Shown here piece by piece: positions 1 through 36,180 of a stretch of 36,180 nt of DNA. The number at the start of each line of letters is the position of its first letter. The first letter of the stretch is position 1. The notes under the pieces are model-generated. The model saw only the letters and a program-made list of their open reading frames with translations. It was not told the origin of the DNA and did not search any database. The position numbers and the translations under genes are program-made. The stretch comes from Synechococcus sp. UW140 (GTDB lineage Bacteria; Cyanobacteriota; Cyanobacteriia; PCC-6307; Cyanobiaceae), in NCBI GenBank assembly GCA_945875915.1, contig CAMCMT010000026.1, forward strand, positions 1 to 36,180, read 5' to 3'.

Positions 1-1
1 A

Positions 2-780
2 AACCTGGGTGGATCAGGTAGCACCAACTTAGGCAATCAATCCCTCACTATCACAGATGCTGCGGGCCTTAACAGCGGAGTGATTTCTGGCCAAGGTGGA
101 TCCTTAGCGATCAATGGCACTGGTACCTACAGCCTCAGTGGCATCAATACCTATACCGGTTCCACGACCATCGGCAGTGGTGAAACCCTGGCCCTGTTGG
201 GTAGTGGTTCCATCGCTGCCTCCAGTGGAATCACCAACAGCGGCAACTTTTCCCTTGCTGGCGCCACCAGCACCGTCTTCCTGACAAACCTGGGTGGCTC
301 TGGTTCCACTAACTTGGGCAATCAATCCCTCACTATCACAGATGCTGCGGGCCTTAACAGCGGAGTGATTTCTGGCCAAGGTGGATCCTTAGCGATCAAT
401 GGCACTGGTACCTACAGCCTCAGTGGCATCAATACCTATACCGGTTCCACGACCATCGGCACTGGTGAAACCCTGGCCCTGTTGGGTAGTGGTTCCATCG
501 CTGCCTCTAGCGGAGTCAGCAACAGCGGCAACTTGTCCATTGCCGGCGCCACAAGCCCCGTATCTCTGACCAACCTGATCGGATCTGGCAGCACCAACCT
601 TGGCAGCCAATCGCTAACCATCACAGCTGCCTCCGGTCTGAACAGTGGCGTCATCTCAGGGACTGGTGGTTCCTTGGTTGTGAACGGTTCAGGCACTTAC
701 AGCCTCTCTGGCTCCAGCACCTACACCGGTGCCACCAGCCTGGGCGGTCCAGCAACCCTCCAGGTATCAGGTTCCATCGC
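2..780 (+). repeat. 285-bp in-frame tandem repeats in the autotransporter passenger
   Basis: Copies begin at 2, 287 and 572, each at an AAC codon followed by CTG, giving an exact 285-bp (95-residue) period. Copies 1 and 2 are almost identical through their central part (about 31-215 and 316-500). The third copy is diverged and decays after about 730. The array probably continues upstream of the window. Near-identity at silent positions points to recent duplication or gene conversion. Confidence 0.9.
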
Positions 781-3271
781 TCCCTCCTCCGCCCTAACCG
801 TCACTAGTGGCGCCACCCTGGCGGGCAATGGAACCCTGCCAGCCACCAACATCGCTGCCGGTGCCATCCTGGCGCCAGCCAATGCCGGCAGCAGCGCCCT
901 CAATGTTGCTGGAGCTTCTGGCAACCTCAGCCTGGCTAGTGGCTCGATCAGCAACTTTTCCATTCTTGCCACCACCTCCGATCGGGTTGCTGCTGCGGGC
1001 ACGATCACCCTTGCTGGCAGCTTGAATCTGGCCTTCTCGGCTGACAGTTACCTCACCGCCACTCCCTATGTGCTCTTCTCAGGGCAAAGCCTCAGGGGTT
1101 CCTTTGGTTCGGTGGCCGTGTCTGGGCTCTCCAGTTCCTATGTGTATTCCTTGGACTATGGCGCAAGTGCCCTGAACCTATTGGTTGCAGCCAGCGTGCC
1201 TGCGGGCCAGTCAACCGACATCACATCGCCCACTGCCACAACGCTCTCCGGTGGCACGATCTTGATCAATGAACCCGGGTCGTACAACACCAGCTTGGTA
1301 TTAGCAACCCCCACGGGCTCAGGCACCAACACCATCGACGGCAACGGCCTTACGGCTGTCCTTTCGGGCACTATCAGCGGTACGGGTCCGATCACCTTTG
1401 TCAATTCCCTCAATAGCAGCACGACCAGCGATACGATCCTCAGCGGCAACAACACCTACACCGGTGCCACCGTGGTAGATGGGGGCGTGCGGCTTTCTGT
1501 CAACGGTTCGATTGCCTCCTCTGCCAACCTCACCGTTAATGCCGGCGCCATTATTGGGGGTAATGGAGTGCTGCCGGCAACAACGATCCAATCGGGCGGC
1601 CATTTAGCCCCGGGTAATTCGATTGGCCTGCTTGCTGCTTCCTCCTTAGGCTTTGGCCCCGGTGGTCTTGTTGATCTTGAAATCAAAGGCCCCCAAAATG
1701 ACAAAACTGCTGTTAGCGGTAGCGTCACCAACTTCACCGGCACAGCAAACCTGATCGCCTTTGGCGGCGGCACTCCCTGGCCCAATATCGACTACCAGCT
1801 GATCACGGCGACCAATACTTTTGCCACCAGCTCCAGCCTCACCCTCAACCCGGTCGGCGTCACCAGCGCCCTGCTTCTGCAAGGCACCACCCTGGTGCAG
1901 GAAGCCGATGGCAATGGCCAAACCTTTGATGTGATGTGGCGGCCCAATAACGGCTCCGGTGCAACCGCATCGGCCATGCAGTCCCTGGGCCAGGGCAACC
2001 GCAACCAACTCGCTGCAGCGGCTGTGTTTGATAGTGCCTTCCGCCGCTTGGCCTCCTCAGCAGGCGATGCCTCCGGTGCCACCACTGGCCTCAATGCCAC
2101 CGGCACCGCCATCGGCACTACGGGCTTCACCACAGGTCAGGCCGCTGCTGCGGGGCTTTCGCCTGACTTCCTCAGCACCACCTCCCAACTGCTGGGGCTC
2201 ACCTCCCCAGGTCAGCTGACGGCCGCCATCAGCACCATCACCCCGGAGTCCTATGCCGCTTTCCAAAGCGTGGGCCTCGAAACCCTGCAGCGCCAGCGCC
2301 AGCAGCTGCTGGCCTCAGCAGGCCAATGCGCCAGCAATGGCTGGGTGATCAACGGCCCCACCAGCAAAGGCGCCAAGGCACCGAAAAACCCCCTCTGCCT
2401 CTATGGCCAAGCCGCTAACACCAACAGCACCATCACTGGCCAAGACGGCCTCTTGAGCTACAACGCCAACCTCTTTTCCTCCTTCTATGGCCTGGAGGTT
2501 AATGCCAATCCCTACTGGCGCTTTGGCGCGGCCTATGGCTATGGCACGTCCAGCCTCAATGGTCTTGGCCTCACCAATGCCTGGGTAACTGCCACCGTAA
2601 ACAGCGGCAGCCTCTATGGCGTTTACACCCCCACAGCTACCTCCCCCTGGACCTTTAAGGGGTTGGTGGGCTACGGCAACTACGCCCTCAATGGCAGCCG
2701 TCAAGTCGCCGTGATCGGCGCCGGCACGTCCATCACCGGCTCCACCACCGCCAACGGCCTCACCGCTGCCCTCACAGCGGAAGTCGCCATTCCGCTCACC
2801 AAACCCTCCGCGCCAGTGCCAGTGCTGCTCAAGCCCCTGATCGGCCTTGCCTATGGCAACTACCAGCAGGCGGGCTTCTCGGAAACCGGCGGCGGGCCCT
2901 TAAACCTCAATGTTGATGGCAACAGTGCCAACAGCTTCGTTGGCACCATCGGCCTCGAGCTCACCTCAGGCCCCATCCCCCTCAATAGGGCCAAATCCAT
3001 CAGCCTCATTCCCAAGCTGGCCCTGGCCTATCAGGTGGATGCCCTCGCCGGTGCATTGGGCAACAGTTCCCTCTCGGCCTCCATGCCAGCTTCCGGGTCG
3101 GGCTCCTTCCTCACCCAAGGGCAAAACCGGGGTGTAAATGGCTTCTCCATCGCCGCTGGCGCTGATTTGGCCCTGGGCAAATCAACAGCTCTCTATGCCA
3201 ATGTCAATCTGGAAGCGTTCTCCTCAGGGAATCAGGTTGGCTATGGCGGCGGCTTGCGATTTAAGTTCTGA
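2..3271 (+). CDS. Autotransporter-type surface protein, 5'-truncated by the window edge
   Basis: The frame is open from base 2, so the start lies upstream; an internal ATG at 80 is not the real start. The passenger is rich in Gly, Ser, Thr and Asn and carries at least four autotransporter-associated beta-strand motifs of the form LSGxNTYTGxT (near bases 140, 425, 705 and 1440). This is the pattern of a right-handed beta-helix adhesin. From about base 2380 to the end the sequence alternates aromatic, small and hydrophobic residues (FYGLEVNANPYWRFGAAYGYG and later strands). It ends in GGGLRFKF with a terminal Phe, as expected of an outer-membrane autotransporter beta-barrel. The likely role is a cell-surface or secreted adhesin that inserts its own barrel; the substrate is unknown. 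The family call is firm, the biological role is inference. Confidence 0.85.
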   Translation, partial: NLGGSGSTNLGNQSLTITDAAGLNSGVISGQGGSLAINGTGTYSLSGINTYTGSTTIGSGETLALLGSGSIAASSGITNSGNFSLAGATSTVFLTNLGGSGSTNLGNQSLTITDAAGLNSGVISGQGGSLAINGTGTYSLSGINTYTGSTTIGTGETLALLGSGSIAASSGVSNSGNLSIAGATSPVSLTNLIGSGSTNLGSQSLTITAASGLNSGVISGTGGSLVVNGSGTYSLSGSSTYTGATSLGGPATLQVSGSIAPSSALTVTSGATLAGNGTLPATNIAAGAILAPANAGSSALNVAGASGNLSLASGSISNFSILATTSDRVAAAGTITLAGSLNLAFSADSYLTATPYVLFSGQSLRGSFGSVAVSGLSSSYVYSLDYGASALNLLVAASVPAGQSTDITSPTATTLSGGTILINEPGSYNTSLVLATPTGSGTNTIDGNGLTAVLSGTISGTGPITFVNSLNSSTTSDTILSGNNTYTGATVVDGGVRLSVNGSIASSANLTVNAGAIIGGNGVLPATTIQSGGHLAPGNSIGLLAASSLGFGPGGLVDLEIKGPQNDKTAVSGSVTNFTGTANLIAFGGGTPWPNIDYQLITATNTFATSSSLTLNPVGVTSALLLQGTTLVQEADGNGQTFDVMWRPNNGSGATASAMQSLGQGNRNQLAAAAVFDSAFRRLASSAGDASGATTGLNATGTAIGTTGFTTGQAAAAGLSPDFLSTTSQLLGLTSPGQLTAAISTITPESYAAFQSVGLETLQRQRQQLLASAGQCASNGWVINGPTSKGAKAPKNPLCLYGQAANTNSTITGQDGLLSYNANLFSSFYGLEVNANPYWRFGAAYGYGTSSLNGLGLTNAWVTATVNSGSLYGVYTPTATSPWTFKGLVGYGNYALNGSRQVAVIGAGTSITGSTTANGLTAALTAEVAIPLTKPSAPVPVLLKPLIGLAYGNYQQAGFSETGGGPLNLNVDGNSANSFVGTIGLELTSGPIPLNRAKSISLIPKLALAYQVDALAGALGNSSLSASMPASGSGSFLTQGQNRGVNGFSIAAGADLALGKSTALYANVNLEAFSSGNQVGYGGGLRFKF

Positions 3272-3536
3272 TCAGTTAGCGATTAAACGCCTAGGTGGCG
3301 GAAATTTCTTTATCCAGAATCTCTATGAGGAGGCTGATCTAGTCGGGTTCACTGAGGCGGCAAACTATTTATTGGCTCTGCTTGGGTCGGTTCATGGCGG
3401 CCCAATCTGCGTCCCAGCCATTGCCAATTCAGCTGCAAGTCCCCATGGCCAGCATGGATGTCGCCAGTTGCCTGGTACCCCGTAGCCCGATGTCCCTCGA
3501 GGGAGTTGTACCCCGGAGGTGGCGACCGATTCGATA

Positions 3537-3608
<72 letters not shown>

Positions 3609-3619
3609 ATGTGGAAAGG

Positions 3620-3701
3620 TGGGCCGGGTTGGATTTGAACCAACGTAGGCAGAGCCAGCGGATTTACAGTCCGCCCCCATTAACCACTCGGGCACCGACC
3701 C
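3620..3701 (-). tRNA. tRNA-Tyr (anticodon GUA)
   Basis: The minus strand reads GGGTCGGTGCCCGAGTGG at the 5' end and GGTTCAAATCCAACCCGGCCC at the 3' end, with a 7-bp acceptor stem that includes one T-G pair. The anticodon loop ACTGTAAAT gives GUA. The long variable arm makes it 82 nt, as normal for bacterial tRNA-Tyr. It lies immediately 5' of tRNA-Thr and its upstream region abuts the divergent aroQ. Confidence 0.95.
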
Positions 3702-3737
3702 GAACCACACCTTCAGAATTTACCAGCCGCCCCCCCC

Positions 3738-4184
3738 ATGCAGTTGCTTGTGCTCCACGGACCCAACCTCAACCTGCTCGGCACCCGCGAGCCGGGGCTC
3801 TATGGCAGCAGCACCCTGGCCGAGATCGATGGCGCCCTGCAGCAGCAGGCGGCCAGCCTGGGGGTGGCCCTGGCCAGCTTCCAGAGCAACCACGAGGGCG
3901 GCCTGGTGGACCGCATCCACCAGGCCCGCGGCCACTGCGACGGCATCCTGATCAACGCCGGTGCCTACACCCACACCTCAATCGCCATCCGCGACGCCCT
4001 GCTGGCGGTGGAGATCCCATTTGTGGAGCTGCACTTGAGCAACACCCACGCCCGCGAGCCCTTCCGTAGCCACTCCACCCTGGCCGACAAGGCGATTGGG
4101 GTGATTTGCGGCTTTGGGCCCACCAGCTACCGCCTCGCCCTCGATGGCCTGGTGGACAGACTGCGCCAATCCCCAGGCGAATGA
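3738..4184 (+). CDS. aroQ: Type II 3-dehydroquinate dehydratase
   Basis: This 148-residue protein dehydrates 3-dehydroquinate to 3-dehydroshikimate, the third step of the shikimate pathway, in the cytoplasm as a dodecamer. The type II N-terminal motif [17 protein letters not shown] is present and contains the family's catalytic Arg17 and Tyr22. The NAGAYTHTS loop and [15 protein letters not shown], containing the catalytic His, follow in the usual order. Length matches the family. The ATG at 3738 sits directly before the conserved QLLVLHGPN strand. The stop overlaps the next ATG (ATGA), so aroQ and miaE are translationally coupled. Confidence 0.96.
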
Positions 4185-4807
4185 GTCCCGTGTCCCCTAC
4201 CCAGGTCGCGCCCGCCTCGCCTACGGCCCGGGTGAAGTGGCTGGCGGCCCCCAGCAGCGCCGCCTGGTTGGAGCAGGCCATCGCCCATCCGGATCTGGTC
4301 TTGCTGGACCACGCCCTTTGTGAGCGCAAGGCGGCCAGCGCCGCCCTGCAGCTGTTGTTTCGCTATCCGGCCGACGAAGGGCTGGCCGCGGTGCTCAGCC
4401 CCCTGGCCCGCGAGGAGCTGGAGCATTTCGAACGGGTGCTCGCCTTGATGCAGCAGCGGGGCATTGCCCTGCGGCCCCTGCCGGCGCCGCCCTACGGCTC
4501 CAGCCTGGTGGCCCTGGTGCGCCGCCAGGACCCGGAGCGCAAGCTCGATAGCTTCCTGGTGGCCGGCCTGATTGAGGCCCGCAGCCACGAGCGCATGGCC
4601 CTGCTGGCGGCCCACAGCCCCGATCCGGTGCTGCGGGAGCTCTATGGCGACCTACTGGCCAGTGAGGCCCGTCACTTCGGCCTCTACTGGGTGCTCTGTG
4701 AGGCCCGCTTCCCCCGGGCCCTGGTGGTGGAGCGGCTGGAGCAGCTGGCGGAGGCCGAAGCGGCGATCCTGGCCCCGCTGCACCCCCAGCCCCGCATGCA
4801 CAGCTAG
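4181..4807 (+). CDS. miaE: tRNA-(ms[2]io[6]A)-hydroxylase
   Basis: MiaE is a non-haem di-iron monooxygenase of the ferritin-like fold that hydroxylates ms2i6A at position 37 of tRNAs reading UNN codons. Iron-ligand motifs are in order: the Glu in HALCERKAA, the EExxH-type EELEHFE, the Glu in [11 protein letters not shown], and [10 protein letters not shown] as the second E-x-x-H-type motif. The start is placed at the ATG at 4181, which overlaps the aroQ stop. An in-frame ATG 75 nt upstream would run deep into aroQ and is less likely. The protein is 208 residues, in the usual range. The family is firm. Confidence 0.93.
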
Positions 4808-4821
4808 GTCGCCGACACCGC

Positions 4822-5376
4822 TCAATCCAGCAACGGATAGCGGCTGGCGATCCCATCGCCCGTGAACTCGGCCACCCAGCCGGCCGGGTTGTCGAAGAAG
4901 CGAATCGCCGTGAACTGGGGGGCGCTGCCCATGTCAAACCAGTGCCTGGTGCCGGAGGGCACCCGCAGGAAATCGCCGGTTTCACACAGCACCTGCAGCA
5001 CCTCCCCCTCTAGGTGGATCACAAACAACCCCCGGCCCTCGACGAAGAAGCGCACCTCGTCCTCGCTGTGGGTGTGTTCGGAGAGGAACTTCTGGCGCAG
5101 GGCGGCCCGATCGGGGTGGTCGGGCCCCAGGCGGATCGCATCGACAGTGGGATAGGTGCCACTACCTTGCACCTGGGCGATCTCGGCGGCGTAGGCCGCC
5201 AGCACCGCGGTCTGATCGGCAGCGGCGGGCAGCTCGGGCTTCACCGGCCAGCGCTCGTAGCCGAGGCCCCGCTCGGCCAGGGCTAGGGCAATCACGTTGG
5301 GGTCGTCGCTTTCGAGCAGCGTGGTTGCCGCCGCATTGGCGCTGGCGCTGTCCCGGTAGAGGCTCAGGCGGGTCAT
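4822..5376 (-). CDS. mtnD: Acireductone dioxygenase (methionine salvage, cupin)
   Basis: Acireductone dioxygenase oxidises the acireductone of the methylthioadenosine salvage pathway; the product depends on whether Fe or Ni is bound. The cupin metal motif is seen in EHTHSEDEVRFFVEGRGLF (His-x-His and the Glu five residues after the second His). The second motif GTRHWFDMG supplies the fourth ligand. Length from the ATG at 5376 is 184 residues, normal for the family. A longer in-frame extension to 5580 is Pro/Gly/Arg-rich and antisense to cobI, so I reject it. No other methionine-salvage gene is in the window. It sits on the opposite strand inside the otherwise co-directional miaE-cobI pair. 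Confidence 0.92.
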   Translation of the reverse strand: MTRLSLYRDSASANAAATTLLESDDPNVIALALAERGLGYERWPVKPELPAAADQTAVLAAYAAEIAQVQGSGTYPTVDAIRLGPDHPDRAALRQKFLSEHTHSEDEVRFFVEGRGLFVIHLEGEVLQVLCETGDFLRVPSGTRHWFDMGSAPQFTAIRFFDNPAGWVAEFTGDGIASRYPLLD

Positions 5377-5437
5377 GGGCTCGAAGGGGGTGGTGGGCGT
5401 TGGGGGGAGCCTAGAAAAGGTCAGCTGGGGCGTTTGT

Positions 5438-6223
5438 GTGTGGGACTGCATCGGGCCTGAGCCGGCCCCTGGGCCCCAGGGGGCTGCAGCCGCGGCGCCG
5501 GGCCTAATCCTGGTGGGCGTGGGCCCGGGCGATCCCGACCTGCTCACGGTGGCGGCCGTGCGGGCGATCCGCTCCGCCACCGTGGTGGCCTATCCGGTGG
5601 CCCGGCCGGAGGCCGTGGGCATGGCCGCCACGATCGCCGCCCCCTGGATTGGCCCCCAGCAGCGCCGCCTGCCGCTCGTGTTTCCGATGGTGGCGGAGGC
5701 CCAGCCGCGCCAGCTGGCCTGGCGGGCGGCGGCCGACGCCCTGGCGGCGGAGGTGGCGGCCGGGGAGGCGGTGGTGTTGCTCTGTGAGGGCGATGTGTCC
5801 CTGTTCGCCACGGCCTCCTACGGGCTGCTGGCCCTGGAGCAGCGCCATCCCGCCTGCCCCATCAGCCTGATCCCTGGGATCACGGCCGTGGCGGCGGCGG
5901 CGGCGGCCGGCCGCTGGCCCCTGGCCCTGCAGCAGGAGTCGTTGTTGATTCGGCCCACCCCCGAGGCCCCCGCCGCCCTGGAGGCCCTGCTGGACCAGGC
6001 TGCGGCATCAGATCAGGTGCTGGCCCTGCTCAAGCTCGGCCAGCGCTGGCCCTGGGTGAGGCAGGTGTTGGCCGATCGGGGCCTCCTCGCTGGCGCCCTG
6101 TTCGCCCAGCGGGTGGGCTGGCCCGACCAGCTGGTGGCGCCGGCGGCGGCCGTGGCGTCCGGGGAGCAGCCCTACTTTTCCCTGTTGTTGATTCGTCAGG
6201 CCTGGCCGGAGGTGTTGCCCTGA
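5438..6223 (+). CDS. cobI: Precorrin-2 C20-methyltransferase
   Basis: CobI/CbiL transfers a methyl group from SAM to C-20 of precorrin-2 in cobalamin synthesis. The tetrapyrrole methylase fold is visible: N-terminal LILVGVGPGDPDLLTVAAVRAI (SAM-binding), VVAYPVA, the LCEGDVSLFATASYG loop typical of C20 enzymes, then SLIPGITAVAAAAAAGRWPL and the C-terminal strand pair. The start is uncertain. The GTG at 5438 gives about 261 residues, while an ATG at 5375 would overlap the antisense mtnD start codon and add a non-conserved segment. It is very Ala/Leu-rich, in keeping with host GC. Confidence 0.9.
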   Translation: MWDCIGPEPAPGPQGAAAAAPGLILVGVGPGDPDLLTVAAVRAIRSATVVAYPVARPEAVGMAATIAAPWIGPQQRRLPLVFPMVAEAQPRQLAWRAAADALAAEVAAGEAVVLLCEGDVSLFATASYGLLALEQRHPACPISLIPGITAVAAAAAAGRWPLALQQESLLIRPTPEAPAALEALLDQAAASDQVLALLKLGQRWPWVRQVLADRGLLAGALFAQRVGWPDQLVAPAAAVASGEQPYFSLLLIRQAWPEVLP

Positions 6224-6351
6224 GGGGGGTATCAACGCCCGGCTGGCCTAGGGCCCCCACGCAGGCCATGGCGTGCATCGAGATGCTCCCTTGTGGAGGG
6301 CGAGAGTCTCCCTCGTGGGGGGCAAATCCATGGGCAGGTTGGGCAACTGGT

Positions 6352-7098
6352 CTAGTTTTTGAATAAAACGTTCATCATGCGTTGGGGATTTTGCAGGAAA
6401 TTCCGCGTCACTTGGTAGTGCTCGGTCTCTGCATAGGTTGTTTGTGTCACGCCGCCTGGGCCGCAGGCATAGATCGTTGCGTCCGGGTAGGCCATCAGGA
6501 TCGGCGAGTGGGTGGCGATGATGAACTGGGAGTCGTCTTGAACGAGGTCGTGGATTCTCGCCAGCACGGCCAGTTGCCGTTGGGGCGATAGGGCCGCCTC
6601 GGGTTCATCGAGGATGTAGAGGCCCCGCCCGCCGAAGCGGTGGGTCATCAGGGCCAGGAACGATTCGCCGTGGGATTGTTCGTGCAGGCAGAGGCCGCCA
6701 TAGGAGTCAATCACGAGTGGTCCCCTCCCTTCTTTGTCAAGGACCTCGATCTCCGTCGCCACGTTGAAGAAACTTTCCGCCCGCAGGAAGAAGCCATCCT
6801 GGGGACGGCGGACGCCCTTGACCAGCCTTAGGTAGTCGTGGAGTGGCGAGTGGGAGCGGCGGGTGGCGAAATTAAAGTTCTTGGTGCCCCCCTCGGCATT
6901 GAAGCCCCAGCTGACGGCAATCGCCTCTAGGAGTGTGGACTTGCCACTGCCGTTTTCGCCGATGAAATAGGTGACCTTCGGGTGCAGTTCCAGGCGCGAC
7001 CAATGGCGCACTGCGTCCAGGGCAAAGGGGTAGGGGTCAAAGGAGGGGACCTGATCCCGCTTCAGCTGGACTTCTCGGATGTAGGGGGTGTTCGGCAT
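6352..7098 (-). CDS. AAA15/OLD-like predicted ATPase
   Basis: This 248-residue ABC-type ATPase has Walker A FIGENGSGKST at about residues 46-55. A signature-like HEQSHGES lies at about 139-146, Walker B with catalytic Glu is LYILDEPEAAL at 160-170, and the H-loop is IATHSPIL at 194-201. This organisation matches COG3910-type small SMC/OLD-related ATPases that lack a coiled-coil insertion. Such genes are frequent in defence loci, but the function of this one cannot be read from sequence. It is the last gene of the minus-strand island, 135 nt downstream of hsdR, so co-transcription is possible. No Toprim nuclease domain is present, so it is not a full OLD/Gabija protein. Confidence 0.8.
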   Translation of the reverse strand: MPNTPYIREVQLKRDQVPSFDPYPFALDAVRHWSRLELHPKVTYFIGENGSGKSTLLEAIAVSWGFNAEGGTKNFNFATRRSHSPLHDYLRLVKGVRRPQDGFFLRAESFFNVATEIEVLDKEGRGPLVIDSYGGLCLHEQSHGESFLALMTHRFGGRGLYILDEPEAALSPQRQLAVLARIHDLVQDDSQFIIATHSPILMAYPDATIYACGPGGVTQTTYAETEHYQVTRNFLQNPQRMMNVLFKN

Positions 7099-7233
7099 GG
7101 GGTCTAAGGCCTCTGATCCTTTGCAAGCCGCGATCTGGTCGCCGCAACAGCAATCCTTGGCTGGCAGGTTAGGTGCATCGGTGGGGGAGGACTCTCGGTG
7201 GCTGGCGAAGGACGATGGAGCTGCGGCAATCCT

Positions 7234-9576
7234 TCAGACAGTGGTTTCATAGAGATACTTTTGGAAGCTTGAAAAGAGCTGGCTGATGGCTTCTGGCTTC
7301 CCCAGATCTGCCACGGCATCGGCAATGCTATTTTGATAGCGGAGGCGTAGCAGCGGAGTGAGTTTGTCTTGGGCGAGCTCCTGCACGCCCATGGTGACGT
7401 AATGCTGGAGCACAAAATCCAGGAAGAGCTGCTGCTTGCTGGTGCACTTGGAATGGATGTAGAGGCGGGCCTGGCCGGCTCGCGCCTCCCGGGGGATCGG
7501 CTGCAGGGCATAGGCCACGTGGGCCAAGACATCAAACAGATCGCTGTTCTCCGCATCGATGAGCGACTGCATCTCGGCCAGTTGGGCTGCACCGAAGCCC
7601 TTGTCAGCCAGGCCCTGGAGCAGCTTGCTGCGGGTGGCCGGCGAACTCCAGAGCGCCCGCAGTTCCGCTTCATCGCGCACGAATTCCGGCAACTTGCCAT
7701 AGAGCAGTTCCAGGAACTGCTGCGAACTCATGGGGGTGCCATCGGGGTGCCAGAAGCTGGTCACCGTCATGTGCTGGATGGAGCGTTCCTTGCCGTCGCC
7801 CAGCTTGATGCGGGCTTTGGATCGGCGGGGCTTGCCAGTGGTGTCGTCCTCGCCGTTGGGCTGCTTGGCTTCGGGCGGATCGGTGGGCGGCTGGGGCGGA
7901 CGCGGGGCGACCTCTTCGGGCTCCTGGGGTTCGCCGTCCCACTCCGGATCACTGAAATGGTGATGGGCTTTGACGAAGTCATAGAGGGTGAAATAGTCCT
8001 TGCCGTCGTAGAGGCGGGTGCCCCGGCCGATGATCTGCTTGAACTCGATCATCGAATTCACCGGCCGCAGCAGCACGATGTTGCGCACGTTGCGGGCATC
8101 GACGCCGGTGGAGAGTTTTTGCGAGGTGGTGAGGATGGTGGGGATCGTCTTCTCGTTGTCCTGGAAGGCGCGCAGCCAGGTGTTGCCCAGTTCCCCATCC
8201 GCAGCGGTGACCCGGTGGCAGTAGTTGGGATCGGGGCTGCTCTTGCGCTGGTTGATCAGGTCGCGGATCGCTAGGGCGTGGTCCTGGGTGGCGCAGAACA
8301 CGATCGTTTTTTGGCGCTGATCAATCTGCTCCATGACAATCTCCACCCGCTGCTGCTCGCGCTGTTTGATTTCGATGATGCGGTTGAAGTCGGCCTCCTT
8401 GTAAACCTTGCCGGCTTCAATCTCGCCGTCCACCACCGTGTCATCGGGGGTGTAGATGTATTCATCGAGGGTGGTGGTGATTTGCTTGACGCGGAAGGGC
8501 GTCAGGAAGCCGTCGTTGATGCCCTCCTTGAGGGAGTAGGTGAACACCGGTTCGCCGAAGTAGGCGTAGGTATCGCGGTTGTCCGTGCGGCGCGGGGTGG
8601 CGGTGAGGCCGAGTTGGACGGCGGGGGCGAAGTGGTCAAGGATGCCGCGCCAGGTGGATTCGTTGTTGGCGCCGCCGCGGTGGCATTCATCGATCACGAT
8701 GACATCAAAGAAATCGGCCGGGTACTGGCCAAACCAGGGCGAGGGCTTGCCATCCACCGGCGGGCCGCTCATGAAGGTTTGGAAGATGGTGAGGAACAGG
8801 CTGGCATTGGTGGGCACCCGGCCCTGCTTGCGCAGGGCATCCGGTTCGAGGCGGGCCAGGGCGTTGTCTTCGAAGGCGGCAAACCCGGTGAAATCGTTGA
8901 AGGCTTGATCGGCGAGGGTGTTGCGATCGGCCAGAAACAGGATGCGGGGCCGGCGGCTGGGTTGGCCAGAGCGGTTCCAGCGGGCGGCAAACAGCTTCCA
9001 GAGGATCTGGAAAGCAATTGAGGTTTTGCCGGTGCCGGTGGCAAGGGTGAGCAGGATGCGATCGCGGCCGGAAGCAATCGCCTCCAGCACCCGCTGCACG
9101 GCAATGTCTTGGTAAAAGCGGATCTGCCAGCTGCCGCCCTTGTCGGGATAGGGGATGGCGGCGAAGCGATCCCGCCAGGCGTTCTCCTCGGCAAAGGTGC
9201 GCTCCCACAGCTCCTGGGGGCTGGGGAAGGCTTCAGCCTCGCCCTCCTCGCCCGTGGCCATGTCGATGGCGTAAACGCCGAGGCCGTTGCTGGCGTAGGT
9301 GAAGCGCAGTTGCAATTTGCCGGCGTAGTCCTTCGCCTGGGCCACGCCTTCGCTGAGGGGCGCGGTGTTCGGCTTGGCCTCCACCACCGCCAACTGGGTG
9401 TTGCGGTAGGTGAGCACGTAGTCGGCCGTGAGCGGTTTGCCGCGGCGGCCGCCCCCTTCGATCCGGCCCGGGGTGATCGAAAACTCGCGCCGGATGCGGC
9501 TGCCCTCCACCACACCCCAACCGGCGGCGGCCAGCAATGGATCGATCAGTTCGGCGCGGGTTTCGGCCTCGTTCAT
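7234..9576 (-). CDS. hsdR: Type I restriction enzyme, R subunit (HsdR)
   Basis: HsdR is the ATP-dependent DNA translocase and nuclease of a type I restriction system. The N-terminal nuclease core shows Asp52, then VVEAK with Glu66 and Lys68, a PD-(D/E)XK arrangement. Helicase motifs follow: Walker A ATGTGKTSIAF at about 179-189, DECHRGG at about 296-302, GLTATPRRTDN and the motif VI QIIGRGTRLYDG. A Pro/Glu/Lys-rich linker precedes the C-terminal domain that docks to the methylase. The length of 780 residues fits the shorter EcoAI-like HsdR group. The ATG at 9576 overlaps, as ATGA, the stop of a small upstream ORF. Unlike the usual layout, it is separated from hsdM/hsdS by an ATPase gene and an NTase gene. 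Confidence 0.95.
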   Translation of the reverse strand: MNEAETRAELIDPLLAAAGWGVVEGSRIRREFSITPGRIEGGGRRGKPLTADYVLTYRNTQLAVVEAKPNTAPLSEGVAQAKDYAGKLQLRFTYASNGLGVYAIDMATGEEGEAEAFPSPQELWERTFAEENAWRDRFAAIPYPDKGGSWQIRFYQDIAVQRVLEAIASGRDRILLTLATGTGKTSIAFQILWKLFAARWNRSGQPSRRPRILFLADRNTLADQAFNDFTGFAAFEDNALARLEPDALRKQGRVPTNASLFLTIFQTFMSGPPVDGKPSPWFGQYPADFFDVIVIDECHRGGANNESTWRGILDHFAPAVQLGLTATPRRTDNRDTYAYFGEPVFTYSLKEGINDGFLTPFRVKQITTTLDEYIYTPDDTVVDGEIEAGKVYKEADFNRIIEIKQREQQRVEIVMEQIDQRQKTIVFCATQDHALAIRDLINQRKSSPDPNYCHRVTAADGELGNTWLRAFQDNEKTIPTILTTSQKLSTGVDARNVRNIVLLRPVNSMIEFKQIIGRGTRLYDGKDYFTLYDFVKAHHHFSDPEWDGEPQEPEEVAPRPPQPPTDPPEAKQPNGEDDTTGKPRRSKARIKLGDGKERSIQHMTVTSFWHPDGTPMSSQQFLELLYGKLPEFVRDEAELRALWSSPATRSKLLQGLADKGFGAAQLAEMQSLIDAENSDLFDVLAHVAYALQPIPREARAGQARLYIHSKCTSKQQLFLDFVLQHYVTMGVQELAQDKLTPLLRLRYQNSIADAVADLGKPEAISQLFSSFQKYLYETTV

Positions 9577-9772
9577 CGGATCAGGGAGTCCATGGGATCA
9601 AGCTGTTCCGCGCCGAGTGGGTTCCAGACGCTGCGCTCGAACTGTTCCCCATCCGATTTTTTGTTGTAGCGCCACACCACGGCATCCAGGGTGAAACATC
9701 TCGGGCCAACGCGGAGCCCAGATCGCGGTTGGCGATGCGCAGAAAACCATTGGGGGACTCAGCCGGCGCCAT
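9573..9772 (-). pseudogene. Small coupled ORF upstream of hsdR, apparently frameshifted
   Basis: An ATG at 9772, inside the 3' end of the nucleotidyltransferase gene, opens a frame reading MAPAESPNGFLRIANRDLGS and on through ALARD. A different frame then reads CFTLDAVVWRYNKKSDGEQF and continues as charged, protein-like sequence. That second frame ends with a TGA overlapping the hsdR ATG. Joining the two near 9690-9698 requires a shift of one base. The start overlap with the NTase and the ATGA junction with hsdR suggest a translationally coupled gene of about 66 codons. If no shift exists, the first frame alone makes 62 residues ending at 9581. No family is recognised. Confidence 0.35.
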
Positions 9773-10190
9773 GCAGCGTCTCCACTGGCTCCAGCTGCCG
9801 GCCATAGCGAAAGGCCTCGGCAATTACATTGATCCGTCCATGCTGCCGATCCTCCACTTCACTGGCGGAGAAGAGCAATAACTCAATCGGCAAACGATGG
9901 TGGGCCAGCGTCCACCCCAAGGCGTCCGTTTCCTCAAACCGCGAATGGCACGCCAGCCAGGCATCCGGCACGGTGACCAGCAGATCAAGGTCCGAATCGG
10001 GCCGTTCGGTGCCGCGGGCGCGGGAGCCGAACAGGCGCACCTGGGCACCTGGAATGGCCGCCTGGATCTCGGCCGCGATCGTGCGCAGCAGCGGTTCATC
10101 CACGACGTAGTGATAGTTGGAGGGGCGGGAAGAGGCGCTCATGGGATCAGTTTGACGTGGGTTGGCTGGCTTTGTCTCCTGCTTGATCAC
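9759..10190 (-). CDS. MNT-type minimal nucleotidyltransferase
   Basis: This small Pol-beta-superfamily nucleotidyltransferase carries the diagnostic VRLFGSRARGTERPDSDLDL stretch: the GSxARG loop and the DxD metal site, with a later acidic residue in LPIELLLF. The GTG at 10190 overlaps the stop of the upstream ATPase gene as GTGA, which favours it as start (143 residues). An ATG at 10142 is the alternative (127 residues). Minimal NTases usually pair with a HEPN partner as a toxin-antitoxin in which the NTase AMPylates or otherwise silences the HEPN RNase. No adjacent canonical HEPN gene is present, although a HEPN-like protein lies at the far end of the island. Substrate unknown. Confidence 0.82.
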   Translation of the reverse strand: MIKQETKPANPRQTDPMSASSRPSNYHYVVDEPLLRTIAAEIQAAIPGAQVRLFGSRARGTERPDSDLDLLVTVPDAWLACHSRFEETDALGWTLAHHRLPIELLLFSASEVEDRQHGRINVIAEAFRYGRQLEPVETLHGAG

Positions 10191-11455
10191 GGCGCCAGTG
10201 CCCCCACCGGCACCACGGCGATGCCATCCGGCCGCCGGTAGCCATAGCCGCTGCCGCAGACCACCGCCAGGAAGGCGGGTTCGCCGCTGCGGCGGGTGTC
10301 GATCTGCTGGCGAAAGCGCAGCAGGCTGGCGGCGGCGGCCTCCACCTGGCCCGGGCCGAGCTTGATCTCGATCGCCCCCCAGCGGCCATCGCGGAGCTGC
10401 ACGATCGCGTCCACTTCGATGCCGTAGTCGTCGCGGTAGTGGAACAGCTCACCGTCCAGCGCCTGGGCCAGCACCCGCAGGTCGCGGATCACCAGGGACT
10501 CGAACAGCAAGCCCAGCCACTCCAGATCCTTGAGCAGGCGATCGGGGCTGCCGCCCAGGGCCGCCACCGCCAGGGAGGGGTCGCAGAAGTGGCGCCGGGG
10601 TGCCTGGCGCAGGGCCGCCTTGGACCGCAGGTGGGGCCGCCAGGCGGGCTGGCTTTCGAGCACCATCAGCCGCTCCAGGGCCTGGAGGTGGTCGGCCACG
10701 GTGCGCGGGTCGAGGGGCCCATCGGCGCCGCCGGCATCGGCCGCCAGGGTGGACAGCTTCACCTCGGTGGCGACGTTGCGGCCGAGGGAGCGCAGCAGGG
10801 CCCCCAGCCGCTGGGGATCCCGCCGCCGCCCATCCAGCCGCTGCACGTCCACCTGGCGCACCTGCTCCAGGTAATCGCGGGCGGCCCGGCAGGCCGCCGC
10901 CAGGGGCCGCTCCAGCTGGGCCGGCCAGCCGCCACGGCACACCAGCTCGGCCAGATCGGCCAGCGTCAGCCCCGGATCGGCGCAGCTCGGCGGATCCCCC
11001 GCCAGTAGCGCCGCCAGCGAGACGCCGCCCTGGCCGGCGCCACTTTCCACCAGGCCCATGGGCCGGAGCCGCAGAAAGGAGAAGCGCCCAGCCCCGGTGT
11101 GGCGCTCGGCGTCATCGGCCGGCACCGCCGAACCGGTGAGTAGAAATTGCCCCGGCGCCTCGGCGGCATCCACGGCCCGCCGCACTTGGTTCCAGAGCGC
11201 CGGCGTCACTTGCCACTCATCCAGCAGGCGCGGCCGGGGCCCCGCCAGCACCAGGGCTGGATCCACCGCCAGGGCCTGGCGGGCGGCGTTGTCCACATCC
11301 AGCAGCACCGTGGAGGCGGCCAGCTGCTGGGCCAGGCGGGTTTTGCCACAGGCTTTCGGGCCCTCGATCACCACCGCGCCGGCGGCGTCCAGGCAGGCGC
11401 GCAGCTCGGCATCGGCGATGCGGGGTCGGTAGGCCAAGCCTTTGCTGGCGGCCAT
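10187..11455 (-). CDS. AAA_14 / DUF4143 family ATPase
   Basis: This 422-residue protein has an N-terminal AAA ATPase with Walker A IEGPKACGKTRLA (about 30-42), Walker B-like RLLDEWQ (about 76-82) and sensor FLLTGSAV. A C-terminal DUF4143 domain contains YGIEVDAIV...WGAIEIKLG, a PD-(D/E)XK-like core (about Asp349, Glu363, Lys365). Family members are common in accessory and defence regions but their function is poorly known; the nuclease-like core suggests nucleic-acid or regulatory roles. The stop overlaps the NTase start. Four phased 23-bp repeats begin 14 nt upstream of the ATG. The intact gene between hsdS and the NTase-hsdR pair looks like a cassette within the restriction operon. Confidence 0.85.
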   Translation of the reverse strand: MAASKGLAYRPRIADAELRACLDAAGAVVIEGPKACGKTRLAQQLAASTVLLDVDNAARQALAVDPALVLAGPRPRLLDEWQVTPALWNQVRRAVDAAEAPGQFLLTGSAVPADDAERHTGAGRFSFLRLRPMGLVESGAGQGGVSLAALLAGDPPSCADPGLTLADLAELVCRGGWPAQLERPLAAACRAARDYLEQVRQVDVQRLDGRRRDPQRLGALLRSLGRNVATEVKLSTLAADAGGADGPLDPRTVADHLQALERLMVLESQPAWRPHLRSKAALRQAPRRHFCDPSLAVAALGGSPDRLLKDLEWLGLLFESLVIRDLRVLAQALDGELFHYRDDYGIEVDAIVQLRDGRWGAIEIKLGPGQVEAAAASLLRFRQQIDTRRSGEPAFLAVVCGSGYGYRRPDGIAVVPVGALAP

Positions 11456-11468
11456 GGCGGGGCGCGCA

Positions 11469-11560
11469 ATGCAGGAGATACCGGGATTCTAATGCAGAAA
11501 AAACTGGCCTTCTGATGCAGAAAAAAGGGGTCTTTTGATGCGGGAAAAACTGCCTTGCCA
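11469..11560 (-). promoter_or_regulatory. Four direct repeats on an exact 23-bp period upstream of the DUF4143 ATPase gene
   Basis: ATGCAG/ATGCGG hexamers start at 11469, 11492, 11515 and 11538 (plus-strand coordinates), exactly 23 bp apart. The middle two extend to ATGCAGAAAAAA and the last reads ATGCGGGAAAAA. The array ends 14 bp before the ATPase start codon on the minus strand, where a promoter or operator would lie. The spacing is about two helical turns, so protein bound to each unit would sit on nearly the same face. Autoregulation by an island-encoded protein is inference. Confidence 0.6.
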
Positions 11561-11669
11561 AGGCCGGAAACGATCGGGCGGCTGGGGGTGTGCTCATGGG
11601 GATGGCGAATCGACCTGGGCTCCGCCTCCCCATCGCTCACGCTCTCCCCACCGGCGCGCCCGCCACGGC

Positions 11670-12785
11670 TCAGAGCTCGCCGTTGAAGGCCTGGTGCAGG
11701 AGGGACTTCTTCAGTTCCTCCAGGGCGGCGAGTTTGCGTTCGTAGAGGCGGGTGAGGTGTTGGGTTGCTTCCTGAAGTTCCTCAACTCCATTGACAATCC
11801 TTGCCTGCTCCTCAACCCATTCTGGAATCGGTATTGGTATCGCGTTCAGCGCCCTCTGGTTGAGCTTTGGCTGTGCGGCGCCTGTGATGAATTCATCAAG
11901 CTTGATACTTTCTAAATAGAACTCGACGAACCGCTGGGTCGCCATGCTCTCAAAATGTAGAATGTGTGCGTGGTTATTGACCCAGTATCTGCCGGTTGCT
12001 GAGAACGCAATGGGCGTCGATCTCGCCAGCAGATTCGCTCCGTCTTCAGAAACCAACAGATTGTCGCCCTCGAAAATATAGTCCGCTACGTAATCCACAA
12101 TGCCTGACGCACCGTAGTAGGGATACTCGCCACTGCTTCGGACGTTCTTAGTTATTGGAACTCGCCTGCTGTCGAGGTTGGTCGAAATCTTGTCTAGCGT
12201 CGTTACCTCCCACCCCTCCCCCCGCTGACTGAAGACGGATTGAAGATGACTTTCAAAGATCGCGCGTGTGCTCTGGAGGTTCCGTTCGGCGTTGGCTTTG
12301 GCGGTGGCGAGGCCCGCAAACGCTTCGTCCAGGAGGGCGACGATTCGCTGTTGCTCGGGGAAGGAGGCAACTGCCAACGGCAAGTCCTCGATTTCCGATT
12401 TGTTGATGGAGGCAAATACAGCTCCTTCCTTCCCGGCTATTTTAGGCTGCAAATGAAGTAACTGATAGAACAGAAAATCCTTGCTGATCTCAGGCTTTGA
12501 GCGGATCGCAGCCAGTCCACGCCCTATACAGATTTCCTCAGTGGCAAAATTGACTGGTCCGACTGGTGCTCGGACAGACATCAGGATGTCACCTGCTCGC
12601 GCAACCTTTGTTATGTGAGTGGTCCAAGTTGACGGTGTTTTTATAAATATGTCACCAAAGTCCTTCTTGCCCTGGTAGAATGGCAATCCTTCCCCTTGGG
12701 AATTGTAGAATTGACCCTCTGGCGATTGCCCAGAGATAACTTCGCAATAATCACCAATTGTGCTGATCTGCCAACCTTCCCTCAT
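11670..12785 (-). CDS. hsdS: Type I restriction specificity subunit (HsdS)
   Basis: HsdS supplies DNA sequence recognition to both the methyltransferase and the restriction complex. The 371 residues show the two-repeat plan. TRD1 is at about 1-140, followed by a helical spacer starting at the FPEQQRIVALLDEAF box and continuing through LATAKANAERNLQS. TRD2 runs from about WEVTTLDKIS, and the distal spacer from WVEEQARIV ends in LEELKKSLLHQAFNGEL, a standard HsdS C-terminus. The ATG at 12785 overlaps the hsdM stop (ATGA). TRD-coding segments (about 11820-12180 and 12430-12780) are visibly AT-richer than the spacers, typical of TRD exchange. The recognised sequence cannot be predicted. Confidence 0.94.
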   Translation of the reverse strand: MREGWQISTIGDYCEVISGQSPEGQFYNSQGEGLPFYQGKKDFGDIFIKTPSTWTTHITKVARAGDILMSVRAPVGPVNFATEEICIGRGLAAIRSKPEISKDFLFYQLLHLQPKIAGKEGAVFASINKSEIEDLPLAVASFPEQQRIVALLDEAFAGLATAKANAERNLQSTRAIFESHLQSVFSQRGEGWEVTTLDKISTNLDSRRVPITKNVRSSGEYPYYGASGIVDYVADYIFEGDNLLVSEDGANLLARSTPIAFSATGRYWVNNHAHILHFESMATQRFVEFYLESIKLDEFITGAAQPKLNQRALNAIPIPIPEWVEEQARIVNGVEELQEATQHLTRLYERKLAALEELKKSLLHQAFNGEL

Positions 12786-14569
12786 ACCAACTCCCTGATC
12801 CTCCCCAGCACGTCCGCACTATCCGCATCCAGCGCCGCAATCTCCGCCATGATCTCCTGCGGGCTCCGCAGCGCCACCGCCTCACCAGCATTAGGATTTT
12901 TCACCGAGAGGTCCCAGCTCTCTGGATCAATGGAGTCCGCCGCCATACTCCAGCTCTTGGCCGAGTCAGCAAACGTCTTCTGCTGCTCCACAAAGTCCGC
13001 CAGATCGCGGTCGTTGAGTGGGTTGGTCTTGCCCAGGTTGCGGCCGGGATCGAGCTGGTAAAACCACACCTGGCGGGTGGGCGCGCCCTTCTCGAAGAAC
13101 AGCACCACCGTTTTCACCCCGGCCCCCTGGAAGGTGCCGCCGGGGCAGTCGAGTACCGTGTGCAGGTTGCACTCGCTCAGCAACTTCTGACGCAGGGCCA
13201 CCGAGGCGTTGTCGGTGTTGGAAAGGAAGGTGTTCTTGATTACCACGCCGGCGCGGCCCCCGGCCCGCAGCCGGCGGATGATGTGCTGCAGAAATAGAAA
13301 GGCGGTTTCGCCGCTGCGAATCTCGAAATTCTGCTGCACCTCCTTGCGTTCACTGCCGCCAAAGGGTGGGTTGGCCAGGATCACATCGAAACGGTCTTTC
13401 TCCTGCACATCGCTGAGGTTTTCGGTGAGGGTGTTGGTGTGCAACACCTTGGGCGCTTCAATGCCATGCAGGATCATGTTCATGATCGCCATCACATAGG
13501 CGAGGCTCTTCTTCTCCTTGCCCGTGAAGGTGCCCTGTTGCAGGGTTTCTAGATCGCTGGTGCTGAGTTCCGCCTTCGCGGCCCCGCCCTTGCGCAGGAA
13601 TTCGAAGGCTTCGCAGAGGAAGCCCGCCGAGCCCACGGCTGGGTCATAAACCGTTTCGCCGATGTGGGGGTTCACCACCTGCACGATGGCGCGAATCAGG
13701 GGCCGGGGCGTGTAATACTCACCGCCGTTGCGGCCGGCGTTGCCCATGCGCTTGATCTTTTCCTCATAGAGCATCGAGAGCTCGTGCTTCTCGGCCTGGG
13801 AGCGAAAGCGCAGGCCATCGATCACATTGATGATTTCGCGCAGGTTGTAGCCGCTGCTGATCTTGTTGCGAATTTCGCCGAAGATCTCGCCGATCTTGTA
13901 TTCGATCGTGTTTGGCCCGCTGGCGTTCTGTTTGAAGCCCTCCAGGTAGGGAAACAGGCGCTGGTTTACAACGTCGCGCAGGTCGTCGCCGGTGAGGGCG
14001 GCGTGGTGATCGAGCTCGCCGCTGGCGGTTTTCGGGGCCGCCCAGCTGTTCCAGCGGTAGGCCTCTTCCAGGATGGGCGTAGAGCTGCGGCCTTCGAGGG
14101 CCGCCACGGCGGCCTTGTCGTCTTCGAGCCCGTCGAGGTATTTAAGGAACAGCAGCCAGGAGGTTTGCTCGGTGTAGTCGAGCTCGGTGCCGCAGCCGGC
14201 CTCCTTGCGCAGGCAATCGTCGATGGCGCGAAACGCCTGCTCAAAGGAACTGGCCGCTGCCGCCCGGGGCCCTTTGGCGGCGCGGCTGGCAGGCGCAGGC
14301 CGGTTGCCCTGGCCCAGGCCTGGGCCCTCCTGCCCCGACCCATCCGCCAGGGCCACCGAGCCGCCCCGACCGCGGCCAGGCACGATCAGTCTGCGGCCCA
14401 GCAGGTCAGCCTTCACCGCTTCGTAGCTCGCCTCGTCCCACTCCAGGGTCTCCCGCAGGCGGCCATTGCCCGCCGCTCCCCCCAAGGCGGCCAGGGCGCC
14501 AAGAAACTCGTCGTGGCGGTCGTCGCTGCTGACGGCGTCGCTCTGGTGGCTTTCAGCGGCGTAGGTCAA
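12782..14569 (-). CDS. hsdM: Type I N6-adenine methyltransferase subunit (HsdM) with N-terminal extension
   Basis: HsdM methylates adenine in the site read by HsdS. Motif I VYDPAVGSAGFL lies at about 307-318 and the catalytic motif IV ANPPFGG at about 399-405. The helical N-terminal HsdM domain (about 108-270) carries the expected TSWLLFLKYLDGLED. Residues 1-75 form an extra predicted winged-helix-like segment (DEFLGALAALGG, then LLGRRLIVPGRG), joined by a Gly/Pro/Ala-rich linker at about 76-106. Total length is 595 residues, longer than a minimal HsdM. It is the first gene of the restriction operon, followed by hsdS with a 4-nt overlap. The preceding 226 nt (14570-14795) is AT-rich and should hold the promoter. 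Confidence 0.94.
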   Translation of the reverse strand: MTYAAESHQSDAVSSDDRHDEFLGALAALGGAAGNGRLRETLEWDEASYEAVKADLLGRRLIVPGRGRGGSVALADGSGQEGPGLGQGNRPAPASRAAKGPRAAAASSFEQAFRAIDDCLRKEAGCGTELDYTEQTSWLLFLKYLDGLEDDKAAVAALEGRSSTPILEEAYRWNSWAAPKTASGELDHHAALTGDDLRDVVNQRLFPYLEGFKQNASGPNTIEYKIGEIFGEIRNKISSGYNLREIINVIDGLRFRSQAEKHELSMLYEEKIKRMGNAGRNGGEYYTPRPLIRAIVQVVNPHIGETVYDPAVGSAGFLCEAFEFLRKGGAAKAELSTSDLETLQQGTFTGKEKKSLAYVMAIMNMILHGIEAPKVLHTNTLTENLSDVQEKDRFDVILANPPFGGSERKEVQQNFEIRSGETAFLFLQHIIRRLRAGGRAGVVIKNTFLSNTDNASVALRQKLLSECNLHTVLDCPGGTFQGAGVKTVVLFFEKGAPTRQVWFYQLDPGRNLGKTNPLNDRDLADFVEQQKTFADSAKSWSMAADSIDPESWDLSVKNPNAGEAVALRSPQEIMAEIAALDADSADVLGRIRELV

Positions 14570-14795
14570 CGGGGGGAGGGGTTTTGTTGGTTAAGGATGG
14601 CAGGGGGCCGGTGGGTGGGGCAAGGGGTGGAGATGTATGAAAAGGGTAGGTGCATTGAGCTGGCAAGCGGACATAGAAAGTTGCCGTTTTTCAATTTAAG
14701 CTAGAAAAGCGTGAAAGTTAAAAGTAACCATCAAGGGGCTTTAAGTCCGATTTTCTGGATATACCTGTTTGGTGGAAAATTAATTGGGAATGAGC

Positions 14796-16238
14796 TTAGC
14801 TATTTAGGGGCCATTGAAGAATAGGATCCATTAGCTCCCTAAACTCTCGCCGAACATTTGCTTTATAGGCATTTTTGACGTCGGAGGCTAAATAGTGCAA
14901 TGCTTGCTTTAGTCGCTCTGAGATTGCAATTTGCTCTAATATCTGTAACACTTCATGCAGGTGCTCTTGGCAAGTTGGATTCCTAAGCTTTGAGTTTAGC
15001 TCGGGCTTGTATAAAGTTGCGATGCATTCAGTAATGCCTTCATCGTCTAGTAATCCAAAAAACTTATCATAAAGAGGGAGTCCGCTTGGGCTTACTCCAC
15101 GGCGATACGAGAGCCCCCGGCCAAGCCGGCAGCGTAGAACGATTTGGACCAAGCTTGAAAGAGCATCATGCGGTATATCGGCTGACGATCTAAAGTATTG
15201 AAGAATATCCTTCATTATGCTTGGCTCATGGTAATAGTTGTCCCTGCCATTGTGTGCATCTTCTAAATCGTCGGCGAGCTTTTGAAGGGCGATGTTGCGA
15301 GACGGAAGTGATTCGTACATTAGGCCTCCTACAAGCTTAAGAAACTCAACGCCTTTCTCAAGTTTTTCTTGGTGAAGATTGGTGCGATAGCTGTCAATTG
15401 TTACCCCAATCTTGTATTTAATATTGTCGCTTGAGAATTGCCAGATAGTTGGAGATATTTCAGCGATATTTTTGCGCAAAACTTGGCCCGAGCTAGGGTC
15501 TACAAAAATTCCAAATGACGTCATAAGTAAATTATTTACATGAGCAGGAGATAGGTTCTTGAGCTCTGATTGAAGACGTATAAGTGATGCATGGTCAATC
15601 ACGTCGCTTCTGGTCTTTAAATTGTTGACAAGGGCCTTAATCTTTATTGCAGACTCGGATGGTTTCTCCTGCAACACATCCTTTACGCATGTTTGTAGCC
15701 ACCCCAGTAGCTCGAACCCTCCGATTGACTCTACATTTGGGTGAGATGCAGCTATCTCGTTCCGCATTGTAAGAATATTGTCTAATTTGATAAATACAAT
15801 ATCTGAGATGAGCTCAAGCTTCATGCAGGATTCGAGAAGCACTGTGTCTTTAAGGCCGGATAAATCATCTTCGATATTGAAAGTTTCTCGATTTTTCCCG
15901 CCAACAGCAGCGTCAAAAAACAGATCAACGCCGTAAATTATTGCTTTCTTTCTTAGGCAGAGTACAACTTCATTCCATACGTAGTTCAGCGCTGCATCAA
16001 ATAAGCCGATTGCTGTAGCGCCAACAAATTTAGATAGATAGCAGGCGTCTTTCTTTACGTCTGATGGAAGAGTTGAGAGGAAGCTGGGGAGGTTGGCGGC
16101 AATAACGCCCCTTTCTTCCGTTGTGGCAATTATGTTTTCGGTTGGCAGTCCAAACTGCTCCAAGTATGCCGCGAAAACACTTGATTCTGCGGCAAGTTGT
16201 GCAGGCCTAACTGGTTCGATTGATTCCTTGTTCGTCAT
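14796..16238 (-). CDS. HEPN-like protein of the defence island (function inferred)
   Basis: This 480-residue protein starts at the ATG at 16238 (MTNKESIEPVRP); a longer frame reaches 16337 but its first 33 residues look non-coding. I do not recognise the full-length family. The segment at about 70-170 is helical and ends in ILTMRNEIAASHP, where Arg159 and His166 fit the Rx4-6H signature of HEPN ribonucleases at the place such a motif falls after two long helices. The rest is helical with no other motif. Base composition is much AT-richer than hsdM next door, suggesting separate acquisition. Placement upstream of hsdM, same strand, hints at an abortive-infection or regulatory RNase; this is inference. 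Confidence 0.6.
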   Translation of the reverse strand: MTNKESIEPVRPAQLAAESSVFAAYLEQFGLPTENIIATTEERGVIAANLPSFLSTLPSDVKKDACYLSKFVGATAIGLFDAALNYVWNEVVLCLRKKAIIYGVDLFFDAAVGGKNRETFNIEDDLSGLKDTVLLESCMKLELISDIVFIKLDNILTMRNEIAASHPNVESIGGFELLGWLQTCVKDVLQEKPSESAIKIKALVNNLKTRSDVIDHASLIRLQSELKNLSPAHVNNLLMTSFGIFVDPSSGQVLRKNIAEISPTIWQFSSDNIKYKIGVTIDSYRTNLHQEKLEKGVEFLKLVGGLMYESLPSRNIALQKLADDLEDAHNGRDNYYHEPSIMKDILQYFRSSADIPHDALSSLVQIVLRCRLGRGLSYRRGVSPSGLPLYDKFFGLLDDEGITECIATLYKPELNSKLRNPTCQEHLHEVLQILEQIAISERLKQALHYLASDVKNAYKANVRREFRELMDPILQWPLNS

Positions 16239-16845
16239 GGTACTAAACAGGGGGGTCCAGTAAATGAAGGGTTGATTGTGGCTTAAACGGAATAATCTTC
16301 GATAATTGGTTGGATTGGCATGGCCTATGGGTGCCAATCAACTCCGCTCAGTTTAGCCTTGTGCCTCGCTTGCTTCGTAAATACCCATAGCTTTGTTCCC
16401 TCCGCTACCAAGCAGCCCGTCTTGTCGGCTTGTGTCTAGGGGTAGCAGTTGGGCGTGGTGGGTATAGACCATGGGCGACTTGGAGCACTGCTGCCCTGTC
16501 GCAGTCCTGCCGGTTCGGACGGCCTGGCCGTGCAGTAGCTGGTGGCCGACGAGGCTTGGTGGAAGGTGCAGTTGGTGGTTGGCAATCGAAGATCTGGGAC
16601 GCAACCCAGCGAGCCATGGCGGCCAAAACAGGGCCCTGGGCCCCAACTACGGGGCAGCCCAGCTGCCCGGGTGATCCCCACCCTCCCTGATGGCTTGCCT
16701 TGGCGCAGGCCGCCCCACGGCTCTTCCTGTTGGGCCCTCGATGGTTAGCCCCCTGACACGCGAGTCGGGTGGCTGCAGAGTGCTGCCCTCGCCCTGGGCC
16801 CGATCGGCGCCGGATGCTTGCATGGTTTCCACCCCGTAGCTGCCC
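16239..16845. other. Intergenic stretch between the defence island and the DUF4079 gene
   Basis: About 600 bp with no convincing gene. The left third (to about 16390) is AT-richer and likely holds the promoter of the HEPN-like gene. The right part is host-like GC; short open frames there on both strands show no conserved motif. I see no tRNA, insertion sequence or obvious direct repeat marking the island edge. Confidence 0.4.
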
Positions 16846-17766
16846 ATGGCGCCGATCGACTGGCTGGCGTTGCTGCACCCAGTGCTGATCATTCTGTTCG
16901 TCTACCCGGTGGTGGGGGCGACGATCCGGCTGGGGATCCTGGCGCGGGAGCGGCGGCTCAAGATCAATCCCCTGCCCCCAAGTGTGGGCATTGAGCATGG
17001 CGACCACGGCCGCTGGCTCACCGGTGGCGTTGTGCTGGCCGTGCTGATCGCCCTCGATTACAGCTTTATCAAGCACTTTCTCGATCCGGCCCCACCCTTC
17101 GCCGGCGGTGCGGCCCGGCTGGCCTTGCTGCTGCTGATCAGCGCTGGCACCCTGCTGGCCTACGCGGCCCTGTGGTTCGTGAAGAAAGCCCGCCTGCGGG
17201 CCAGCTTTGCCCTGCTCACCTGGGCCGGCCTGCTGGGCCTGGGCAGCCAGAAGGAGATTTGGCGCCTGAGCGATAACCCGCTCACCGGCGAGTTCTGGGG
17301 CTCCCATTACTGGGCGGGTGTGTTGCTCACGGGCTTGCTGCTGTTCTCGGTGGCGGCCCGCAGCGAGGTGCTGCGCTCCCTGCGCATGCGCCGCCTGCAT
17401 GTCACAGCCAACGTGCTGGTGGCCGTGTTGCTGGCCGTGATGGCGATCACCGGCACCCGCGATTTGTTGCAAATACCCCCCAGCTGGCAGGCGTCGGCCC
17501 TGGGCGGTTGTGATCACGTCACCTTGAAGTGCGCCCCCACCATCTCCCCCGAGGCCTTCCGCCAGGCCCTGGATCGGGCCGTTAAGGAAGCCCTGGGCAA
17601 GCGGGGTCCCATGGCCCTGGCTGCTCCCGCCGGAGGTCCGGCTGGCGACTCCCCCGAGGCCGCTGCCATGAACCAGGCCGCTGCCGCGAACCAGGCCTCA
17701 GCCAAGAACCAGGCCGCCGCCCTGCCCCCTGCGGCCCTGGCCCCGGGCTTGCTGGCTCCCGCCTAA
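16846..17766 (+). CDS. DUF4079 family membrane protein
   Basis: The 306-residue protein has several predicted membrane helices: LLHPVLIILFVYPVVGATI near the N-terminus, WLTGGVVLAVLIAL, LALLLLISAGTLLAYAAL, YWAGVLLTGLLLFSVAA and VLVAVLLAVMAITGTRDLL. The order and the motifs GSQKEIWRLSDNP, FWGSHYW and TGTRDLLQIP recall cyanobacterial DUF4079 proteins, whose function is unknown; some ferric-reductase-like topology has been suggested for similar families. After about residue 240 the tail is Ala/Pro-rich with NQAAA-type repeats and is probably disordered. The gene is convergent with dus. A 370-residue open frame on the opposite strand is a shadow. Confidence 0.7.
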   Translation: MAPIDWLALLHPVLIILFVYPVVGATIRLGILARERRLKINPLPPSVGIEHGDHGRWLTGGVVLAVLIALDYSFIKHFLDPAPPFAGGAARLALLLLISAGTLLAYAALWFVKKARLRASFALLTWAGLLGLGSQKEIWRLSDNPLTGEFWGSHYWAGVLLTGLLLFSVAARSEVLRSLRMRRLHVTANVLVAVLLAVMAITGTRDLLQIPPSWQASALGGCDHVTLKCAPTISPEAFRQALDRAVKEALGKRGPMALAAPAGGPAGDSPEAAAMNQAAAANQASAKNQAAALPPAALAPGLLAPA

Positions 17767-17791
17767 GCGTTTGGGCGCTAGCTGACGCTCC

Positions 17792-17806
17792 CCGCCCTGG
17801 GGGCGG
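17792..17806. terminator. GC-rich hairpin between convergent DUF4079 and dus genes
   Basis: CCGCCC at 17792-17797 pairs with GGGCGG at 17801-17806 around a 3-nt loop. It lies 26 bp past the DUF4079 stop and 46 bp from the dus stop. There is no clear T-tract on either side, so terminator function is only suggested by position. Confidence 0.25.
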
Positions 17807-17851
17807 TCCGGGCCCCTGGCCGGGCGGCCGGCTTCGGCGCCGGTCAGGCGC

Positions 17852-18790
17852 CTAGTCCTCCTGGGCGGCCCGCTCCAGCAGCGCCAGGGCGCCGGCCGGG
17901 GTGGGTTCGCGCATTAGTTGTTGGCGCAGTTGGGCCGCCCCGGGGAAGCCCTGGCAGGTCCAGCCCATGTGTTTGCGGGCGATCAGCAGGCCGTGGTCCC
18001 CCTTGCGCGCCACCAGGGCCTGCAATTGCTCGGCGGCCAGGGCCAGCCGCTCCCCTTTGCCGGGGGTGGGCGGCACCGGCCGGCCGGCCAGGGCCGCATC
18101 GATCTGGCCCACCAGCCAGGGGGCGCCCATGGTGCCCCGGCCCACCATCACCCCATCGGCGCCGGTCTCGGCCAGGCAGCGCAGGGCGTCGTCTGGGCTG
18201 GCCACATCGCCATTGGCAAATAGGGGGATGGTGAGGGCCCGTTTCACCGCCGCAATCGCCTGCCAGTCGGCCTGGCCGCGGAAGCCCTGCTGGCGGGTGC
18301 GGCCGTGCAGGGTCAGGGCCTGGGCGCCGGCCGCCTGCAGGGCCAGGGCAAAGCCCACCGGATCGGCCGAATCGCCGCACCACCCCAGCCGCGTTTTCAC
18401 CGTGACCGGAATCGACACCGCATCCGCCACCGCGGCCACCAGCCGCTGGGCCAGGGCCGGATCGCGGATTAGGCCACTGCCGCCGCCCTTGCGGGCGATC
18501 TTTTTCACCGGGCAGCCCATGTTGATGTCGATCAGAAAGGCGCCGGCCTGCTCGGCCCGCCGGGCCGCATCGGCCATGGCGGCCGGCCGGTAGTCAAATA
18601 GCTGCACGCCAATCGGCCCGGATTCGCTGGCCAGGTCCTCCACCTTCTCCAGGCCAAAACCCAGCTCCAGGCTGGTGGCATTCACCATCTCGGTAAACAG
18701 CAGGGCCCCGGGGGCCCAGCGCCGCACCAGCTGGCGAAAAATCCGGTCGCTCACCCCCGCCAGGGGCGACTGCAACACCCGGCAGGCCAA
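17852..18790 (-). CDS. dus: tRNA-dihydrouridine synthase
   Basis: Dus reduces uridine to dihydrouridine in the D-loop of tRNAs using FMN and NADPH. Motifs in order are SPLAGVSDRIFRQLVRRW at the N-terminus, TEMVNA, the catalytic-loop DINMGCPVKKIARKGGGS with the conserved Cys, VTVKTRLGW, LTLHGRTRQQGFRG, IPLFANGDV and GVMVGRGTMGAPWL. Length is 312 residues, typical for the family. The usable start is a TTG at 18790 (minus strand). The in-frame codons before it up to a TAG near 18828 contain no ATG or GTG, so a rare start or a sequencing difference upstream must be assumed. Confidence 0.93.
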   Translation of the reverse strand: MACRVLQSPLAGVSDRIFRQLVRRWAPGALLFTEMVNATSLELGFGLEKVEDLASESGPIGVQLFDYRPAAMADAARRAEQAGAFLIDINMGCPVKKIARKGGGSGLIRDPALAQRLVAAVADAVSIPVTVKTRLGWCGDSADPVGFALALQAAGAQALTLHGRTRQQGFRGQADWQAIAAVKRALTIPLFANGDVASPDDALRCLAETGADGVMVGRGTMGAPWLVGQIDAALAGRPVPPTPGKGERLALAAEQLQALVARKGDHGLLIARKHMGWTCQGFPGAAQLRQQLMREPTPAGALALLERAAQED

Positions 18791-19218
18791 CTGGCGCGGC
18801 GTGCCCCGGCCGGCTAGGCCCAGGGGCGTCTGGAACGGGCTAGCCCCCAGGGCGCTGACGAACCTGGTCCCCGGGGTGCCCAGGCCCGCACGCCCCGCCG
18901 GGCTTGCCGTGGCGCTCCCCCCGCTTGCCGTGGCGCTCCCGCCACTGGGCGGGGCGCCGTTCTCCCGGGCGCTCGCCCCTGGGCCAACGGCATCCGGCGG
19001 GGACCAGGGGGCGGGGCTGGCGGTGGGGCTGCTGATGGCTCCTGGGGCGGCTGATCTCTACGGGGGGCGGCCAGCCGTTGCCGGATGGGGGACCCTTGCC
19101 CCATTCTCGCCATCATTAGGGCGCGGCCCGGAGCCGCCCCTGCCCTGCTCCCGCCCCTTCGCCTGCCTGCGCCATCGACCCCGCCGCTGCCCCCAGTCCC
19201 TGGCCCCTGTCGCGGCCG
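18791..19218. other. GC-rich intergenic stretch between divergent dus and DUF1823 genes
   Basis: About 430 bp with no gene I can support. Long open frames exist on both strands but they are Pro/Ala/Arg-rich, overlap each other and show no conserved motif. It contains a 21-bp tandem duplication (listed separately) and must hold the promoters of dus and of the DUF1823 gene. Confidence 0.4.
18902..18943. repeat. 21-bp tandem duplication
   Basis: GCTTGCCGTGGCGCTCCC starts at 18902 and again at 18923, giving two tandem copies of a 21-bp unit in the dus-DUF1823 intergenic region. There is no sign of function. Confidence 0.7.
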
Positions 19219-19683
19219 TTGTTGCAGGCGGTGCTGGACGATCGCCTCAGCGATCGCTTCGTGTGTGAGCTGATCTGGTGGCGCCTGGGCTACCGGCCCG
19301 CGGCGGCGGCCGGCGTGGCTGGGGCGATCGCGCCAGGCGGCGCCCCCGAGACCTGGCTGGCCACGCCCGCCACACAAGCGCCCTGGGCTGAACGCTTTCC
19401 GATTGCTCCTGAGTTGGTGGCGGAGCGGCCCGCCAATGTCCAGCTCACCCGCTCGATCCCGGCGCCCTTCAAGCAATTGCTCAAGGAGCAGCTTGGCTTT
19501 GGCGGCTACCGCATCGGCGAGCTTTACCCCCGCCGCACCCGCCGGGCGGTGGCCGTGAACTGGTTGCTGGCCCACCTGGCCGGGCAGGGCGAGCCCTTGG
19601 CGGAAACCGGCCCCCTGCCGCCCCTGCTCGATGCGCCCGCGGATCCGGTGGCGGGCCATCCGGGCGATCGGCCGGTGGGCTGA
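19219..19683 (+). CDS. DUF1823 family protein
   Basis: The protein (154 residues from a TTG at 19219) matches the cyanobacterial and plastid DUF1823 family: LLQAVLDDRLSDRFVCELIWWRLGYR near the start, and the strongly conserved block VQLTRSIPAPFKQLLKEQLG followed by GYRIGELYPRRTRRAVAVNW. The function of the family is not known. The start is uncertain: the frame is open upstream with no ATG or GTG close by, and TTG codons at 19219 and 19222 are the nearest candidates. The C-terminal 35 residues are Pro/Gly/Ala-rich and not conserved. The neighbouring der starts 190 nt downstream; no obvious terminator separates them. Confidence 0.75.
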   Translation: MLQAVLDDRLSDRFVCELIWWRLGYRPAAAAGVAGAIAPGGAPETWLATPATQAPWAERFPIAPELVAERPANVQLTRSIPAPFKQLLKEQLGFGGYRIGELYPRRTRRAVAVNWLLAHLAGQGEPLAETGPLPPLLDAPADPVAGHPGDRPVG

Positions 19684-19875
19684 GGTCCCCAGCTTGGGCC
19701 CCCAGGCCCCGCTGCCGCCCAGTCCGGCGGCTGGGCCGGCTCCTGCCCTGGGGGCCGGGCCGGGGCCAGAAGCGGCGTGGCGCCTGGGCTGGCTCCGGCG
19801 GGGAGCTCGGTACGGTCGGCCGTCTTGTCCCTCTGTAGGGTCAAGACGGGACTTGCGTTGTAGGAATAAGGCGTC

Positions 19876-21240
19876 GTGGCTCTTCCAGTCGTCGCCATCA
19901 TTGGCCGCCCCAATGTGGGCAAATCAACCTTGGTGAACCGGCTCTGCCGGAGCCGGGAAGCGATCGTGCATGACCAGCCCGGGGTGACCCGGGACCGCAC
20001 CTACCAGGAGGGGTTCTGGGGCGATCGCACCTTCCGGGTCGTCGATACCGGCGGCCTGGTGTTCGATGACGACAGCGAATTTCTGCCGGAGATCCGCGAA
20101 CAGGCCAACCTGGCCCTGGCCGAGGCGGCCGTGGCCGTGGTGATCGCCGATGGCCAGCAGGGGCTCACCGCCGCCGACCAATCGATCGCCGAGTGGTTGC
20201 GGGGCCAGAGCTGCCCGGTGCTGCTGGCGGTGAACAAATGCGAATCGCCCGACCAGGGCCTGGCCATGGCGGCCGAGTTCTGGAGCCTGGGCCTGGGCGA
20301 GCCCTACCCGGTGTCGGCCATCCACGGCGCCGGCACCGCCGAGCTGCTCGATGCCCTGCTCACCCACCTGCCCCCCACCCCCGAGGTGGAGGAGGAGGAG
20401 CCGATCCAGCTGGCGATCATTGGCCGGCCCAACGTCGGCAAATCGAGCCTGCTCAATGCCGTTTGCGGCGAGAAACGGGCGATCGTCAGCCCGATCCGGG
20501 GCACCACCCGCGACACGATCGACACCACGATCGAGCGGGAAGGCAAGCGCTGGAAACTGCTCGATACCGCCGGCATCCGCCGCCGCCGCAGCGTGGATTA
20601 CGGCCCGGAATATTTCGGCATCAACCGCAGTTTCAAGGCGATTGAGCGCTGCGATGTCTGCGCCCTGGTGATCGATGTGCTCGATGGTGTCACCGAGCAG
20701 GACCAGCGCCTGGCCGGCCGCATCGAAGAAGATGGCCGCGCCTGCGTGATCGTCGTCAACAAGTGGGATGCGGTGGAGAAGGACAGCCACACCATGGCGG
20801 CCATGGAAAAGGAGCTGCGCGCCAAGCTCTATTTCCTCGATTGGGCGCCGATGTTGTTCACCTCGGCCCTCTCCGGCCAGCGGGTCGAGAGCATCTTTGC
20901 GGTGGCGGCCGTGGCCGTGGAGCAACACCGTCGCCGCGTCAGCACCTCGGTGGTGAATGAGGTGCTCCAAGAAGCCGTGAGCTGGCGTTCCCCCCCCACC
21001 AGCCGCGGCGGTCGCCAGGGCCGGATTTACTACGGCACCCAGGTCGCCACCCGGCCCCCCAGCTTCACCCTGTTCGTCAACGATCCCAAGTTGTTTGGCG
21101 ACACCTACCGCCGCTATGTGGAACGGCAAATCCGCGAGGGCCTGGGCTTTGAGGGCTCCCCGCTGAAACTGTTCTGGCGCGGCAAGCAGCAACGTGATGC
21201 CGAAAAAGAACTGGCGCGCCAACAGGCCAAATCCCACTAA
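19876..21240 (+). CDS. der: Ribosome biogenesis GTPase Der (EngA)
   Basis: Der has two tandem GTPase domains and a KH-like C-terminal domain and acts in 50S subunit maturation. The first domain has GRPNVGKS at 10-17, DTGG at 57-60 and NKCE at 120-123 in place of the usual NKxD. The second has GRPNVGKS at 183-190, DTAG and NKWD. The C-terminal segment [19 protein letters not shown] is characteristic. The 454 residues match the family. The start is a GTG at 19876, directly before [15 protein letters not shown]. It heads the run der-ecfT-pipX-yggS-sepF-proC. Confidence 0.97.
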
Positions 21241-21303
21241 GGATCGTTTGATGGCTCAGGCGAGCTGGAGGATGGGTCCCCAAGTCCTGGGGATTCGCGG
21301 CTG

Positions 21304-22236
21304 ATGGACTGGCTGAGGCAGATTCCGATCGGCCAGTATGTGCCGGGCAGCGGCAGCTGGTTGCGCCAGCTCGATGCCCGCCAGAAGCTGGCCTGGACCC
21401 TGGCCTTCCTGCTCACGCCGATCCTGGCCGGGCCCCTCTGGCGCCTGGCCCTGGTGGGGCTGCTGCTCCTGGTTACGGCCCTCAGCGGCCTGCCCTGGCG
21501 CCTGTGGCGCCGCAGCTTGCCCCTGCTGTTGGCCCTGGCCCTGGTCGTGGGCTGCCTCTCGGCCCTGCTGCCCGCCGGCAATGGCGTTGCCGCCAGCCCC
21601 AGCCGCCCGCCGACGGAGCTGCGCCTGGGGCCGGCCGGCGCCGATGGCCAGCCGCCCAGCCGCACGGGCCTGAGCTGGGAGTTGCTGCGCTGGGGCCCCC
21701 TTCGAGTGGGACCCCTGGCGCTGGGCCCCCTGGTGGTGACCCGCCGCTCGGGCGAGTTGGGCCTCAATAGCGCCACCCTGCTCTTCACCGTGATCCACAG
21801 CGCCAACCTGCTGCTGCTCACCACCCCGCCGGAGGAGTTGGTGTGGGCCCTGGCCTGGCTGATCACGCCCCTGGGGCGCCTGGGGCTGCCCGTGGATCGG
21901 CTTGGCTTCACGTTGCTCCTGGCCCTGCGTTTCCTGCCGCTCGTGCAAGAAGAGTTCCAGAACCTGTTGCGCTCCCTGGCAACCCGTTCGGTGAACCTGC
22001 GCCAGCTCGGATTCAAGGGGGGTTTCGGGTTGCTGTTGGCCGTGGCTGAACGGCTGCTGGCCAACGTGTTGTTGCGCTCGGAACAGGGGGCCGAAGCCCT
22101 GCTCGCCCGGGGCGCCAGCTGGATCTCGCCGACGGAGTTGCGCCAGCCCCAGCCGGGATGGGGCCTGTTGCAGTTGGCGGGCGGCGCCGCCTTGCTGCTG
22201 TTAATCGGGTTGAGATGGCGGTACGGTGCCCTCTAA
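21304..22236 (+). CDS. ecfT: Energy-coupling factor transporter transmembrane protein (EcfT/CbiQ-like)
   Basis: This is the membrane coupling subunit of an ECF-type importer, which bridges a substrate-binding S component and two ATPases. N-terminal LDARQKLAWTLAFLLTPILAG, further hydrophobic helices, and a C-terminal cytoplasmic helical part with AERLLANVLLRSEQGAEALLARG (an A-R-G coupling motif) fit the family. Length is 310 residues. A Pro/Gly-rich insertion at about 95-125 is non-conserved. No ATPase or S component is next to it, so its substrate is not shown here. It starts 63 nt after der and ends 3 nt before pipX. Confidence 0.85.
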   Translation: MDWLRQIPIGQYVPGSGSWLRQLDARQKLAWTLAFLLTPILAGPLWRLALVGLLLLVTALSGLPWRLWRRSLPLLLALALVVGCLSALLPAGNGVAASPSRPPTELRLGPAGADGQPPSRTGLSWELLRWGPLRVGPLALGPLVVTRRSGELGLNSATLLFTVIHSANLLLLTTPPEELVWALAWLITPLGRLGLPVDRLGFTLLLALRFLPLVQEEFQNLLRSLATRSVNLRQLGFKGGFGLLLAVAERLLANVLLRSEQGAEALLARGASWISPTELRQPQPGWGLLQLAGGAALLLLIGLRWRYGAL

Positions 22237-22239
22237 GTT

Positions 22240-22527
22240 GTGTCAAACCTGACAGACAACGTGAGCGCAGAGCGTTACCTCAACCATCCGCTGTTCGGAC
22301 TGCTCTATCGGGTGGCCCTGGCGGGGGAAGGTCGGGATCTGTACGCCACCTTGTATGCCCAGCGGATGTTTTTTCTGGTGACGCTCCAGCCCCGGGGCGC
22401 CCAGTTTGAGGTGATCCCGCTGATGGATGCCCGGCACCTGGCCGAGCAGAACCTGGTCCGCACCCGCCGCGAGGGCGCCGAGGCCCATGCCCCCTGGCGT
22501 CTGCTCTTCGACCAGACTTTTATCTAG
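22240..22527 (+). CDS. pipX: PII-interacting protein PipX
   Basis: PipX is a cyanobacterial co-activator that swaps between the nitrogen regulator NtcA and the signal protein PII according to 2-oxoglutarate. The 95 residues begin with a GTG and show the PipX Tudor-like domain: ERYLNHPLFGLLYRVALAGE, DLYATLYAQRMFFLV, FEVIPLMDARHLAEQNLVRT. The C-terminal helices end in PWRLLFDQTFI. It lies 3 nt after ecfT and 67 nt before yggS, the conserved pipX-pipY linkage. No clear GTA-N8-TAC NtcA site is seen directly upstream. Confidence 0.95.
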   Translation: MSNLTDNVSAERYLNHPLFGLLYRVALAGEGRDLYATLYAQRMFFLVTLQPRGAQFEVIPLMDARHLAEQNLVRTRREGAEAHAPWRLLFDQTFI

Positions 22528-22594
22528 GTCGGGCCCCAGGTAGCCCCCAGGCCCTGTCCCTCGGCCGCCACCGCCACCCCATCCCGGTCTTCCC

Positions 22595-23287
22595 ATGGCA
22601 GCTGGAACGCTCAGCGCGCCCGATCCCGTCAGCCCACCCTGGAGCCTGGAGCACCAGCTCGCTGCCTTAAGGGCGGCCCTGCCCGCCGGCACCCGGCTGC
22701 TGGCGGTGAGCAAGGGCCATCCCGCCGCCACGGTGCGCCAGCTGGCGGCCCTGGGCCAGCGCAGCTTCGCTGAAAGCCGCCTGCAGGAGGCGATCGCCAA
22801 GCAGGCGGAGCTGGCCGACCTGGGCGCGCTCGATTGGCACTTCATCGGCCGGCTCCAGGCCAACAAGGCCCGCGCTGTGCTGCGCCAGTTCGGCACGATC
22901 CACGCCGTTGACAGCCTGGAGCTGGCCGAGCGCCTGGCCCGCATCGCCGCTGAGGAGGGCCTGGCACCGGCCGTGTTCCTGCAGGTGAAGCTGCGCGTTG
23001 ATCCCAGTAAAACCGGATTATCAGCCGATGACCTTCGGCAGCTCTGGCCGCAGCTGCAGGGGCTCAAGCCCTTGCGGTGTGTTGGGTTGATGACCATCGC
23101 GCCCCAGGGCCTCCCCCGGGCCGAAAGCCTGGCTCTTTTTGGCGACTGCGCTGCCCTGGCCAGGGATCTGGGCCTGGCGGAGCTGTCGATGGGCATGAGT
23201 GGCGACTGGGCCGAGGCTGCGGCGGCAGGCAGCACCTGGGTGCGGATCGGCTCCGGTTTGTTCGGACCGAAACCTTGCCAGCCCTGA
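22595..23287 (+). CDS. yggS: PLP homeostasis protein, YggS/PROSC family
   Basis: This alanine-racemase-fold PLP-binding protein maintains free pyridoxal phosphate. The PLP lysine is Lys40 in RLLAVSKGHPAATV. FAESRLQEAIAKQAEL, DWHFIGRLQANKARAVL, IHAVDSLELAERL, LQVKLRVDPSKTGL, GLMTIAPQG, LSMGMSGDWAEAAAAGSTWVRIGSGLFG follow in family order. Length is 230 residues. It is the pipY partner of pipX in cyanobacteria and lies in the same run. The next gene, sepF, starts 39 nt downstream, the widespread yggS-sepF linkage. Confidence 0.95.
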   Translation: MAAGTLSAPDPVSPPWSLEHQLAALRAALPAGTRLLAVSKGHPAATVRQLAALGQRSFAESRLQEAIAKQAELADLGALDWHFIGRLQANKARAVLRQFGTIHAVDSLELAERLARIAAEEGLAPAVFLQVKLRVDPSKTGLSADDLRQLWPQLQGLKPLRCVGLMTIAPQGLPRAESLALFGDCAALARDLGLAELSMGMSGDWAEAAAAGSTWVRIGSGLFGPKPCQP

Positions 23288-23326
23288 CGTGGGACGCTAT
23301 CTAGGTCAAAGTCACAAGGAAATTCT

Positions 23327-23893
23327 GTGTCGTTGTTTTCCCGCCTGCGTGCCGTCGTCTCCGGCGATGACTACCTCGACGGTGAATACGACGATGAGCT
23401 CGATTACGAGCACGACGATGCGCCCCAGCCGACCAGCCCGATCAGCCGCAGCAGTTCCCTGGCGCTCAGCTCCGATTTCATGGCCGACGACCCCTTTGCG
23501 GGCACCAACGTGATCGGCATGCCGGGCCTCTCTTCCGCCACGGCCGAGGTCACCCTGATGGAGCCCCGCAGCTTCGATGAGATGCCCCGCGCCATCCAGG
23601 CCCTGCGCGAGCGCAAGACCGTGATCCTCAACCTCACGATGATGGAGCCGGACCAGGCCCAGCGGGCCGTGGATTTCGTTGCCGGCGGCACCTTCGCCAT
23701 CGACGGCCACCAGGAACGGGTCGGCGAAAGCATCTTCTTGTTCGCCCCCAGCTGCGTCACCGTCACCACCGCCGCCAGCGAGGAGGCCTCCTCACCGACG
23801 ATCGTGTCCCGCGACCGCGACCCTGGCCAGGAGCAGCAGGCCGCCCCCAGCCCCGCCTGGGGCCGCACCGAGTCCGGTTTCGGCCTCGGCTGA
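23327..23893 (+). CDS. sepF: Cell division protein SepF
   Basis: SepF binds FtsZ and anchors division filaments to the membrane. The GTG start yields [15 protein letters not shown], an amphipathic membrane-targeting helix, then an acidic linker rich in Asp, Glu and Tyr. The conserved core at about 75-150 carries [44 protein letters not shown] and [15 protein letters not shown]. The C-terminal 35 residues are variable. The 188 residues are typical of cyanobacterial SepF. It is embedded in the yggS-sepF-proC run. Confidence 0.95.
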
Positions 23894-24003
23894 GCCGGCG
23901 ATCCCTTTGGCGGCTGGTGGGTCGAGCCGGTTGGGCCTGACGGCGTTCCCTTGAGCCGCCCACCCCTGCCTTGCACACTCCCGAACCGGGTCTGGCCCAG
24001 CCC

Positions 24004-24873
24004 ATGGCGCTTCCCTCCACCACGCCCCCAGCCGGCTCTCCCCCCTTGTCTGGGTTAGGCGGGTTCACCCCGGAGAGTTTCGGGGTGGTGGGCTTTGGGC
24101 GCATGGCCCAGGCCCTATTGCTGCCCTTGATCGACAGTGGCCAGGTGGCGCCTGCCGCCGTGAGGGCGGTGGTGGGCACGGTTGCCTCGGCGGTCCGCCT
24201 GGAGGCCCAGTACGGCCTGGTCGTGGCCACCGATCCCGCGCAGGCCTGGCAGGCACCCGTGGTGCTCCTGGCGGTCAAGCCCCAGCTGCTGGCCGCGGCG
24301 GCCGAAGCCGCCCAAGGGATCCCTGTCCCGGTCGTTCGCCGCCCCCTGTTGATTTCGGTTTTGGCCGGGGTCCCCCTGGCCAGGCTCCAGGGCCTATTCC
24401 CTGGCCATCGCATCGTGCGGGCCGTGCCGAACACGCCGGCCCTGGTGCGCCAGGGCCTTACCGGCCTGGCCTGGGGCGAGGGGATCCCGGCGGAGCAGCA
24501 GCTCTGGGTGCGCCAGCTGTTCGCCCAGGTGGGTGAGGTGCTTGACCTGCCCGAAAGCCAGCTCGATGCCTTCCTGGCCCTCACCTCCTCCGGACCGGCC
24601 TACGTGGCCCTGGTGGCCGAGGCGATGGCCGATGGGGCCGTGGCCGCCGGCTTGCCCCGGGCCCTGGCCCTGCGCCTGGCCCACCGCACCCTGGCCGGCA
24701 CGGCCGCCCTGCTCCAGGAGCAGGAGCTCCATCCGGCCCAGCTCAAGGACATGGTCGCTAGCCCCGGCGGCACCACCATTGCCGGCCTGCGCCAGCTGGA
24801 GCGCGCCGGCCTCCGCTCCGCCCTCATCGAGGCCGTGGTGGCGGCAGCCGAGCGCAGCCGCGAGCTGGCCTGA
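24004..24873 (+). CDS. proC: Pyrroline-5-carboxylate reductase
   Basis: ProC reduces pyrroline-5-carboxylate to proline with NAD(P)H. Rossmann motif FGVVGFGRMAQALL lies near residue 25. VVLLAVKPQLL, the RAVPNTPALVRQG segment, SSGPAYVALVAEAMADGAV and the C-terminal LKDMVASPGGTTIAGLRQLE are all family hallmarks. The ATG at 24004 gives 289 residues; a TTG at 23971 would add 11. The first 25 residues are Pro/Ser-rich and not conserved. It converges on plsY with only 15 nt between the stops. Confidence 0.94.
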   Translation: MALPSTTPPAGSPPLSGLGGFTPESFGVVGFGRMAQALLLPLIDSGQVAPAAVRAVVGTVASAVRLEAQYGLVVATDPAQAWQAPVVLLAVKPQLLAAAAEAAQGIPVPVVRRPLLISVLAGVPLARLQGLFPGHRIVRAVPNTPALVRQGLTGLAWGEGIPAEQQLWVRQLFAQVGEVLDLPESQLDAFLALTSSGPAYVALVAEAMADGAVAAGLPRALALRLAHRTLAGTAALLQEQELHPAQLKDMVASPGGTTIAGLRQLERAGLRSALIEAVVAAAERSRELA

Positions 24874-24888
24874 GGCTTGGGCCTGCGC

Positions 24889-25533
24889 TTAACCCTTGGC
24901 CTGGCCCAGTTTCGGTTCGGTGCCCGCCAGCAGCCGTTGCAGGTTGCTGCGGTGGCGCCAGACCACAAGCGCTGTGGTGAGCAGGGCAAGCACCAGGTAG
25001 GCGGGCCGCAGGCCGCCGCCGGCAGCGGCAAAGGAGCCCAGCATCAACAGGGGCAGGCTTAGGGCCGCCACCACGCTGGAGAGGGACACGATCCGGCTGG
25101 CGCTGAGGCTGGTCAAGAAAATGCCGAAGCAGGCCAGGCCCACGGCGGGCACCAGGCCCAGCAGCATGCCCAGCCCCGTGGCCACCGCCTTGCCTCCCTT
25201 GCCGCCCAGCCAGAACGACCAGCTGTGGCCGGCCAGGGCCGCCAGGCCCACCGCCACGACCCACCAGTCACTGGCGGCGGCGATGCCGTCGACCTGCAGC
25301 AGGGCCTTGGCGAGCAGCACTGCAGCGGTGCCCTTGAGCACATCCACCAGGAACACTGCCAGGGCTGGCCCCTTGCCGAACACCCGCAGCACGTTGGTGG
25401 CGCCGGTGGAGCCCGAACCCAGGGAGCGAATGTCCACGCCCTGGATCCAGCGGCCCGCCAGGTAGCCGCTGGGGATCGAGCCGAGCAGGTAGCCAGCGGC
25501 CAGGGCCAGCAGGGTGAGCAGGGGCGTGGTCAC
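24889..25533 (-). CDS. plsY: Glycerol-3-phosphate acyltransferase PlsY
   Basis: PlsY transfers the acyl group of acyl-phosphate to glycerol-3-phosphate at the inner membrane, the first step of phospholipid synthesis. Motifs seen are GYLLGSIPSGYLAGR, SLGSGSTGATNVLRVFGKG (motif I) and AGHSWSFWLGGKGGKAVATG (motif II), between hydrophobic helices. Length is 214 residues. A GTG at 25533 is the start and overlaps the DUF3086 stop by 4 nt (GTGA), so translation is coupled. Confidence 0.95.
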   Translation of the reverse strand: MTTPLLTLLALAAGYLLGSIPSGYLAGRWIQGVDIRSLGSGSTGATNVLRVFGKGPALAVFLVDVLKGTAAVLLAKALLQVDGIAAASDWWVVAVGLAALAGHSWSFWLGGKGGKAVATGLGMLLGLVPAVGLACFGIFLTSLSASRIVSLSSVVAALSLPLLMLGSFAAAGGGLRPAYLVLALLTTALVVWRHRSNLQRLLAGTEPKLGQAKG

Positions 25534-26537
25534 AGCAGCTCGTCGTCTAGGGCAATTTCGCTTGGTCCAGGGGCGTAGGCGAGCCAGAGCGGGAACTGCA
25601 GGATCGCCACATCGACCACCTGTTCGGCAGCGTCCACCAGGATGAAGGGCAGCTCACCCCGCTCCTCCAACCGGTCGGCCCGCTCGATCAGGGCATCGGG
25701 CCGCTCAAACAACACAATGCCGCTGTTGGGGCCGAAATCTTCCCGGCCCAGGCCGAGGCAATCCTGGAGGCCCCGCCGCCATTCGCCCAGCCGCTCCGGC
25801 TGGCCGGCCAGCACCAGGGTTTGGAAGCGCTCGCCGTAGAGGTCGCCCAGGATGGCGATGGCGGCGGCCCCCACCAGGGCATTGCGGTTGCGGCTGCCGG
25901 TGCTGGGCTGGGCGCCGCGCCCCCCCTGGAACAGGAACCAGTTCTCCAGCAGGCCGGCCGTGGGCGCGTCGAGGCTGCGGCGCAGCTTCCAGGGGTCGGC
26001 GTAGAAATCGGGCTGGCCGAGGAACTGCTCCAGCCGCTGGCGGATCAGGGGTTCGTCCTGGCTAAACAGGCCGGCTGCGGCCGGGGCCTGGGCCGGGGCG
26101 CTGGCGGCCGGACCAGCGGCGCCCTGCTCCCGGTCGAGGGGGGAGGGCTGCACCACCATCGGCTGCACCACCAGTTCCACCTGATCTGCGGCCACGGCTA
26201 GGTCTTGGAGGGCCCCCACCAGGTAGTCCTGGAAGCCCTTGACCCGCCGGGCGATGCCATCGGACTGGCCAGCGAAGCTGCTTTGGATCTCCCGCTGCAC
26301 CTGGTCGCGGCGGACCTCCAGCTCGGCCAGCTCCTGCTCGAGGACCTGGCGTTTCTGCTGGAGCTCCCCCAGCACGAGTTGCAGCAGGGCCGCTGCGGCC
26401 CCCGGCTCCGGGAGCTCACCGCTGCCAATGCCTGCCTGGATCAGCGGTTCCGGTTCGGCCGGGGCGAGGTTGTCCTGCGACTCCAGGGACCCATCGGAGT
26501 GGATTGGCAAGGGCGCGTCGGCGGCGGAGTCGCTCAT
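25530..26537 (-). CDS. DUF3086 family protein
   Basis: A 335-residue soluble protein restricted, as far as I know, to cyanobacteria and relatives; function unknown. Residues about 45-95 form a heptad-like coiled coil (LLQLVLGELQQKRQVLEQEL through VRRDQVQREIQ). A Pro/Ala-rich linker at about 128-155 leads to the conserved C-terminal domain with QFLGQPDFYADPWKLRRSL, AAIAILGDLYGERFQTLVLA, GIVLFERPDALIERADRLEE and PFILVDAAEQVVDVAILQFP. It overlaps both neighbours by 4 nt, DUF3119 upstream and plsY downstream, implying a shared membrane-lipid-related context. Confidence 0.85.
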   Translation of the reverse strand: MSDSAADAPLPIHSDGSLESQDNLAPAEPEPLIQAGIGSGELPEPGAAAALLQLVLGELQQKRQVLEQELAELEVRRDQVQREIQSSFAGQSDGIARRVKGFQDYLVGALQDLAVAADQVELVVQPMVVQPSPLDREQGAAGPAASAPAQAPAAAGLFSQDEPLIRQRLEQFLGQPDFYADPWKLRRSLDAPTAGLLENWFLFQGGRGAQPSTGSRNRNALVGAAAIAILGDLYGERFQTLVLAGQPERLGEWRRGLQDCLGLGREDFGPNSGIVLFERPDALIERADRLEERGELPFILVDAAEQVVDVAILQFPLWLAYAPGPSEIALDDELL

Positions 26538-26959
26538 GGCAGGGCGCTGAGGTGCTGGAGGAGCTGTTGACGCAAGGTTGTGGCATCAAACAGCACTGGC
26601 AAGAGATGGATGCTGCGCTGCTCACGGAAATAGAACAGCACGGGCAGGGGGCCCCAGAACAGGCGCCAGCCCAGCCAGCCGTCGTAGGGGAAGCGGCGCA
26701 GCAGGCTCTGGCGATTCCAGACCAGCAGGGCATCGGCCGTGAATTGGAGGCGCAGCAGCTGGCTTTGGAGCAGTAGGAACAGGCCGAACAGTCCCACCCC
26801 CAGGGCCAGCCAGGTGGCGCCGCTCCACAGGGGCAGCAGCAGTAGGCAGGCCAGGCCTAGGGCCACCACCCCCAGGGGCACCCAGGGGCGGGGCGCCAGG
26901 ATCACGCCGGCCTCGGGGTCTGGACCCGGGCTGGGCTGGTCTGGTTGCAGGGGATCCAT
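26534..26959 (-). CDS. DUF3119 family membrane protein
   Basis: A 141-residue protein with two close hydrophobic helices at about 29-67 (PLGVVALGLACLLLLPLW and WLALGVGLFGLFLLLQSQ). A PH-like beta region follows: LQFTADALLVWNRQSLLRRF, then PVLFYFREQRSIHLLPVLFD. This matches the cyanobacterial and plastid DUF3119 family of unknown function. The start ATG at 26959 is 97 nt downstream of the mlaE-like gene, and the stop overlaps DUF3086. Confidence 0.82.
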   Translation of the reverse strand: MDPLQPDQPSPGPDPEAGVILAPRPWVPLGVVALGLACLLLLPLWSGATWLALGVGLFGLFLLLQSQLLRLQFTADALLVWNRQSLLRRFPYDGWLGWRLFWGPLPVLFYFREQRSIHLLPVLFDATTLRQQLLQHLSALP

Positions 26960-27055
26960 CGGCGCCGCTCACTCCAGGGCCCCCATTCTGGGGAGGGGCT
27001 GGGCTGGATCGCCGCTGCCGAGATTTGCTGGCCCCCAGGCTCCCCAGCTCGGGGC

Positions 27056-27877
27056 TTAGTCGCCAAACAGCAGCTGGGTGAGCACCACATCCACCAGGGA
27101 CACGCTCACCAGGATCATCACCACGGCGCCGGTGGTGCTGCTGCCCACTTCCTTGGGGCCGCCCCGGGTGGTGAGCCCCCAGCCGCAGGCGATCACGGCG
27201 ATGATCAAGCCGAACACCACTGCCTTGATCAGCATTGAGGGCAGGTCGGAGGGCTCCAGCCAGGTGCGCACCGAATTCCAGAACACCGAAGGCGGAATCG
27301 CATAGAGGGCGGTGCTGCTCAGCTGGCCCGACCACACGGCCACGGCGAAAAAGAGCAGGCATTGCACCGGCGCCATCACCACCATCGCCACCACCCGGGG
27401 CACCACCAGGTATTCGACCGGGTCGGTGCGCAGCATCGTGATCGCGTCAATCTGCTCGGTGACCTTCATGGTGCCCAGCTGGGCGGCGTAGGCCGTGGCC
27501 ACCTTGCCGGTGATCAGCGTGGCGGTGAGGATCGGCGCGATTTCGCGGGCCAGACCGATGGCCAAGATGCCGCCCACGGTGGAGCCGGCCCCCTGTTTCA
27601 CCAATTCGGCTGCCACCTGGATGTTGAACACGGTGCCGGAGGCCAGGCCCGTGATCACCACGATCAAGATGCTGCCGGGGCCCGCCTCAAACAGCTGCTC
27701 CAGCAAGTCATTGGGACTGATCCGGCCCCGGGCGATCGCGGCGAGGGCTTGGCCGCCGATCATCAGGCTGCTCCCCAGCCGCCTGAGCCAGCGGGGCCGC
27801 AGCCAGCGGGGCAGCCGGGTGGGTCGGCTGGCTGGCTGCTTGGCCAAGCGGCTCGAGCTGGAGGATTCGGGGGGCAT
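27056..27877 (-). CDS. mlaE: MlaE/TGD1-family ABC lipid permease
   Basis: This permease subunit belongs to the phospholipid-trafficking ABC family (bacterial MlaE, plastid TGD1). Conserved elements are VITGLASGTVFNIQVAAELV, ILAIGLAREIAPILTATLI, GKVATAYAAQLGTMKVTEQI and DAITMLRTDPVEYLVVPR, followed by five hydrophobic helices. The 273 residues fit. The N-terminal 30 residues are basic and Ser-rich. The ATPase and substrate-binding partners are not in the window. It follows the MFS gene by 12 nt and precedes DUF3119-DUF3086-plsY, which suggests a membrane-lipid cluster. Confidence 0.93.
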   Translation of the reverse strand: MPPESSSSSRLAKQPASRPTRLPRWLRPRWLRRLGSSLMIGGQALAAIARGRISPNDLLEQLFEAGPGSILIVVITGLASGTVFNIQVAAELVKQGAGSTVGGILAIGLAREIAPILTATLITGKVATAYAAQLGTMKVTEQIDAITMLRTDPVEYLVVPRVVAMVVMAPVQCLLFFAVAVWSGQLSSTALYAIPPSVFWNSVRTWLEPSDLPSMLIKAVVFGLIIAVIACGWGLTTRGGPKEVGSSTTGAVVMILVSVSLVDVVLTQLLFGD

Positions 27878-27889
27878 CCGTTCGGACGT

Positions 27890-29272
27890 TCAGTGGGGGG
27901 TGGGCTGGAGCGTCGGCTGCTGGCCCTTCTGGGGCCAGTGGCGCATCACCACCAGGCCCAAGATGACAAGCAGGGCCGGAAGCAGGCCCATGCAAAGGCG
28001 GATCGTGATCAGGGCGCTGGCGGGTTGGTGGCTGCCCAGGGCCTGCTCGTAGCCACTGAGGCTGAGCAGGCCGCCGTAGCCCACCATCACCACACTGATG
28101 CAGACCTTCTGGGCCAGCACCATCCAGGCGCTGTATTGGCCGGCCGGTTTCTCCGGGTCGGCATCAATCGCATCGGGCAGCAACGACCAAGGAATCAGAT
28201 AGGCGGTGGAGGCGCCGATGCCGGCGGTGGTGATCGTGGCGAGCAGGGCCACCAGCTTGGCCAGGTTGGCCCAGGAGCCGGTGGGGCCGAAGCTGGGATC
28301 CAAGGGCGGTAAGACCAGCACCGCCAGGCAGCCGGCCACCCAGAGGCCACTGCCCAGGCGCAGGGCGACCAGGCGGCCGCGGCGCTGGGAGAGGCGGTTC
28401 CAGAGCCAGAGCCCCAGCAAGGTGCTGACGAGGAACGGCAGCAGGATCCAGCGGCTCCAGCCCTCCGGCACCTGCAGCACCATGGGCAGATAAAAGAGGG
28501 CCACGGCCTGCATCAGTTGCAGGGCACACCAGAGCAGCAGGTAAAGCCCCAGCACCCGCACGAAGCGGCCATTGCGGACCACCCGGCCCAGCAGCCGGCG
28601 GGTGGTGCCGGGATGGCTCACGGGGCGCTGGCAGTGGCGGGCGGAGGGCACCAGCCCCCAGCCGCAGATCAGGGTGGTAACCATGATGATCAAGCCCGAG
28701 ACCAGCCCCACGGGCAGGTAGGCGGAGGGGTCTTGCAGGTCCTTGACCAACACCCCCGCCAGCACCGAGGCCACCAGGGTGGCGAGGATCGAGCCGGTGA
28801 AGCGGGCCGTGTTGAGCTTGGTGCGCAGGGGCACATCGGTGGTCAGTTCGGCGGCTAGGGCCGAATAGGGCAGGTTGACGCAGGTGTACAGGCTGTTGGC
28901 GACAACAGAAATCAGCACGAAAATCCAAAATTTCACCCAGCCATCGGACCAGGGCGGCAGCCACCACATCGCCGCCATGGCAAAGCCCAGGGGCAGGGCA
29001 CTCCAAACGATCCAGGGCAGGCGCGGCCCCCAGCGGGGGCTGTTGGTTTTGTCACTCAACCAGCCGACGAAGGGATCGTTGATCGCATCCCAGAGGCGCC
29101 CGCAGCCGTAGGCCAGGCCCGCCTGCCAGGGCGGTAGCCCTGCGGCTGTGTAAAACAGCATTAGATAAAAGCCGATCAGGGCCGCGCCCATGCCGGTGCC
29201 CACATCGCCCATGCCATAGGACCAGAGCAACCGGGCCCGGGCGCCCCCCCGCAGGTCGGCCGCATCGGTCAC
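27890..29272 (-). CDS. MFS transporter of the glycoside-pentoside-hexuronide:cation symporter family
   Basis: A twelve-helix MFS_2-type symporter. The diagnostic N-terminal region WSYGMGDVGTGMGAALIGFY, then GRLWDAINDPFVGWLSDKTN and SPRWGPRLPWIVWSALPLGF, is the GPH signature with the Asp residues used for cation coupling. A further motif is VNLPYSALAAELTTDVPLRT. Substrate is probably a sugar or glycoside, not specified. The start is unsure: the frame is open to an ATG at 29491, but the first 73 residues are low-complexity. A GTG at 29272 gives a normal 460-residue protein. The longer start would lie only 27 nt from the divergent tRNA-Gly. Confidence 0.88.
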   Translation of the reverse strand: MTDAADLRGGARARLLWSYGMGDVGTGMGAALIGFYLMLFYTAAGLPPWQAGLAYGCGRLWDAINDPFVGWLSDKTNSPRWGPRLPWIVWSALPLGFAMAAMWWLPPWSDGWVKFWIFVLISVVANSLYTCVNLPYSALAAELTTDVPLRTKLNTARFTGSILATLVASVLAGVLVKDLQDPSAYLPVGLVSGLIIMVTTLICGWGLVPSARHCQRPVSHPGTTRRLLGRVVRNGRFVRVLGLYLLLWCALQLMQAVALFYLPMVLQVPEGWSRWILLPFLVSTLLGLWLWNRLSQRRGRLVALRLGSGLWVAGCLAVLVLPPLDPSFGPTGSWANLAKLVALLATITTAGIGASTAYLIPWSLLPDAIDADPEKPAGQYSAWMVLAQKVCISVVMVGYGGLLSLSGYEQALGSHQPASALITIRLCMGLLPALLVILGLVVMRHWPQKGQQPTLQPTPH

Positions 29273-29518
29273 GGGGGGATCGGAACCAGGGGCCGATCGA
29301 TTCGCCGTGTCAGGGCCAGCCCCCTGCTCCGCCCCGGCCGAACCGTGGTTGGCCGCGGTCTGAGCCCCTTCGCAGCTTGAGTCGTTGCCCCCGTCCCTGT
29401 CTGCGGCCAAAGCTGCCTGTCCTGACGCAGGCCATAATGCTGCAGCTGGCCAGGTCCCAGATCCACCCCGCTGGGCGGACCCTGGAATCACATGGCAGTC
29501 CAGTACATGGGTACTGAT

Positions 29519-29589
<71 letters not shown>

Positions 29590-29692
29590 TCCTTTTCGCA
29601 ATAAGGGTTTTTAGCTCAAAGCCCTTGCTGCAACTGGCGTTAGGGCTGCCAGCCTATGCCAAGGTCTGTTTGCCCGTGCCAGGCTGTGAGGC

Positions 29693-29716
29693 CAAACATC
29701 TCACCAAACATCTCAC
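29693..29716 (+). repeat. Perfect 12-bp tandem repeat abutting the integrase start
   Basis: CAAACATCTCAC occurs twice in tandem and ends at the base before the integrase ATG (29717). It could be an arm-type integrase site, an operator, or slippage; nothing distinguishes these. Confidence 0.6.
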
Positions 29717-31072
29717 ATGGTTTCGGCCCGTGATTGGGAGGACACGATTAGGGCTGTGGTGTCTCATGCCCTGTCTCAGCGGGGCTGCAGCAGGGGCTGG
29801 ACCGTTCTGAATCACCGAGGTCATGCGCGTCTGAACATCGCTGCTGGGGCTGGTCGCGGTAGGCGCCGTCAGGTGCTGCTGCCAACTCCATGGCAATGCG
29901 ATCACATCGACCAGATTCGAGATGCTGTAGTTCAGGTCTACGAGGAGTTTCAGAAGGGCATCGAACCTGATGCTTGTGTCGCTCGAATGCCCCGATTTGA
30001 TCAGCAAAGGGGCAATGGAGGCACTGTTGACGCTTATGCCAGCTTGTCCCCGGGCCATGGCGGCCGTCCTGTCCAGAAGGGGATGGTGGTTGGTGTTGCC
30101 CTCGGAGACTGGGAAGAGCTGATTGCGGCCTTTCGGGAGCACAAGCTGATTAGCGGCGAGATCAAGCCGTCGACTTGGCATCGGGTCTACCGGCACCACA
30201 TGAATCATGTGATCGATGCCATCACCGCCCCGCATCCGCCGCAGAACGCCAAGCAGCTGCTCGAGATTTTAGCGCGGATCTGGGCAGAGAAGCCTGGAGG
30301 TCGCACTAGACAAATCCAAATCCAGACAACGGCTGCCCTGCTCCGTTGGGCTGTGGGGGAGCGGCGGCTTGGTGAGGACTGGGAGCCGCCGCAAGATCTG
30401 GCGGTGTTCGTGGGACGGTCCCGTGCCGCCAAAGCCATCACGACCCCTCTAGACGTTGAGCACATTTTGGCGATTGTGCAAGCCATCCCGGATGACCGGT
30501 GGCGTTTTGCCTTTCAGCTGATGGCGGCCTACGGGCTCCGTCCTGAGGAGCTTCAGCACCTGCAGATCCGCCAAGGCCGGCTCTGGTGCATGTATGAAAA
30601 GATTGCCTCTCGGGGCAAAACCAAACCCCGTGCGCTGCGGCCACTGCCCTGCGATAACTGGGTAGACGGATGGGGCCTTGAGGAACGCTTCCCTACCCAG
30701 GCGCTACCGCCTATGCAGCCAGGCCTGGGTGGTGGCTATGTGGGCCATTACCTCATGAACCGACCGCTCTGGAAGCAGCTCCGTCGTGAGTACGAGGCTA
30801 AGGGTGAGAAGCTCGTGCCTTACTCCTGCCGGCACGGCTATGCCCACCGGGCCCATGTGATTTGCGATCTCCCCCCCAAGGTGGTGGCCGCGGCGATGGG
30901 CCACAGCGTTCAGACCCATTTGGCGGCCTACAGCCGCTGGTGCGGCGATGATGTTGTGGATGACGCCTTTGCTAATTCAAAGGCGCGACTTGCAGTTGAA
31001 TACGACCTATGCCATGCCGATGCTATTGATCCTTTCCAAAAGGCTATTGCGGTCACTCCAGCTGCAATTTAA
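29717..31072 (+). CDS. int: Tyrosine recombinase / integrase
   Basis: The 451-residue protein has an N-terminal arm region (1-150), a SAM-like core-binding domain (about 150-240) and a catalytic domain. Catalytic residues are visible: Arg275 in AAYGLRPEEL, then PYSCRHGYAHR with Arg372, His396 in AAMGHS and nucleophile Tyr405 in HLAAYSRW. The usual His of the HxxR box is Tyr369 here. An in-frame TGA at 29687 excludes an earlier start, so the ATG at 29717 is the first available. GC is host-like, unlike the cargo downstream. It is co-directional with and next to tRNA-Gly, its probable target. Confidence 0.9.
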   Translation: MVSARDWEDTIRAVVSHALSQRGCSRGWTVLNHRGHARLNIAAGAGRGRRRQVLLPTPWQCDHIDQIRDAVVQVYEEFQKGIEPDACVARMPRFDQQRGNGGTVDAYASLSPGHGGRPVQKGMVVGVALGDWEELIAAFREHKLISGEIKPSTWHRVYRHHMNHVIDAITAPHPPQNAKQLLEILARIWAEKPGGRTRQIQIQTTAALLRWAVGERRLGEDWEPPQDLAVFVGRSRAAKAITTPLDVEHILAIVQAIPDDRWRFAFQLMAAYGLRPEELQHLQIRQGRLWCMYEKIASRGKTKPRALRPLPCDNWVDGWGLEERFPTQALPPMQPGLGGGYVGHYLMNRPLWKQLRREYEAKGEKLVPYSCRHGYAHRAHVICDLPPKVVAAAMGHSVQTHLAAYSRWCGDDVVDDAFANSKARLAVEYDLCHADAIDPFQKAIAVTPAAI

Positions 31073-31224
31073 ACGCTATTTAACTTATTGAGCTGCTGGG
31101 CGTAAACGATGCGGAGCAATGCTTCCCGTTTTTGATTTGCAGAATATGTATACTTGCGCATGCCTGGTTTTCCTCGACTACTCATTGGCAGCATTCGTAT
31201 TACGACTTGATAGAGTAAGGACAT
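31069..31224 (-). CDS. Small basic ORF convergent with the integrase
   Basis: This 51-codon ORF reads MSLLYQVVIRMLPMSSRGKP at its start and continues MRKYTYSANQKREALLRIVY, a basic helical stretch. Its stop overlaps the integrase stop on the opposite strand. An AAGGG lies 8 nt before the ATG at 31224. A shorter start at MRKYTYS has GAGG about 10 nt before it. Small basic proteins beside integrases are often excisionases or regulators, but no family is recognised here. Confidence 0.3.
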   Translation of the reverse strand: MSLLYQVVIRMLPMSSRGKPGMRKYTYSANQKREALLRIVYAQQLNKLNSV

Positions 31225-31363
31225 AGATTCAGCCCTTGATGGCCCGGATCTATGTGCGCCTATCGCGACTGCCAGGTGAATATATAAGACAAAATAATTT
31301 TAGAGTGAAATCGACTTGCCATGATCTTATTTGACTCTTCCCGAGCAAGGGGCTATTTCAGCC

Positions 31364-31891
31364 ATGAGCCGCGCTAGCGCCAACCCTGATCAAGATGATC
31401 CTCTCAAGGCACTATTTCTGAAGCATGGATGGAGACAGAGCTCAAGCTCGCCCAGCTCTTTTTGCCGCTCACATGAAGTTGGTGACTATCTCTGGACCGA
31501 AGAAGTTGATATTTCCAGCGGGCAAAGACTAAGCTATATTTCACAAATTAAGGCCAAGCGATCATCTCTTGATAGAGCTCTTGGTAAAGCTGCCTCACGG
31601 TATGCGCGTGTTGCAGGGGAGATATTCGCCGCCAATATTCCTTTTAAACGTACCGGCATAGGGAAGCTAAATGCTTATCGCCAGGGAGAAGCCTTTGCAA
31701 AAAGCGTGAGCTCGCACCTGAGCACAGATGTTGTTGGAGATGAAAAGATATTTCTTTTAATCCACAAATCACCTGACTCCCTGGAAGCCGTTGCATTGGC
31801 CAATACGACTGAAGAGGCTTGGATTCATGTCAACACAATGCTAATGCTATCCGGCTTATCAGAGGAGAGTTCGATATTCAAAAATGAGTAA
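31364..31891 (+). CDS. Hypothetical island protein, 175 residues
   Basis: I do not recognise this protein. From the ATG at 31364 it reads MSRASANPDQDDPLKALFLK. A TTG at 31331 would add 11 residues. It looks soluble with mixed alpha/beta character and a central basic segment (QIKAKRSSLDRALGKAASRY). There are no membrane segments, nucleotide-binding loops or Cys/His metal clusters. Base composition is AT-richer than the integrase. It is followed by a decayed stretch and then the GTPase operon, so a functional link is not evident. Confidence 0.6.
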   Translation: MSRASANPDQDDPLKALFLKHGWRQSSSSPSSFCRSHEVGDYLWTEEVDISSGQRLSYISQIKAKRSSLDRALGKAASRYARVAGEIFAANIPFKRTGIGKLNAYRQGEAFAKSVSSHLSTDVVGDEKIFLLIHKSPDSLEAVALANTTEEAWIHVNTMLMLSGLSEESSIFKNE

Positions 31892-32551
31892 GACGTGATG
31901 CTTCATTGGCCATCGGTCCTGGATTCTTCTCAGATGGTAGTCGCTTCTTTGCATGTCATCCTGCTAATGATGCGATGAATGCCTTGCTTGAATATGCACT
32001 GTATTGCTAGGTGTATATTTATGGGCGACTTTGTTGTCAGCGGTTAATCTTAGCCTCTACGTTATCGATTCATATTGCAGGGGCCCCATGTTTAATGCGT
32101 ACAGCGGACCAAGTGCGGTCAAGTGATTTCAGGGTTACTTCATTCCTAGCAAATGCAGTTGCCGAAGGTTTTCGGGAACCATACTCAGCCCTACGGAGAC
32201 CTCTGCAGTCCTTGCTATAGTCCGCTCACGGGTAGCCAATGCTGGCAAATACCATCCCTTGCCAACTTGACAAATTTCTAACATTTGAAAATGTCAGGCC
32301 GTAAAGGCTTCACCAGCAATTCCCTATAGCAATATCAATTGATAGTTGGCAATGTTCCGACTAAAAGTGGTGCCAAGGCGTTTTTGACTGGATTGAAAAA
32401 TGTGCAGATGAGCTAAATCCATACTACGACCATCCGAGGGTAAGTCTATGTGGGGAAGCGTGGATGAGCATTCACTGTTCTCCTTGCGCTACCACCCTTG
32501 AAGAATGCTAGATTTAGTTTATTGAGCCCTTGCTAAGCAAGCACAAAGCAC
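31892..32551 (+). other. Degenerate stretch with protein-like fragments before the GTPase gene
   Basis: No intact gene is supported. Several stop-bounded fragments in differing frames look like real protein. One is IGPGFFSDGSRFF through NALLEYALYC at about 31906-32010, directly followed in the same frame by a 69-codon frame to 32220. Another is LSPTETSAVLAIVRSRVANA near 32180-32250. The third is the 48-codon fragment at 32365-32511, listed separately. The promoter of the GTPase operon should lie near its right end. Confidence 0.4.
32365..32511 (+). pseudogene. C-terminal remnant of an unidentified protein
   Basis: After a TAA at 32362 the frame reads KWCQGVFDWIEKCADELNPY and continues DHPRVSLCGEAWMSIHCSPC to a TAG at 32509-32511. 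It has no plausible start codon near its beginning but a protein-like composition with four Cys. It ends 40 nt before the GTPase gene. It is probably the tail of a decayed gene; the family is not recognised. Confidence 0.35.
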
Positions 32552-33541
32552 ATGCCGCAATCCACAACAGAGTTCAATGTTCTGATGCTCGGTTCGCGAG
32601 GGGCTGGCAAGACAACATTGCTAGCAGTGATGTGGGAGCAACTGGGAAAAGCCATAAGTGCTCAAAAGGGATACTTCAAATATGCGCATGAAGCTTCTAT
32701 GTACTTTGGGCATGCTCTCGGCGAGCTTCGACGGATGTACGACGCACCTGGAATCAATGTTAGTCCGGGAATCAGCGGAACCAATAATCCGAAGAATCTG
32801 TCGATTGATCTGCATACGGCAAATCACGCTCTCGCCCATCTACGTCTCAATTTCTGGGATTATCCTGGAGGTCTGCTGAGTCCCGAACAAGCTACAGGAC
32901 CCGAGGCAGCAGTATTACAGCAACAGCTGGCGAATGCCCACTACTTTTTTGTCGTAGTTGATGCGCCGGCACTTCTAGAGCATGATGGCATGTTTCATGC
33001 CATCAGAAATTATCCATACCCCATACAACTCTTTCTGCATGATCGATTGAGATCAAGTTCGCATGGAGCTCGAATTCTTTTCGTGGTAACAAAGTGTGAA
33101 AAGTATATTCGTGAGGGTAGGACGTCCGAGATCTGTGATGCTGTAAAAAGGGGATATGATAATCTTTTATCAGATATTGCAGGTAATCCAAGGAGCTCTG
33201 CTGATATCTGCTTGGTTCAAACCCTCGGCACAGTGGTGCTGGATAAACTTGAAATAGCGGAAACTTCAAATGGTGATAAGTTTCCTCGCTACTATTTTAA
33301 GAAAGTATCCCAGAATGCTGTGCACTCACCGCAGAATACAAGTCTTCCCCTAAAACTAATGCTTGACAAAGCCATTCATGAAAGCATCGACAGACGAAGG
33401 GCCTCGTATGATGGATTAAACTGGCTAAGGGACGCTCTTGGCCGAGATGATGAACTAAGGGACCTCTTGATTCATATGCGAGACTTGTCTAATAGAGCAA
33501 GTGATCAATCACTACATCTCTCACTCCAGGCCGGGCAATGA
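32552..33541 (+). CDS. TRAFAC-like GTPase of a putative conflict system
   Basis: The 329-residue protein has a clear P-loop VLMLGSRGAGKTTLLAVMW (G1 GSRGAGKTT at 14-22). A G3-type motif NFWDYPGG (DxPGG at 103-107) is followed by a hydrophobic strand YFFVVVDAPALLE. G4-like ILFVVTKCEKY has TKCE at 180-183 in place of NKxD. This set fits the GTPases found in the NTP-dependent conflict systems catalogued by Aravind and co-workers (double-GTPase/GTPase-associated-protein loci). Assignment to that exact family is inference. The stop overlaps the next gene's ATG (ATGA), so the two are translationally coupled. AT-rich codon use marks it as acquired. Confidence 0.75.
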   Translation: MPQSTTEFNVLMLGSRGAGKTTLLAVMWEQLGKAISAQKGYFKYAHEASMYFGHALGELRRMYDAPGINVSPGISGTNNPKNLSIDLHTANHALAHLRLNFWDYPGGLLSPEQATGPEAAVLQQQLANAHYFFVVVDAPALLEHDGMFHAIRNYPYPIQLFLHDRLRSSSHGARILFVVTKCEKYIREGRTSEICDAVKRGYDNLLSDIAGNPRSSADICLVQTLGTVVLDKLEIAETSNGDKFPRYYFKKVSQNAVHSPQNTSLPLKLMLDKAIHESIDRRRASYDGLNWLRDALGRDDELRDLLIHMRDLSNRASDQSLHLSLQAGQ

Positions 33542-34635
33542 AATCAGTTTATATCAATACAGCATCAGTTTTCTCTAGTGATTACAAGAGCTATGGATTT
33601 TTCAAAACCGGTTCGAGCTGGGATTCTTGTCCACTAAGCCTTACGCAAGTCCTTAATAAGCAAAATCCCAATGTTCCGCACTTTTTGGGGCAGTTAAGCA
33701 ATTTGGGCGAGAGGAAAAGGATATGCACTCTCTGGATTTCAAAGTCTGAGCAGTTAAATAAATTTATTGTATCTTGTTCATTGACTGGGTTGGAGTCTAG
33801 CAAGAGAGCGGACTTTTCAGGTAGAATAATTTATGATTCAATTAATGTCACCTACTCATCGCGGGATGAACAGGATGGCTCAAGGGAATCCCCCGACGAT
33901 GTATTGGCCATTGCGGCTAAGCTTGCAATGTCAGCTGTTGATTTCAGTTGGAATCTTGACGACTATGCTGATCTAAAGAGTTTTGAGGCAGATGAATTCC
34001 CATTCATTGATATTTCTTCAATGTATAGAGGTATTGCAGCTGCTAATCCGATGACTGAAAAATACGCTTTCAGCAAGCCACAAGGACTTAACCCAGTACA
34101 TGAGATACGGAGTCTAGCAAAGTCTCTTGGGCTTAGACTCATAATTGCTGAAGAGTTAGTAGACGAAAAAATCAACAAAGAAGCTAGCGTGTCTGCTGAA
34201 TCAAGGGCGAGCGCTTTGCCTAAAAATCAAAATGTGATCGAAGAGTTCGTTGAGGATTTAGAAGGGCGCCTAGAAAGTGTTGTGGGTGAACGAAGGTTTA
34301 AAGAGATAAGATGCCTAGCTCCTATTAGGTGGCTTAGAAATTCGGCTCTAAATGTGTTTCCCAAAGACTTGCCAAAGCCTGGAGAAGTCCAAGCCAAAAA
34401 ATCTAGCGCTAAGAATTTTGAGTCATCATTGCCAAATTATGTTGATCTTGTTTATCAGTCAACGACCAATGTCAAGGCAATGGCATCGCTAATTACGGGT
34501 ATAGGGAAAATAGTGGAAGCATTTGATTCGGTCACTATCTTGTTATCCGTTGGCAAAAATAATCGTGCGACAGAGGCGGCCCAGAAAAGTCACCACAACC
34601 TCCCTGTTCCATTGATTATTATAAGTTTCGAGTGA
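33538..34635 (+). CDS. Unrecognised partner of the GTPase
   Basis: I do not recognise this 365-residue protein. It starts MKSVYINTASVFSSDYKSYG, a beta-rich N-terminal part of about 115 residues. A segment PDDVLAIAAKLAMSAVDFSW and acidic stretches follow. Residues about 215-270 are charged and helical (VIEEFVEDLEGRLESVVGER). The protein ends in a hydrophobic strand VPLIIISFE. There is no membrane helix, Walker motif or nuclease signature. It overlaps the GTPase gene by 4 nt and overlaps a small GTG-started ORF by 4 nt. Coupling to the GTPase and position resemble the GTPase-associated adaptor proteins of conflict loci, but this is by analogy only. Confidence 0.65.
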   Translation: MKSVYINTASVFSSDYKSYGFFKTGSSWDSCPLSLTQVLNKQNPNVPHFLGQLSNLGERKRICTLWISKSEQLNKFIVSCSLTGLESSKRADFSGRIIYDSINVTYSSRDEQDGSRESPDDVLAIAAKLAMSAVDFSWNLDDYADLKSFEADEFPFIDISSMYRGIAAANPMTEKYAFSKPQGLNPVHEIRSLAKSLGLRLIIAEELVDEKINKEASVSAESRASALPKNQNVIEEFVEDLEGRLESVVGERRFKEIRCLAPIRWLRNSALNVFPKDLPKPGEVQAKKSSAKNFESSLPNYVDLVYQSTTNVKAMASLITGIGKIVEAFDSVTILLSVGKNNRATEAAQKSHHNLPVPLIIISFE

Positions 34636-34739
34636 TTGATTTCATTTGTGATTCGATTTTGTGTGATGCAACGCCTACGTTGGGTGCCGACTTGATAAGC
34701 CTTGAGTCTAACGTTGTGGGAATAAAGCTTTATGATTGA
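34632..34739 (+). CDS. Tiny coupled ORF downstream of the GTPase partner
   Basis: A GTG at 34632 overlaps the partner gene's TGA as GTGA and opens a 35-residue frame, MIDFICDSILCDATPTLGAD and onward to VVGIKLYD. It ends just before a second small frame in the +1 register. The 4-nt coupling is the same type as between the GTPase and its partner. It may be real or accidental; no family is recognised. Confidence 0.3.
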   Translation: MIDFICDSILCDATPTLGADLISLESNVVGIKLYD

Positions 34740-34818
34740 TGTCCGCCATCTTGTTGAATCTTTGTTGCTGCTTTGCTTGGGTCTATTGGCTATGCGAGGC
34801 CGGATGTCTTTTCTGTGA
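34732..34818 (+). CDS. Small hydrophobic ORF, possible single-helix membrane peptide
   Basis: The ATG at 34732 overlaps the end of the preceding 35-residue ORF and encodes MIDVRHLVESLLLLCLGLLA followed by MRGRMSFL (28 residues), a single hydrophobic helix with a basic end. It could be a separate peptide or, by a +1 shift at GAT-TGA, the tail of one 62-63-residue protein with the preceding ORF. It overlaps the 3' end of the opposite-strand gene. Confidence 0.3.
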   Translation: MIDVRHLVESLLLLCLGLLAMRGRMSFL

Positions 34819-35710
34819 TTAGACTGATTCCCTCTTCGTCTAGTCTAAGGGTATAGATTTTTTCACGAAGTAAGGACTGTAATTGGAGGACAGCTTCTTG
34901 TTCTTGCCGGCTTGGATGTCTTACTGCCGAGGAAATCAACCGAAGGCCCAGGCCAGCGGTTCCGATCATGCCCAATGGTGCAACTGCAACTGCCAGGCCG
35001 GGCACTAGCATCAAAGCTATAGCCATGAATACCGAAACTGGCAGGGCGCCTGCAGCCATTAAGCCACTGGTTTGCAGTATTTGCAACAACCTGTCTTTGC
35101 GGGCCTGAATGCTGCCATTAATGAGCTCGTCACGATGGATGAGAAGCTGATCAATAGCTGCAACTGCTGCGGCGTAGGCTCCTGCTTCGAGTGCGTTTCC
35201 GAGTGTGCGATGCCAAAATTCTGGCGTCTGGGCAGCTGCAATGAGACCGTCTAAATGGTTGTCTATACTCGCATGCCCTTTCTCTATCCAAGACATGTCT
35301 GTCCCTCCTCGAGAGACATTCTTGGTCCCATCCTCCCAGATAGCATTAGAAGGGTCTGCGGCCATATTGGGCGCATTCAATTGACTTTGAATATGTGACC
35401 AGTGCTTGCCAAGTTTATCGCCGCCACTCAAGAAGGCATCAACAGCTGCAGTCCCGTACTGTTCTAGCTCGCCGGGCAGTTTTGACAGAGCATCGGCGGC
35501 TGTGACTCCATGGTTAGATGTGGCCGAGACAATGCGGCTGATTAAGAGGGGGTCGACGTTGAAATTATTCAGCTGACTGAGAGAGGCCGCTAGGGACCCG
35601 GTTGCCACAGCAAGAACTTGGCCTGTACGGTCCAAGCCACTACGAACCTTCCTTGCTGTCGCTAGACCTGCGACCAGGCCTGCTTTGGATAGCGCGGATG
35701 GATCGATCAT
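34790..35710 (-). CDS. Hypothetical protein with C-terminal hydrophobic hairpin
   Basis: The 306-residue protein is not recognised. The N-terminal half is Ala/Ser-rich and helical. A central segment SNAIWEDGTKNVSRGGTDMS, then WIEKGHASIDNHLDGLIAAA at about 121-160, has conserved-looking Trp, Gly, Asp and His residues. Residues about 214-262 are strongly hydrophobic (SGLMAAGALPVSVFMAIALM, then VPGLAVAVAPLGMIGTAG), likely a membrane hairpin. A charged C-terminal helix follows. It is convergent with the GTPase operon. A membrane-acting effector is one possibility, from topology only. Its composition is intermediate between host and the AT-rich cargo. Confidence 0.6.
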   Translation of the reverse strand: MIDPSALSKAGLVAGLATARKVRSGLDRTGQVLAVATGSLAASLSQLNNFNVDPLLISRIVSATSNHGVTAADALSKLPGELEQYGTAAVDAFLSGGDKLGKHWSHIQSQLNAPNMAADPSNAIWEDGTKNVSRGGTDMSWIEKGHASIDNHLDGLIAAAQTPEFWHRTLGNALEAGAYAAAVAAIDQLLIHRDELINGSIQARKDRLLQILQTSGLMAAGALPVSVFMAIALMLVPGLAVAVAPLGMIGTAGLGLRLISSAVRHPSRQEQEAVLQLQSLLREKIYTLRLDEEGISLITEKTSGLA

Positions 35711-35835
35711 ATGAGAGACCAGCTCGAAAAATTTCGCCCAGGCAGGTGGTGCATGCTTATTTCGATGGCCAGCATTGAAAGCTGACCCAGCATATGTCGG
35801 TCACCAGCAACTTTAGTGTAAAAACCCACCATATT

Positions 35836-36075
35836 TTAAAGATACCGCCGGCTCCAGCCAGTGATCGTGGCCTCGACGTTCTCGAGGTGCCACTGCAGGG
35901 GGCCCTTGCCCTGGGTGCAGCCCCAACGGCGGTAGTGCTTGCCGGGCGTGAGCACCCCGCGGAGACGCAGCTGGCGCAGGGTTTCGCGGCTCATGCCCAG
36001 TTCTGCGCAGGCCTCGGCGGTGGTTACCCAGACCCGATGGCGCCCGCATGGTGCTGAGACGGTTGGGCTCTCCAT
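35836..36075 (-). CDS. Small helix-turn-helix protein, excisionase/AlpA-like
   Basis: This 79-residue protein contains WVTTAEACAELGMSRETLRQ, then LRLRGVLTPGKHYRRWG, the form of a MerR/excisionase-type winged helix, and ends in VEATITGWSRRYL. Such proteins direct excision or regulate mobile elements, and here it lies within the same element as the integrase. The ATG at 36075 overlaps the stop of the upstream gene (TGATG), so the two are coupled. GC is host-like again. Confidence 0.6.
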   Translation of the reverse strand: MESPTVSAPCGRHRVWVTTAEACAELGMSRETLRQLRLRGVLTPGKHYRRWGCTQGKGPLQWHLENVEATITGWSRRYL

Positions 36076-36180
36076 CAGCCCAGCCCCCGCACGATGTCGA
36101 CCACGGCTGGGTTCCAGAGAATTTGATAGCCGCTATGGCCCTGGCGGCAGTAGGGCAGGGCCTCGGCCCACTGCTGCCCC
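36075..36180 (-). CDS. Unidentified protein, C-terminal fragment at the window edge
   Basis: The frame runs in from the right edge and ends GQQWAEALPYCRQGHSGYQI, then LWNPAVVDIVRGLG, with its TGA overlapping the ATG of the helix-turn-helix gene. Only the last 34 residues are visible, so no function can be given. Coupling to the HTH gene suggests part of the element's own replication or excision module. Confidence 0.45.
   Translation of the reverse strand, partial: GQQWAEALPYCRQGHSGYQILWNPAVVDIVRGLG

Follow-up and report, generated by a model that had tools for sequence, protein, structure and literature searches.

PDC-S01 is a single-gene defence candidate comprising the DUF4143/COG1373 ATPases, and belongs to the 'guilt-by-embedding' set of the 2024 preprint of Payne et al. 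(surveyed in PMC12988326). It is described as ranking fourth in frequency among prokaryotic defences, and DUF4143/PDC-S01 genes are reported to number tens of thousands in bacteria and archaea; most such candidates await experimental validation (PMC12988326), and the words promoter, operator and inverted repeat are absent from the main text of that survey. Direct-repeat operators as such are already known. One is the operator of RptR (PMC12255303), a small, separate regulator whose TAGCTA site is conserved; its direct repeats lie at the promoter of a defence locus associated with type I restriction-modification (R-M). Upstream of the genes for plasmid Rep winged-helix initiators lie direct repeats (iterons) of about 20-22 bp; these genes are self-repressed, and Rep self-repression also operates via inverted half-sites.

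The gene described here matches PDC-S01 profiles, combines an ATPase with a putative PD-(D/E)XK nuclease and is embedded, together with a direct-repeat array, in a type I R-M locus. In contrast to the RptR locus, no extra regulator is evident and the site varies among homologues while its spacing is conserved; unlike iterons, the array lies on the promoter of a putative ATPase-nuclease gene, and no replication role is claimed for it. No report of arrays at DUF4143 genes was found in the searchable literature, which is weak evidence given that subscription papers and preprints are largely uncovered. The features of the locus, within a window of 36,180 nucleotides (the whole stretch of Synechococcus sp. 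UW140 DNA that was analysed), are as follows.

7234 to 9576, minus strand: HsdR, EcoAI/FtnUII family; host locus context
9759 to 10190, minus strand: nucleotidyltransferase-domain (NTase) protein, weakly MntA-like; adjacent to the DUF4143 gene but without a conserved association with the array
10187 to 11455, minus strand: AAA_14 + DUF4143 protein, 422 aa, PADLOC PDC-S01; predicted STAND-like ATPase (residues ~1-200), winged helix (~205-300) and PD-(D/E)XK nuclease (~303-422; ExD at 347-349, ExK at 363-365)
11469 to 11491, minus strand: repeat copy 4 (proximal), core CTGCATTGC; lies within the presumed leader
11486 to 11491, minus strand: -10-like TAGAAT; the -10 assignment is inferred
11492 to 11514, minus strand: repeat copy 3, core TTTTTTCTGCATTAG; adjoins the -10-like hexamer
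11515 to 11537, minus strand: repeat copy 2, core TTTTTTCTGCATCAGAAG
11538 to 11560, minus strand: repeat copy 1 (distal), core CCCGCATCAAAAG; outer edge of the conserved unit, about where homology among relatives begins
11670 to 12785, minus strand: HsdS specificity subunit; host locus context
12782 to 14569, minus strand: HsdM methyltransferase; host locus context

The initial annotation had reported a four-copy direct repeat phased at 23 bp before the DUF4143 ATPase, and this held: a 23-bp unit is repeated four times at 11469-11560, directly upstream of the minus-strand AAA_14 + DUF4143 gene (11455-10187), and the hexamers ATGCAG, ATGCAG, ATGCAG and ATGCGG start at 11469, 11492, 11515 and 11538, at a spacing of exactly 23. 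The repeat unit is the whole 23 bp rather than the hexamer, and reads approximately CCAGTTTTTTCTGCATCAGAAGG in the direction of the gene. At lags 23 and 46 the array region has a self-match of 0.64 and 0.59, respectively, compared with about 0.2-0.4 at the remaining lags, and TRF independently called a repeat of period 23 with 3.1 copies at 11487-11556. In the gene direction, the CAT cores are at -85, -62, -39 and -16 relative to the ATG, and the third copy has CATTAGAAT in place of CATCAGAAG. Details of the annotation needed adjustment: an A-tract, ascribed to two copies, is present in three, and for an array said to end 14 bp from the start codon we count 13 intervening bases after the proximal hexamer. 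The claim that nothing else in the window has this structure nearly held; a scan for near-identical hexamers occurring four times at one fixed spacing gave a few other sites (17655, 21399 and 24576), none of which was conspicuous as an array immediately preceding a gene. The array is not of the CRISPR type, its units being contiguous at 23 bp without unique spacers, and a structured RNA was discarded as an explanation, the only Rfam matches in the window being three tRNAs. A weak terminator-like hairpin is seen on the minus strand at 11564-11552, its T-run being the T-tract of the distal repeat, and could possibly end hsdMS transcription.

The protein scores above the cut-offs of both Pfam profiles (DUF4143, 109.7 bits, cut-off 28.1; AAA_14, 39.9 bits, cut-off 27) and matches the PDC-S01 profile PDLC04790 with an E-value of 1.8e-66. 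Among the Walker A/B and PD-(D/E)XK residues, G37, K38, D79, E80, D349 and K365 are invariant and E347 and E363 nearly so. An AlphaFold2 model built from a 79-sequence alignment (pLDDT 88.8, pTM 0.90) shows an ATPase core, three helices (214-226, 234-240 and 250-262) in a winged-helix-like segment, and a C-terminal nuclease-like part with the conserved ExD/ExK. The top structural matches to residues 1-302 are the archaeal ATPases 2qen (Z 15.5, RMSD 4.6 over 259 residues) and 2fna, followed by CED-4 (2a5y_C; Z 13.1, RMSD 4.7 over 250 residues) and the NB-ARC cores of plant NLRs. The model thus predicts a STAND-like ATPase with a winged helix. Structural matches barely cover the C-terminal part, so that the nuclease assignment is an inference from the conserved residues and PMC12988326, and activity has not been shown. 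In the presumed recognition helix, positions 250, 251 and 254 vary around the nearly invariant T252 and Y256, which may lend weak support to sequence recognition, though exposed residues vary anyway. An anti-phage role of the DUF4143/PDC-S01 protein remains a prediction for an unvalidated candidate, without protection data. No relatives of the window protein were found among viral contigs. Separately, DUF4143 genes occur in five to eleven unannotated faecal 'phage' records.

The initial annotation would have been refuted by the absence of such repeats at homologues, and this is not what we observe, as repeats with the same spacing are present at about 90% of clade homologues. Using a three-copy statistic against shuffled sequence, the best upstream period was exactly 23 bp at z>4 in 71 of the 79 clade loci as compared with 1 of 268 control ORFs, and no other period exceeded two loci among the 79. 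These loci come from Cyanobacteriota, Bacteroidota, Clostridia-class genomes, Actinomycetota, Chlorobiota and Lactobacillales, with protein identities of 28-94%, and their arrays have about 3-7 copies. All seven plasmid-borne homologues (28-45% identity; hosts Bacteroides, Collinsella, Prosthecochloris, Actinomyces and Lentilactobacillus, of the phyla Bacteroidota, Actinomycetota, Chlorobiota and Bacillota) have 23 as the best period, in one case tied with 46, and their repeat sequences are unrelated. A further 56 non-cyanobacterial loci, mostly from two genome groups (the order to which a Muribaculaceae genome belongs, and the class that includes an Eubacteriales genome), gave 23 in 46 instances and 46 in one. 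Inspection by eye of a Thermus locus (L318) revealed no obvious 23-bp array. In an Argonaute-positive (Ago+) strain of Thermus thermophilus, the DUF4143 gene TT_P0211 rises 6.6-fold in the presence of plasmid DNA (PMC4406477), which is at most a hint of inducible expression; no link between TT_P0211 and L318 is established.

While the spacing stays at 23 bp, the repeat sequence differs in nearly every homologue. Below 50% protein identity, repeats are no more similar than background (about 0.41), and their similarity rises to 0.66 once identity is at least 80%; homologues that are close but from different genomes have common repeats (for example, L196/L213 and L191/L194), and paralogues within one genome have different ones, with the exception of one identical duplicate pair. 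The correlation of repeat similarity with protein similarity is 0.34 for the AAA domain, 0.25 for the winged helix and 0.14 for the nuclease. The winged helix as the sole determinant of the repeat sequence is therefore unsupported, its domain-wise correlation not being the strongest. These correlations are descriptive, since the pairs are non-independent, the cyanobacterial set weighs on them and common descent contributes.

The array overlaps or abuts the promoter of its own gene in Bacteroidota. Of 31 Bacteroidota-type loci, 26 have a Bacteroides -7 box (TAnnTTTG) no more than 95 bp from the start, where 6% would be expected, and the array, with a median of about four copies, ends a median of 4 bp before it. 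This puts the array over the -33 region; RNA polymerase would be blocked by a protein bound there. Most cyanobacterial relatives have TAGRRT or TAAGAT at a -10-like site, only after a CATTA copy; this element looks like a -10 box, an inference from sequence alone. In the window, only this -10-like element supports a promoter and it falls inside the array; a sigma-70 scan of the array region gave no promoter above threshold, and the -35 is unrecognisable.

Homologues are present in 39 of 200 genomes of the order, and the full-length ones with 72-94% identity nearly all have the upstream 23-bp phase. The repeats of these close relatives form two sequence classes, TTTTTCCTGCATCAGAAG and CGGCAAAAGCAGCATCA. 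Copies in the window's clade have diverged yet remain in phase, each copy position keeping its own letters. DNA beyond the array is mostly unrelated among the 72-94% identity homologues: pairwise upstream homology often starts about 98-103 bp before the start codon, that is, at the distal copy, and the downstream shared part often stops at or near the stop codon. One clean empty site shows that the inserted unit is the array plus the gene. The flanks of L011 and L172 are 89-93% identical and at this site (L172 versus L011, about 1396-2729) L172 lacks both array and gene, the occupied site reading ...GGCCCAACC|TTTTCTGCGTTAAATGG...(gene)...GCGCTGGCGCC|ATGACC... and the empty site ...GGCCCAGCCCTGGACACCATGACGG...; the insertion point is an ATGA stop/start overlap of two host genes. 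The array is on one side only and no target duplication is evident, but this is a single case, and the divergence of its flanks leaves neither the precise joint nor a possible target duplication readable. Decayed copies are common. Solo arrays are not independent elements, as L311 and L312 are relics that keep the array and the first codons with the gene interior deleted; other gene-less arrays (L142, L150 and L155) look like remnants near HsdR/NTase.

Other DUF4143 clades have upstream repeats of a different geometry. Among 80 loci across bacteria and archaea, 64% have an inverted or direct repeat at z>3 just upstream, compared with 8% of 160 control ORFs (Mann-Whitney p ~4e-21, a nominal value since the loci are related). 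Directly upstream of the DUF4143 start, an archaeal locus (Methanoculleus, L068) has the 33-bp palindrome GGACAAATTGTAAATTATATTGACAATATGTCC, and a bacterial one (Omnitrophota, L065) has a nearly identical palindrome of the same length, GGACAAATTGTAAATCATATTGACAATTTGTCC. Several upstream palindromes overlap the -35 box; at L072, TTGACA is followed by 17 bases, TATACT and, a few bases further, the ATG. Direct repeats of period 33 are found in 16 of 36 loci of the L040-like clade, and palindromes beside TTGACA in a quarter of L059-like loci at z>3. Several DUF4143 clades co-occur in single genomes such as G602, from which we infer that the geometry follows the protein and not the host. The genome from which the window comes has a second DUF4143 gene (L317, contig C27), whose ATG is directly preceded by the palindrome AAAAGTCGCGACTTTT.

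The initial annotation read the array as operator-like and belonging to the DUF4143 ATPase, which is supported by the homologue arrays, the promoter position and the co-travel with the gene. The array, its spacing, distribution and promoter proximity, and the unit boundary at one empty site, are shown; binding is inferred. Since nothing but the gene and the array is common to the hosts (no neighbour gene family occurs at more than 9 of 80 DUF4143 loci), the DUF4143 protein itself is the simplest candidate for the binder. The annotation had named the ATPase or the NTase as candidate binders, and the NTase is disfavoured since the array persists where the downstream gene is not an NTase (for example, L003, L006, L009 and L010), with binding by the ATPase still an inference. 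We consider it likely (probability about 0.7) that the array is a gene-borne dedicated operator, bound cooperatively by the DUF4143 protein and autorepressing, where self-binding and repression are inferred. The winged helix would make the DNA contact, each 23-bp unit being occupied by one protomer (or dimer). Constant spacing combined with changing sequence suggests that contacts between neighbouring proteins would fix the spacing and that a quickly evolving contact surface would set the repeat sequence. Autorepression is suggested by the array's position on the promoter: the bound protein would block its own promoter until titrated or activated, holding a potentially toxic ATPase-nuclease at a low level. 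Each homologue would have its own address, so that paralogues in one cell avoid cross-regulation. Self-binding, cooperativity, repression and release on infection are inferred without binding, footprint or expression data; winged helices of STAND proteins are often not DNA binders, and activation instead of repression is not excluded. A bolder and less likely possibility is that the array, besides acting as an off-switch, serves as an assembly scaffold storing an inactive ATPase-nuclease oligomer, which a change of nucleotide state or DNA occupancy at infection would release and induce. With one protomer per 23 bp and 10.5 bp/turn, successive protomers would be rotated by about 69 degrees, close to the 60 degrees between subunits of a hexameric AAA+ ring; the protein would set the spacing and the sequence would be a private key, diversifying to separate paralogues.

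Three rival explanations can be weighed against the dedicated operator. A separate regulator, a host or island factor like RptR at type I R-M islands, could bind an array next to which the gene was merely captured, and some close pairs do have common motifs across hosts. We find this unlikely, as paralogues in one genome differ in repeat sequence with the 23-bp spacing unchanged, there is no common neighbour gene, and in another clade a near-identical operator is found in an archaeon (L068) and a bacterium (L065), which argues against a host regulator; a regulator of the RptR type is further opposed by the absence of TAGCTA palindromes from 11469-11560. Functionless tandem repeats arising from replication slippage or chance are all but excluded. 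Near-identical copies in some loci (for example, L196 and L197) would fit slippage, but it would not produce one 23-bp length with different sequences in several phyla; the excess over control ORFs contradicts it, as do copies that diverge in the window's clade with phase and position-specific letters kept.

The array could alternatively be the recognition end of a single-gene mobile element moved by the ATPase-nuclease, with a secondary promoter role. The sharp start of upstream homology at the distal repeat, the frequent end of downstream homology near the stop codon, the clean empty site at an ATGA gene junction and the many decayed copies speak for it. However, no repeat is seen on the opposite side, the single empty site lacks an evident target duplication, the arrays track promoters, other DUF4143 clades carry palindromes on -35 boxes instead, and ordinary recombination shuffling defence islands can yield the same flanks; we therefore regard this explanation, too, as improbable.

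A spacing fixed across the clade together with a homologue-specific sequence provides a first biochemical handle, in that each protein comes with a candidate DNA ligand, and the arrays and their proteins amount to a large natural collection of protein-operator pairs that are candidates for orthogonality. The array also suggests that self-control belongs to the PDC-S01 system. Elsewhere in the window, a 513-aa ORF (14796-16337) without a Pfam or NCBIfam match lies beside the R-M genes and could be a further defence-island gene, and imperfect 285-bp tandem repeats (1-735) open a 1063-aa ORF that is apparently a repeat protein truncated by the window edge.
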